Positions 1 to 42,611 of a stretch of 42,611 nucleotides of DNA are shown piece after piece. Numbering within the stretch: the stretch's first letter is position 1; every line of letters begins with the position of its first letter. Source of the stretch: an uncultured Clostridia bacterium (lineage in GTDB: Bacteria; Bacillota; Clostridia; Oscillospirales; Oscillospiraceae); the NCBI GenBank assembly GCA_947365965.1, contig CANAZG010000019.1:1-42611 (forward strand), given 5' to 3'. The translations under genes and the position numbers were made by a program. The notes below the pieces were generated by a model. That model saw only the letters and a program-made list of their open reading frames with translations. It searched no databases and was not told the origin of the DNA.

Positions 1-476
1 CGCTCCTGGAAGAGCTTGGTGGTGCCGTAGGGGTTGGTGGTGCCGCCGGTGGGGAAGTCCTCCCGGATGGGCACGCTGGCCGGATCGCCGTAGACCGTGG
101 CGGAGGAGGAGAAGACGAAGTTCTTCACCCCGTGGCGGCGCATGGCCTGGAGGAGGTAGAGGGTGCTGATGAGGTTGTTGGCGTAGTACTCCAGGGGCTT
201 TGACACGCTCTCGCCCACGGCCTTGAGCCCGGCGAAGTGGATGACCGCGTCAATGTCCGGGTGGCTGGCAAAGAGCTCCTCCACGTCCCCCTCATTGCAC
301 AGCTCCGCGTTGACAAAGGGGATGGCCCTGCCGGTGATCTTCTCCACCCGGCGCAGCGCCTCCTCGCTGGAATTGCACAGGTTGTCCGCCACCACGATCT
401 CGTAGCCCGCCTGGATGAGCTCCACGCAGGTGTGGCTGCCGATATACCCCGCGCCGCCGCTGACTAAAATAGACAT
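1..476 (-). CDS. galE: UDP-glucose 4-epimerase, N-terminal part (runs off window edge)
   Basis: This is the first ~158 codons of an extended short-chain dehydrogenase/epimerase; the rest lies left of the window. It starts MSILVSGGAGYIGSHTC, the GxxGxxG NAD-binding loop, and later has SSSATVYG followed by NPYGTTK, the YxxxK catalytic pair. GalE interconverts UDP-galactose and UDP-glucose in the Leloir pathway. The ATG at 474-476 follows an AGGGAGAG-like ribosome site. It lies beside, and transcribed away from, a beta-1,3-galactosyl-hexosamine phosphorylase operon that releases galactose-1-phosphate, so it probably serves the same pathway (inference). A GalE-like epimerase of different specificity cannot be excluded from this fragment. 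Confidence 0.93.
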   Translation of the reverse strand, partial: MSILVSGGAGYIGSHTCVELIQAGYEIVVADNLCNSSEEALRRVEKITGRAIPFVNAELCNEGDVEELFASHPDIDAVIHFAGLKAVGESVSKPLEYYANNLISTLYLLQAMRRHGVKNFVFSSSATVYGDPASVPIREDFPTGGTTNPYGTTKLFQE

Positions 477-622
477 ATGATCTGCTCTCCCTTCGGTGAT
501 AAAAATAGAGTCATTCGCTTGACATGTCCTATTATATCCACCCCCGCGCGCCGGGGGAATAGATGATTTTATCCATTAACTGCACTTATCATTCCCTCCG
601 GCGGCCGCGCCTCGTTTCCTCC

Positions 623-651
623 ATCATACCCCATAACCCCGCCGGACGCAA
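623..651 (-). promoter_or_regulatory. Candidate sigma-A promoter of galE
   Basis: On the minus strand TTGCGT (646-651) and TATGAT (623-628) are separated by 17 bp, close to the vegetative consensus, and point toward galE. The leader would be about 140 nt. Nearer the gene is a second good -10 (TATAAT, 531-536) without a convincing -35. A CCCCC/GGGGG hairpin (541-557) lies where that -35 would be, so a second regulated start is possible. Confidence 0.5.
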
Positions 652-684
652 GATCTTTGACAAAAATTGGGGAATCCGGCCGCC

Positions 685-1512
685 TCAGCCGCCCTGACGG
701 CGGTGGCGGCGGCGGTACTCCATGGGGCTCACCCCCTCCAGCCGCCGGAAGCTCTGGGAGAAGTAGCTCAGGGAGGAGAAGCCCAGGATGCGGGCGATCT
801 GGGAGAGGGTGTGGTCCGTCTCCGTGAGCAGGAAGCGGCTCTCCTGGATGCGCCGGGAGATGAGGTAGCTGATGGGGGAGGTGCCGTAGGCCCGCTGAAA
901 GGCGTGGGAGAGGTGGTACTTGCTCACGTGGACCAGCCCCGCCAGCTGGTCCAGGGTCAGGTTCTCCTTGAAGTGGTTGTCAATATACCGCCGGACCTGA
1001 CCGCACTCCCGGTTGGAGGAGGGGGGCGCGTCGGAGAGGGCGAAGTCCTCCCGCCGGGCCAGCCGCAGGAGGATCACCTCCAGCAGGTTCCGGCAGATCT
1101 GGGCGCACCCGGCCTGCTCCTCCCGGATCTCCCGGGTCATCATCCGCAGGCAGGCGGAGACCATCTCCTGCTCCCCGGTCATGTGGATGAGGCTCCAGCC
1201 CCCCGCGCCGGTCAGGGCCTCCAGACCCTCCACCCCCAGCACCACGTACTCCATGGGGCTGCCCTCCGCCCCGGCCTCGGTGTGGGGCACGCCGGTATTC
1301 ACCGCCACCAGATCGTTGATGGCCACGGGGAACCGCTCCTGGCGGACATGGAACAGTCCGTGGCCCCGGGTGATGAAGAACAGCTCCGCGCAGGCGTGGG
1401 TATGGAGGGAGGAGTTCCACTCCTCGCTGTACTGGGCGTGGGTGACGTACAGCAGCCTGGGCCGGGCCGCCGCCGCCCCCTCCTGGGGCAGAACATATTG
1501 CAGAGTGCTCAC
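685..1512 (-). CDS. AraC-family transcriptional regulator
   Basis: A 275-aa regulator with an N-terminal cupin-like sensor part (SLHTHACAELFFITRG, a typical ligand-pocket strand) and a C-terminal pair of helix-turn-helices. The second half carries LDQLAGLVHVSKYHLSHAF and later SQIARILGFSSLSYFSQSF, the AraC/XylS signature. I chose the GTG at 1510-1512 over the upstream ATG at 1545 because AAGGAGGGGGG lies 6-7 nt before it. It is divergent from the sugar-transport/phosphorylase operon and most likely controls it in response to the imported disaccharide or a derivative (inference). Two matching palindromes in the shared intergenic region are candidate binding sites. Confidence 0.92.
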   Translation of the reverse strand: MSTLQYVLPQEGAAAARPRLLYVTHAQYSEEWNSSLHTHACAELFFITRGHGLFHVRQERFPVAINDLVAVNTGVPHTEAGAEGSPMEYVVLGVEGLEALTGAGGWSLIHMTGEQEMVSACLRMMTREIREEQAGCAQICRNLLEVILLRLARREDFALSDAPPSSNRECGQVRRYIDNHFKENLTLDQLAGLVHVSKYHLSHAFQRAYGTSPISYLISRRIQESRFLLTETDHTLSQIARILGFSSLSYFSQSFRRLEGVSPMEYRRRHRRQGG

Positions 1513-1574
1513 GGCAATCCCCCCTCCTTGGCCGCAAGATCGCAAAAACCGGAAAAACCGCCGTCTGTAGGGTT

Positions 1575-1603
1575 ATTATAAATCCTTCCCCGCCGTTGTG
1601 CAA
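1575..1603 (-). promoter_or_regulatory. Promoter of the AraC-type regulator
   Basis: TTGCAC (1598-1603) and TATAAT (1575-1580) on the minus strand are separated by 17 bp. The -35 lies inside the palindrome GTTGTGCAAC (1595-1604), which fits negative autoregulation. Confidence 0.6.
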
Positions 1604-1604
1604 C
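1595..1604. promoter_or_regulatory. Candidate operator palindrome 1
   Basis: GTTGTGCAAC followed by TTCTAAAAA. It is near-identical in core and flank to the reverse complement of palindrome 2 at 1748-1757, and overlaps the regulator's -35. It is likely a binding site for the adjacent AraC-type protein (inference). Confidence 0.45.
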
Positions 1605-1747
1605 TTCTAAAAATATTTTTGTGAGAGCGGCCATAATTTGTGCCCTCCGCGCCCCGGCTTTTGTCAAAATTATTTATTCTGCCCAAAGCCGCAGGGCAGA
1701 TTTCCCCGATTTGTGTCAAAACGCAAAAAGAGCAAGATATCTAAAAA

Positions 1748-1757
1748 GTTGCGCAAC
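1748..1757. promoter_or_regulatory. Candidate operator palindrome 2
   Basis: GTTGCGCAAC, a perfect 10-bp palindrome ending 7 bp before the -35 of the transporter operon, a typical place for an activator. On the opposite strand it continues ACTTTTTAG, resembling the flank of palindrome 1. The stretch between the two (1605-1747) has no gene. It holds a CTGCCC/GGGCAG inverted repeat (1679-1699) and A/T-rich tracts. Confidence 0.45.
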
Positions 1758-1764
1758 ATAGGAA

Positions 1765-1792
1765 TTGCGCCCTCCGCCAGAGGGTGTATTAT
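1765..1792 (+). promoter_or_regulatory. Promoter of the sugar-transport/phosphorylase operon
   Basis: TTGCGC (1765-1770) and TATTAT (1787-1792) are 16 bp apart, with TG directly before the -10. The predicted leader of ~55 nt ends at a GGAGG site before the binding-protein gene. Confidence 0.5.
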
Positions 1793-1852
1793 ATAGTTGT
1801 ATCGTCCGGGACGGTCCCGGATGGAAACGAGATTTTTTTGGAGGAATTGGAC

Positions 1853-3256
1853 ATGAAAAAGCTTCTCAGCATGATCCTGGCGTCCGTCATGGTCCTGTCC
1901 CTGCTGGCCGGCTGCGGCGGCGGAAACGACCAGCCCCCCGCTCAGGACAACACCCAGACCCAGCCCAGCGACAGCCAGACTCCCAGCACTCCCGAGCCCG
2001 CTCCCGCCCCGGCCGAGGATGTGACCATCCAGGTGGCCGCCCTGGCCTCCGGCTATGAGGAGGCCTATCCCGGCATGTGGCAGGAGGTCTGCGACGCCTT
2101 CACCGCCGAGACCGGCATCAAGGTGGAGCTCATCTGCGACAAGAACCTGGAAGATGTCATCGGGCCCTCCATGCAGGGCGGCGACTTCCCCGACGTCATC
2201 CACCTGGCCACCGGCCGTGAGAAGGGCCTCACCGAGCAGTTCATCAAGGACCGCAACATCGCCGAGCTCACCGACGTGCTGACCATGACCGTGCCCGGCG
2301 AGAGCGCCAAGGTGAGCGACAAGATCGTCGGCGGCTTCACCGACACCTCCGTCACCAACCCCTACGGCGACGGCAAGACCTATCTGGCCCCCATGTTCTA
2401 CTCCCCCTGCGGCCTGTTCTACAACGCGGGCCTCTTCGAGGAGAAGGGCTGGAGCGTGCCCGCCACCTGGGATGAGATGTGGGAGCTGGCCGAGAAGGCC
2501 CAGGCCGAGGGCAGCTACCTCTTCACCTATCCCACCACCGGCTACTTTGACGCCTTCCTGTACGCGCTGATGTACTCCGTGGGCGGCCCCGACTTCTTCA
2601 ACAAGGCCACCACCTACGCCGAGGGCATCTGGGATACCCCCGAGGCCCAGCAGTGCTTCGACATCATCGCCAAGCTGGCCAGCTACACCAACCCCGTCAC
2701 CCCCGCCCAGGCCAACGATCAGGACTTCACCCAGAACCAGCAGCTGGTCCTGGACAACAAGGCCCTGTTCATGCCCAACGGCACCTGGATCGTGGGCGAG
2801 ATGGCCGAGGCTCCCCGTGCTGACGGCTTTGCCTGGGGCATGACCGCCCTGCCCGCCGCCAAGTCCGGCGGCAACGGCGCCAGCTACTGCTGGCTGGAGC
2901 AGGCCTGGATCCCCGCCGGCGCGCCCAACATGGACGCTGCCAAGCAGTTCGTGGCTTTCCTGTACTCTGACGCGGCCTGCGCCATCTTCGCCAAGGGCGG
3001 CGCTGTGCAGCCCGTCCCCGGTCTGACCGACAATCTGGAGGGCGACAACAAGATGTTCTACGCCATCTATGACAACGGCGCCGACGCCGCCATGGGCAAC
3101 TTCGCCGCCTACAACGCCGTGGCCGGCCTGGGCTCTGTCCGCGAGGTGTTCCTGGATCCCGTCAACGGTCTGGTCAACGGCTCCATCACCCAGGATCAGT
3201 GGATGTCCGACGTGAAGGCCGCCAGCGATCAGATGCGGGCCAACATCATGGGCTGA
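1853..3256 (+). CDS. ABC transporter sugar-binding lipoprotein
   Basis: A 467-aa extracellular solute-binding protein of the family-1 (carbohydrate) type. The N-terminus MKKLLSMILASVMVLSLLAG is a lipoprotein signal with lipobox LAGC (C21), followed by a Pro/Gln/Glu-rich linker to about residue 55. The mature part shows family patterns such as a W-containing hinge (WDEMWELAEKA) and an alternating hydrophobic core. GGAGG 9 nt before the ATG fixes the start; an upstream in-frame start at 1784 has no ribosome site. It probably captures lacto-N-biose/galacto-N-biose or related mucin disaccharides for the two permeases that follow. That substrate is inferred from the GH112 gene in the same operon. 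Confidence 0.92.
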   Translation: MKKLLSMILASVMVLSLLAGCGGGNDQPPAQDNTQTQPSDSQTPSTPEPAPAPAEDVTIQVAALASGYEEAYPGMWQEVCDAFTAETGIKVELICDKNLEDVIGPSMQGGDFPDVIHLATGREKGLTEQFIKDRNIAELTDVLTMTVPGESAKVSDKIVGGFTDTSVTNPYGDGKTYLAPMFYSPCGLFYNAGLFEEKGWSVPATWDEMWELAEKAQAEGSYLFTYPTTGYFDAFLYALMYSVGGPDFFNKATTYAEGIWDTPEAQQCFDIIAKLASYTNPVTPAQANDQDFTQNQQLVLDNKALFMPNGTWIVGEMAEAPRADGFAWGMTALPAAKSGGNGASYCWLEQAWIPAGAPNMDAAKQFVAFLYSDAACAIFAKGGAVQPVPGLTDNLEGDNKMFYAIYDNGADAAMGNFAAYNAVAGLGSVREVFLDPVNGLVNGSITQDQWMSDVKAASDQMRANIMG

Positions 3257-3300
3257 TCCTGACAAACCCTATACGTTCTTAATCACATAGTCCGTAAGCA

Positions 3301-3340
3301 GGCGGCGGTGAGCGTTTGCTCACCGCCGCCCGCTTTTTTT
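3301..3340 (+). terminator. Intra-operon terminator after the binding-protein gene
   Basis: A perfect 13-bp stem (3301-3313 with 3318-3330), a 4-nt GTTT loop and a T7 run at 3334-3340. It lies between the binding-protein and permease genes. It probably lets binding protein be made in excess while some transcription reads through; no separate promoter was seen in the 23 bp that follow. Confidence 0.85.
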
Positions 3341-3362
3341 CAACAGAGAGAGGAGAGATTTC

Positions 3363-4238
3363 ATGCGCCGCAGCAAGGAACGCAGCCGGTTTATCTTTCT
3401 ATGCGTAGCGCCGGCCACCATCCTGTTTTTCATCTTCATGGTGCTGCCCACCCTCAACGTCTTCCGCATGTCCCTCTTTGAGCGGGGGGCCTACTCCCCC
3501 ACAGAGACCTTTGTGGGCCTGAACAACTTCAAGGTCCTGTTCCAGGACGCCAAGTTCATCTCCGCCATGCAGAACACCATTCTGCTCATCGTTGTCGTCA
3601 CCATTGTGACCTTCTTCTTTGCCCTGCTCTTTGCCGGCATTCTCACCCGTGAGAAGCTGAAGGGCCAGAACTTCTTCCGGGTCATCTTCTATATCCCCAA
3701 CATCCTCTCCGTGGTGGTCATCGCCGGCATCTTCTCCGCCGTCTACAAGCCGGAGAACGGCATGCTCAACAGCGTGCTCTCCTTCTTTGCCGGCCGCGAG
3801 GTGATGATCCTCTGGAAGGACCAGCAGATGGTGATGATCTCCATCATCATCGCCATGGTCTGGCAGGCCATCGGCTACTACATGGTCATGTACATGGCCT
3901 CCATGGCCGCGGTGCCCGCGGACCTCTACGAGTCCGCCAGCCTGGACGGCGCGGGCCGGACGGCCCAGTTTTTCCAGATCACCCTGCCCCTTATCTGGAC
4001 CAACATCCGCACCACCCTCACCTTCTTCATCATCTCTACCATCAACATGGCCTTCCTGTTCGTCAAGGCCATGGTGGCCAAGGGCATGGCGGACGTGGGC
4101 CTGAGCTTCATGTACAGCCAGAAGGACGCTGGGCTCTACGGCTACGCCATGGCCGCCGGCGTGGTGATCTTCCTCTTCTCCTTCCTCCTCTCCGCCATGG
4201 TCAACAGGGTGACCCGGCGGGATGTGCTGGAAATGTAA
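3363..4238 (+). CDS. ABC sugar permease, MalF/UgpA type
   Basis: A 291-aa inner-membrane permease with about six hydrophobic segments, starting with FIFLCVAPATILFFIFMVL near residue 10. The cytoplasmic EAA loop reads YESASLDGAGRTAQFFQITL followed by a proline, the site that docks the ATPase. An AGGAGAG ribosome site precedes the ATG. It pairs with the next gene to form the heterodimeric channel. No ATP-binding gene occurs in the operon, as in Firmicutes that share one MsmX/UgpC-like ATPase among several sugar importers. Confidence 0.94.
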   Translation: MRRSKERSRFIFLCVAPATILFFIFMVLPTLNVFRMSLFERGAYSPTETFVGLNNFKVLFQDAKFISAMQNTILLIVVVTIVTFFFALLFAGILTREKLKGQNFFRVIFYIPNILSVVVIAGIFSAVYKPENGMLNSVLSFFAGREVMILWKDQQMVMISIIIAMVWQAIGYYMVMYMASMAAVPADLYESASLDGAGRTAQFFQITLPLIWTNIRTTLTFFIISTINMAFLFVKAMVAKGMADVGLSFMYSQKDAGLYGYAMAAGVVIFLFSFLLSAMVNRVTRRDVLEM

Positions 4239-4250
4239 GGGGGTGGAGAC

Positions 4251-5135
4251 ATGAACAAAACAGTCAAAAAGAGCGAGCCCCTCTTCAAGGCCTTTATCTA
4301 TGTGGCCCTCATCACCCTGGCGGTGCTCATCATCGTGCCCGTGGCCTGGGTGTTCCTGGCCTCCGTCAAGCAGAACAGCGAGTTCTACGGCAACCCCTGG
4401 GCCCTGCCCGCCGGGTTCTACTGGCAGAACTTCGTAAACGCCTGGAACGCGGCCAGCATGGGCAGCTACATGGTCAACTCCGTCATCGTCACGGCCCTGA
4501 GCCTGGCGCTGCTGCTGGTGGTGGCCCTGCCGGCCGCCTACTGCCTGTCCCGGTTCCAGTTCACAGGCAGAAAGCTGCTCAACACCTGCTTCATGGCCGG
4601 GCTCTTTATCAACGTCAACTACATCGTGGTGCCCATCTTCCTCATGCTCAAGGACGGCGACGCTTTCCTCAAGACCACCCTGGGCAGCGCCATGCTCCTC
4701 AACAACCTCTTCGTGCTGGCGGTGGTCTACGCCTCCACGGCCCTGCCCTTCACCATCTACCTCCTCTCCGGCTACTTCGCCACCCTGCCCCACGACTTTG
4801 AGGAGGCGGCCTACATCGACGGCGCGGGCTACGGGGCCACCATGGTGCGCATCATCTTCCCCATGGCCCAGCCCTCCATCATCACCATCATCCTCTTCAA
4901 CTTCCTCTCCTTCTGGAATGAGTACATCATCTCCATGACCCTCATGGCCAGCGCCACAGGCCAGCGGACCCTGCCGGTGGGCCTTCTGAACCTGATGCAG
5001 GCCCAGCAGTCCTCGGCGGAGTACGGCATCCTCTACGCCGGTCTGGTGCTGGTGATGCTGCCCACGCTGATCCTCTACATCTGCGTGCAGAAGAAGCTGA
5101 CCCAGGGCATGACCGTGGGCGGATTGAAGGGATAA
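4251..5135 (+). CDS. ABC sugar permease, MalG/UgpE type
   Basis: A 294-aa second permease starting 12 nt after the first, with a GGGGGTGGAG ribosome site. It has six predicted membrane segments, first at about residues 15-38. The EAA loop reads FEEAAYIDGAGYGATMVRII followed by FPMAQP, characteristic of MalG-like carbohydrate permeases. With the preceding permease and the lipoprotein it forms the importer feeding the GH112 phosphorylase. The C-terminal CVQKKLTQGMTVGGLKG is the usual MalG/UgpE ending. Confidence 0.94.
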   Translation: MNKTVKKSEPLFKAFIYVALITLAVLIIVPVAWVFLASVKQNSEFYGNPWALPAGFYWQNFVNAWNAASMGSYMVNSVIVTALSLALLLVVALPAAYCLSRFQFTGRKLLNTCFMAGLFINVNYIVVPIFLMLKDGDAFLKTTLGSAMLLNNLFVLAVVYASTALPFTIYLLSGYFATLPHDFEEAAYIDGAGYGATMVRIIFPMAQPSIITIILFNFLSFWNEYIISMTLMASATGQRTLPVGLLNLMQAQQSSAEYGILYAGLVLVMLPTLILYICVQKKLTQGMTVGGLKG

Positions 5136-5207
5136 CCCGCTGAAATTTTCGTTGGATACCTTTCTTTGACAGAAAGGATGGATACTTGCACAAGGAGGCA
5201 GATCCAC

Positions 5208-5408
5208 ATGCAATTTTGGAAAGAACACACCGCGCTGCGGATGACCCTCATGCTGCTCACCTTTGTCCTGGGCCTGTTCCTGCTGATCTACGGCTGGCGG
5301 CAGACCGGGCAGATGGGCGGCCTGCTGCTGATGCTGGCCGGGCTGGCCCTGCTGCTGGGGACCCTGGCCCTGTACAACAAGCCCTTCGAGGATCCGAAAA
5401 AGCGCTGA
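5208..5408 (+). CDS. Small two-helix membrane protein (66 aa) in the glycan operon
   Basis: I do not recognise the family with certainty. AAGGAGG lies 9 nt before this ATG, which rules out the longer reading from 5166. The protein begins MQFWKEHTALRM, then two hydrophobic stretches (about residues 12-28 and 36-55) joined by a short YGWRQTGQMGG turn, and ends in a charged FEDPKKR tail, so it is likely a helical hairpin in the membrane. It sits between the permeases and GH112 with short gaps (72 nt and 13 nt), so it is co-transcribed. A role as accessory subunit or regulator of the importer is a guess from position. Confidence 0.75.
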   Translation: MQFWKEHTALRMTLMLLTFVLGLFLLIYGWRQTGQMGGLLLMLAGLALLLGTLALYNKPFEDPKKR

Positions 5409-5421
5409 AAGGGAAACATTT

Positions 5422-7584
5422 ATGGAAAATCAACAGTTTGGACGGGTGACCATTCCCACGGACGTGGACGTGGTCCCCGAGACCATGGAGCTGGTGCGGC
5501 GCTGGGGCGCGGACGCCATCCGGGACTGCGACGGCACCGACTTCCCCCAGGAGCTCAAGAGCGTGGACGCCAAGGTCTACTCCACCTACTACACCACCCG
5601 CAAGGACAACGCCTGGGCCAAGGCCAATCCGGACGAGGTGCAGCAGTGCTATATCATGACCGGGTTCCACACCGCCTCCGGCGGCCCCCTGGCCATCTCC
5701 CTCATGCAGGGCATCAGCCGGGAGCTGATGGAGCCCAACACCCGGGACGACATCCGCCGCTGGTGGGAGGTCATGGACCGCACCGCCGGCGAGCCACTGT
5801 CAAAGGACCTGTGGCGGTATGACCAGGAGGCGGGGTGCGTGGTCATCGACGCGCCGGAGCTCTTCCACGACTACACGGTAAGCTTTCTGGCCTACCTCAT
5901 CTGGGACCCGGTCCACATGTACAACGCCGTCACCAACGGCTGGAAGGACTTTGAGCACCAGATCACCTTTGACGTGCGCCAGCCCAAGACCCACAAGTTC
6001 ACCATGGAGCGGCTGCGGAAGTTCATCGCGGACCACCCCTACGTGGACGTGATCCGCTACACCACCTTCTTCCACCAGTTCACCCTCATCTTTGACGAGC
6101 TGAAGCGGGAGAAGTACGTGGACTGGTACGGCTACTCCGCCAGCGTCTCCCCCTACATTCTGGAGCAGTTTGAAAAGGAGGCGGGCTACCCCTTCCGCCC
6201 GGAGTTCATCATTGACCAGGGCTACTACAACAACCAGTACCGGACCCCCAGCCGGGAGTTCAAGGACTTCATGGCCTTCCAGCGGCGGGAGGTGGCGAAG
6301 CTGGCCAGGGAGATGGTGGACATCACCCACGAGCTGGGCAAGGAGGCCATGATGTTCCTGGGGGACCACTTCATCGGCACGGAGCCCTACATGCCCGAGT
6401 TCGCCACCATCGGCCTGGACGCGGTGGTGGGCAGCGTGGGCAACGGCTCCACCCTGCGCCTCATCTCCGACATCCCCGGGGTGAAGTACACCGAGGGCCG
6501 GTTTCTGCCCTACTTCTTCCCGGACACCTTCCACGAGGGGGGTGATCCGGTCCGGGAGGCCAAGGTCAACTGGGTCACCGCCCGCCGGGCCATCCTCCGC
6601 AAGCCCATTGACCGCATCGGCTACGGCGGCTATCTGAAGCTGGCCTGCCAGTTCCCGGAGTTTATCGACTACGTGGAGAGCGTGTGCAAGGAGTTCCGGG
6701 AGCTGTACGCCAACATCGGCGGCGGCCGGCCCTACTGCGTGAAGACGGTGGCCGTGCTCAACAGCTGGGGCCGGGCCCGGTCCTGGGGCTGCCACATGGT
6801 CCACCACGCCCTGTACCAGAAGCAGAACTACTCCTACGCCGGGGCCATCGAGGCCCTGTCCGGCGCGCCCTTTGACGTGCGGTTTCTGAGCTTTGACGAT
6901 CTGAAGGCGGATCCCCACGTCCTGGACGGCGTGGACGTGCTGCTCAACATCGGCGGCGGCGACACGGCCCACACCGGCGGCGCGGTCTGGGAGGACCCGG
7001 CCATTGCCGCGATGGTGAAGGGGTTTGTGTGGAACGGCGGCGGCCTCATCGGCGTGGGCGAGCCCTCGGGCCACCAGTACCAGGGCCGTTACCTCCAGCT
7101 CTCCGGCGTGCTAGGGGTGGAGAAGGAGACCGGCTTCACCCTGGGGTACGACAAGTACAACTGGGAGGAGCGCCCGGACCACTTCCTCCTGGCCGACTGC
7201 ACCGGGCCGGTGGACTTCGGCGAGGGCCAGCGGGGGATCTACGCCCTGCCCGGGGCCCAGGTGCTGGTCCAGCGGGAGCGGGAGGTGCAGCTGGCGGTGA
7301 ACGCGTTCGGCCAGGGCCGGGCGGTGTACGTCTCCGGCCTGCCCTACTCCTTTGAGAACAGCCGCCTGCTCTACCGGGCCATCCTCTGGAGCGCCCACGG
7401 GGAGGCGGAGCTGCATCGGTGGTTCTCCAGCAATTTCAACGTGGAGGTCCACGCCTTCCTGGACCGGGGGAAGTACTGCGTGGTGAACAACACCTACGAG
7501 CCCCAGTCCACCACGGTGTATACCGACGGCGGCAGCTCCCGGCTGGAGCTGGACGCCAACGAGATCCGCTGGTTCAGCGTATAA
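5422..7584 (+). CDS. lnpA: 1,3-beta-galactosyl-N-acetylhexosamine phosphorylase (GH112)
   Basis: A 720-aa cytosolic phosphorylase of glycoside hydrolase family 112. The family splits lacto-N-biose I (Gal-beta-1,3-GlcNAc) and/or galacto-N-biose (Gal-beta-1,3-GalNAc) with phosphate to galactose-1-phosphate and the N-acetylhexosamine. The N-terminal RDCDGTDFP block and MMFLGDHFIGTEPYMPEF near residues 310-327 match the family. D315 in FLGDHF aligns with the catalytic acid (Asp313 in the Bifidobacterium enzyme). Length equals the usual ~720-750 aa and there is no signal peptide, so substrates must be imported by the transporter encoded just upstream. Whether GlcNAc- or GalNAc-type sugar is preferred cannot be told here. 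Confidence 0.96.
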   Translation: MENQQFGRVTIPTDVDVVPETMELVRRWGADAIRDCDGTDFPQELKSVDAKVYSTYYTTRKDNAWAKANPDEVQQCYIMTGFHTASGGPLAISLMQGISRELMEPNTRDDIRRWWEVMDRTAGEPLSKDLWRYDQEAGCVVIDAPELFHDYTVSFLAYLIWDPVHMYNAVTNGWKDFEHQITFDVRQPKTHKFTMERLRKFIADHPYVDVIRYTTFFHQFTLIFDELKREKYVDWYGYSASVSPYILEQFEKEAGYPFRPEFIIDQGYYNNQYRTPSREFKDFMAFQRREVAKLAREMVDITHELGKEAMMFLGDHFIGTEPYMPEFATIGLDAVVGSVGNGSTLRLISDIPGVKYTEGRFLPYFFPDTFHEGGDPVREAKVNWVTARRAILRKPIDRIGYGGYLKLACQFPEFIDYVESVCKEFRELYANIGGGRPYCVKTVAVLNSWGRARSWGCHMVHHALYQKQNYSYAGAIEALSGAPFDVRFLSFDDLKADPHVLDGVDVLLNIGGGDTAHTGGAVWEDPAIAAMVKGFVWNGGGLIGVGEPSGHQYQGRYLQLSGVLGVEKETGFTLGYDKYNWEERPDHFLLADCTGPVDFGEGQRGIYALPGAQVLVQREREVQLAVNAFGQGRAVYVSGLPYSFENSRLLYRAILWSAHGEAELHRWFSSNFNVEVHAFLDRGKYCVVNNTYEPQSTTVYTDGGSSRLELDANEIRWFSV

Positions 7585-7755
7585 GGGGACGGACTTTAAG
7601 GGCAGCCCTTGGGAAAAGAACAGCGCAGAGATAACATGGACCGCAGCTGCTTTATCACGCGGGAAGCCTGCCCCAGATAGAGGAAGCCCGCCCCTCTCTC
7701 CGCTTCTTTCTCCCATTCATCGGGCAATTGCTTCTGCGGCTCCTGGAAAAACCTG

Positions 7756-7784
7756 TTGTCACCGGCGGGAATCTGTGGTAAAGT
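7756..7784 (+). promoter_or_regulatory. Promoter of the DivIVA-like gene
   Basis: TTGTCA (7756-7761), 17 bp, TAAAGT (7779-7784). The 230-bp gap 7585-7815 otherwise holds only a weak AAGGG/CCCTT hairpin (7599-7611) without a T-run, so no clear terminator for the GH112 operon is visible. Confidence 0.5.
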
Positions 7785-7815
7785 GGAAGATAACACATGA
7801 TAAGGGGAAGCAGCC

Positions 7816-8598
7816 ATGGATAACCACATTTTTCGCAGCGCACTGTCCGGATTCAACCGGCAGGATGTGATGGAGTATATCGAGCGCACCCAGAAGCAGG
7901 CCGAGGAGGCCGCCGCCCGGCTGGAGGCCCAGGCCCAGCAGGCCCGGCAGGAGTGGGAGGAGGCCCGGCAGGCCCTGGACGCCTGCGGGGAGGAGAAAGC
8001 GGAGCTTACGCGCCAGCTGGAGGAGATGACCCTCAAGTTTAACCACGCCAAGAACAACTGGGAGGCCCAGGCCCAGGCCAAGGAATCCTTCCGCCAGGAC
8101 GTGGCCCAGCGGGACCAGACCGTCCGGGAGCTGACGGAGGAGAACCAGGCGCTGTTCCGGCGTGTTCAGGATCTGGAGGACCAGCTGGCCTCCCTGCGCA
8201 TAGAGAAGGAGCGCATCACCCAGCTGGAGCTGGACGCCCATCAGCGGGCCGACGAGGTGGTGGGCCAAGCCAACGCGCAGGCCCAGGTCATCCTGGCCCA
8301 GGCCCAGGCCCAGGCGGACGGCACGGTCCGCTCCGCCGACGAGGAGGCCCAGGCCGCTGTGGCCGCCGCCAGAACCCGGGCCCAGGCCCTGCTCCAGGCG
8401 GCGGAGGAAAAGGTGGATGAGACGGCGGCGGAGTACGACCAGCTCTTCCAGTCCTTCACCGCCATTACCGGCCACATCTCCAGCGAGCTGCGCAAGCTGG
8501 ACGTGACCGCCGCCCAGCTGCCCATCAGCTTCAACCACCTCAAGGAGGGGCTTCAGCAGCTCCAGGAGCAGGCCAGAGAGCGGACTGCGGAAGAATGA
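7816..8598 (+). CDS. DivIVA-domain coiled-coil protein
   Basis: A 260-aa protein starting MDNHIFRSALSGFNRQDVME, matching the DivIVA N-terminus (a short hydrophobic/aromatic anchor, then a GF-x-x-x-x-V-x-x-YI motif) that senses curved membrane and starts a coiled coil. Residues ~20-200 are strongly heptad-like and rich in Ala/Glu/Gln (repeats such as QAQAQ), consistent with a long parallel coiled coil; the tail is less regular. DivIVA-family proteins scaffold division, polar growth or sporulation factors at the poles. This is probably a DivIVA paralogue rather than the canonical one beside sepF/ylmH, as none of those genes is here. Confidence 0.85.
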   Translation: MDNHIFRSALSGFNRQDVMEYIERTQKQAEEAAARLEAQAQQARQEWEEARQALDACGEEKAELTRQLEEMTLKFNHAKNNWEAQAQAKESFRQDVAQRDQTVRELTEENQALFRRVQDLEDQLASLRIEKERITQLELDAHQRADEVVGQANAQAQVILAQAQAQADGTVRSADEEAQAAVAAARTRAQALLQAAEEKVDETAAEYDQLFQSFTAITGHISSELRKLDVTAAQLPISFNHLKEGLQQLQEQARERTAEE

Positions 8599-8609
8599 AC
8601 AGACGACAG

Positions 8610-8639
8610 GGACCGGACGGCAAAAACGCCGTCCGGTCC
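8610..8639. terminator. Hairpin between convergent divIVA-like and feoB genes
   Basis: A 12-bp perfect stem (8610-8621 with 8628-8639) around an A-rich 6-nt loop, in the 66-bp gap between convergent genes. It lacks a T-run on either side, so it may end transcription imperfectly or act as an RNA-stabilising barrier. Confidence 0.6.
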
Positions 8640-8664
8640 TCTCTCTGTATATCCCAGCCTCCTC

Positions 8665-10545
8665 TCAGCCGATCCCCAGCAGGACGCACGCGCCCTTCAC
8701 CGCCATGCACAGCCCCATCCCCACCGCCGTGGGCAGGGCGATGGCCAGGGCGGTCCACTTGGCGCTGCGGGTCTCCCGCCATATGGTCAGGCAGGTGGTG
8801 CCGCAGGGAAAGTGGAAGAGGGTGAAGAGGAGCACGCACAGGGCCGTCACGGCGGTCCAGCCGTTGGCGGAGAGCAGGGCGTGAAGCTGCTGGAGGCTGC
8901 CGTACTCGGTGAGGGATCCGGCGGAGAGGTAGCCCATGAGGATACAGGGCACCACGATCTCGTTGGCCGGAAAGCCCAGCAGGAAGGCCAGCAGGATGAC
9001 CCCGTCCAGGCCCATCAGCCCTCCCAGGGGCTGGAGGAATCCGGCCAGCCCCTGGAGGATGCTGACGCCGCCCACATCCACATTGGCGGCGATCCAGATG
9101 AGCAGTCCCGCCGGGGCCGCCACCTCCACCGCCCGGGCCAGCACGAACAGGGTCCTGTCCAGGATGGACCGCACCAGCACCTGCCCCACCTGGGGGGCAC
9201 GGTAGGGGGGCAGCTCCAGGGAGAAGGCGGAGGCCTCCCCCCTGAGCACCGTGGCCGCCAGCAGACGGCTGGCCAGCAGGGTTGCCGCCGCCGCCAGCAC
9301 GATGACCCCCATGAGCATGGCCGCCGAGACCAGGGTGCGGCCGCTGCCGGCCGCAAAGAACATGGAGATGAGGGCGATGAGGGTGGGCAGGCGGCCGTTG
9401 CAGGGCATGAAGGCATTGGTGAGAATGGCGATGAGCCGCTCCCGGGGGCTCTGGATGATCCGGCAGCCCATGACCCCGCAGGCGTTGCACCCCAGCGCCA
9501 TACACATAGTGAGCGACTGACGGCCGTGGGCCCCGGCCCGCTGGAAGAAGTGGTCCAGGTTGAAGGCCACCCGGGGCAGATACCCCGCGTCCTCCAGCAG
9601 GGTGAACAGGGGGAAGAAGATGGCCATGGGGGGCAGCATCACCGACACCACCCAGGCCACGGTCCGGTACACCCCGTCCACCAGGGCCCCTGTCAGCCAC
9701 CAGGGCGCGCCCAGCCCCTCCAGCAGTCCCCGCAGAGGCTCCTGCCAGCCCATGAGCAGCCGGGAGAGGAGCTCCGAGGGCACGTTGGCCCCCACCATGG
9801 TCAGCCACAGCACCCCCGCCAGCAGGGCCAGCATCACCGGGATGCCGGTGCGGCGGCTGGTGAGGAGGCGGTCCAGGGCCCGGTCCCGGCGGCCCGCCCT
9901 TTCGCCGTCCATGTCCACCGCCTGCCGGACGATCTCCCCGGCCCGGATCAGGTAGGCCGCCGCCTGCCGGTCCGGGCAGCCGGGACAGCCGGCGCACCCC
10001 GTCTCCGGCAGAGCGCCCTCCGGCCTGGGACCCGGGTGGAGGGCCGCGTCCTCCAGGGCCTGCCGCAGGGCGTCCAGCCCTTGGCCGCCCCGGGCCGCCG
10101 CCCCTACCACCGGACAGCCCAGCAGCTCCGACAGGGCGGCGAGGTCCACCCGAATCTGCTTTTTCGCCGCCTCGTCCAGCAGATTTACGCACACCACCAC
10201 CGGCCAGGAGATCTCCAGGATTTGCAGGACCAGTGCCAGATTCCGCTCCAGACAGGTGGCGTCCGCCACCACCAGCGTCACCTCCGCCTCCCCGGAGAGG
10301 AGGTAGTCCCGGGTCACCTCCTCCTCGGCGGAGCCGGGGTGGAGGGAGTAGGCCCCGGGCAGATCCACCAGGGTATAGGTTCGATCGTGATATGTAAAAA
10401 TCCCCCTGGCGGTCTCCACCGTCTTCCCCGGCCAGTTTCCTGTGTGTTGGTGCAGATTGGTCAGGGCGTTGAATACTGTGGATTTCCCCACGTTGGGATT
10501 GCCTACCAGGGCCACAACGGGGCCGCTGCCGTTTGCTTGCGCCAT
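8665..10545 (-). CDS. feoB: Ferrous iron transporter B
   Basis: A 626-aa Fe(II) permease with an N-terminal GTPase. G1 is GNPNVGKST from residue 15, G3 DLPGAY at 61, G4 NLLDE at 121. A CxxCxxC cluster (C184, C187, C190) follows the G domain. The C-terminal half is hydrophobic with the two gate repeats (MALGCNACGVMGCRIIQSPRER and FLLGFPANEIVVPCI-type motifs, the latter with the conserved nucleophilic-looking Cys). AAGGAGGGGAG precedes the ATG. It is shorter than the usual ~700 aa and no FeoA gene adjoins it, so partner proteins must lie elsewhere or be absent. It is divergent from ymdB. Confidence 0.95.
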   Translation of the reverse strand: MAQANGSGPVVALVGNPNVGKSTVFNALTNLHQHTGNWPGKTVETARGIFTYHDRTYTLVDLPGAYSLHPGSAEEEVTRDYLLSGEAEVTLVVADATCLERNLALVLQILEISWPVVVCVNLLDEAAKKQIRVDLAALSELLGCPVVGAAARGGQGLDALRQALEDAALHPGPRPEGALPETGCAGCPGCPDRQAAAYLIRAGEIVRQAVDMDGERAGRRDRALDRLLTSRRTGIPVMLALLAGVLWLTMVGANVPSELLSRLLMGWQEPLRGLLEGLGAPWWLTGALVDGVYRTVAWVVSVMLPPMAIFFPLFTLLEDAGYLPRVAFNLDHFFQRAGAHGRQSLTMCMALGCNACGVMGCRIIQSPRERLIAILTNAFMPCNGRLPTLIALISMFFAAGSGRTLVSAAMLMGVIVLAAAATLLASRLLAATVLRGEASAFSLELPPYRAPQVGQVLVRSILDRTLFVLARAVEVAAPAGLLIWIAANVDVGGVSILQGLAGFLQPLGGLMGLDGVILLAFLLGFPANEIVVPCILMGYLSAGSLTEYGSLQQLHALLSANGWTAVTALCVLLFTLFHFPCGTTCLTIWRETRSAKWTALAIALPTAVGMGLCMAVKGACVLLGIG

Positions 10546-10567
10546 CTTCCGCTCCCCTCCTTGTCTT

Positions 10568-10587
10568 GCCGCCGGCGAACCGGCGGC
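10568..10587 (-). other. Hairpin in the feoB leader
   Basis: GCCGCCGG, a CGAA loop, then CCGGCGGC: an 8-bp perfect stem 23-42 bp upstream of the feoB start codon and just before its ribosome site on the minus strand. It could tune translation, or act in the opposite direction as a roadblock. A TATACT (10597-10602, minus strand) next to it is a possible feoB -10 without a good -35. Confidence 0.35.
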
Positions 10588-10631
10588 GGTACTGCCAGTA
10601 TATGCCCTGGCGGGGGGCGCGGTGAAAGCTG

Positions 10632-10660
10632 TTGCAATTTTCCCCCGAAACCGTTATACT
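10632..10660 (+). promoter_or_regulatory. Promoter of the ymdB-led gene group
   Basis: TTGCAA (10632-10637), 17 bp, TATACT (10655-10660). The start point would be about 37 nt before the ymdB ATG. Confidence 0.6.
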
Positions 10661-10703
10661 ACTAAAGAAGTCATCAACACACCTGACAAGGAGGAGCGGG
10701 CCC

Positions 10704-11477
10704 ATGATCTATCGCATCCTGGCCATAGGCGACGTGGTGGGGGAGCAGGGACTGGACCATCTGGCCAAATCCCTGCGGGGGCTGAAGAAGCTCAAGGACG
10801 TCCACTTCACCGTGGTCAACGGGGAGAACGCCGCCGGCACGGGCATCCTCCCCCGGCAGGTGGATCAGCTCTACGCCGCCGGGGCCGACGTGGTCACCCT
10901 GGGCAACCACACCTTCCGCCGGCAGCAGATCGCCGGGCGGCTGGAGGAGGACCCGTACCTCCTGCGGCCCGCCAACTTCACCGGCAGGGCCCCGGGCCGG
11001 GGGTGGGGGGTCTATGATTGCGGCCATATCCAGATCGGGGTGATGAGCCTCATCGGCCGGTGCGGCCTGGACTTCCACGCCGACAACCCCTTCACCGCTG
11101 CGGACAGGCTCCTCAAGGGGGAGCGGCCCCGGCTCACGGTGGTGGATTTCCACGCCGAGGCCACCAGCGAGAAGCTGGCTATGGGGTACTACCTGGACGG
11201 CCGGGCGTCCGCCCTGTGGGGCACCCACACCCACGTGCCCACGGCGGACGGGCAGGTGCTGCCCAAGGGGACCGGCTATGTGACGGACCTGGGCATGACG
11301 GGGCCCATCCGCTCGGTGCTGGGCATCCCGCCGGAGCAGAGCGTGGAGCTGTTTCTGGGGGGCGTGCCGGGGCCCTATCAGGTGGCGGACGGGCCCTACA
11401 AGATGGAGGGGGTGCTCTTCAGCCTGGACGGGGAGACCGGCCGGTGCGTGGACGTGGAGCGGATCGACATTCGGTGA
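10704..11477 (+). CDS. ymdB: YmdB-family metallophosphoesterase
   Basis: A 257-aa cytosolic phosphodiesterase. It begins MIYRILAIGDVVGEQGLDHL (the Asp of the first metal motif), then VVNGENAAGTGI (the Asn-Glu-Asn motif), VTLGNHTF (GNH) and WGTHTHVPTADGQVLP (the HTH metal motif), the full YmdB signature. Bacillus YmdB hydrolyses 2',3'-cyclic nucleotides and affects biofilm and sporulation choices; the same job here is by family. The ATG at 10704 follows AAGGAGGAG and removes a 24-residue extension made from the promoter region. It is not beside rny, its usual neighbour. Confidence 0.93.
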   Translation: MIYRILAIGDVVGEQGLDHLAKSLRGLKKLKDVHFTVVNGENAAGTGILPRQVDQLYAAGADVVTLGNHTFRRQQIAGRLEEDPYLLRPANFTGRAPGRGWGVYDCGHIQIGVMSLIGRCGLDFHADNPFTAADRLLKGERPRLTVVDFHAEATSEKLAMGYYLDGRASALWGTHTHVPTADGQVLPKGTGYVTDLGMTGPIRSVLGIPPEQSVELFLGGVPGPYQVADGPYKMEGVLFSLDGETGRCVDVERIDIR

Positions 11478-11511
11478 CCGCAGAGGGTATCGGAGCGCAC
11501 ATTCAAAAAGT

Positions 11512-11551
11512 TTTTCTTTTGCCTCTTTTCTTTTTTCAAAAAGAAAAGAGG
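11512..11551. repeat. T-rich palindromic element, copy A
   Basis: TTTTCTTTTG followed by a 14-bp perfect inverted repeat (11522-11535 with 11538-11551) of the type CCTCTTTTCTTTTT / AAAAAGAAAAGAGG. A closely related element with the same TTTTCTTTTG lead-in lies at 35911-35948. Each sits just after a stop codon and before a co-directional gene. It may act as a bidirectional terminator or be a dispersed repeat. Confidence 0.6.
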
Positions 11552-11579
11552 AGAAAACAGCCGAAAGCAGGAAGACCAC

Positions 11580-12050
11580 ATGTCATTTGAGAAGGCGCGG
11601 GACCATCTGGCCCGCTTCGGTCTGGCGGACCGGATCCGGGAGTTTGAGACCTCCTCCGCCACGGTGGAGCTGGCGGCCCAGGCCGCCGGTGTGGAGCCCG
11701 GGCGGATCGCCAAGAGCATCAGCTTCAAGCTGGGGGAGCGGACAATCCTCATTGTTGCCGCCGGGGACGTGAAGGTGGACAACGCGAAATACAAGGAAGC
11801 CCTCGGCGGCAGGGCAAAGATGCTCACTCGGGAGGAGGCGGCGGAGCGCATCGGCCACGACGTAGGCGGCGTGTGTCCCTTCGGGGTGAACGAGGGGGTG
11901 GAGGTGTACCTGGACCAGTCCCTGCGCCGGTTTGAGACGGTTCTGCCCGCTGCCGGCAGCGCCAACAGCTGCGTGGAGCTGACCCTTCCGGAGCTGGAGC
12001 GGTGCGCCGGGGCGGTCCAGTGGGTGGACGTGTGCCGGGAGCGGACGTGA
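11580..12050 (+). CDS. YbaK/ProX-type aminoacyl-tRNA deacylase-like protein
   Basis: A 156-aa single-domain protein of the YbaK/EbsC fold. Its clearest marks are the KSISFKLGERTILIVAAGD strand pair and the GGVCPFGV loop, typical of trans-editing domains that clear mischarged tRNA (Cys- or Ala-tRNAPro and similar). The ATG follows a GCAGGAAG site 5 nt upstream. It starts 102 nt after ymdB across a palindromic element and is 16 nt from the next gene, suggesting an operon of small quality-control enzymes. The exact tRNA/amino acid target cannot be set from sequence alone. Confidence 0.9.
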   Translation: MSFEKARDHLARFGLADRIREFETSSATVELAAQAAGVEPGRIAKSISFKLGERTILIVAAGDVKVDNAKYKEALGGRAKMLTREEAAERIGHDVGGVCPFGVNEGVEVYLDQSLRRFETVLPAAGSANSCVELTLPELERCAGAVQWVDVCRERT

Positions 12051-12066
12051 GAGGGGGCGAGAGCCG

Positions 12067-12507
12067 GTGACAGCGGAACAGATGTGGGCGGAATTTGCCT
12101 CCGGCCGGGGGCTGGACGACACCCCCTATGAGGCCTGGGCCTACGGCGGGGATGCCGACGCCCTGGCCCGGCTGACGCTGGCGGGAAAAAAGACCGCCAC
12201 CTCCTCCGCCCTCCCCCTCTACGGACCGGAGGGCGCGCCCCTGCCGGAGGCGGGGGACTACAGCGTCATTCTGGACAGCCGGAATCAGGCGGTGTGCGTC
12301 ATCCGCACGGAGCGGGTGGCCGTGGTCCCCTACCGGGACGTGACGGCGGACCACGCCCGCCGGGAGGGGGAGGGCGACTGCTCCCTGGCCTTCTGGCGGC
12401 AGGTCCATGAGGCTTTTTTCACAGATGAGCTGACCCGGGCGGGGATGGTATTCCGCCAGGACCTGCCGGTGGTCTGCGAGGAGTTCGTGAAAGTATACCC
12501 GGAGTAA
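12067..12507 (+). CDS. ASCH-domain protein
   Basis: A 146-aa protein with a GTG start and a GAGAGGGGGCGAGAG purine-rich ribosome site. LTLAGKKTATSSALPLY is the helix-turn (GxKTAT) typical of ASCH domains, followed by the beta-barrel strands DYSVILDSRNQAVCVIRTER. The fold is related to PUA and binds RNA or modified nucleosides; some members hydrolyse N4-acetylcytidine. It lies between a tRNA-editing-like gene and an SbcD-like nuclease gene with 15-16 nt gaps, so it is co-transcribed. Substrate unknown. Confidence 0.9.
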   Translation: MTAEQMWAEFASGRGLDDTPYEAWAYGGDADALARLTLAGKKTATSSALPLYGPEGAPLPEAGDYSVILDSRNQAVCVIRTERVAVVPYRDVTADHARREGEGDCSLAFWRQVHEAFFTDELTRAGMVFRQDLPVVCEEFVKVYPE

Positions 12508-12522
12508 ACGGAGGAGAGAACC

Positions 12523-13617
12523 ATGCCTAAGATCATACATGCCGCGGACCTCCACCTGGACAGCGCCTTCGGCGGCCTGGGCCCGGAGAAGGCTCGGGAG
12601 CGCCGGCGGGAGAGCCGGGATCTGGTGGACCGTCTGGCGGAGCTGGCGGTCCGGGAGGGGGCGGAGACGGTGCTCCTGAGCGGGGACCTCTTCGACGGGG
12701 AGCGGGTGTACCCGGAGACTCTGGAGCGGCTGCGGGCCGCCCTGGCCCGGATGGCCTGCCCGGTGCTCATCGCCCCGGGCAACCACGACCCCTTCACCCC
12801 CCACAGTCCCTATGAAAAGCTGGTCTGGCCCAAGAACGTACATATTTTCCGCCACGAGCAGCTGCGGGCGGTGGCGCTGCCGGATCTGGGGTGCGTGGTC
12901 CACGGCGCGGCCTTTGTGGGCCCGGACCGGACCAGTCAGGTCCTCTCCAACGTGGTCCTGCCCCCGGACGGACTGGTCCACCTCCTCTGCCTCCACGGCG
13001 ACGTGTCCGGTCCGGACAGCCGCTACGGCCCCGTCACCCGGGAGCAGATCGGCCAGTGCGGGGCGGACTATCTGGCCCTGGGACACGTCCATCAGGCCAG
13101 CGGCCTCCAGCGCCAGGGCAAGACCTGGTGGGCCTATCCAGGCTGTCCGGAGGGCCGGGGCTTTGACGAGCTGGGGGAGAAGGGGGTGCTGGTGGGTACG
13201 GTGGACAAGGACGGGGCGGACCTCCGCTTTGTGCCCCTGTGCCTGCGGCGCTACCATATCCTCCGGGCGGACGTGACGGATACCGCCCCCGCCGAGGCCC
13301 TGGCGGCCTGCCTGCCAAAGACGGCGGGGCTGGATGTGTGCCGGGTGATCTTTACCGGCGAGGCGGAGGGCCAGGGGGTGGACCTGCCGGCCCTGGAGCG
13401 GGCGTTCCGGGACAGGGTCTACGCCCTGGAGCTGCGGGACCAGACCCGGCCCGCCCAGAGCATCTGGACCCGGGCGGGGGAGGACTCCCTGCGGGGCCTG
13501 TTTCTGGGGGAGCTGCGCCGCCGGTACGAGGACGCGTCCACGGAGGAGGAGCGGCAGCAGATCACCCAGGCGGTCCGATTTGGTCTGGCGGCCCTGGAGG
13601 GACGGGACATGGGGTAG
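12523..13617 (+). CDS. SbcD/YhaO-like DNA-repair metallophosphoesterase
   Basis: A 364-aa calcineurin-like phosphoesterase. Metal motifs in order: HAADLHLDSAF (DxH, residues 6-13), LLSGDLFDG (GDxxD), APGNHDPF (GNHD), then LCLHGDV and LGHVHQAS (GHxH). Length and the SPYEKLVWPKNVHIF spacing match YhaO, the nuclease partner of the SMC-like ATPase YhaN. No YhaN gene follows: a 126-bp gap and an asparaginase gene come next. It ends an apparent ymdB-ybaK-ASCH-yhaO transcription unit. The partner ATPase is either elsewhere or lost. Confidence 0.92.
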   Translation: MPKIIHAADLHLDSAFGGLGPEKARERRRESRDLVDRLAELAVREGAETVLLSGDLFDGERVYPETLERLRAALARMACPVLIAPGNHDPFTPHSPYEKLVWPKNVHIFRHEQLRAVALPDLGCVVHGAAFVGPDRTSQVLSNVVLPPDGLVHLLCLHGDVSGPDSRYGPVTREQIGQCGADYLALGHVHQASGLQRQGKTWWAYPGCPEGRGFDELGEKGVLVGTVDKDGADLRFVPLCLRRYHILRADVTDTAPAEALAACLPKTAGLDVCRVIFTGEAEGQGVDLPALERAFRDRVYALELRDQTRPAQSIWTRAGEDSLRGLFLGELRRRYEDASTEEERQQITQAVRFGLAALEGRDMG

Positions 13618-13693
13618 AGCCCTCCTGTTAAAAGGAGCGCTCATTTCCCGAAAAGAGATATCCCGCCCCTGCAATTGCAGTCTGCGCAAGCAA

Positions 13694-13711
13694 AAGCGGA
13701 TTTCCCCGCTT
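13694..13711 (+). other. Small hairpin before the asparaginase gene
   Basis: AAGCGG and CCGCTT flank a 6-nt loop in the 126-bp gap. A TGCAATTGCA palindrome lies just upstream (13670-13679). No convincing promoter was found, and the hairpin lacks a long T-run. Confidence 0.3.
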
Positions 13712-13743
13712 ATCAATAATAGAATTGGATGGAGTAGATGGCT

Positions 13744-14745
13744 ATGGAACAAAAAAAGATTCTGCTGATCGGCACCGGGGGCACCATCGCCTCCGAGATG
13801 GGGGAAAGCGGTCTCGCGCCGGAGCTGACCAGCGAGCAGCTGCTGCGCTATATCCCCGACATCTCCGGCATCTGCCAGGTGGAGTGTACCCAGCTCTTCA
13901 ACCTGGACAGCACCAACATCCAGCCCAAGCACTGGGCCCGCGTGGCGGCGGCCATCCGGGCCAGCTACCGGGAGTATGACGGCTTTGTGGTCAGCCACGG
14001 CACGGACACCATGGCCTACACCGCCGCCGCCCTGAGCTATCTGGTCCAGGGCAGCCCCAAGCCCATCGTCCTCACCGGCGCCCAGCGGCCCATCGGCTTT
14101 GAGACCACGGACAGCAAGGAGAATCTGCGGGACGCCTTCACTGTGGCCGCCTCGGACATGGCCGGGGTCATGCTGGTATTCAACGGCAAGATCATCCTGG
14201 GCACCCGGGCCCGGAAGACCCGCAGCAAGAGCTTCGAGGCCTTCTCCAGCATCAACTACCCCCTTCTGGGCATGGTCCGGGACGGGCGGATCATCCGCTA
14301 CATCCGGCCGGAGGCCCGTGCGGTGCCCCAGTTCTACGAGACCGTGAACCCCAAGGTGGCCCTCATGAAGCTGACCCCGGGGGCGGACTGCGGGGTGGCG
14401 GAGTACCTGCTGGAGCGCAACGACGCGCTGATTATCGAGAGCTTCGGCGTGGGCGGCCTGCCCACCTACAAGGCTGGGGACTACTACGACACCGTGAAGG
14501 CCGGTCTGGAGGCGGGCAAGACCGTGGTGATGACCACCCAGGTGGAGAACGAGGGCAGCGATCTGGCCGTGTACCACGTGGGGGCGGGCATCAAGCGGAA
14601 CCTGCCCATCCTGGAGGCCTACGACATGACCAGCGAGGCGGTGTGCGCCAAGCTGATGTGGATTCTGGGCCAGACCACTGACCGCTCCTGGGTCCAGGAG
14701 CTGTTCTATACGCCTGTGGCCTGCGACATTCTGGCGGGAAAGTAG
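13744..14745 (+). CDS. ansA: Type I L-asparaginase
   Basis: A 333-aa cytosolic enzyme converting L-asparagine to aspartate and ammonia. The N-terminal LLIGTGGTIAS holds the first catalytic Thr, and VSHGTDTMAYTAAAL holds the second Thr-Asp pair. ITQ-like and FGVGGLP motifs complete the fold. There is no signal peptide, which favours the type I (cytosolic) form. Two in-frame ATGs occur at 13738 and 13744; GGAG at 13731-13734 is 3 nt from the first and 9 nt from the second, so I prefer the second. Some archaeal/bacterial relatives are GatD subunits of amidotransferases, but no gatE adjoins. Confidence 0.93.
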   Translation: MEQKKILLIGTGGTIASEMGESGLAPELTSEQLLRYIPDISGICQVECTQLFNLDSTNIQPKHWARVAAAIRASYREYDGFVVSHGTDTMAYTAAALSYLVQGSPKPIVLTGAQRPIGFETTDSKENLRDAFTVAASDMAGVMLVFNGKIILGTRARKTRSKSFEAFSSINYPLLGMVRDGRIIRYIRPEARAVPQFYETVNPKVALMKLTPGADCGVAEYLLERNDALIIESFGVGGLPTYKAGDYYDTVKAGLEAGKTVVMTTQVENEGSDLAVYHVGAGIKRNLPILEAYDMTSEAVCAKLMWILGQTTDRSWVQELFYTPVACDILAGK

Positions 14746-14853
14746 CACCCATGTCGGGATGCGGAATGGGCTCTGACAAAAAGTCCCCATGCGGCCCTAT
14801 GCTCCCGATGGAATAGAACAGATAGATATTCCTTCGTATAAGGAGGTTCTTCC

Positions 14854-15309
14854 TTGAGTATTTGCACATTTATAGCATCGGATAGACCATTATGCGAAGC
14901 AACACCGCAAAAAGAATATCCGCTTGTTATTTGTGTTGATGAAGGCAGGGTATACGATGGTGGTGCAGATGATAACTTTTACCTTCATACTTTCAAAGAT
15001 GTTCAGAACTATACCGACAAAAAATACGGGGTATATCTGGAATGGCAGTATACAGACGGGCGAGCAAAGAAAATACTTGAATACATCAAAGAGGCTTTGA
15101 AATATGAGTCCGCAATAGAAATTTGGCATGTTTGGTTGGCGGATTATTACGAATATGAGGAGAGCCCTGTAATGCGGCGGTGCGTCATCTCCTTTTCAGA
15201 CCTAACTGTTGATGATATCAGAGAAATTGATAGTGCTGAGATTTGGAATAGTCCAGATAAAAGGAATCCGGACAGGCCATCATTTTATTGCTTGGCAGTT
15301 AAGCGGTGA
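14854..15309 (+). CDS. AT-rich hypothetical protein
   Basis: I do not recognise this 151-aa family. The TTG start is supported by TAAGGAGG 7 nt upstream. It is soluble-looking, with no signal or membrane segment, acidic, and rich in aromatic residues (WHVWLADYYEYEE, residues ~90-102). The middle has a long amphipathic helix (AKKILEYIKEALKYESAIE). GC content is clearly below both neighbours and codon use differs (many AT-ending codons), so it was probably acquired. A MITE-like element lies just downstream. The small size and lone position recall immunity or effector-associated orphans, but nothing in the sequence proves that. Confidence 0.8.
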   Translation: MSICTFIASDRPLCEATPQKEYPLVICVDEGRVYDGGADDNFYLHTFKDVQNYTDKKYGVYLEWQYTDGRAKKILEYIKEALKYESAIEIWHVWLADYYEYEESPVMRRCVISFSDLTVDDIREIDSAEIWNSPDKRNPDRPSFYCLAVKR

Positions 15310-15381
15310 ATGATGATATTTTTCAATTTTACAAAATAATTCCCCAGATTATCTGGAGTTAGTATTTGCTGTTTTTGATTC

Positions 15382-15547
15382 TAAGAGCCTGTTTAGCATC
15401 TCCCCGCGCCTTTCTTGGCGGCGTATTTTCCGCCCTGACTTCGTTAAAAATCCTTGCCATCCGTCAGGATGCCTGCGGATTTTTGCCTTGCAGGGCAAAA
15501 AATCCTCTCGCCAATCCAAACACGTTGAGATACTAAACAGGCTCTAA
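15382..15547. mobile_element. MITE-like element with TAA target duplication
   Basis: A 160-bp non-coding element (15385-15544) bounded by near-perfect terminal inverted repeats: GAGCCTGTTTAGCATCTC at the left and its reverse complement, with one change, at the right. It is flanked by TAA on both sides (15382-15384, 15545-15547), a likely 3-bp target duplication. Inside are further hairpins (AAAAATCC/GGATTTTT, TTTTGCC/GGCAAAA, GGCGG/CCGCC). A TNA duplication would fit mobilisation by an IS5-type transposase (established for some IS5 subgroups; application here is inference). No transposase gene is present. Confidence 0.75.
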
Positions 15548-15580
15548 GGACACGGGGAACACGAAAGTAAATTGGAATAC

Positions 15581-15612
15581 AAAAAACCGCCCCCGGTCCG
15601 GGGCGGTTTTTT
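15581..15612. terminator. Bidirectional terminator
   Basis: A6, then CCGCCCC, a short loop, GGGGCGG, then T6 (stem 15587-15593 with 15600-15606, extended by A/T pairs). It serves the zinc-ribbon gene from the right and can stop rightward transcripts from the orphan gene. Confidence 0.85.
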
Positions 15613-15654
15613 GAGAACCTGTATGCACATATTCACAGCCGCGCAGGCTCAAAC

Positions 15655-16239
15655 TCAGCGAAGGGCCGCGCCGCAGCTGGCGCAGAATCTGGCGTCCGCT
15701 GTGGACGGTGCCGCGCCGCACACCGGGCAGACTTTGGCGGCGGGCCGTCCGCAGCCGGGACAGAACCGCGCGCCCTCCGGCAGGGCCGCGCCGCAGTCGG
15801 CGCAGCAGGGTCCCTCGCTCTCCAGGGCCGCGCCCATCTCCAGGGGCTTGCCCAGGAAGGTGAAGCGCTGGACAAAGTTGAAGATCTCCTGGGGAAGCTG
15901 GTCCTGACTGAGCGCGCCGATGGCCGCTGTAATCAGCAGAGGGGCAAACACGATGTAGCCCACTGTGGCGGCCCCCAGCTTATCCACCCAGCGGCCTGCG
16001 CCCAGATCCACGGTGAGCATGTCGCCGTACACGCTCAGACGCACCTGGATGGCCTTGTCCATGCCCACGAATTTCTTCCAGCTCTCCGGCTGACGGGCCT
16101 GGATAAAGTAGCTGGTTTCGGACTGGCTGACCCCCTCTGTCTCCAGGCGCTTCTGCGTGCGCAGAAAATCCTCCAGAGCGCGGGACACGTCCTCCAGCGT
16201 GAGGCTGCCGTCCATACGAAATACCTTCGCATCCGCCAT
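15655..16239 (-). CDS. Membrane-associated double zinc-ribbon protein
   Basis: A 194-aa protein. Residues ~1-90 form a mixed alpha/beta domain. One hydrophobic segment (TVGYIVFAPLLITAAIGAL, ~93-111) may cross or touch the membrane. The C-terminal ~50 residues carry two or three CxxC pairs (CADCGAALPEGARFCPGCG, then CPVCGAA and FCASCGAA), i.e. double zinc ribbons. GGAGG 7 nt upstream fixes the ATG at 16239; the longer frame starts in non-coding sequence. Zinc-ribbon membrane proteins of this kind are common in Clostridia and functionally undefined. It is followed by a strong terminator. Confidence 0.85.
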   Translation of the reverse strand: MADAKVFRMDGSLTLEDVSRALEDFLRTQKRLETEGVSQSETSYFIQARQPESWKKFVGMDKAIQVRLSVYGDMLTVDLGAGRWVDKLGAATVGYIVFAPLLITAAIGALSQDQLPQEIFNFVQRFTFLGKPLEMGAALESEGPCCADCGAALPEGARFCPGCGRPAAKVCPVCGAAPSTADARFCASCGAALR

Positions 16240-16358
16240 AGATCGTCCTCCGTTCCCCGCCCTGCGGCGGCAGTTGATGGGACATATTTTACCACAGCGG
16301 CGGGGGAAAGTCAATTCAGCCCCTGTATGCACCGGCGCAAACGCAGGCGGACCGACTC

Positions 16359-17249
16359 TTACTCCGCCGCCTTCGGCCCCAGCAGCATCCACGCCGCGCC
16401 GCAGAGGACCCCGGCCACGGGGTAGATGACGGCGGCCATCTTCCAGTTCTCAAAGCTCATGCCCACAAAGAGGAACAGGGCGGTGGCCAGGAGCATGATG
16501 ACCGCGCAGGCCGTATTGGCCCGGCCGCAGCGGGCCCGGTCCTCATCCGTGGGGTTGTTCCGGCGGTTGTATTTGGCGATGTCGTACTTGTCCTCCATCG
16601 CGCCGCCGTAGACCAGGAAGTACACCGCCGCCGCCACGATGGCCAGAAACGCCGCGCCCAGCATGGACTCGTAGGGCTCCCGCTCCGGGAAGAAGGAAAA
16701 GGCCAGGATCAGCAGCACCACGCCCAGCAGGATGGCCCCCACGCCGCCGGCGATGTACCAGATGAACCGGCGGCGGAAGGCGTACCGTTGCGCCTGGGTG
16801 TAAAAGTCCGGGATGGTGGGGTACTGCTTGCGGAAGTTGTCCTCCTCCATGCCCGTGGCGATGAGCACCACAACGGCCACCGCCACAACGAGCATGAACA
16901 CCGCCCCGCTGAGCATGTCTCCGATGTGCAGGTAAAGCAGGGTCATCAGCGCCCCGCCGGCGATGATGGCGGACACCGCTCCGGCGTACTTTCGGGCGCA
17001 GACGGTCATGAAGCGGTCATAGCCGGCGGCGTCCTCGCTGAGGGACTGCTCCACGCTGCCCCGGAGGAGGGTGTCCATGTCGGTCCTGAACATGTCGCAG
17101 AGTTTTAATAAGGTGTCCATCTCCGGGAAGCTGGTCCCGGACTCCCACTTGGACACGGACTGGCGGCTGACGTCCAGACGCTCCGCCAGCTGCTCCTGGG
17201 TGATGCCCTCCCGGGCGCGGAGATATTGCAGATTTTCACTTAAAGACAT
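16359..17249 (-). CDS. XRE-type HTH regulator fused to a multi-pass membrane domain
   Basis: A 296-aa protein. Residues ~3-58 form a Cro/CI-type helix-turn-helix (ITQEQLAERLDVSRQSVSKW, then ESGTSFPEMDTLLKLCDMF). The rest has about six hydrophobic helices (around residues 90-110, 120-140, 175-200, 208-228, 245-265, 270-292). Such membrane-tethered XRE regulators are frequent in Clostridia and may sense envelope or membrane stress. AAGGAGG precedes the ATG. Its likely promoter is at 17384-17412, and two direct GCGGTTGC repeats in the leader could be its own operator. It is divergent from the YfbR-like gene. Confidence 0.88.
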   Translation of the reverse strand: MSLSENLQYLRAREGITQEQLAERLDVSRQSVSKWESGTSFPEMDTLLKLCDMFRTDMDTLLRGSVEQSLSEDAAGYDRFMTVCARKYAGAVSAIIAGGALMTLLYLHIGDMLSGAVFMLVVAVAVVVLIATGMEEDNFRKQYPTIPDFYTQAQRYAFRRRFIWYIAGGVGAILLGVVLLILAFSFFPEREPYESMLGAAFLAIVAAAVYFLVYGGAMEDKYDIAKYNRRNNPTDEDRARCGRANTACAVIMLLATALFLFVGMSFENWKMAAVIYPVAGVLCGAAWMLLGPKAAE

Positions 17250-17315
17250 TGTGTTGTCCTCCTTGTTGAGATGGCCCCATCCTACCCGCGCATCCGTGTA
17301 AATTCCAGCGATACG

Positions 17316-17355
17316 CGGTTGCGTTTGGGGGGATTGGATGACAATTTGCGGTTGC
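17316..17355. promoter_or_regulatory. Direct repeats, candidate operator
   Basis: GCGGTTGC occurs at 17316-17323 and 17348-17355, 32 bp (about three helical turns) apart on the same strand, between the XRE promoter and its start codon. They may be autoregulatory sites. A GACAATTT pair (17339-17346, 17369-17376) interleaves with them, and TTCGACAA (17366-17373) resembles a Spo0A box. Confidence 0.35.
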
Positions 17356-17383
17356 ATCCCCTGTTTTCGACAATTTCCCGTAT

Positions 17384-17412
17384 AGTATACCACGTTTGAA
17401 TACGGAATGCAA
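17384..17412 (-). promoter_or_regulatory. Promoter of the XRE-membrane gene
   Basis: On the minus strand, TTGCAT (17407-17412), 17 bp, TATACT (17384-17389). The -10 lies in the palindrome GTATAGTATAC, which could also serve rightward transcription toward the YfbR-like gene. Confidence 0.6.
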
Positions 17413-17455
17413 TCATCCTCAAACAGGGAAGCCCCACAGAGAAAGGACCCCCGCC

Positions 17456-18034
17456 ATGTATCAGTTTTTCGCCTACATCTCCCGCATGAAGTACATCAGC
17501 CGCTGGTCTCTGATGCGCAGCAGCGTACAGGAAAACATCCAGGAGCACAGCCACATGGCGGCCGTGCTGGCCCACGCCCTGGGGGTCATCCGCCGGGACG
17601 TGTTCGGCCTGCCCTGCTCCCCCGACGCCTGCGCCGCCGCCGCCCTCTTTCACGACGCCACGGAGATCTTCACCGGGGACCTCCCCACCCCCATCAAGTA
17701 CTACAGCCCCGCCATCCGGGAGGCCTACCGGCAGGTGGAGGACGTGGCCGCCCAAAGGCTGCTGTCCACGCTGCCGGAGGCGCTGCGCCCCGCCTACCGG
17801 CCCCTTCTGGAGGAGGAGGACCCCCAGGTGCGCGCCATCGTCAAGGCCGCAGACAAGCTCTCCGCTTACATCAAGTGCCTGGAGGAGCTGGAGGCGGGCA
17901 ACCGGGAGTTCGCCGACGCCGCCAGGGAGACTCTGGAGGCCCTGCGGGCCATGGAGATGCCGGAGATCTCCTGGTTTCTGGACCACTTTTCCGAGGCCTT
18001 TGGCCTCACCCTGGACGGCCTTCAGCGCATGTAG
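17456..18034 (+). CDS. YfbR-like 5'-deoxynucleotidase (HD domain)
   Basis: A 192-aa cytosolic HD-superfamily phosphohydrolase. VQENIQEHSHMAAVLAHAL carries the first His (H33), LFHDATEIFTGDLPTPIKY carries the HD pair (H66, D67) plus the substrate-contacting DLPTPIKY, and VKAADKLSAYI has the last metal Asp. The family dephosphorylates deoxynucleoside 5'-monophosphates. AGAAAGGA 8 nt upstream supports the ATG at 17456; the longer frame would start in the promoter. It is divergent from the XRE-membrane gene and upstream of rimP, from which it is separated by a promoter and leader. Confidence 0.9.
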   Translation: MYQFFAYISRMKYISRWSLMRSSVQENIQEHSHMAAVLAHALGVIRRDVFGLPCSPDACAAAALFHDATEIFTGDLPTPIKYYSPAIREAYRQVEDVAAQRLLSTLPEALRPAYRPLLEEEDPQVRAIVKAADKLSAYIKCLEELEAGNREFADAARETLEALRAMEMPEISWFLDHFSEAFGLTLDGLQRM

Positions 18035-18099
18035 GCCGCCAGGGCCCCGGTTTTGACAGAAAAGTTCTTGAAATTGGCCCGGTATTTGGAAGAAAACAC

Positions 18100-18128
18100 T
18101 TGCGTTTTCAGGACTTTTGTGGTACGAT
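18100..18128 (+). promoter_or_regulatory. Promoter of the rimP-nusA-infB operon
   Basis: TTGCGT (18100-18105), 17 bp, TACGAT (18123-18128). It gives a leader of about 110 nt containing the terminator-like hairpin at 18152-18179. Confidence 0.6.
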
Positions 18129-18151
18129 GTTTCTGTAAGTGTTGGTAATCC

Positions 18152-18179
18152 AGAGTGGACTTTCCGGTCCGCTCTTTTT
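18152..18179 (+). terminator. Leader attenuator-like hairpin before rimP
   Basis: AGAGTGGAC and GTCCGCTCT pair (9 bp with one G-U) around a 6-nt loop and run directly into T5, about 20 nt after the predicted start point. It is placed to give premature termination in the leader of an operon that encodes NusA, so feedback by NusA or another factor is plausible (inference). Confidence 0.6.
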
Positions 18180-18246
18180 GTTGACCTAATTTCATTGGGT
18201 AAAATTTCGGAAAATCCGCCCCCTGAGGGCAAAGTGAGGAGAGAAC

Positions 18247-18702
18247 ATGGCAAAGATAACCGAACTGGTGGCCCGGCTGGCCGGCCCCGCCGTGGAGGCG
18301 GCCGGCTGCCAGCTCTGGGACGTGGAATACGTGCGGGAGGCGGGGTCCTGGTATCTGCGCCTGTATATCGACAAGGAGGGGGGCGTGGACATCCTGGACT
18401 GCGAGCGGATCAGCCGGGAGGTGGGCGCCCTGCTGGACGAGGCGGACCCCATCGAGGGCAGCTACCTCTTCGAGGTGTCCTCCGCCGGGGCGGAGCGGCC
18501 CCTGAAGCGTCCGGGGGACTTTGCCCAGTTCATGGGCAGCCCCGTGGCCGTGAAGCTCTACAAGGCCCGGGACGGGCGCAAGGAGTTCGCCGGAGTCCTG
18601 GCCGGGTATGAGGACGGCGCGGTGACCATCACCGCGGGCGGCCAGAGCCTCACCTTCGCAAAGGAGGAGGTGGCCCTGTGCCGCCTGCGGGTGGAGTTTT
18701 AG
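18247..18702 (+). CDS. rimP: Ribosome maturation factor RimP
   Basis: A 151-aa RimP needed for 30S subunit maturation. LWDVEYVREAGSWYLRLYID followed by KEGGVDILDCERISREVGALLD is the characteristic N-terminal domain, and YLFEVSSAGAERPLKRPGDF leads into the Sm-like C-terminal barrel. A GTGAGGAGAG ribosome site precedes the ATG. It is the first gene of the conserved rimP-nusA-ylxR-ylxQ-infB cluster. Confidence 0.96.
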   Translation: MAKITELVARLAGPAVEAAGCQLWDVEYVREAGSWYLRLYIDKEGGVDILDCERISREVGALLDEADPIEGSYLFEVSSAGAERPLKRPGDFAQFMGSPVAVKLYKARDGRKEFAGVLAGYEDGAVTITAGGQSLTFAKEEVALCRLRVEF

Positions 18703-18826
18703 CCCCTGTTTTTATAGCAGGAGATGCAGTATGGCGGCAAAAGGGCCGGCCGGACCGCGTTCAGCGGTTGTGAACAGCGCTTCTTAAGGGGCATGATGAA
18801 AGATGATATATTAGAGGAGTGACGAC

Positions 18827-19939
18827 ATGAAATGTGACGAGATCTTCGCAGCTCTCGAGCTGCTGGAGAAGGAGCGGGGCATCTCCCCCACCTTCATGAT
18901 GGATAAGATCATCCAGGCCCTGACCACCGCCTACAAGAAGGACCACGAGGGCGTGGAGAACGTGATCGTGGACGTGGACGAGGTCAGAAAGGATCTGCGC
19001 ATGTATGTGCAGAAGGAGATCGTGGAGGAGGTGGAGAATCCAGGCTCCCAGATGAGCCTGGAGGAGGCCCGGGCCAAGTTCGGCCGGGTGGTGGACCTGG
19101 GCGGCACGGTGAACATCCCCGTGGACAACGTGGAGTTCGGCCGCATCGCCGCCGGCAACGGCAAGCAGGTCATCATCCAGGGCCTGCGGGAGGCCGAGCG
19201 GGGCATGGTCTACGACGAGTTCAACTCCAAGCAGCACGAGATCCTCACCGGCGTGGTCACCCGCATCGACCCCCGCAGCGGCAGCGTGTCCCTGCGCATC
19301 GGCACCGGGGCGGAGTCCACGGAGGCCATGCTGGCCGTCAGCGAGCAGATCAAGAGCGAGGAGCTGGTGGAGGGCCAGCACGTGAAGGTGTACGTTGTGG
19401 AGGTCCGCCGCAGCACCCGGGGCCCCCAGGTGCTCATCTCCCGGACCCACCCGGGTCTGGTGAAGCGGCTCTTCGAGCTGGAGGTGCCGGAGATCTACGA
19501 CGGCATCGTGGAGGTCAAGTCCATCGCCCGGGAGGCGGGCAGCCGCACCAAAATGGCCGTGTGGAGCAGCGACGAGGCCGTGGACCCCATCGGCGCCTGC
19601 GTGGGCCCCGCCGGACAGCGGGTGGGCAGCATTGTCAATGAGCTCCGGGGGGAGAAGATCGACATTATCAAGTACAGCGAGGACCCGGCCCAGTTCATCG
19701 CCGCCGCCCTGGCCCCGGCCAATGTGGTGGACGTGTGGATCGCCGACGAGGGCAAGGGCTGCCGGGTCATCGTACCCGACGACCAGCTGAGTCTGGCCAT
19801 TGGCAAGGAGGGCCAGAACGCCCGCCTCGCCGCCCGGCTCACCGGGTACAAGATCGACATCAAGCCCCAGTCCTACAGGGATCCTGAGCCTGACCCCGCG
19901 CCGGAGCAGGAGCCCGAGGAGGAGCAGGAGGAGGCGTAG
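18827..19939 (+). CDS. nusA: Transcription termination/antitermination factor NusA
   Basis: A 370-aa NusA. An N-terminal RNA-polymerase-binding domain (~1-125) is followed by an S1 domain (GVVTRIDPRSGSVSLRIG at ~138-155) and two KH domains (the second with AIGKEGQNARLAARLTGYKI, ~324-343). An acidic Glu/Pro tail replaces the extra repeats of proteobacterial NusA, as usual in Firmicutes. AGAGGAGTG precedes the ATG. The 124-nt gap after rimP holds no recognisable gene. It modulates pausing and termination, and possibly the leader hairpin of its own operon. Confidence 0.97.
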   Translation: MKCDEIFAALELLEKERGISPTFMMDKIIQALTTAYKKDHEGVENVIVDVDEVRKDLRMYVQKEIVEEVENPGSQMSLEEARAKFGRVVDLGGTVNIPVDNVEFGRIAAGNGKQVIIQGLREAERGMVYDEFNSKQHEILTGVVTRIDPRSGSVSLRIGTGAESTEAMLAVSEQIKSEELVEGQHVKVYVVEVRRSTRGPQVLISRTHPGLVKRLFELEVPEIYDGIVEVKSIAREAGSRTKMAVWSSDEAVDPIGACVGPAGQRVGSIVNELRGEKIDIIKYSEDPAQFIAAALAPANVVDVWIADEGKGCRVIVPDDQLSLAIGKEGQNARLAARLTGYKIDIKPQSYRDPEPDPAPEQEPEEEQEEA

Positions 19940-19942
19940 GCT

Positions 19943-20263
19943 GTGGACGGCAGGATTTCCATCGCCTATTTGCAGTCCTACATCAAGTCCAAGGAATACC
20001 ATCCGGAGCTGGTGAAGGACTACTTCCTCAAGCTGGCGGAGGAGACCGGGGAGCTGGCCCGGGCCATGCACAAGGATCTGCGGCCCAGGGCGGCGGGAGA
20101 GGAGCTCCGGGGGACCGTTGACGAGGAGCTGTGGGATATCATGTACTTTGTCCTGGCCATCGCCAACTGCTACGGGATTGATCTGGAGACCGTGATCCCC
20201 CGGAAGGAGGCCATCAACCACATCCGATACCCCGGTCCCGCGCCCTTTGAGCTGGATCGGTAG
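19943..20263 (+). CDS. MazG-like nucleotide pyrophosphohydrolase inside the nusA operon
   Basis: A 106-aa all-alpha NTP pyrophosphohydrolase-like protein. LKLAEETGELARAM (ExxE on the first helix) and VDEELWDIMYFVLAIANCYG (ExxD on the third) are the MazG/dUTPase-like metal-binding motifs. The GTG start sits 3 nt after the nusA stop; its ribosome site (GGAGGAGG) lies within the 3' end of nusA, so translation is coupled. The classical cluster runs nusA-ylxR directly, so this gene is an insertion or a lineage trait. The likely role is house-cleaning of non-canonical nucleotides. Confidence 0.88.
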   Translation: MDGRISIAYLQSYIKSKEYHPELVKDYFLKLAEETGELARAMHKDLRPRAAGEELRGTVDEELWDIMYFVLAIANCYGIDLETVIPRKEAINHIRYPGPAPFELDR

Positions 20264-20280
20264 CCGGAGAAAGGAACGCC

Positions 20281-20562
20281 ATGCAGAAACCCAGAAAGAT
20301 CCCCCAGCGCCAGTGCTTGGGCTGCCGGGAGATGAAAAATAAAAAGGACCTCATCCGGGTGGTCCGCTCCCCGGAGGGGGAGATCTCCCTGGACTTCAGG
20401 GGGAAGAAGCCGGGCCGGGGGGCCTACGTGTGCCCCAGCGCCCCCTGCCTCGCCAAGGCCCGGAAGAGCCGGGCCCTGGAGCGGGCCTTCTCCGCCCAGA
20501 TTCCGGCCGAGGTCTACGAGGCGCTGGAGCGGCAGATGGCGGAGGGAGACCGGGATGAATAG
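20281..20562 (+). CDS. ylxR: YlxR/RnpM RNA-binding protein
   Basis: A 93-aa member of the YlxR (DUF448) family. IPQRQCLGCREMKNKKDLIR and GRGAYVC are its hallmark motifs. In Bacillus the homologue (RnpM) binds RNase P RNA and modulates its activity. AGAAAGGAACG precedes the ATG. The last codons overlap the ylxQ start by 8 nt. Confidence 0.95.
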   Translation: MQKPRKIPQRQCLGCREMKNKKDLIRVVRSPEGEISLDFRGKKPGRGAYVCPSAPCLAKARKSRALERAFSAQIPAEVYEALERQMAEGDRDE

Positions 20563-20983
20563 CGCGCTTTCCATGGCCGGCATGGCCCTGCGGGCCGGGC
20601 GGCTGGAGGTCGGCGAGGACCCGGCGGGGGACGCCTGCCAGGAGAAACGCTGCCGCCTGCTGCTGGTGGCCCGGGACGCTGCGGAAAACACCCGGCGCAG
20701 GGCGGACCGCTTCGCCCAGGAGGGCCAGTGCCTCACCCTGGCGCTGCCCTTCACCAGGGAGGAGCTGGGCGCGGCCCTGGGCCGGGGCAGCTGCGCCATG
20801 GCTGCGGTGACGGATCTGGGGCTGGCCCAGGCCATTGCCGGGAAGCTGGCGGATCAGGATCCGGCGCAGTACGGCGAGACCGCCGGACGGCTGCGCCTGA
20901 AGGCGGAGCGGGCGGCCCAGCGGAAGTCCGTGAGAAAACAGAGGGACGCTCGCGCCCCTGTCAAATATAGAAGCAAACCGTAA
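20555..20983 (+). CDS. ylxQ: YlxQ, L7Ae-like ribosomal protein
   Basis: A 142-aa L7Ae/YlxQ-type K-turn RNA-binding protein. MAGMALRAGRLEVGEDPA, KRCRLLLVARDAAENTRRR and GRGSCAMAAVTDLGLAQAI follow the family pattern. It begins within the ylxR stop (ATGAATAG overlap), with a GGCGGAGGGAG ribosome site inside ylxR. The C-terminal tail is Arg/Lys-rich and longer than the Bacillus protein. Confidence 0.92.
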   Translation: MNSALSMAGMALRAGRLEVGEDPAGDACQEKRCRLLLVARDAAENTRRRADRFAQEGQCLTLALPFTREELGAALGRGSCAMAAVTDLGLAQAIAGKLADQDPAQYGETAGRLRLKAERAAQRKSVRKQRDARAPVKYRSKP

Positions 20984-21090
20984 CCCCACCATAACGCACG
21001 CCTGGGAGCCCGTGGTCACGGAGGACCGGCATGAGCTGCCGGACGTGTGTTATGATGTACAAACCGGAATCACTACTGGAGGTGGCCTTA

Positions 21091-23535
21091 TTGGGTAATA
21101 TTGTCAATAAGTACAAAGTGAACGAGCTGGCCAGAGACTTTGGGATGCAGACCAAGCAGATCATTGAAATTCTGGGCAAGTACTTCGACACTCCGAAAAA
21201 GTCGGGCCAGAACCTGGAGGACAAGGAACTGAACGTCCTCTTTGAGCACCTGACCCAGAATAATCAGATCAGCAGCATCCAGTCCATCTACGCGGACACC
21301 CCCCCGGCGGAGAAGCCCCGGCAGGGCGCTCCCGCCCAGAAGGCCCGCCCCCAGGGCGGCGGACAGAACAGTCAGAACAGCGGGCAGAACGGACAGAACG
21401 CTCAGAGCGGCGGGCAGAACGGACAGCAGCGCCAGGGCGGCGGACAGCCTAAGCAGGGCTCTGCCCAGCAGCAGGCCAGACCCCAGCAGGGCCAGCAGCC
21501 GGGTCAGCCGGCGGCCCAGCAGCCCAGCGCCGGCCGGGTGCCCAAGACCAAGGTGGTGGACACCCGCAAGGCCACCAACGTCAACCTGGACAAGTACGAC
21601 GAGAAGCTCCAGGACATGGCGGACCGCTCCGGAGCCGGCGGCGGACGCCGGGACCGGGAGCAGAACAAGGAGAAGTTCCGCAACGCCGGCGGCAAGCGCC
21701 GGGGCCAGATGACCTTCTCCAACAAGCGCCGGCAGGAGGAGGCGGAGAAGATGCGCCGCCTCCAGCTGGAGATCGCCAAGAAGACCCCCCTGACCGTGAA
21801 GATTCCCGACGAGATCTCCGTCCAGGAGCTGGCCAGCCGGATGAAGAAGACCGGTGCAGAGGTGGTCAAGTGCCTGATGAAGAACGGGGTCATGGCCTCC
21901 CTGAGCCAGTTTATCGACTTCGACACCGCCGCCATCATCGCCGAGGAGCTGGGCTGCAAGGTGGAGAAGGAGGTGGTGGTCACCATCGAGGAGAAGCTCA
22001 TCGACACCGCGGAGGACCGGCCCGAGGATCTGGTGTCCCGGGCCCCGGTGGTGGTGGTCATGGGCCACGTGGACCACGGCAAGACCTCCCTGCTGGACTA
22101 TATCCGCTCCGCCAGCGTGGCCAAGGGCGAGGCCGGCGGCATCACCCAGCACATCGGCGCCTACCAGACCCAGATCGGCGGCAAGCCCATCACCTTCCTG
22201 GACACCCCCGGCCACGAGGCCTTCACCTCCATGCGGGCCCGGGGCGCCATGGTCACGGACATTGCCATCCTGGTGGTGGCCGCCGACGACGGCATCATGC
22301 CCCAGACCGTGGAGTCCATCAACCACGCCAAGGCCGCCGGCATCCCTGTAATCGTGGCCATCAACAAGATGGATAAGCCGGAGGCCAGCCCGGACCGCAT
22401 CAAGCAGCAGCTCACCGAGTATGAGCTGGTGGCCGAGGAGTGGGGCGGCCAGACCATTATCTGCCCCATCTCCGCCAAGACCGGCATGGGCATCGAGACC
22501 CTGCTGGAGATGGTCACCCTCACCGCCGAGGTGGCGGAGCTGAAGGCCAACCCCAACCGAGCCGCCCAGGGCACGGTGGTGGAGGCCCGGCTGGACAAGG
22601 GCCGTGGCCCCGTGGCCACCCTGCTGGTGCAGAACGGCACCCTGCGCACCGGGGACATCATCATCGCCGGCACCGCCGTGGGCCGCGTGCGGGCCATGGT
22701 GGACGACAAGGGCGGGCGGCTCAGCGAGGCGGGCCCCTCCGTTCCTGTGGAGATCACGGGCCTGGGCGAGGTGCCCGGCGCGGGCAGCGTCTTCAACGCC
22801 GTGGCCGACGAGCGGCTGGCCCGGGAGCTGGTGGAGCAGCGCAAGGCCGAGGAGCGGGCCAAGGCCAACGCCCCCATCCAGAAGGTGAGCCTGGAGGATC
22901 TGTTCAGCCAGATCCAGGCCGGCGAGGTGAAGGATCTGAACATCATCGTCAAGGCCGACGTTCAGGGCTCCGCCGAGGCCGTGAAGGCCAGCCTGGAGAA
23001 GCTGAGCAACGAGGAGGTCCGGGTCCGGGTCATCCACTCCGGCGTGGGCGCCATCAGCGAGAGCGACGTGATGCTGGCCGCCACCTCCAAGGCCATCATC
23101 GTGGGCTTCAACGTCCGTCCGGACGCCTCCGCCCGGGACAACGCCGCCCGCAGCCATGTGGACATGCGGATGTACCGGGTGATCTATGACGCCATCAACG
23201 AGGTGGAGGCGGCCATGAAGGGTATGCTGGCCCCCAAGTTCCGGGAGGCCCTCATCGGCCACGCGGAGATCCGCCAGACCTACAAGGTCTCCGGCGTGGG
23301 CACCATCGCCGGCTGCTACGTCCAGGACGGCAAGATCCAGCGCAACTGCCAGGTCCGCATTGTCCGGGACGGCATTGTCATCCACGAGGGCCAGCTGGCC
23401 AGCCTCCAGCGGTTCAAGGACGCGGTGAAGGAGGTCGCCTCCGGCTACGAGTGCGGCATGTCCATTGAGAAGTTCAACGACATCAAGGAGGGCGACATCA
23501 TCGAGTGCTTTGTCATGGAGCAGATCGAGGTGTAA
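21091..23535 (+). CDS. infB: Translation initiation factor IF-2
   Basis: An 814-aa GTPase that brings fMet-tRNA to the 30S subunit. I chose TTG at 21091 because GGAGGTGG lies 7-8 nt upstream and the protein then starts [20 protein letters not shown], the IF2 N-domain. The frame is open further left to 21031 but without a ribosome site. Residues ~75-150 are a Gln/Gly/Asn-rich low-complexity linker ([20 protein letters not shown]). The G domain shows [12 protein letters not shown] (G1), DTPGHEAF (G3) and NKMDKPEA (G4). The C-terminal domains are complete ([13 protein letters not shown] onward). Confidence 0.97.
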
Positions 23536-23552
23536 GGCCGTTTCTAAACGCC

Positions 23553-23592
23553 AAGGGCAGGACAGACCATCCCGGTCTGCCCTGCCCTTTTT
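23553..23592 (+). terminator. Terminator of the infB operon
   Basis: AAGGGCAGG pairs with CCTGCCCTT, and after one A-C mismatch CAGACC pairs with GGTCTG around a 5-nt loop. The hairpin ends in T5 (23588-23592). Confidence 0.9.
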
Positions 23593-23612
23593 GCCGGAAT
23601 TTGTCCGTTTTT

Positions 23613-23641
23613 TCATATCCCGGCCCCGGAGCGCATACCAT
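23613..23641 (+). promoter_or_regulatory. Sigma-E-type sporulation promoter of spoIIP
   Basis: TCATATC (23613-23619), 14 bp, CATACCAT (23634-23641). It matches the mother-cell sigma-E consensus (KMATATT, 13-15 bp, CATACAHT) at 6 of 7 and 7 of 8 positions. It lies 40 bp before the spoIIP ATG. Confidence 0.65.
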
Positions 23642-23680
23642 GGGACAAGCAATCCAATTCACAAGAGAGGAGCGATTCCC

Positions 23681-24889
23681 ATGACCATACAGCGCAGGCC
23701 CCGCCCGCAGCTGCGGCGGCAGCTGGCCGCCCTGGCGGCCGCCGGCGGGGTCCTCTATCTGGTGGCGGCCACAGCCGCCAGCCCCTCCGCCCGCTCCGCA
23801 CTGGACACGGTGGGCCGACAGGGGGAGCTGGCGCTGAGCCTTCTGCGGGCCCAGCTGGGGGAGGCGGACCGGGAGGAGATTCTGCCGGCAGCCGTGTCCC
23901 TGGCCATTGGCCAGAGCCCGGTGCTGGTATCCGGCCAGGAGGCGGTGCTGCGGCTGCGGGGCACGGAGGAGCCCGACGACAACGGCCGGGAGGAGGACGT
24001 CCCGCCCCCCGATGCGCCGCCCCAGCCGGAGGCCCCCCTGCCCGAGGAGCCCGCCCAGCCGGATACGCCCCTGGTGTTTGCCGACAACGGCGTGGAGGCC
24101 CGGACCCTGATTCCCTCCTCCCCGGAGGGCTACGTGGTCTCCAACGGCGTGTACATCAGCAACCGCACCGAGTACCCCCTGGACGCCTCCCTCTTTGACG
24201 GCTCCTTTGCCGCCGCCCTGCCGGAGGAGGAGGGGCCCCAGATCCTTATCGTCCACACCCACGGCAGCGAGGCCTACACCATGCCGCCGGGACAGGAGTA
24301 CGAGCCCAGCGGGGAGAGCCGCACCACGGACACCTCCCTCAACGTGGTGCGGGTGGGGGATGAGCTGGCAAAAACCCTGGAGGAGGCGGGGCTCACCGTG
24401 CTCCACGATCCCACCCTCCACGACTACCCGGAGTACAGCGGGGCCTACGGCCGGTCCCTGGACGCGGTGAACGCCTATCTGGCGGAGTACCCCACCATCT
24501 CCTTTGTGCTGGACATCCACCGGGACGCCATCTCCGACGCCGAGGGCACCCCCTACAAGGTGGTCAGCGGGGTGGCCGGCCTCAACGCCGCCCAGATGTC
24601 CTTTGTCATCGGCACCGACGGCGGCGGCCTGGAGCACCCGGAGTGGCGGGAGAACCTGAAGCTGGCCGCCGCCATCCAGCAGCGGCTGACCGGGGACTAC
24701 CCCACCCTCATGCGGCCCATCACTGTGCGCAACTCCCGGTATAACCAGCACACCACGCCGGGGTCACTGCTGGTGGAGATGGGGGCCGCGGGCAATTCCC
24801 TGGACGAGGCCCTGCTCTCCGCCCGCCTTCTGGGGAAGGCCCTGGCGGAGACCATCCTGGAGGCTGATCCGCCCGGTCCGGCCGCCTGA
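23681..24889 (+). CDS. spoIIP: Stage II sporulation protein P
   Basis: A 402-aa spore-engulfment amidase/endopeptidase. An N-terminal membrane anchor (~residues 15-34) is followed by a Pro/Glu-rich spacer (~96-130), then the SpoIIP catalytic domain. ILIVHTHGSEAYTM holds the metal ligands H192/H194 with E197, FVLDIHRDAI holds another His, and HTTPGSLLVEMGAAGNSLDEA is the conserved C-terminal block. With SpoIID and SpoIIM it degrades septal peptidoglycan so the mother cell can engulf the forespore. AGAGAGGAG precedes the ATG; the longer upstream frame overlaps the infB terminator. Confidence 0.94.
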   Translation: MTIQRRPRPQLRRQLAALAAAGGVLYLVAATAASPSARSALDTVGRQGELALSLLRAQLGEADREEILPAAVSLAIGQSPVLVSGQEAVLRLRGTEEPDDNGREEDVPPPDAPPQPEAPLPEEPAQPDTPLVFADNGVEARTLIPSSPEGYVVSNGVYISNRTEYPLDASLFDGSFAAALPEEEGPQILIVHTHGSEAYTMPPGQEYEPSGESRTTDTSLNVVRVGDELAKTLEEAGLTVLHDPTLHDYPEYSGAYGRSLDAVNAYLAEYPTISFVLDIHRDAISDAEGTPYKVVSGVAGLNAAQMSFVIGTDGGGLEHPEWRENLKLAAAIQQRLTGDYPTLMRPITVRNSRYNQHTTPGSLLVEMGAAGNSLDEALLSARLLGKALAETILEADPPGPAA

Positions 24890-24945
24890 ACAGCGCTCCC
24901 CTGGCGCAGAAGCCCCAAAACGGCGCGGCCCCTTGTGGGAAGCAG

Positions 24946-24989
24946 ACGAAGACCCCGGAGGATGGATGTCCGTCCTCCGGGGTCTTCGT
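24946..24989. terminator. Long hairpin between convergent spoIIP and 57-aa gene
   Basis: A perfect 17-bp stem (24946-24962 with 24973-24989) around a 10-nt loop, in the convergent gap. There is no T-run on either strand, like the hairpin at 8610-8639, suggesting this lineage uses U-poor hairpins at convergent ends. Confidence 0.65.
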
Positions 24990-25003
24990 GCAGAGGGAGG
25001 CTG

Positions 25004-25177
25004 TCAGTTCGGATGCTCCGCAGCCGCTATGTAGTGCTCCTCCGCCTCCCGCAGGGCGGACAGGAGGAGCTCTCCCGCCTTCTTGACGATGGCGTCGCCG
25101 GGCTGGTAGGTCTCCAGAATGGAGATCACCCGGTCGACCTGCCCTACAAGGTTTGCATATTCTTTTTGGTAATCCAT
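25004..25177 (-). CDS. 57-aa hypothetical protein
   Basis: A small gene that short-ORF cut-offs miss. The ATG at 25177 follows GGAGGAAAGCA with ideal spacing. The product starts MDYQKEYANLVGQVDRVISI, has a LETYQPGDAIVKKAGELLLS middle and a Glu-rich LREAEEHYIAAAEHPN end, and reads as a two-helix soluble protein. I do not recognise the family. Its ~150-nt leader is strongly structured (25231-25319), and Spo0A-box-like sequences lie further upstream (25368-25376). A sporulation or stress role is possible but unproven. Confidence 0.75.
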   Translation of the reverse strand: MDYQKEYANLVGQVDRVISILETYQPGDAIVKKAGELLLSALREAEEHYIAAAEHPN

Positions 25178-25230
25178 TGCTTTCCTCCATGAAATGCGCC
25201 CGATCCAGTCGGACGACCGTAGTGAGGGAG

Positions 25231-25319
25231 ACAGCTAGGTGCCGGAGGAGCGCCTGACAGGCAGTCCGTCCGCTGGACGAAGGGTGCCGGATGTTGAGGA
25301 ATACGGACGGGAGCTGTCA
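25231..25319. ncRNA. Structured non-coding stretch with three-way-junction potential
   Basis: GACAGCT and AGCTGTC (ends 25231 and ~25319) can close a multi-branch structure. Inside are GCCT-GAC-AGGC (25252-25262) and GTCCGTCC with GGACGG across a longer arm. GGTGCCGG occurs twice. It lies within the 25178-25514 gap and would be part of the 57-aa gene's leader if read on the minus strand; plus-strand reading is also possible. It may be an unrecognised riboswitch or small RNA. I compared it by eye with the consensus of 6S, SRP, T-box, lysine, cobalamin and other classes and found no match. Confidence 0.35.
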
Positions 25320-25367
25320 CTCTCTGTCGCCTAGTATAGACGCAGGCGCGGATAAAATTTGCCGTAA

Positions 25368-25376
25368 TTTGTCGAA
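25368..25376. promoter_or_regulatory. Spo0A-box-like site
   Basis: TTTGTCGAA is a perfect 0A box (TTTGTCRAA). A second, weaker one (TTTGTCTAA) lies at 25404-25412. On the minus strand they sit upstream of a TATACT (25333-25338) pointing to the 57-aa gene. Such 7-9-mers can arise by chance. Confidence 0.35.
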
Positions 25377-25419
25377 TGTCAAAATTTTTCTGAGAATACG
25401 TATTTTGTCTAAACACTAC

Positions 25420-25448
25420 TTGCGGGATACCCCCCTGGGAGGTATAAT
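25420..25448 (+). promoter_or_regulatory. Strong rightward promoter facing bofA
   Basis: TTGCGG (25420-25425), 17 bp, TATAAT (25443-25448). A transcript would run antisense into bofA (ends at 25515). No plus-strand gene starts before tadA at 26157. The product could be a short or antisense RNA. Confidence 0.4.
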
Positions 25449-25514
25449 ACTATATATTGTGGTTATTTTGCACTTACTGCAAAAAGCGGGGCCGGCGGGG
25501 GCGTCCCGGGAGAC

Positions 25515-25781
25515 CTATGTAAGCACCCACTGCACCAGGATGAGCAGCACCAGCCCCGGCACGCCCAGCACCCCCACCACCAGCGCGTTAAAGAGATTCA
25601 GCCCCAGGGCGATGCCGGTGAAGGCGGACGTGGCGTTGACCAGCGCCAGGGCCGCCAGCCCCACCAGGGTGTTGAGCCCCGCCTTCAGCAGCAGCCGCAG
25701 AGGCGCGGAGTAGGCCCGGGCCGCCGCCGCCAGCAGCGCCAGGCCCCCCAGGGCGGCGAGGGCTATGGCCGTTATGTCCAT
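25515..25781 (-). CDS. bofA: BofA-family pro-sigma-K processing regulator
   Basis: An 88-aa membrane protein with two or three hydrophobic segments. It ends GLNLFNALVVGVLGVPGLV followed by LLILVQWVL, the conserved BofA C-terminus. In Bacillus BofA holds the SpoIVFB protease inactive until the forespore signals. The ATG at 25781 follows GGGGGGAGG, inside the last codons of the upstream gene (10-nt overlap), so translation is coupled. The yaaL-bofA pair is conserved in Bacilli and Clostridia and here has a sigma-E-type promoter. Confidence 0.92.
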   Translation of the reverse strand: MDITAIALAALGGLALLAAAARAYSAPLRLLLKAGLNTLVGLAALALVNATSAFTGIALGLNLFNALVVGVLGVPGLVLLILVQWVLT

Positions 25782-26044
25782 CGCGCCCTCCCCCCTGCCC
25801 GGGCGGTCACCGCAGTGGCGGCGCACAACTCCAGCTCCTTGATCTGCCGGACCAGATAGTTCATCCGCGCCTGCAGGGAGCGGATCTCAAAGATGCACGC
25901 CTCCGTCAGCTCCGGATCGCTGGCGTAGTCAAAGGCTGTGTAGGCGCTGCTGAGGGCGCTCTGGGTCTCCTGCAGGCTTGTCTTCAATTCCAGCAGGGCA
26001 GGACCGTCGCTCTGACGGCCGCGGATGGGAGATATTCGTTTCAT
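25772..26044 (-). CDS. yaaL: YaaL-like DUF2508 protein
   Basis: A 90-aa protein of the DUF2508/YaaL kind. LKTSLQETQSALSSAYTAFD followed by YASDPELTEACIFEI, and QARMNYLVRQIKELE, match the family pattern. It is soluble and helical with unknown function, nearly always next to bofA. AAGGAGGG 7 nt upstream supports the ATG. A sigma-E-like promoter 23 bp upstream suggests mother-cell expression of the pair. Confidence 0.85.
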   Translation of the reverse strand: MKRISPIRGRQSDGPALLELKTSLQETQSALSSAYTAFDYASDPELTEACIFEIRSLQARMNYLVRQIKELELCAATAVTARAGGRARWT

Positions 26045-26066
26045 GGAAGATCCCTCCTTGGTTTCC

Positions 26067-26094
26067 AGTGTATGTCCAGTCTGGGCATGTATTC
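26067..26094 (-). promoter_or_regulatory. Sigma-E-type sporulation promoter of yaaL-bofA
   Basis: On the minus strand GAATACA (26088-26094), 13 bp, CATACACT (26067-26074). The -10 is a full match to the sigma-E consensus CATACAHT and the -35 matches 5 of 7. bofA is in the sigma-E regulon in Bacillus, which supports the call. Confidence 0.6.
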
Positions 26095-26156
26095 CTGTTT
26101 TTATAACCAGGGGGGAAAATTTCTTCCAGAATCTTCATATGGATAGGAGGAGGCCA

Positions 26157-26615
26157 ATGCACGAATGCTATATGGAGCAGGCCCTGGCCCTGGCCCGGGA
26201 GGCCGCCCAGGCGGGGGAGGTGCCCGTGGGGTGCGTCATTGTCCGGGAGGGCGTGGTGGTGGGCCGGGGCAGGAACCGCCGGGAGGAAAAGCGCAGCGCC
26301 CTCTCCCACGCCGAGACCGAGGCCATCGCCCAGGCCAACCGCACCCTGGCGTCCTGGCGGCTGGAGGACTGTGCCCTCTACGTCACCCTGGAGCCCTGCC
26401 CCATGTGCGCCGGCGCCATCCTCAACGCCCGGATCCCCCGGGTCTACTTCGGGGCCCGGGACCGGGCCATGGGGGCCTGCGGCGGGGTGATGAACCTTTT
26501 TATGGAGGACTTTCCCCACCGGCCGGCCCTGGTGGGGGGCATTCTGGAGGAGGCCTGCCGCCAGATGCTCAGCGACTTTTTTCAGGGTCTGCGCCAGGGC
26601 GGCGGAGAAAAATAG
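26157..26615 (+). CDS. tadA: tRNA-specific adenosine deaminase
   Basis: A 152-aa zinc deaminase converting A34 to inosine in tRNA-Arg(ACG). Catalytic motif HAETEAI (H51, E53) and PCPMCAGA (C81, C84) are intact, with ARIPRVYFGARD following as usual. AGGAGGAGG precedes the ATG at 26157. The frame is open upstream through the yaaL promoter but without ribosome sites. Divergent from yaaL-bofA, recalling the Bacillus tadA-dnaX-recR-yaaL-bofA neighbourhood with dnaX/recR moved elsewhere. Confidence 0.95.
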   Translation: MHECYMEQALALAREAAQAGEVPVGCVIVREGVVVGRGRNRREEKRSALSHAETEAIAQANRTLASWRLEDCALYVTLEPCPMCAGAILNARIPRVYFGARDRAMGACGGVMNLFMEDFPHRPALVGGILEEACRQMLSDFFQGLRQGGGEK

Positions 26616-26625
26616 GCCGTCTGTC

Positions 26626-26653
26626 TTGACATTTTTCTGAAATACGATATAAT
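26626..26653 (+). promoter_or_regulatory. Consensus sigma-A promoter of the degV-like gene
   Basis: TTGACA (26626-26631), 16 bp, TATAAT (26648-26653): both hexamers are perfect, the strongest vegetative promoter in the window. Confidence 0.8.
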
Positions 26654-26687
26654 CTAATCTATCATATTAGTTTAGGTGGTTTTTCAC

Positions 26688-27521
26688 ATGACATACAAAA
26701 TTCTATGTGACAGCTGCACAGACCTGACGCCGGGGCTGCTGGCGGATCCCCGCGTGGTCCGGATCCCCCTGACCATCCAGGTGGGGGCGGAGACGGTGGT
26801 GGACGACAGCTCCTTCCAGCAGAAGGAGCTCCTGCAAAAGATGCGGGCCTGGCCGGATGCGCCCAAGACGGCATGTCCCTCCCCGGCGGCCTATCTGGAG
26901 CAGTTCTCCCAGGAGGGGGACACCTACATTGTCACCCTGTCCGCCAGGCTCTCCGGGTCCCACAACGCGGCCAGTCAGGCTGTCTCCCTGTACCGGGAGG
27001 AGGGGGGCAAGGGCAACGTCCACCTCTTCAACTCCCGCTCCGCCTCTGCCGGTCAGACCCAGATCGCCCTGCTCATCCAGGAGCTGGCGGGCAGCGGCAT
27101 GGCCTTTGAAGAGGTGGTGGAGCAGGTGGAGGCCTATATCAGCCGGATGCGGACCGTGTTTGTGCTGGAGAACCTGGACAATCTGCGCAAGAACGGCCGG
27201 CTGACCCGGACGGAGTCCCTGGTGACGGGGGCGCTGCGGGTGAAGCTGCTCATGGGCGCCACCCGGGAGGGGGAGATTGAGAAGCTGGGCCAGGGCCTCT
27301 CCATCCGCCAGACCCTGGCGCGGATGGTCTCCCGCATGGCCGAGGACGAGGACCATATGGGCCGGCGGCTGGTGATTTCCTACTGCAACTGCCAGGAGCG
27401 GGCGGAGCACGTACTGGAGCTGGTGCGGAAGCGGTGCCAGTTCAAGGAGGTGGTGCTGGCCCCCACCGGCGGCATCTCCACCGTGTACGCCTACGACGGC
27501 GGCATTGTGGCCGCGTTCTGA
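26688..27521 (+). CDS. DegV-family fatty-acid-binding protein
   Basis: A 277-aa DegV/FakB-type protein. YKILCDSCTDLTPGL is the N-terminal motif, followed by TACPSPAAYLEQF (the S/T-P loop), TLSARLSGSHNAA and VFVLENLDNLRKNGRL (the LxxLxKGGRI-like block). FakB proteins hold fatty acids for phosphorylation by FakA and phospholipid synthesis; the ligand here is inferred from family. AGGTGG supports the ATG at 26688. It is monocistronic, with its own promoter and terminator. Confidence 0.92.
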   Translation: MTYKILCDSCTDLTPGLLADPRVVRIPLTIQVGAETVVDDSSFQQKELLQKMRAWPDAPKTACPSPAAYLEQFSQEGDTYIVTLSARLSGSHNAASQAVSLYREEGGKGNVHLFNSRSASAGQTQIALLIQELAGSGMAFEEVVEQVEAYISRMRTVFVLENLDNLRKNGRLTRTESLVTGALRVKLLMGATREGEIEKLGQGLSIRQTLARMVSRMAEDEDHMGRRLVISYCNCQERAEHVLELVRKRCQFKEVVLAPTGGISTVYAYDGGIVAAF

Positions 27522-27536
27522 AGGTTTTGAAAAAGT

Positions 27537-27575
27537 CCGGCCGCCCGGGGCGTATGCCCCGGGCGGCCGGCTTTT
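27537..27575 (+). terminator. Terminator after the degV-like gene
   Basis: A 15-bp perfect GC stem (27537-27551 with 27556-27570) with a GTAT loop, then CTTTT. A second set of arms (AAAAGTCC 27531-27538, GGACTTTT 27576-27583) can extend or compete with it and gives a leftward T-run. Confidence 0.88.
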
Positions 27576-27604
27576 GGACTTTTATTAGCGTGATAAACTG
27601 GAAG

Positions 27605-28324
27605 TTATTGAATCGGTAACAATTCCATATTTTTTGCTCGTTTTAGATTCCTTTTAAGGTCGTCATATCCAAATGGCTTGCCATGTCCCGGATATATTAG
27701 AGTTGGTCTAAGAGCAATGATTGTTTCCCAAGATTTCAGAAAAGCCGTTTTCTCCTCTGCCCAAATGGTTATTCTGTGTAAACTTGGCAAGCCGTTCATA
27801 GCAGCATCACCGCAGAATAGAGAACCGTCATCGAGTAAAAGCGATATGGAATCGGCGGTGTGACCGGGCGTATCAATGATTTTTCCTTGCAGTAAAAGTT
27901 CTATTTGTTTACGGTTTTGTTCGGTAACTTGAATACATCTGCATTGATATTTTTGCTTTATTGAGGGAAACAAATGCTTGCCTTTGCCAACGAACTTCAT
28001 TAAATAACAAAAGAACAAGGCAACCTTCGTTGTGCAGCCGCCATGAAAAGAGTTTTGCCCTCTATATAATCTTTCTAACGCCTTGCCGCTCATAACGATT
28101 TGAACGTTAGAGCATTCCGAGAGTATTTCGTTCAGATAACCTGCATGGTCATCGTGAGCGTGTGTCAAAAAAATATATCGTATCTGTTGAGGGGCTATTT
28201 GCATTTTTGCCAGTTGCTTTTTGAAATGTACAAATCCACTTTCATACCCTGTATCAATCAGTACATAGCCTTTGTCAATAGGATATATCCAATTATTTAC
28301 TATCCTGCTTCCTGCATTGAGCAT
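27605..28324 (-). CDS. AT-rich MBL-fold metallo-hydrolase
   Basis: A 239-aa metallo-beta-lactamase-fold hydrolase. FLTHAHDDHAGYL is the HxHxDH zinc motif, IIDTPGHTADSISLLL gives the next His, LFCGDAAM the bridging Asp, and IYPGHGKPFG the last His. Substrate unknown; the short, lone form resembles glyoxalase-II-like or quorum-lactonase-like enzymes. GC is far below the neighbours, suggesting recent transfer. The start MLNAGSRIVNNW follows AAGGAGAG and lies downstream of an extended -10 promoter; the earlier ATG at 28378 overlaps that promoter. Confidence 0.9.
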   Translation of the reverse strand: MLNAGSRIVNNWIYPIDKGYVLIDTGYESGFVHFKKQLAKMQIAPQQIRYIFLTHAHDDHAGYLNEILSECSNVQIVMSGKALERLYRGQNSFHGGCTTKVALFFCYLMKFVGKGKHLFPSIKQKYQCRCIQVTEQNRKQIELLLQGKIIDTPGHTADSISLLLDDGSLFCGDAAMNGLPSLHRITIWAEEKTAFLKSWETIIALRPTLIYPGHGKPFGYDDLKRNLKRAKNMELLPIQ

Positions 28325-28366
28325 AGATGTTCTCTCCTTTTTTGCCGGTCTGTCTGTACTGGAGAA

Positions 28367-28394
28367 ATTATACCACATTCACCCAGGGAAGCAA
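28367..28394 (-). promoter_or_regulatory. Promoter of the MBL-fold gene
   Basis: On the minus strand TTGCTT (28389-28394), 16 bp, TATAAT (28367-28372), with an extended -10 TGG just before the TATAAT. Confidence 0.65.
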
Positions 28395-28405
28395 CCTGCA
28401 CTTTA

Positions 28406-28520
28406 CCCCGTTCCGCCTATCCAGACGGTCAAGGGACGCGCCGCATTTTTTCGCAAAGGGCGCGAAAAATCTCCACTCTTATCCCCCTGACCGTCTGGAT
28501 TTTTGCCGCCGAGAACGGGG
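28406..28520. repeat. 115-bp imperfect palindrome
   Basis: Outer arms CCCCGTTC (28406-28413) and GAACGGGG (28513-28520), then perfect 12-bp arms TCCAGACGGTCA (28420-28431) and TGACCGTCTGGA (28488-28499), with a third inner A/T-rich inverted repeat near 28445-28470. There is no gene inside. It lies between the MBL gene and the HAD gene. It may be a MITE relic or a structured RNA; no clear target-site duplication was found. The rest of the 28325-28709 gap holds the two promoters. Confidence 0.55.
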
Positions 28521-28653
28521 AACAGGATTTGACAACCCTGCCCCCGCGCCCCGGCCTCTCCCCAAGAACCGAATGGAATGCTATGCAATAGGGCCTGAAA
28601 AAGCCTGATTTTTAAGGCGTTGCAGATGTGAAAAACAACAAGGTAAAATCGAA

Positions 28654-28682
28654 TTGCGCTTTGCGCCCAAAAGTTGTATGAT
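28654..28682 (+). promoter_or_regulatory. Promoter of the HAD phosphatase gene
   Basis: TTGCGC (28654-28659), 17 bp, TATGAT (28677-28682), about 20 nt before the ribosome site GGGAGG. Confidence 0.6.
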
Positions 28683-28709
28683 GGAGCCATCAACAGTTGG
28701 GAGGCCCCT

Positions 28710-29543
28710 ATGGGAACATTTGACAACAAGCTGCTTCTCAGCGACTACGACAACACCCTCCACTACACGGAGGCCGCCCTGCGGGAGGGCGGCGCTCTGC
28801 CCCCCATCTCCCCCCGGAACCTGGAGGCCATCCGGTACTGGATGGACCAGGGCGGCCGCTTCGCCGTGGCCACGGGCCGGGCCCTGGCCGCCTTCCGGCG
28901 GCAGGCGGAGGGCATCCCCATGAACGCCCCCTCCATCGTAGACAACGGCGCGGCCATCTACGATCTGACCCGGGGAGAATATCTGGTCCGGCGCTTTCTG
29001 CCGGAGAGCGTTCTGGACCATCTGGCGGCGGTGATGGCCGCCTTCCCCGGCGTGTCCCTGGAGCTGTATCCGGAGGCGGGCCCGGTACAGGTGATGCGCC
29101 CCTCGGACTGGAACGACAAGCATGCCCAGCTGACGGGCCTGCCCTTCCAGGAGATCACCTCCCCGGACCGGAACCAAGTGGTCCTGCCCCTGGTCAAGGC
29201 CCTGTTCATCGGCCGGCTGGGGGAGCTGGAGGCCCTCTGCGGCTTCGCCGCCGGGCGGGGCTGGCTGGCAGACTATGAGATGATCTTCTCCAGCGACCAC
29301 CTGCTGGAGATGACGGCCAAGGGGGCCAACAAGGGGGACATGGCCCTCCGGCTGAGGGAGCTGTGCGGCTGCGGGGAGCTCATCTGCGTAGGGGACCACG
29401 CCAACGATCTGCCCATGCTCCGGGCCGCAGACCAGGCCTTTGCCCCGGCCAACGCCATTGACGAGGTCCTCTCCAGCGGCGCGCAGGTGGTGTGCCACTG
29501 TCTGGACGGCGCCCTGGCGGAGGTGGTGGCGGCCCTGGCGTGA
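28710..29543 (+). CDS. Cof-type HAD-superfamily phosphatase
   Basis: A 277-aa HAD hydrolase of the Cof/type IIB group. LLLSDYDNTL has the nucleophile D12 and acid D14, FAVATGRALAAF is motif II, AKGANKGDMA the Lys region, and VGDHANDLPML motif III/IV. Such enzymes dephosphorylate sugar phosphates, nucleotides or cofactors with broad range. GGGAGG supports the ATG at 28710; the preceding in-frame codons overlap the promoter. Monocistronic. Confidence 0.92.
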   Translation: MGTFDNKLLLSDYDNTLHYTEAALREGGALPPISPRNLEAIRYWMDQGGRFAVATGRALAAFRRQAEGIPMNAPSIVDNGAAIYDLTRGEYLVRRFLPESVLDHLAAVMAAFPGVSLELYPEAGPVQVMRPSDWNDKHAQLTGLPFQEITSPDRNQVVLPLVKALFIGRLGELEALCGFAAGRGWLADYEMIFSSDHLLEMTAKGANKGDMALRLRELCGCGELICVGDHANDLPMLRAADQAFAPANAIDEVLSSGAQVVCHCLDGALAEVVAALA

Positions 29544-29563
29544 CAGGACGGCGGCTGCCCCAG

Positions 29564-29584
29564 AAAAGCGATTTTCCCGCTTTT
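29564..29584 (+). terminator. Terminator after the HAD gene
   Basis: AAAAGCG, a 7-nt loop, CGCTTTT. A second hairpin (GGCCCCGGG/CCCGGGGCC around 29594-29632) lies just downstream in the convergent gap before the ABC permease. Confidence 0.6.
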
Positions 29585-29649
29585 GTGCGTGCAGCGGCCC
29601 CGGGGCAGGGAGGAGTCCTTGCGCCCGGGGCCGGTTTGCGGCAGCGTAT

Positions 29650-30423
29650 TCAGGATCCGGTGGAACAGTAGTGGCGCACCCCCAGCCGCCACAGAAGGGC
29701 GCAGGGAATCAGGAACAGCAGGGAAACCAAAGGCAGGGCCCCGTACCAGGCCGGGCCCCGGTCCAGCAGGTACTGGAGAGGCCAGTGCTGCACCAGGGCC
29801 AGGGGCACCAGGAAGGTGAGCACCAGCAGCACCGGCTTGCCGTATATGCCAAAGGGGTACTTGCCGTACTCCCGGGGGCCGTCCAGGAAGATATTCAGCG
29901 CCTCCACATGCTCCAGGGTGAAAAAGCAGACGGCGGCGTTAATCAGGAACAGGCCGAAAAAGATCCCCGCGCCGCAGAGGATCATCAGGGCAAGCACCAG
30001 GGCCTTCCCCGGCGTCCAGGCCACCGCGCCGGAGGGGATGGCCCAGGCCAGCATGAGCACCGCCTGGAGCAGCCGGGCCAGCATGGTGGGCTTCATGTCC
30101 TGGCACAGCACCTGGAAAAAGAGGGACCGGGGCCGGACCATGATCCGGTCAAACTGGGCCTGGGAAAGGATGCGGGTGAAGGCGTCAAACCCCCGGGCGA
30201 AGCACTCCGCCAGGGATGTGGCCGCCAGGATCACCGAGAAGCACAGGGCCAGCTGAGGCAGGGTGTAGCCGCCGATGCTGTCAAAGCGGTCCAGCAGAAA
30301 CACCACGCTGAGAAACACGTTGGTGGTGATGAGCAGGTGACCCAGGCAGCTGAGGAGGAAGGAGCTCCGGTAGGTCATGGCGGAGCGGAGATGGATGGAC
30401 AGAAATTTAAGGTATAGCTTCAT
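29650..30423 (-). CDS. ABC-2 type permease (PF06182-like), second subunit
   Basis: A 257-aa integral membrane protein with about six hydrophobic segments. It starts MKLYLKFLSIHLRSAMTYRS and has FTRILSQAQFDRIMVRPRSL, the loop typical of ABC-2 family permeases that work with COG4586-like ATPases. It lies 3 nt after the preceding permease gene, so the two form a heterodimeric exporter. The transported compound cannot be told; related systems export lipids, peptides or drugs. Confidence 0.9.
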   Translation of the reverse strand: MKLYLKFLSIHLRSAMTYRSSFLLSCLGHLLITTNVFLSVVFLLDRFDSIGGYTLPQLALCFSVILAATSLAECFARGFDAFTRILSQAQFDRIMVRPRSLFFQVLCQDMKPTMLARLLQAVLMLAWAIPSGAVAWTPGKALVLALMILCGAGIFFGLFLINAAVCFFTLEHVEALNIFLDGPREYGKYPFGIYGKPVLLVLTFLVPLALVQHWPLQYLLDRGPAWYGALPLVSLLFLIPCALLWRLGVRHYCSTGS

Positions 30424-30426
30424 CTC

Positions 30427-31230
30427 TCAGCCCCCCAGAATCACTGCCCGGCGCAGGCCGGTTTTTGTGAGCGCGTACCCGGCCCCCATAAGGGCCGCCG
30501 CCCAGAACACCTGAAGCCCCATGGCCGCCGGGGCCGCCGCCAGGGGGATGTCCCCGCTGAAGATCCGCAGGGGCACGTTCTGCATGGACCCGAAGGGGCT
30601 GAGGGCGGCAATCTGCCGCAGGCCGTCGGGCAGAAAGGGCAGGGGTACGATCGCCCCGCCCAGCAGGTCCGCCAGGGCCACCGACAGCACCATGATGCCG
30701 TTGGGGTCCGTCAGATAGAAGGTCAGGGCGTAGACCAGCAGACTGTAGGCGCACACAACCAGCACCATCAGCACAGCGGACAGCAGAAACAAGCCGAAGG
30801 CCGCCGGGGAGGCGGGCAGGCGCAGGCCGTAGGGCCCGGGGATGAGGGCGCCCACCAGAAGCACCGGGACCATCCGCAGCACGGCCCGGCTCAGCCGGTT
30901 CCCCACAGACTGGGCCATCCACATGCCGTAGATGTCCGCAGGCCGCAGCAGCTCGTAAGCCACGGACCCGGTTTTCACCGACTCCAGAATATTAAATTCC
31001 CAGTTCCACAGGGCGAACAGGGTGAGAAAGGCCTGCTGGAGCCAGATATAGGAGGCCAGGGCCTCCATGCCCATGGGGAACCGATCCGGGTGCTCCAGCC
31101 AGAAGGCCCGATAGAGCAGGATCTCCATGGCCCCCCACACCAGCTGGGTGCTCATGCCCGCCAGGGCCGCGGCTCGGTACTGGAGCCCGGCCATGATCCG
31201 CATCCGGAAGAAGGACAGATATTTTTTCAT
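30427..31230 (-). CDS. ABC-2 type permease (PF06182-like), first subunit
   Basis: A 267-aa permease with six predicted membrane spans. Beginning MKKYLSFFRMRIMAGLQYRA, with SVKTGSVAYELLRPADIYGM (the LLRP motif) and LPFLPDGLRQIAALSPFGSM, it follows the same fold as its partner. It starts 13 nt after the ATPase gene. The order ATPase-permease-permease on one strand is the usual three-gene exporter. Confidence 0.9.
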   Translation of the reverse strand: MKKYLSFFRMRIMAGLQYRAAALAGMSTQLVWGAMEILLYRAFWLEHPDRFPMGMEALASYIWLQQAFLTLFALWNWEFNILESVKTGSVAYELLRPADIYGMWMAQSVGNRLSRAVLRMVPVLLVGALIPGPYGLRLPASPAAFGLFLLSAVLMVLVVCAYSLLVYALTFYLTDPNGIMVLSVALADLLGGAIVPLPFLPDGLRQIAALSPFGSMQNVPLRIFSGDIPLAAAPAAMGLQVFWAAALMGAGYALTKTGLRRAVILGG

Positions 31231-31243
31231 GTGCCCGCCCCCC

Positions 31244-32041
31244 TCAGATGCCGAAGCGGCGGTACAGATCCGCCACCGATTCCTCGGTGGACAGGTTCTC
31301 CCCGGCCATGGCGCGGATCTGGGGCGTGTCCCCGTCCAGGAGGAGCTGGCCCTTGCCGATGAGGAGCACCCGGGAGCACAGGGCGTCGATGTCCTGCATG
31401 TCGTGGGTGGTGAGCAGGACCGTGGTTCCGCAGAGCCGGTTCTGCTCCAGGATGAAGGAGCGGACCTTCAGCTTGCTCACCGCGTCCAGGCCGATGGTGG
31501 GCTCGTCCAGAAAGAGGACCTGGGGCCCGTGGAGCAGGGCCGCCGCGATCTCGCACCGCATCCGCTGGCCCAGGGACAGCATCCGGGCCGGGGTTTTGAG
31601 CAGATCCCCCAGCTCCAGCAGGTCCGTCAGCCGGTCCAGGTTTTCCCGGAACGAGGCCTCCGGGGTCCGGTAGATGTCCCGCAGCAGCAGGAAGGACTCC
31701 ATCACCGGCACGTCCCACCACAGCTGGCTCCGCTGGCCGAAGACCACCCCCAGCCGGGCCACGTGGCGCTTCCGGTCCGTCCAGGGGGTGAGGCCGTCCA
31801 CGGTGCAGGTTCCGCTGTCGGGCCGGAGAATGCCGCTGAGGATCTTGATGGTGGTGCTCTTGCCCGCACCGTTGGGCCCGATGTAGCCCACGATCTGGCC
31901 GTCCGGGATGGAGAAGGTCATCTCCCGCAGGGCTGGTATGTCCGTGTAGTCCTGGGAGAAGAGGCTTCTCACCGCGCTGCCCAGGCCGGCCTCCCGCCGC
32001 CGGACCCGGTAGGTCTTTGAGATTCCTTTCATTTCGATCAT
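31244..32041 (-). CDS. ABC transporter ATP-binding protein (COG4586-like)
   Basis: A 265-aa ATPase. Walker A GPNGAGKST, Q-loop GVVFGQRSQLWWD, signature LSLGQRMRCEIAAALL, Walker B VLFLDEPTIGLD and switch TTHDMQD are intact. FGQRSQLWWD is characteristic of the COG4586 group, but the ~60-residue C-terminal tail seen in many members is missing. AAGGAGC precedes the ATG, which overlaps the stop of a 25-codon leader ORF (ATGA). Transcription probably starts ~32238, giving a structured leader. Confidence 0.93.
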   Translation of the reverse strand: MIEMKGISKTYRVRRREAGLGSAVRSLFSQDYTDIPALREMTFSIPDGQIVGYIGPNGAGKSTTIKILSGILRPDSGTCTVDGLTPWTDRKRHVARLGVVFGQRSQLWWDVPVMESFLLLRDIYRTPEASFRENLDRLTDLLELGDLLKTPARMLSLGQRMRCEIAAALLHGPQVLFLDEPTIGLDAVSKLKVRSFILEQNRLCGTTVLLTTHDMQDIDALCSRVLLIGKGQLLLDGDTPQIRAMAGENLSTEESVADLYRRFGI

Positions 32042-32115
32042 TGTCTTTTGCTCCTTGTCTGAAAGATGGCCCCGGGGCGGTCAGACCAGCGGATGGCGAT
32101 CAGGCGCGCCATCAT
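32038..32115 (-). CDS. Possible 25-aa leader ORF before the ABC ATPase gene
   Basis: ATGATG at 32110-32115 opens a 25-codon frame (MMARLIAIRWSDRPG...KRQ) whose TGA overlaps the ATPase ATG as ATGA. AAGG 2 nt upstream is a weak ribosome site. It could couple translation or act as a leader peptide in attenuation. It may equally be chance. Confidence 0.3.
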   Translation of the reverse strand: MMARLIAIRWSDRPGAIFQTRSKRQ

Positions 32116-32238
32116 GGCCTTAAAGGCCGGCGGGAGACAGCTCCGCCCGCAAGCTGAACAGGAGGTCACGAGCCTTCCCCGTCCAGAGCGGAGCTGCCCT
32201 CTTTCCAGAGCCGGAGTGGGAACTCCGGGACAAAAAGG
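32042..32238 (-). promoter_or_regulatory. Structured ~200-nt leader of the ABC exporter
   Basis: Non-coding apart from the small ORF. It contains CCGGAGT/ACTCCGG (32211-32228) and CAGCTCCGC/GCGGAGCTG (32138-32146 with 32188-32196) inverted repeats, then a GGCCTTTAAGGCC palindrome next to the small ORF start. Length and structure suit an attenuator or riboswitch-type control. No known class was recognised. Confidence 0.45.
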
Positions 32239-32244
32239 ACATTT

Positions 32245-32273
32245 ATTTTAGCATGTGGGGCAGAATATGTCAA
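32245..32273 (-). promoter_or_regulatory. Promoter of the ABC exporter operon
   Basis: On the minus strand TTGACA (32268-32273, perfect), 17 bp, TAAAAT (32245-32250). Confidence 0.75.
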
Positions 32274-32390
32274 GGATCAGGCTTTTCATTTTCAGGGGTT
32301 CCGCTACCCATCCACAGGGGAAAAAATCCCTATGGACGGTTAGGGGCCGTTTTCGGCGGTGAAATGACAGGCTGGATCGGCGGAGCGGCG

Positions 32391-32424
32391 AAAGAGAGGA
32401 CCGCCATATGGCAATCCTCTCTTT
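32391..32424. terminator. Bidirectional hairpin at the left edge of the AT-rich island
   Basis: AAAGAGAGGA (32391-32400) pairs with TCCTCTCTTT (32415-32424), around an inner GCCATATGGC palindrome, with T/A-rich ends. It probably terminates the minus-strand DUF6809-like operon. The stretch 32274-32390 holds only a weak CCA/TGG inverted repeat near 32306-32340. Confidence 0.6.
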
Positions 32425-32453
32425 ATTCGCAATTTACTTTCCTGCCCGGTCAA

Positions 32454-32732
32454 TCATTTCTCGTTATAGCCGAAAATGTCAATCATCAGACGTACGCCCA
32501 GACAAAAGGCATGTTCAAAAAGATCTACCGCATCTTCTGCGTCAGCCTGCGATTCCAATTCTTGCATTTCCGCAAACTTCTTGTATTCTTCAGGTGACAG
32601 CAGGTTTTTGAAATGCTGTACTATGTCATCAATTTTATCAGTAAGCGCGATACGTTCAGGGGAGTACACACGCCTGCGCTCCCACGGGCTGACGTTGCCA
32701 TAGTAGAGTTCGCGTATCATGGATTCTCTCAT
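32454..32732 (-). CDS. DUF6809-like protein, copy 2
   Basis: A 92-aa helical protein. IRELYYGNVSPWERR at the start and DAVDLFEHAFCLGVRLMIDI at the end match the pattern I associate with DUF6809 proteins of Clostridial mobile elements (LYYGNIxPxE... FxxGxxLGxxLM); that assignment is from memory of the family pattern, not a search. Its ATG overlaps the stop of the previous gene (ATGA), so the pair is translationally coupled. Function unknown. AT-rich relative to the chromosome. Confidence 0.8.
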   Translation of the reverse strand: MRESMIRELYYGNVSPWERRRVYSPERIALTDKIDDIVQHFKNLLSPEEYKKFAEMQELESQADAEDAVDLFEHAFCLGVRLMIDIFGYNEK

Positions 32733-33001
32733 AACACATCCCCCCTGCCCTCTATCAGTTCCGCCATAAGCTGCGCCCCAAAATGGAACGCAAAACGGAA
32801 GCGGTCAAAGTCCATCATGTCCTCGACTTTACAGCTGGCATCTAAGTATGCATCCAGCAGGTCTTTTTGCTCGTCTGTCATAGAAGCGGCGAGCAATTCC
32901 AGATGTTCGCTTTTGATACGCGCCGTTCTGACAAACGGCGCGTCCTGCGCGTGAATTTTCTCGCGGGGCAGATTGTAGAGCATTTCCAGAATGTTTTCCA
33001 C
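32729..33001 (-). CDS. DUF6809-like protein, copy 1 (GTG start)
   Basis: A 90-aa protein paralogous to the next gene: ENILEMLYNLPREKIHAQD at the start, DFDRFRFAFHFGAQLMAELI at the end. The start is GTG (32999-33001), ~10 nt after AAAGGA. It lies in the same frame that the 52-codon small ORF of the neighbouring array would have if its G-run had three Gs. Here the first ~19 codons of that ORF (33002-33057) run directly into this gene with two Gs, giving a one-base offset. Function unknown. Confidence 0.8.
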   Translation of the reverse strand: MENILEMLYNLPREKIHAQDAPFVRTARIKSEHLELLAASMTDEQKDLLDAYLDASCKVEDMMDFDRFRFAFHFGAQLMAELIEGRGDVL

Positions 33002-33057
33002 GTTTGAATCGTCCTTTCCTTTTTGTCCGATATTACTTGAAAGGAAAGCTGACGCAT
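33001..33057 (-). pseudogene. 5' fragment of the array small ORF (copy L)
   Basis: Same first codons as the intact copy (MRQLSFQVISDKK), then a two-G version of the GGG run shifts the frame. The sequence similarity stops at TCAAAC, where the DUF6809-like gene begins. The shifted frame continues about 40 codons antiphase to that gene. Confidence 0.55.
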
Positions 33058-33103
33058 GATATAATATTTACGTCGCTTTTGCCTTTGGGCAATAGTCGGC
33101 TGG

Positions 33104-33142
33104 GGAAGTGGCGTGATACTTTAGCGAGTGGGCGCCACTTCC
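33104..33142. repeat. Inverted repeat of the array, copy L
   Basis: GGAAGTGGCG (33104-33113) with CGCCACTTCC (33133-33142), a 10-bp perfect stem and 19-nt loop, between an RHH gene and the small-ORF start. The same arms recur at 33597-33635 and 34100-34139 with different loops. No T-run, so more likely a protein site or RNA processing/stability element than a terminator. Confidence 0.65.
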
Positions 33143-33144
33143 TT

Positions 33145-33324
33145 CTATTTCTTCTTGAGATCGTCATGTACCTTATGGACACCACGCCTAACAACTTCCG
33201 CTTTTGATACTTCAAGTTCTTCAACACACTCGTCTAGCTTCTCAGCCGTTTCTTTATCAAGGCGGACTTTGAGAGAAATGTCCTTCGGGTTATCGGTAGG
33301 ACGTCCCATTTTTTTATTCCCCAA
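33145..33324 (-). CDS. Ribbon-helix-helix protein, array copy 1
   Basis: A 59-aa RHH/CopG-like DNA-binding protein. It begins MGNKKMGRPTDNPKDI, has an alternating beta strand ISLKVRLDKETAEKLDECV and a helix SKAEVVRRGVHKVHDDL, the usual RHH layout (strand, helix A, turn, helix B). All three array members have AGGTGA, 6 nt, then TTG, so I take TTG at 33322-33324 as start. The protein likely forms a dimer that represses its own promoter (33357-33385). Confidence 0.82.
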   Translation of the reverse strand: MGNKKMGRPTDNPKDISLKVRLDKETAEKLDECVEELEVSKAEVVRRGVHKVHDDLKKK

Positions 33325-33356
33325 CAATTATCACCTCACTTTTTGGGGTCACTAAT

Positions 33357-33385
33357 ATTATAACTTACCGACGTCGCAAAGTTAA
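33357..33385 (-). promoter_or_regulatory. Promoter of RHH copy 1
   Basis: On the minus strand TTAACT (33380-33385), 17 bp, TATAAT (33357-33362). A half operator TTTTGGGGT (33341-33349, plus strand) follows the -10. Confidence 0.55.
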
Positions 33386-33403
33386 TGGTTTCTCTTTTGG
33401 GTT

Positions 33404-33551
33404 TTATAATTCTTTGTTCTGGTTTCTGCGTGGCTGCTGCTCCTGACGCATGATACAGTAAACGCTTCTGCGGATTTGCTCGACTTCCTTTACCTCGTTT
33501 GAACCGTCCTTTCTTTTTGTCCGATATTACTTGAAAGGAAAGATGACGCAT
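33404..33551 (-). pseudogene. Array small ORF, copy M (frameshifted)
   Basis: It starts MRHLSFQVISDKK like the intact copy, but the G-run has one G where the intact copy has three, shifting translation into another frame (a 71-codon unrelated reading to 33336). The original frame resumes after the shift as EVKEVEQIRRSVYCIMRQEQ and ends at TAA 33404-33406. A 9-bp in-frame deletion (three residues) occurred without frame loss, which suggests past coding function. Confidence 0.7.
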
Positions 33552-33596
33552 GATATAATATTTACGTCACTTTTGCCTTTGGGCAATAGTCGGCTG

Positions 33597-33635
33597 GGGA
33601 AGTGGTGGATTCTTTGTGGGAGTGCGCCACTTCCC
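33597..33635. repeat. Inverted repeat of the array, copy M
   Basis: GGGAAGTGG (33597-33605) with CCACTTCCC (33627-33635), 21-nt loop. Same arms as copies L and R. Confidence 0.65.
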
Positions 33636-33636
33636 A

Positions 33637-33816
33637 TCATTTTTCTTGTAGGCTCTCATACAGGCTGTGAACACCGCGTCTTAAAACCTCAGAGCGTGTG
33701 ATATTGAGTTTTGTCATGCAATACTCAATTTTTTCCATTGTTTCCTTGTCGGCTCGTGTTTTAATCTGAGTGTCCAGTGGTTTCTCTGGATGGGGGCCTG
33801 GCTTTTTGCGTGCCAA
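33637..33816 (-). CDS. Ribbon-helix-helix protein, array copy 2
   Basis: A 59-aa protein that short-ORF cut-offs miss. It starts MARKKPGPHPEKPLDTQIKT, with strand then helix ADKETMEKIEYCMTKL and second helix TRSEVLRRGVHSLYESL. The TTG start at 33814-33816 has AGGTGA 6 nt upstream. It is strongly diverged from copies 1 and 3 (shared mainly the R-R-G turn of helix B), while the DNA between copies is nearly identical. It has its own TTGACA promoter with an inverted-repeat operator. Confidence 0.8.
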   Translation of the reverse strand: MARKKPGPHPEKPLDTQIKTRADKETMEKIEYCMTKLNITRSEVLRRGVHSLYESLQEK

Positions 33817-33833
33817 ACAGCGTCACCTCCAAC

Positions 33834-33877
33834 TTGGGGTACAAGTTAATTTTACAACTTGGACCCCAAATTGTCAA
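33834..33877 (-). promoter_or_regulatory. Promoter and operator of RHH copy 2
   Basis: TTGACA (33872-33877, perfect), 17 bp, TAAAAT (33849-33854) on the minus strand. An inverted repeat TTGGGGT (33834-33840) / ACCCCAA (33863-33869) brackets the -10, a classic layout for autorepression by an RHH dimer. Confidence 0.65.
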
Positions 33878-33895
33878 CACCCATTTTCACATGAT

Positions 33896-34054
33896 TTATA
33901 AAACGACACCTTGCGTTCTGTGTGGCTGCTGTTCCCGCTGCTCCCGGCGCATGATACTGTAAACGCTTCTGCGGATTTGCTCGGCTTCCTTTACCTCGTT
34001 TGAACCGTCCTTTCCCTTTTTGTCCGATATTACTTGAAAGGAAAGCTGACGCAT
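33896..34054 (-). CDS. Small basic protein of the RHH array, intact copy R (52 aa)
   Basis: The only full-length copy of the array's small ORF. It reads MRQLSFQVISDKKGKDGSNE, then VKEAEQIRRSVYSIMRREQR and EQQPHRTQGVVL. It is Arg/Gln-rich and helical. Across copies most nucleotide changes in the C-terminal half are at third positions or give similar residues, which supports real coding. No clear ribosome site precedes the ATG; a GCC-AAAA-GGC hairpin lies 20-33 nt upstream. Family unknown to me. It follows an RHH gene in each module, so a paired function (partner of the RHH protein, or mobile-element accessory) is a guess. Confidence 0.6.
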   Translation of the reverse strand: MRQLSFQVISDKKGKDGSNEVKEAEQIRRSVYSIMRREQREQQPHRTQGVVL

Positions 34055-34099
34055 GATATAGTATTTACGTCACTTTTGCCTTTTGGCAATAGTCGGCTG

Positions 34100-34139
34100 G
34101 GGAAGTGGTGTGGTTCTTGGTAGGAGTGCGCCACTTCCC
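34100..34139. repeat. Inverted repeat of the array, copy R
   Basis: GGGAAGTGG (34100-34108) with CCACTTCCC (34131-34139), 22-nt loop. Confidence 0.65.
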
Positions 34140-34140
34140 A

Positions 34141-34317
34141 TCATTTTTTCAGGTCGTCCTTTAACTTCTTAATCCCTCGCCGCGCCGCTTCCATACGGGG
34201 AACCTGTTCTTGTTTGCAATATTGCTCAAGAATTTCCTTGCATTCCTCATCATATTTTACGGTCATGTGATAGGGTTTTGGATTGTCAGTAGGACGCCCC
34301 ATTTTTTTATCACCCAA
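34141..34317 (-). CDS. Ribbon-helix-helix protein, array copy 3
   Basis: A 58-aa protein. It begins MGDKKMGRPTDNPKPYHMTV, has helix A DEECKEILEQYCKQE and helix B RMEAARRGIKKLKDDL. TTG at 34315-34317 follows AGGAGGTGA with 6 nt spacing, matching the other two copies; an internal ATG at 34302 is the alternative. Likely an autorepressor, as its promoter also carries a TTTGGG/CCCAAA inverted repeat. Confidence 0.8.
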   Translation of the reverse strand: MGDKKMGRPTDNPKPYHMTVKYDEECKEILEQYCKQEQVPRMEAARRGIKKLKDDLKK

Positions 34318-34334
34318 AATTTGTCACCTCCTAC

Positions 34335-34377
34335 TTTGGGACTTCTTAAGTATAAACTAAAGGAACCCCAAAATCAA
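34335..34377 (-). promoter_or_regulatory. Promoter and operator of RHH copy 3
   Basis: TTGATT (34372-34377), 17 bp, TATACT (34349-34354) on the minus strand. TTTGGG (34335-34340) and CCCAAA (34367-34372) bracket the -10 as in copy 2. Confidence 0.6.
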
Positions 34378-34398
34378 GGGCTTCTATCTGGAACTTTA

Positions 34399-34499
34399 TC
34401 ATTCCTTGTTTTGGTTTCTGTATGGCTGCTGTTCCCGCTGTTCCTGGCGCATAATACTATAAACGTTTCTGCGGATTTGCTCGGCTTCCTTTACCTCGT
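34399..34499 (-). pseudogene. 3' fragment of the array small ORF, outermost copy
   Basis: Only the C-terminal ~32 codons (EVKEAEQIRRNVYSIMRQEQ ... NQNKE, stop at 34399-34401) remain. The similarity ends at 34499, the border with the GC-rich chromosome. Changes relative to copy R are mostly synonymous. Confidence 0.65.
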
Positions 34500-34555
34500 C
34501 TTTGAGTGCAAAATACGATATATTCCTTTGGGATCATACAGCAGGAGATGGTTTT

Positions 34556-34843
34556 ATGAACGAAAAGACCTATGAATTTACCGCTCTGATCGAGCCCGTC
34601 CCGGACAAGGGCGGGGCCTTTGTCCGCTTCCCCTACGACCTGCGCCAGGAGTTCGGACGGGGGCGGGTGAAGGTCCGGGCCACCTTTGACAGTGTGGTCT
34701 ACGAGGGCAGCTTGGTCAACATGGGCGTGAAGAACGAGGACGGGTCCGTGTGCCACATCATCGGCATCCGCAAGGACATCCAGCGCAGCATCGGCAAGGG
34801 TCCCGGGGACCGGGTGGCGGTGACCATCCGGGAGCGGCCGTAG
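34556..34843 (+). CDS. DUF1905-domain protein
   Basis: A 95-aa small beta-barrel-like protein. YEFTALIEPVPDKGGAFVRF followed by PYDLRQEFGRGRVKVRATFD is the DUF1905 pattern, ending GKGPGDRVAVTIRERP. Function unknown; the fold is often joined to YdeI/OmpD-associated domains. AGGAGA 7 nt upstream supports the ATG; the frame is open slightly further left across the array border. It begins 57 bp right of the foreign array and is followed after 12 nt by the XdhC-like gene. Confidence 0.9.
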   Translation: MNEKTYEFTALIEPVPDKGGAFVRFPYDLRQEFGRGRVKVRATFDSVVYEGSLVNMGVKNEDGSVCHIIGIRKDIQRSIGKGPGDRVAVTIRERP

Positions 34844-34855
34844 GAGGGGCGGGCC

Positions 34856-35908
34856 ATGAAAGATTTGTTCAGTACCCTGGCGGCCCAGCTGGACCGGGGC
34901 GCGGTGCTCTGCACCATCGCGGCCAGCCGGGGCTCCACCCCCCGGGGCGCGGGGGCCCGGATGCTGGTGACGGCGGCGGGCAGAGCGGCCGGCACGGTGG
35001 GCGGCGGCGAGGTGGAGCGGCGGGCCGAGGCCCTGGCGCTGTCCATGCTGGCGGAGAAGCGGTCCTGCTTTGAGACCTACCGCCTCTCCGCCGGGGAGAT
35101 CGCCGACATCGGCATGATCTGCGGCGGGGACGTGGAAATCTTTTTCCAGTACTTTGACCCTGCTGACAGGGACGCCCGGGAGGCGGCGGCCCGGATTCTG
35201 GACCTGCTGGACCGGCCGGGGCCCTCCTGGCTGGTCACGGCGGCGGAGGGGGCCGGGTGGCGCATGGGGACCTATGACCGGCAAAACGGCCTGCGGGGCC
35301 TGGACCTGCCGCCGGAGACCCTGGAGGGGCTGCTGGCGGGCCGGGGCCGGCTGGAGCGGCAGGGGGCCCGGACCCTCTTCGCCCAGCCCCTTGTCCGGCC
35401 GGGTACCGTATACCTCTTCGGCGCCGGCCACGTCTCCCAGGCGCTGGCCGGGATTCTGGCCATGGCGGAGTTCCGGGTGGCGGTCTATGACCAGCGGCCC
35501 GGTGCGGTGGACCGGGAATATTTCCCCGATGCGGCGGCGCGGGTCTCCGGCCCCTTTCGGGAGGCCCTGGCCCGGCTGGACCCCATCACGGCGGAGGACT
35601 ACCTGGTCATCATGACCCCGGGCCACCAGGGGGACTATCAGGTCCTCTCACAGGCCCTCCGCACCCCGGCCAGGTATATCGGCTGCATCGGCAGCCGGAA
35701 AAAGGCGGCCGCCACCCGGGAGCGCCTGCTGGCGGAGGGCTTCACGGCCCAGGAGATCGACCGGGTCCGGTCCCCCATCGGCCTGCCCATCGGCGGGGAG
35801 ACCCCGGCGGAGGTGGCGGTATCCGTGGCCGCCCAGCTGATCGCCTGCCGGTCCGGACGGCTGGACGCCCTGCCGATAATCCCGCAGCAGCAGGAAGCCC
35901 ACCTCTAA
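34856..35908 (+). CDS. XdhC/CoxI-family protein
   Basis: A 350-aa protein of the XdhC/CoxI family, which inserts or sulfurates the molybdenum cofactor for xanthine dehydrogenase-type enzymes. RGSTPRGAGARMLV and GTVGGGEVERRAEA belong to the N-terminal domain with its conserved ICGGDVEIFF Cys. The C-terminal Rossmann part has VYLFGAGHVSQALAGIL and YIGCIGSRKKAAATRERL. GGAGGGGCG precedes the ATG. No molybdo-hydroxylase gene is in the window, so its client enzyme is elsewhere (possibly a selenium-dependent hydroxylase as in other Clostridia; inference). Confidence 0.92.
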   Translation: MKDLFSTLAAQLDRGAVLCTIAASRGSTPRGAGARMLVTAAGRAAGTVGGGEVERRAEALALSMLAEKRSCFETYRLSAGEIADIGMICGGDVEIFFQYFDPADRDAREAAARILDLLDRPGPSWLVTAAEGAGWRMGTYDRQNGLRGLDLPPETLEGLLAGRGRLERQGARTLFAQPLVRPGTVYLFGAGHVSQALAGILAMAEFRVAVYDQRPGAVDREYFPDAAARVSGPFREALARLDPITAEDYLVIMTPGHQGDYQVLSQALRTPARYIGCIGSRKKAAATRERLLAEGFTAQEIDRVRSPIGLPIGGETPAEVAVSVAAQLIACRSGRLDALPIIPQQQEAHL

Positions 35909-35910
35909 AA

Positions 35911-35948
35911 TTTTCTTTTGATTCTTTTCTTTTATAAAAGAAAAGAAT
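35911..35948. repeat. T-rich palindromic element, copy B
   Basis: TTTTCTTTTG then a perfect 28-bp palindrome (14 bp per arm, 35921-35948). Lead-in and arms match the element at 11512-11551 except near the centre and the outermost pairs. It starts 3 nt after the XdhC stop codon. Confidence 0.6.
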
Positions 35949-35982
35949 GACCACGATTAAAAACAGAAACGGCGGTAACAAG

Positions 35983-37566
35983 ATGCTGCAAATTGAGAAC
36001 ATCAAGCTGACCCTGGAGGAGGACGAGGCCCTCCTTCCCCGGAAGGCGGCGGCGGCCCTGGGGGTCCCGGCGTCGGAGATCGGGGAAATACGGGTCCTCC
36101 GCAAAGCCATCGACGCCCGGGAGGGGGTGCGGTTTGTCTACACCCTCCAGGCGGCGGTGAAGAACCAGGACAAGGTCCTCCGCCGGCGGCGGAACAGGGG
36201 CGTATTCCCAGCCACGGAGGCGGTCTACCGGCTGCCCCCCGCCGTCTCCGCCCCCCGGACCCGGCCCGTGGTGGTGGGCGCGGGGCCCGGGGGCCTCTTC
36301 TGCGCCCTGGCCCTGGCCCGGTGCGGCGCGCCGCCCATCCTGCTGGAGCGGGGGTGGAACGTGGAGCGGCGGCAGGAGGATGTGGAACGGTTCTGGTCCT
36401 CCGGGACGCTGGACCCCGCGTCCAATGTCCAGTTCGGCGAGGGGGGCGCGGGGGCCTTCTCCGACGGCAAGCTGAACACCGGCACCCGGGATATGCGCCA
36501 TCGGTTCATTCTGGAGACCCTGACCGCCCACGGCGCGCCGGAGACCATCCTCTGGGACGCCAAGCCCCACGTGGGCACGGACTACCTGCGCCGCGCTCTG
36601 ACCAGCCTCCGGCGGGAGCTCCTGGAGCTGGGCTGCGACATCCGCTTCGGCTGCCGCCTGACGGGTCTGGCGCTGGAGGGGGACCGGGTCCGGGCCCTGG
36701 ATATAGAGGGGCCGGAGGGCCCCTGCCGCCTGACGGCGGACCACGTGGCGCTGGCCCTGGGAAACAGCGCCCGGGACACCTTCCAGATGCTCCACGCCGC
36801 CGGGGTGCCCCTGGAGCCCAAGGCCCTGGCGGTGGGGGTGCGCATCGAGCACCGGCAGGCGGACATTGACCTGGCCCAGTACCGGGCCCTGGCGGGCCAC
36901 CCCCGCCTCCCGGCTGCCAGCTACAAGCTCAGCTGCCACCTGGAGAGCGGCCGGGGAGTGTTCAGCTTCTGCGTCTGCCCCGGCGGGGAGGTGGTAGCGG
37001 CGGCCAGCGAGGCGGGCCGGGCGGTCACCAACGGCATGAGCGATTACGCCCGGGACAAGGTCAACTGCAACGGCGGCCTGCTGGTGAGCGTGACCCCAGA
37101 GGACTTCCCGGGGGAGGGCCCCCTGGCGGGAATCGCCTTCCAGCGGGCCCTGGAGGAGCGGGCCTACGCCGCCGGAGGCGGCGGCTTCATCGCCCCCGCC
37201 CAGCGGGTGGAGGACTTTCTGCTGCGCCGGCCCTCCGCCGGCCCCGGCCGGGTGACGCCCACCTACCGCCCGGGGGTGCGCTGGTGCGATCTGTGGCAGG
37301 TGCTGCCGGAGTTTGTCTGCCAGTCCCTGGCCCAGGCCCTGCCCATTCTGGACAGAAAAGTCCGGGGCTACGGGGACCCGGACGCAGTGCTCACGGCGGT
37401 GGAGTCCCGGTCCTCCTGCCCCCTGCGCATCCTTCGGGACAGGGAGGGCCAGAGCGCTATTCGGGGTCTGTGGCCCTGCGGCGAGGGCGCGGGCTACGCC
37501 GGGGGCATCATGTCCGCCGCCGCCGACGGCCTGCGGATTGCCGAGGCGATTCTGGCGCGCCTATGA
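35983..37566 (+). CDS. FAD-dependent oxidoreductase (COG2509-like)
   Basis: A 527-aa flavoprotein. A small N-terminal domain (~1-75) precedes the FAD-binding motif VVVGAGPGGLFCALALA. SNVQFGEGGAGAFSDGKLNT is the hallmark of this uncharacterised FAD-dependent dehydrogenase family, and GEGAGYAGGIMSAAADGLRI closes the flavin site. Substrate unknown. The ATG at 35983 has a moderate GGCGG site; an ATG at 35947 lies inside the palindrome and lacks one. It runs co-directionally after xdhC-like. Confidence 0.9.
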   Translation: MLQIENIKLTLEEDEALLPRKAAAALGVPASEIGEIRVLRKAIDAREGVRFVYTLQAAVKNQDKVLRRRRNRGVFPATEAVYRLPPAVSAPRTRPVVVGAGPGGLFCALALARCGAPPILLERGWNVERRQEDVERFWSSGTLDPASNVQFGEGGAGAFSDGKLNTGTRDMRHRFILETLTAHGAPETILWDAKPHVGTDYLRRALTSLRRELLELGCDIRFGCRLTGLALEGDRVRALDIEGPEGPCRLTADHVALALGNSARDTFQMLHAAGVPLEPKALAVGVRIEHRQADIDLAQYRALAGHPRLPAASYKLSCHLESGRGVFSFCVCPGGEVVAAASEAGRAVTNGMSDYARDKVNCNGGLLVSVTPEDFPGEGPLAGIAFQRALEERAYAAGGGGFIAPAQRVEDFLLRRPSAGPGRVTPTYRPGVRWCDLWQVLPEFVCQSLAQALPILDRKVRGYGDPDAVLTAVESRSSCPLRILRDREGQSAIRGLWPCGEGAGYAGGIMSAAADGLRIAEAILARL

Positions 37567-37659
37567 TCCGGCGGCCCCTCAGGCGCGTCAGCCGCCCTGT
37601 ATTCTTTACCATAAAAGGCAGCAGAAATACGATACATAACGAAACGAGGTCATCCGGCT

Positions 37660-38631
37660 ATGAGAAAAATCGCCGTATACGTGAGCTTCATGAATGACCG
37701 CTACCGGGCCCAGCTCCGGACGGCGGCGGCGGAACAGGGCTTTGACCTGGACTTCTACGACTGCAGTCGGGACAGCGCGGCCCTTCTGGACCGGATCGGG
37801 GACTACGAGGTCATCTACGGCCACCCGGACCCCGCGTGGCTGAAACAGGCGGACCGCCTGCGCTGGCTGTGCAGCGACTTCGCCGGGGTGGAGAAGTACC
37901 TGGACGAGGCTATCTGGCCCAGCCAGGGCTGCCTGCTCTCCAACAGCTCTGGGGCCTACGGCCCCGCCATTGCCGAGCACATCGTCATGGTGCTGCTGAT
38001 GCTGCTGCGGCGGATGCCGGAGTATCAGTCCGCTCTGGCGGAGAGGAGCTGGCCCTGCCTCACTCCCATCCGCTCCCTCACCGGCAGCCGGGTAGTGGCG
38101 CTGGGGACCGGGGACGTGGGGCGCAGCGCCGCCCGGCGGCTGAAGGCCCTGGGGGCCTCCGTCACCGGCGTGTGCCGCAGCGGCCGGGCGGAGGAGCCCG
38201 CCTTTGACCGGGTCCTCCCCATCGGGCGGCTGGATGAGCTCCTGCCCCAGGCGGACGCCCTGGTGATGGCCCTGCCCGCCACGGCGGAGACGGCGGGTAT
38301 TCTCTCCAGGGAGCGCATCGCCCTGCTGGGGCCCCAGGCCCTGGTGGTGAACGTGGGCCGGGGGGCCGCCATTGACCAGCCGGCCCTGGTGGAGGCCCTG
38401 ACGGCCCGGCGGCTGGCCGGGGCGGCCCTGGACGTGATGGAGCCGGAGCCCCTGCCGCCGGACCACCCCCTCTGGCAATGCCCCAACACCATCCTCACCC
38501 CCCACGTGTCCGGGAACATGGCCCTGGGCCTCACCTGCGGTCTGGACGTGGACATGTTCTGCCGGGACCTGGGCCGTTACGCCGCCGGAGAGCCCCTGGA
38601 GAATCTGGTGGACCGGAGGCGGGGGTACTGA
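37660..38631 (+). CDS. D-isomer-specific 2-hydroxyacid dehydrogenase
   Basis: A 323-aa NAD-dependent oxidoreductase. The Rossmann loop is VVALGTGDVGRSAARRLKAL; NVGRGAAIDQPALVEAL has the substrate Arg, LDVMEPEPLPPDHPLW the Glu region, and LTPHVSGNMALG the catalytic His. Members reduce 2-keto acids or oxidise D-2-hydroxy acids; the exact acid is not predictable. GAGGTC ~11 nt upstream is a weak site for the ATG. Its stop overlaps the next ATG (TGATG), so the genes are coupled. Confidence 0.93.
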   Translation: MRKIAVYVSFMNDRYRAQLRTAAAEQGFDLDFYDCSRDSAALLDRIGDYEVIYGHPDPAWLKQADRLRWLCSDFAGVEKYLDEAIWPSQGCLLSNSSGAYGPAIAEHIVMVLLMLLRRMPEYQSALAERSWPCLTPIRSLTGSRVVALGTGDVGRSAARRLKALGASVTGVCRSGRAEEPAFDRVLPIGRLDELLPQADALVMALPATAETAGILSRERIALLGPQALVVNVGRGAAIDQPALVEALTARRLAGAALDVMEPEPLPPDHPLWQCPNTILTPHVSGNMALGLTCGLDVDMFCRDLGRYAAGEPLENLVDRRRGY

Positions 38632-39326
38632 TGGAGCCGCTGCGGGAGAGGGACCTCTACGGCCCTGTGCGGGACTACCTGGAGAACCTGGGCTACCAGG
38701 TGAAGGGGGAGGTCAAGGACTGCGATATCGCCGCCCTGCGGGACGGGGAGCTGATCGTGGTGGAGCTCAAGCGGGGGTTCACCCTGGAGCTCATCTATCA
38801 GGCCCTGGACCGGCAGCGGGTGGCGGACGGGGTCTACGTGGCCGTGCCCCTGCCCAAGCGGGGCTACCGTGCCCCCCATATCCGGGACATGGAGCGCCTG
38901 TGCCGCCGGCTGGAGCTGGGGCTCATCTTTGTGGGCTTTACCTCCAAGGGCCTCGCCCAGGTGGACGTGGCGGTCCACCCCAGGGAGGCGGCCCCGCCCC
39001 GCCGGGACAGCAGACGCCGCCGGGCGGTGATCCGGGAGCACCAGGGCCGCACCGGCAGCGCCAACACCGGCGGCGTGACCCGGCAGAAGATTCTCACCGC
39101 CTACAAGGAGCAGTCCCTGCGGGCCGCAGACATCCTGCGCCAGAGGGGCCCCCTGCGGGCCGAGGAGGTGCGGGAGCTGGGGGGCGGGGAGGGGATCGCC
39201 GCCATCCTGGGCAGGAACGTGCTGGGCTGGTTTGGCCGGGAGCCGGAGCCCGGCGGCCGGCGGTACCTCTACCATGTGACGGAGGCGGGGCTGGCGGCGC
39301 TGGAGGAGTACCGGGCCCTGCTGTAG
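38631..39326 (+). CDS. DUF2161-type PD-(D/E)XK nuclease-like protein
   Basis: A 231-aa protein with a PD-(D/E)XK-like core: VKDCDIAALRDGELIVVELK gives D32 and E45-x-K47, and LIYQALDRQRVADGVYVAVP follows as in DUF2161 proteins. The middle is Arg-rich (~residues 120-140) and the C-terminal half looks like a winged helix (ILRQRGPLRAEEVRELGG), so it likely contacts nucleic acid. Its ATG overlaps the dehydrogenase stop. Function is unproven; family members are annotated as putative phosphodiesterases. Confidence 0.88.
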   Translation: MEPLRERDLYGPVRDYLENLGYQVKGEVKDCDIAALRDGELIVVELKRGFTLELIYQALDRQRVADGVYVAVPLPKRGYRAPHIRDMERLCRRLELGLIFVGFTSKGLAQVDVAVHPREAAPPRRDSRRRRAVIREHQGRTGSANTGGVTRQKILTAYKEQSLRAADILRQRGPLRAEEVRELGGGEGIAAILGRNVLGWFGREPEPGGRRYLYHVTEAGLAALEEYRALL

Positions 39327-39367
39327 GATCGATTTTCGTCGCCCTGCACAATCCCCCTTCGACGCTA

Positions 39368-39396
39368 TTGTCAATTGCTGGACATTGTGCTACAAT
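39368..39396 (+). promoter_or_regulatory. Promoter of the beta-CASP gene
   Basis: TTGTCA (39368-39373), 17 bp, TACAAT (39391-39396), followed at ~20 nt by AAGGAGG. Confidence 0.7.
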
Positions 39397-39425
39397 GGAG
39401 TATATCAAATAAGGAGGGCCCCACA

Positions 39426-41018
39426 ATGAAACTCAGCTTTTTTGGCGCGGACCAGTGCGTCACCGGCAGCTGCCACTGCCTGGAGATCAACGGCAAGCGG
39501 ATCCTCATCGACTGCGGCCTCCAGCAGGGCCGGGACGAGATCGACAACCGGGAGCTGCCCTTCGCCCCCAACACCATTGACTACGTCCTGGTGACCCACG
39601 CCCACATCGACCACACGGGCCGCATTCCCCTGCTGGTGCGCCAGGGCTTCTCCGGCCAGATCTGGACCACCCGGATCACCGCCCGGCTCATGGAGATCAT
39701 GCTCATCGACAGCGCCCACATCCAGCAGTCCGACGCGGAGTACACCAACCGCAAGAACCTGCGGGCGGGCCGGCCCCTGGTGGAGCCCCTCTACACCATC
39801 CGGGACGCGGAGCTGGTCCAGGGCTTTGTCCACACCCGGCGCTACAACGTCCCCTTCCCGCTCTGCGAGGGGGTGACGGTCACCTTCAGCGACGCCGGGC
39901 ACCTGCTGGGCTCCTCCAGCATCACCATGGATCTGACGGAAAACGGCGTGCGCAAGACCATCGTGTTTTCCGGCGATATCGGCAACCTCAACCAGCCCAT
40001 CCTCCGGGACCCGGTGCTGCTCACCCGGGCGGACTACGTGGTCATGGAGTCCACCTACGGCGACAGGAACCACCAGGAGGTGTGGAGCTACACCTCCGAG
40101 CTTGCCAAGGTCATTGACCGCACCCTGGGCCGGGGCGGCAACGTCATCATCCCCGCCTTCGCCGTGGGCCGCACCCAGGAGATCCTCTACTTCCTGCGCC
40201 GCATCAAGCAGGAGCATCTGGTGAAATCCGTGCAGGACTTCCCAGTGTATATCGACTCCCCCCTGGCCAGCAAGGCCACCACCATCTTCTCCGGCGACCT
40301 GCGGGGCTACCTGGACGACGAGGCTTTGCAGCTGGTGCGGGAGGGTACGGACATGTTCTCCTTCCCAGGGCTCCACATGACCGAGTCCCTGGAGGAGTCC
40401 AAGATGCTCAACACGGATAAGACGCCCAAGGTGATTATCTCCGCCTCCGGCATGTGCGACGCGGGCCGGGTCCGCCACCACCTGAAGTACAACCTGTGGC
40501 GCAGAGAGAGCGCCATTGTCTTCGTGGGCTTCCAGTCCCCGGGCACCCTGGGCCGCACCCTGCTGGAGGGGGCGGAGACGGTGAAGCTCTTCGGCGAGGA
40601 GGTGGCGGTGCAGGCGGAAATTGTGAATTTCAAGGGCCTGAGCAGCCACGCGGACAGGGATCATCTGCTGGAGTGGGCCCAGTCCTTTGAGAACCCCGCC
40701 CATGTCTTTGTGGTCCACGGGGACCGGGAGGTGGCCCCCTACTTTGCCGAGAGCTTACAGCATCTGGGCATGAACGCCCACGCGCCCCAGTACACCGAGG
40801 TCTACGATCTGGCCGCCGGCGTTCAGCTGGAGCGGGGCTACCTGCCCGAGCGGCGGGCGGCTGCCCACGGCGGCAAAATCTCCAGCGCCTACCAGCGTCT
40901 GGCGGCTGTGGGCAAGCTGCTCCAGGAGGTCATTCTCCGCAGCAAGGGCCGCACCAACAAGGATCTGGCCCGGTTTGCCGATCAGCTCAAGCAGCTCATC
41001 GACAAGTGGGAGGCGTAG
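39426..41018 (+). CDS. MBL-fold beta-CASP ribonuclease-like protein
   Basis: A 530-aa metallo-beta-lactamase with beta-CASP insert. VTHAHIDHTGRIP carries H58, H60, D62 and H63; FSDAGHLLGSS the next His; FSGDIGNLNQPIL the Asp; SASGMCDAGRVRHHLKYNL and SSHADRDHLLEWA the beta-CASP His motifs; VFVVHGDRE the last. Family members are RNA exo/endonucleases (RMMBL type). A C-terminal extension of ~80 residues ends in a Lys/Arg-rich helix. AAGGAGG 9 nt upstream fixes the ATG. It is separate from RNase J, whose length and motifs differ. Confidence 0.93.
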   Translation: MKLSFFGADQCVTGSCHCLEINGKRILIDCGLQQGRDEIDNRELPFAPNTIDYVLVTHAHIDHTGRIPLLVRQGFSGQIWTTRITARLMEIMLIDSAHIQQSDAEYTNRKNLRAGRPLVEPLYTIRDAELVQGFVHTRRYNVPFPLCEGVTVTFSDAGHLLGSSSITMDLTENGVRKTIVFSGDIGNLNQPILRDPVLLTRADYVVMESTYGDRNHQEVWSYTSELAKVIDRTLGRGGNVIIPAFAVGRTQEILYFLRRIKQEHLVKSVQDFPVYIDSPLASKATTIFSGDLRGYLDDEALQLVREGTDMFSFPGLHMTESLEESKMLNTDKTPKVIISASGMCDAGRVRHHLKYNLWRRESAIVFVGFQSPGTLGRTLLEGAETVKLFGEEVAVQAEIVNFKGLSSHADRDHLLEWAQSFENPAHVFVVHGDREVAPYFAESLQHLGMNAHAPQYTEVYDLAAGVQLERGYLPERRAAAHGGKISSAYQRLAAVGKLLQEVILRSKGRTNKDLARFADQLKQLIDKWEA

Positions 41019-41063
41019 CCTCCGGATTTCCCGCCTGCGGGCGGAACACGCAGCGAGGTTTTT

Positions 41064-42416
41064 ATGGCGCAGCTTCAAAAAAATCAGGTCCACACTGTCA
41101 CCGTCACCGGCTACACCGCCGAGGGGCTGGGGGTGGCCCGGGCGGAGGGACAGGTGGTGTTCATCCACGGCGGCGTGCGGGGCGAGGCGTGCGCCGTGCG
41201 CATCCTGAAGGTACTGAAAAACGTGGCCTACGGCCGGGTGGAGGAGATCCTGACCCGCTCCCCCGCCCGGCGGGAGCCGGACTGCCCCCACTACCCCGCC
41301 TGCGGCGGCTGCGACTTTCGGCACGTCTCCTACGAGGAGGAGCTGGAGGCCAAGCGTCAGCGGGTGGAGGACGCCCTGCGCCGCATCGGCGGGGCGGAGA
41401 TCCCGGTGGAGGAGATTCTGGGCAGCCAGGCGGTGGACGGCTACCGCAACAAGAGCCAGTTCCCCGTGAGCCCAGAGGGCCGCGCCGGGTTCTACCGGGC
41501 CCGGAGCCACGACGTGGTGCCGGCCGCGGACTGCCGACTCCAGGCGGAGCAGGCCAACGCCGTGGCCCGGGCGGTGGAGGAATATCTGCGGGTGGAGGGC
41601 GTCCCGGCCTACGATGAGAGGACCCGCCAGGGGCTTTTGCGGCATATCTACGTGCGCACCAGCCGGGAGGGCCGGGCCCTGGTCTGTCTGGTGGTGAACG
41701 GGGAGGCCCTGCCCCGGGAGGCGGCGCTGGTGGAACGCATCCGGGCGGCCTGCCCGGAGACGGTGGGCGTGGTGCTCAACACCAATGACCGGGACACCAA
41801 CGTGGTGCTGGGGGAGCGGTACAGGACGCTGTGGGGGGAGGACACGCTGACGGACACCCTGTGCGGCCTGCGCTTCCGACTGAGCGTGCCGTCCTTCTAT
41901 CAGGTCAACCGGGCCCAGGCGGAGCGGCTGTACGAGAAGGCGGTGGAGTTTGCCGGACTGACGGGCCGGGAGACGGCGCTGGATCTGTACTGCGGCGCGG
42001 GGACCATCACGCTGGTGATGGCCCGGCAGGCGGGGCAGGCCGTGGGCGCGGAGATCGTGGCGGCTGCCGTGGAGAACGCGGAGGAGAACGCCCGGCTCAA
42101 CGGCGTGGAAAACGTCCGGTTCCTGCTGGGGGACGCGGGGGAGACCGCCGCCCGGCTGGCGGCGGAGGCGCTCCGGCCCCAGGTGGTGGTGGTAGACCCG
42201 CCCCGGAAGGGGCTGGGCGAGGAGGTCATTGCCGCCGTCGCCGCCATGGGTCCCGAGCGGGTGGTGTATGTCTCCTGCGATCCGGGTACGCTGGGGCGGG
42301 ACATCCGGCGCTTCGCGGAGGCGGGCTACCGGGCGGCCCGGGCCGCGGCGGTGGACCTGTTCCCACGAACGAGGCATGTGGAGACGGTTGTGCTGCTGCA
42401 AAGAGGCGCCCTGTAA
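41064..42416 (+). CDS. rlmD: 23S rRNA (uracil-C5)-methyltransferase, RlmD-like
   Basis: A 450-aa SAM-dependent RNA uracil methyltransferase. It has an N-terminal TRAM domain (~1-60) and an Fe-S cluster motif DCPHYPACGGCDF (C74, C80, C83, plus a later Cys). The SAM motif LDLYCGAGTITLVMA follows, then VVDPPRKGLGEEV and VYVSCDPGTLGRD with the catalytic Cys. The target is probably U1939 or U747 of 23S rRNA; Firmicute RlmCD can do both, so the exact uracil is uncertain. A weak GCGAGG site precedes the ATG. It lies 45 nt after the beta-CASP gene, likely same transcript. Confidence 0.94.
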   Translation: MAQLQKNQVHTVTVTGYTAEGLGVARAEGQVVFIHGGVRGEACAVRILKVLKNVAYGRVEEILTRSPARREPDCPHYPACGGCDFRHVSYEEELEAKRQRVEDALRRIGGAEIPVEEILGSQAVDGYRNKSQFPVSPEGRAGFYRARSHDVVPAADCRLQAEQANAVARAVEEYLRVEGVPAYDERTRQGLLRHIYVRTSREGRALVCLVVNGEALPREAALVERIRAACPETVGVVLNTNDRDTNVVLGERYRTLWGEDTLTDTLCGLRFRLSVPSFYQVNRAQAERLYEKAVEFAGLTGRETALDLYCGAGTITLVMARQAGQAVGAEIVAAAVENAEENARLNGVENVRFLLGDAGETAARLAAEALRPQVVVVDPPRKGLGEEVIAAVAAMGPERVVYVSCDPGTLGRDIRRFAEAGYRAARAAAVDLFPRTRHVETVVLLQRGAL

Positions 42417-42458
42417 AGCGTCTGCGTCTCCGGCACCCTGCCTGTCATATTGTGTCTC

Positions 42459-42491
42459 ATGCCGCAGGTTTTGAAAATCTGCGGCATTTTT
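42459..42491 (+). terminator. Terminator after rlmD
   Basis: ATGCCGCAG pairs with CTGCGGCAT (42459-42467 with 42479-42487), with TTT/AAA extending the stem inward, followed by T5. Confidence 0.88.
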
Positions 42492-42578
42492 ATGGAAACG
42501 CAGGCGGATTGCGGACCTGTTCTATGGTCTGCATCCCATGTGGAGGCTCCTCCCCCACACGCCTGTCTCACAAAAATA

Positions 42579-42587
42579 TGGTATAAT
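42579..42587 (+). promoter_or_regulatory. Extended -10 promoter of the next gene
   Basis: TGGTATAAT is a perfect extended -10 without a good -35. It is followed by AGGGTGAT and an ATG at 42604 (or 42599) at the window edge; only a few bases of that gene are present, too few to identify. Confidence 0.5.
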
Positions 42588-42611
42588 GAGGTAGGGTGAT
42601 GATATGGACGA

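Follow-up and report, generated by a model that had tools for sequence, protein, structure and literature searches.

Tandem modules of unlike RHH repressor genes and a near-constant, predicted antisense RNA gene in Clostridia: candidate plasmid-type dual control units

In a 42,611-nt stretch of DNA from an uncultured Clostridia bacterium (the window), repeat analysis revealed three tandem modules of ~500 bp, in which three different small repressor genes are each followed by a nearly identical predicted antisense-RNA gene, ahead of small genes (Table 1). Each module, read on the minus strand, has three parts: a relic of the 3′ end of a relaxase gene (MobA/MobL), the gene for an RHH repressor and a ~120-bp constant element. 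We consider it likely that the modules act as plasmid-type dual control units, each combining an RHH repressor with an antisense RNA, a reading that draws on the promoters, terminators, covariation, operators and array statistics seen in the sequence. We examined 156 copies at 116 loci, mostly from Clostridia, and found arrays at 33 of these loci; the case raised against the initial annotation, that of single copies elsewhere and a random local duplication here, therefore did not hold.

The module periods first proposed (495, 501 and 501 bp) were borne out by two repeat families, one starting at 32994, 33489 and 33990 (spacing 495 and 501) and the other at 33410, 33911 and 34411 (spacing 501 and 500), and a 118-nt family starts at 33016, 33510 and 34013. 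The inverted repeat claimed for each module was found in 3/3, and the claimed contrast between divergent RHHs and near-identical constant parts was also evident, with adjacent RHHs sharing 30% and 43% identity vs 92–95% and 89% for adjacent constant elements. Each module has one RHH gene, as had been stated, with products of 60, 59 and 58 aa rather than 58–59 aa. The 52-codon ORF that had been assigned to every module exists only at 33896–34054; its counterparts, of 71 and 59 codons, lose their likeness after ~13 residues between window modules, because the frame crosses the antisense promoter and then runs into either a relaxase relic or the DUF6809 start. We rejected this ORF as a gene, since its reading frame changes from module to module and takes in both an antisense promoter and a relaxase relic; its constant part is predicted to be the antisense RNA gene plus the relaxase 3′ relic. 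At the left end of the island that holds the array, similarity to congeners stops at 32253–32274, while the right end given is that of the repeat only, with 1/11 compared loci matching beyond it, from 34589. The flanking genes lie closer together in ten congeners. Within the window's own genome (77% complete), matches (four by DNA, three by model) were confined to this array.

Table 1. Features of the array and its surroundings in the window.
Feature	Position	Strand	Basis
Inserted island, approximate ends	32275..34510	.	Between ABC-transporter gene and DUF1905/XdhC-like genes
Second DUF6809 gene (92 aa), likely same operon	32454..32732	-	Pfam PF20648 E 2.8e-17
DUF6809 small protein gene (90 aa), likely regulated target	32729..33001	-	Pfam PF20648 E 1.1e-12
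DUF6809 sense leader with predicted Shine-Dalgarno switch	33002..33142	-	Folding prediction
Antisense RNA promoter, module 3 (TTGAAA-17-TATAAT, TG before -10)	33037..33065	+	11/12 matches
Predicted antisense RNA 3, facing DUF6809 leader, ends approximate	33072..33154	+	Fold of 33067-33154: z -5.50; terminator-like site 33126-33140
RHH repressor gene, module 3 (60 aa)	33145..33327	-	ORF; Pfam RHH_1 E 4.7e-6; phrog_876 E 2.9e-16
RHH-3 promoter; best inverted repeat 33361-33384	33357..33385	-	10/12 matches
Relaxase 3′ relic, module 3	33404..33498	-	Matches modules 1 and 2 at DNA level, as well as relaxase 3′ ends of L045, L046, L047
Antisense RNA promoter, module 2 (TTGAAA-17-TATAAT, TG before -10)	33531..33559	+	11/12 matches
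Predicted antisense RNA 2, ends approximate	33566..33645	+	Fold of 33560-33645: z -6.27; terminator-like site 33618-33634
RHH repressor gene, module 2 (59 aa)	33637..33816	-	ORF; phrog_876 E 2.3e-11
RHH-2 promoter, overlapped by predicted 14-bp inverted-repeat operator	33849..33877	-	11/12 matches
Relaxase 3′ relic, module 2	33914..33999	-	tblastn 79% over 28 aa at 33914-33997
Antisense RNA promoter, module 1 (TTGAAA-17-TATAGT, TG before -10)	34034..34062	+	10/12 matches
Predicted antisense RNA 1, two hairpins, 3′-end terminator, ends approximate	34069..34149	+	Fold of 34064-34150: -40.7 kcal/mol, z -6.45; terminator-like site 34123-34137
RHH repressor gene, module 1 (58 aa)	34141..34317	-	ORF; phrog_876 transcriptional repressor E 4.7e-12
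RHH-1 promoter	34349..34377	-	9/12 matches
MobA/MobL relaxase 3′ relic, module 1	34396..34524	-	tblastn 72% over 36 aa at 34417-34524; DNA match 34396-34499 to module 3

On the strand opposite the repressor genes, the constant element has the appearance of an antisense RNA gene: the promoter is TTGAAA-17-TATAAT, the RNA of ~80 nt would form two hairpins, and the terminator adjoins the RHH stop. The promoter with an exact 17-bp spacer occurred in 104/110 copies and in 39/43 further copies found only via the covariance model, and a T-rich tail (at least 7 T in 12) in 106/110 and 42/43, respectively; the search pattern and model R1 favour copies with these promoter letters, which leaves just the T-run, the length of the spacer and the free −10 letters as partly independent tests. 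These counts leave out 8 weak or cut copies of 118 (L081, L103, L054, L055 twice, L053, L075 and L113:7696) and, in the covariance-model set, 8 of 59 matches that were the weakest or lay on the opposite strand. The stems covaried, with 27 and 28 cells changed on both sides against shuffle means of 9.5 and 9.6, values that 0/500 shuffles reached; the measure of further standard pair types was not above shuffles (472/500 and 476/500 reached the observed value). In the two transcribed hairpins, mismatches read on the sense strand were A-C more often than G-T, corresponding to G-U on the antisense strand, at ~93 to 2 for pairs 1–10 (one pair supplies 56; leaving it out gives 37 to 2) and ~57 to 9 for pairs 53–56. 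Stem 58–62/100–104 had the reverse wobble preference (~67 to 31, all 31 from one pair), and neither the outer stem 45–50/112–117 (~27 G-T to 41 A-C) nor stem 69–73/90–94 (26 G-T to 37 A-C) displayed a sense-strand preference.

Covarying, well-folding stems on the sense strand would also fit an RNA leader that acts only in cis on the sense transcript, as an attenuator or riboswitch, with no antisense RNA involved. We regard this as improbable, given that hairpins 1 and 2 tolerate antisense-strand wobble and that the antisense-strand promoter and terminator are kept even in upstream modules of arrays, most of which lack both a Shine-Dalgarno sequence (SD) and a target start directly after the element (promoter in 34/40, SD in 7/40). 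No known RNA family reached its gathering score, and such matches as there were proved weak. One of these was a match of RF00242 (ctRNA_pT181) to antisense RNA 3 that spans the whole model at 21.3 bits (gathering 56; E 8.7), a likeness of kind only. Countertranscribed RNAs of the pT181 type have two hairpins, end in a terminator and control transcription; the predicted RNA shares the two hairpins and terminal terminator, whereas its score is far below gathering, the modules have no rep gene and their predicted control is translational. Separately, we dropped an oriT reading of the hairpin, which we take to resemble IncQ nick regions, because the IncQ-like letters vary between copies.

Returning to dual control, antisense pairing is predicted to hide the ribosome-binding site of the target. 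SD accessibility in the DUF6809 leader was predicted at 0.72 for the whole leader and 0.01 with nt 1–72 covered, and across loci folding predicted that pairing hides the target SD in 40/53 leaders vs 10/265 shuffles, with no clear switch in the other 13/53. We envisage an autoregulated, CopG-like RHH repressor that would act on its own palindromic operator, and an antisense RNA of ~80 nt that would be transcribed from within the leader of the next gene to the RHH stop codon; by pairing with that leader it would free an anti-Shine-Dalgarno stretch and so keep the small target protein from being translated.

An ORF of 44–75 codons with a ribosome-binding site ended beside the element in 93/114 copies, and one of 44–80 codons adjoined it in 33/43 further copies; RHH-likeness was judged in both sets by reading the sequences, and one ORF of the further copies (L206) was not RHH-like. 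Pfam scans gave no RHH match for the module 1 protein and no match for that of module 2. The module 1 type also occurs in L034 and L130, the module 2 type in L035, L088, L093 and L128, and the module 3 type in L068, L143 and others. By eye, most of the nine largest RHH clusters had type-specific inverted repeats over the RHH promoter, although the type to which window module 3 belongs had a weak repeat; from these palindromes, it is likely that the repressors differ in specificity, as initially suggested.

Downstream, a called ORF of 57–153 aa followed 75/86 last elements, with none called after 11 (L103, L054 and L113:7696 left out). By family, 33 of these ORFs were DUF6809-like, 19 belonged to a second family, 18 to a third and 5 to others; the targets come from at least two unrelated families. 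Pfam scans of representative targets found no Rep that would mark a replication initiator. The structural model of the 90-aa DUF6809 protein has three helices (mean pLDDT 84, pTM 0.56) and had no match in a PDB comparison, and we found no mention of DUF6809 in titles and abstract openings of the open-licence literature.

The alternation of constant and variable segments proved general, as seen across 26 adjacent pairs from 23 arrays. Antisense element identity was 86% between adjacent modules vs 62% between loci, while adjacent repressors, at 43% vs 40% for unrelated ones, were no more alike (comparisons leave out L206, a wrong ORF). We propose that units with different RHHs would have been joined ahead of one target with the same antisense RNA kept; expansion by homologous recombination in the constant parts, as the initial annotation had it, is plausible, and the best reading is that arrays collect repressors of different specificity. 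A loose promoter test was failed by 6/40 upstream vs 5/116 last modules (P = 0.03) and thus some upstream copies may be decaying; the strict test gave 29/40 vs 95/116 (P = 0.26). Both comparisons leave out L103, L054, L081, L113:7696 and the partial L180:2242. Joins between modules vary in place, falling at the relaxase relic in the window, just past the target start codon in L140 and directly at the next promoter in L108. On the proposed view, the joins in the window still bear relaxase-gene scars. A functionless local tandem duplication of a dead mobile-element end could account for the relics in every window module, for a join that is identical twice and for the L034 array, whose first RHH has no intact start. 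It is nevertheless hardly probable: the RHH ORFs and antisense genes of the window are intact, and arrays of unlike RHHs recur at 23 loci (some related to one another), where simple duplication would give alike RHHs.

Mobile-element context, also part of the first reading, held for a few loci, with copies inside serine-recombinase/relaxase elements, while most copies are orphans. A relaxase gene or its 3′ end lies directly upstream in only L088, L119 and L122 among scored copies, and in L047, which is cut by a contig end; both L119 (relaxase PF03389) and L088 (by ORF reading) have a recombinase as well. In the window, the relaxase relics are the sole remains of element mobility genes; the tblastn search that found those of modules 1 and 2 missed that of module 3. 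In L045 and L046, the stretch covered downstream of the same relaxase gene has no RHH unit. We rejected a plasmid or phage origin: plasmid searches gave no match for window 33404–34150, L119 1900–2300 or the window DUF6809 protein, and a phage search gave none for one DUF6809 relative; one IMG/VR contig carries a copy. Strong conserved hairpins, the tandem repetition of gene plus hairpin and the relaxase nearby in a few loci might instead point to a recombination or transfer site (an attC-like or oriT-like hairpin), with RHH genes as cassettes moved by site-specific recombination. We judge this very improbable: the conserved letters spell a sigma-70 promoter with a fixed spacer and a terminator, the joins fall at differing places after the element rather than precisely in a repeated site as in integron-like cassette arrays, and no mobility gene family, integrases included, recurred in at least 4 of 85 loci. 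Less probable still is an RHH–DUF6809 toxin-antitoxin pair with an added antisense RNA; RHH antitoxins are common and the genes are small pairs, but the RHHs are mostly 55–62 aa with no extra domain, the targets are of unrelated families, and PADLOC, which is not a toxin library, matched none of the window proteins and gave a single weak hit (PDC-S15, E 0.009), to a third-family target.

The closest known counterpart of the proposed dual control unit is copG-rnaII-repB, the copy-number control of plasmid pMV158. There, the gene of a small RHH auto-repressor precedes an intergenic, opposite-strand antisense RNA gene that has a hairpin terminator and whose product targets the translation of the gene that follows (PMC4485353); this RNA has 48 nt and one hairpin. 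The modules match its gene order and share the upstream small RHH gene, the RHH promoter with its own predicted operator and the sequence features of the antisense gene. They differ in that the target is a small protein instead of RepB, the RNA is predicted at ~80 nt with two hairpins, and the modules are chromosomal or in mobilizable elements, with arrays of unlike repressors and one antisense type. CopG in a recipient is described as hindering establishment of its own plasmid only (PMC5717011). On the conjugative plasmid p576 (pLS20 family), the RHH protein Regp576 represses its own and establishment-gene promoters, with a burst after transfer; this resembles the modules, whereas a single repressor there serves several operons, and the passages of PMC8708921 covered describe neither antisense RNA nor repressor arrays. 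In titles and abstract openings, the open-licence literature yielded no RHH gene with an antisense RNA in integrative mobilizable elements and nothing resembling the array arrangement.

Tentatively, the target may be an establishment gene for mobile DNA. Units would sit within integrative mobilizable elements that combine a serine recombinase and a MobA/MobL relaxase with the RHH, the antisense RNA and DUF6809, orphan chromosomal copies being the commoner form; entry of the element into a repressor-free cell would set off a burst of target expression, followed by silencing. The modules point to plasmid-type repressor-plus-antisense control that is uncoupled from replication and tied to at least two unrelated small-protein families in Clostridia, they give DUF6809 genes a first regulatory context, and the element is a strong marker for establishment or anti-defence candidates that their own sequence would not reveal. 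With their constant RNA and variable repressors, the arrays allow two questions to be put to the test: do mobile elements shut each other out according to repressor type, and are such types gathered by hosts or by elements?

A further reading, which we find possible but somewhat unlikely, is that arrays are repertoires of repressor-based immunity, in which an RHH and the shared antisense RNA would silence establishment genes of incoming elements according to repressor type; cells would gain units of new specificity from elements they meet, and elements would answer with several repressor types. It is suggested by the upstream modules, in most of which the antisense promoter is retained even though the element is seldom followed directly by an SD and a target, and by comparisons within genomes, where RHHs tend to resemble one another less than expected by chance and antisense elements resemble one another more. 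Genome grouping placed L100 and L117 together by isolate name, which changed the pairs of at least 75% identity from 0/251 to 1/253; the grouping of L133 is unproven, but no other RHH was called in that group and no pair is affected. Among the 253 same-genome RHH pairs, 10 had at least 60% identity vs 21.0 expected (permutation P = 0.006), 2 vs 7.2 at 70% (P = 0.019) and 1 vs 4.6 at 75% (P = 0.05), with P = 0.09 for mean identity. Thinned to one RHH per 90% cluster, the values were 8 vs 16.8 at 60% (P = 0.014), with P = 0.12 at 70% and 0.16 at 75%. Antisense element identity was 0.70 within genomes vs 0.62.

Repeat analysis of the window bore out the tandem array and the periods of 495, 501 and 501 bp described in the initial annotation, and the 52-codon ORF listed there proved to be a chance frame spanning the module parts named B and A below. 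On the minus strand, each module runs from fragment A, homologous to the last 28–36 codons of a MobA/MobL relaxase gene, through an RHH repressor gene to a constant element (B), and two DUF6809 genes (ORF calls and Pfam) follow 3′ of the last B. Array and DUF6809 genes lie within an island of about 2.2 kb, the right edge of which is less certain than the left. Among 24 other genomes searched, ten congeners had their best matches to both flanking genes adjacent on the same contig, with 242–944 bp between the ABC-transporter and XdhC-like genes, versus 2815 bp (including a DUF1905 gene) in the window, as computed from listed coordinates.

Features of the window and of other loci carrying B
Feature	Sequence	Coordinates	Observation or reading
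Tandem array	Window	33001-34510	
Left island edge	Window	32253-32274	Congener similarity ends
Inverted repeat	Window	32391-32424	Arms 17 nt, 88% complementary, 3′ of second DUF6809 gene; perhaps terminator of the DUF6809 operon
First RHH of two-module array	L034	3539-3830	No intact start, antisense element still there; a partly decayed module
B with DUF6809-like gene	L144 (20-kb IMG/VR contig)	5287-5407	One copy; contig possibly a prophage or misfiled mobile element
Surroundings of mobilizable element	L119 (Lachnospiraceae bacterium 10-1)	1-8000	VirD4-type-like fragment (by eye) and second recombinase-like ORF beyond the element, which may therefore sit in a larger conjugative element

A covariance model built on 17 copies of B and a pattern scan of genome and viral contigs, the latter matching 77 genome-contig stretches and one viral contig, together yielded 130 matches, 118 of them distinct, from 96 sources. 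On either strand B has a far better predicted fold than its shuffled versions, and opposite to the RHH strand it carries a predicted promoter, TTGAAA-17-TATAAT with TG preceding the -10. The spacer was 17 in 104/110 copies, under a scan pattern that preset part of the promoter letters and permitted spacers of 15–17, and in 39 of the 43 copies found by the covariance model only, including six distant copies with TTGCCA replacing TTGAAA. The distant branch, in another family (L053, L055, L207-L211), has a shorter element with this -35 in six copies; the target protein of L055 belongs to no known family.

The predicted antisense RNA is ~80 nt long with two hairpins, the second followed 3′ by a T-rich stretch, complementary to the final RHH codons and stop, in 106/110 copies and 42/43 covariance-model-only copies. 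Wobble pairs are tolerated on the antisense strand in both transcribed hairpins and on the sense strand in stem 58-62/100-104; the remaining stems of B showed no clear strand preference for wobble. In the 17-copy alignment, the covariation score exceeded all 500 shuffles and all slid versions, and the count of further pair types did not exceed shuffles.

We propose a translational switch in which the RHH transcript would read through B into the target gene, and its TCCTTTC, the complement of the antisense -35 region, could base-pair with GAAAGGA, the ribosome-binding site of the target, unless occupied by stem 58-62/100-104. Covering leader nt 1-72, to which the predicted antisense RNA is complementary, lowered mean predicted Shine-Dalgarno (SD) accessibility from 0.54 to 0.19 over the 53 leaders scored (of 75 targets, 17 lacked an anchor and 5 were unmatched), with a loss >0.2 in 40 leaders and a gain in one; shuffled leaders covered alike gave 10 losses and 37 gains (n = 265). 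Changing the stem arm alone lowered predicted accessibility in 21/53 leaders. In the window leader, covering took the value from 0.72 to 0.01.

Loci held one module in 83 cases, two in 27, three in 5 and four in 1 (156 copies, 116 loci). In adjacent modules B was 86% identical, versus 62% between loci (P <1e-4), and RHHs 43% versus 40% (P = 0.11), over 26 pairs from 23 arrays that are not independent events, since some are related to each other. Arrays thus combine unlike repressors with one antisense type, which is not what plain duplication gives. An SD and start lay 3′ of B in 7/40 upstream versus 104/116 last modules, and the antisense promoter was kept in 34/40 versus 111/116. Module joins differ between arrays, at a relaxase relic, a target start or directly at the next promoter.

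Clustering the 93 called RHHs at 75% identity gave 42 groups, and most of the larger groups have a palindrome of their own lying over the promoter. RHHs from a single genome tend to resemble each other less than would be expected, with one exception (L100/L117, in a MAG). Another module came next after 29 of 115 copies of B, and a called small ORF after 75 of the other 86. Of these ORFs, 33 resemble DUF6809, 19 belong to a second family and 18 to a third, and 5 fall outside these. Between the third family and DUF6809 hhalign detected a distant relationship (probability 81, E 1.3e-5); the second family shows none.

Layout matches copG-rnaII-repB of pMV158 (PMC4485353), but pMV158 has a defining rep gene, and because the unit here lacks one it is not a strict member. 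In pMV158, CopG in a recipient hinders establishment of its own plasmid and not of unrelated plasmids (PMC5717011, abstract); in p576, an RHH keeps establishment genes repressed until transfer (PMC8708921). These precedents together suggest that the units may be establishment operons with repressor-type exclusion, a step that we infer.

A longer form of the relaxase gene is present in L045, L046, L047, L088 and L119. In L119 a serine recombinase gene is followed by a complete relaxase gene (PF03389, E 1.6e-97), then by RHH, B and a pair of DUF6809 genes; L088 is similar with an added DUF3847 gene, and L122 carries the relaxase 3′ end. No RHH-B unit was found in the stretches examined of L045 and L046, and most other copies of B are orphans within examined stretches. 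Occurrence is patchy: 5/398 genomes sampled from the phylum, counting the window's own and a weak match lacking a called RHH (G500), 3/10 in a distant family, and 8/80 in one family, where a single genome can carry as many as 17 copies. Genome G767 (L176-L185) has 17 copies, with three contigs each holding three near one another, and its called repressors are all unlike, no same-genome pair reaching at least 75% identity.
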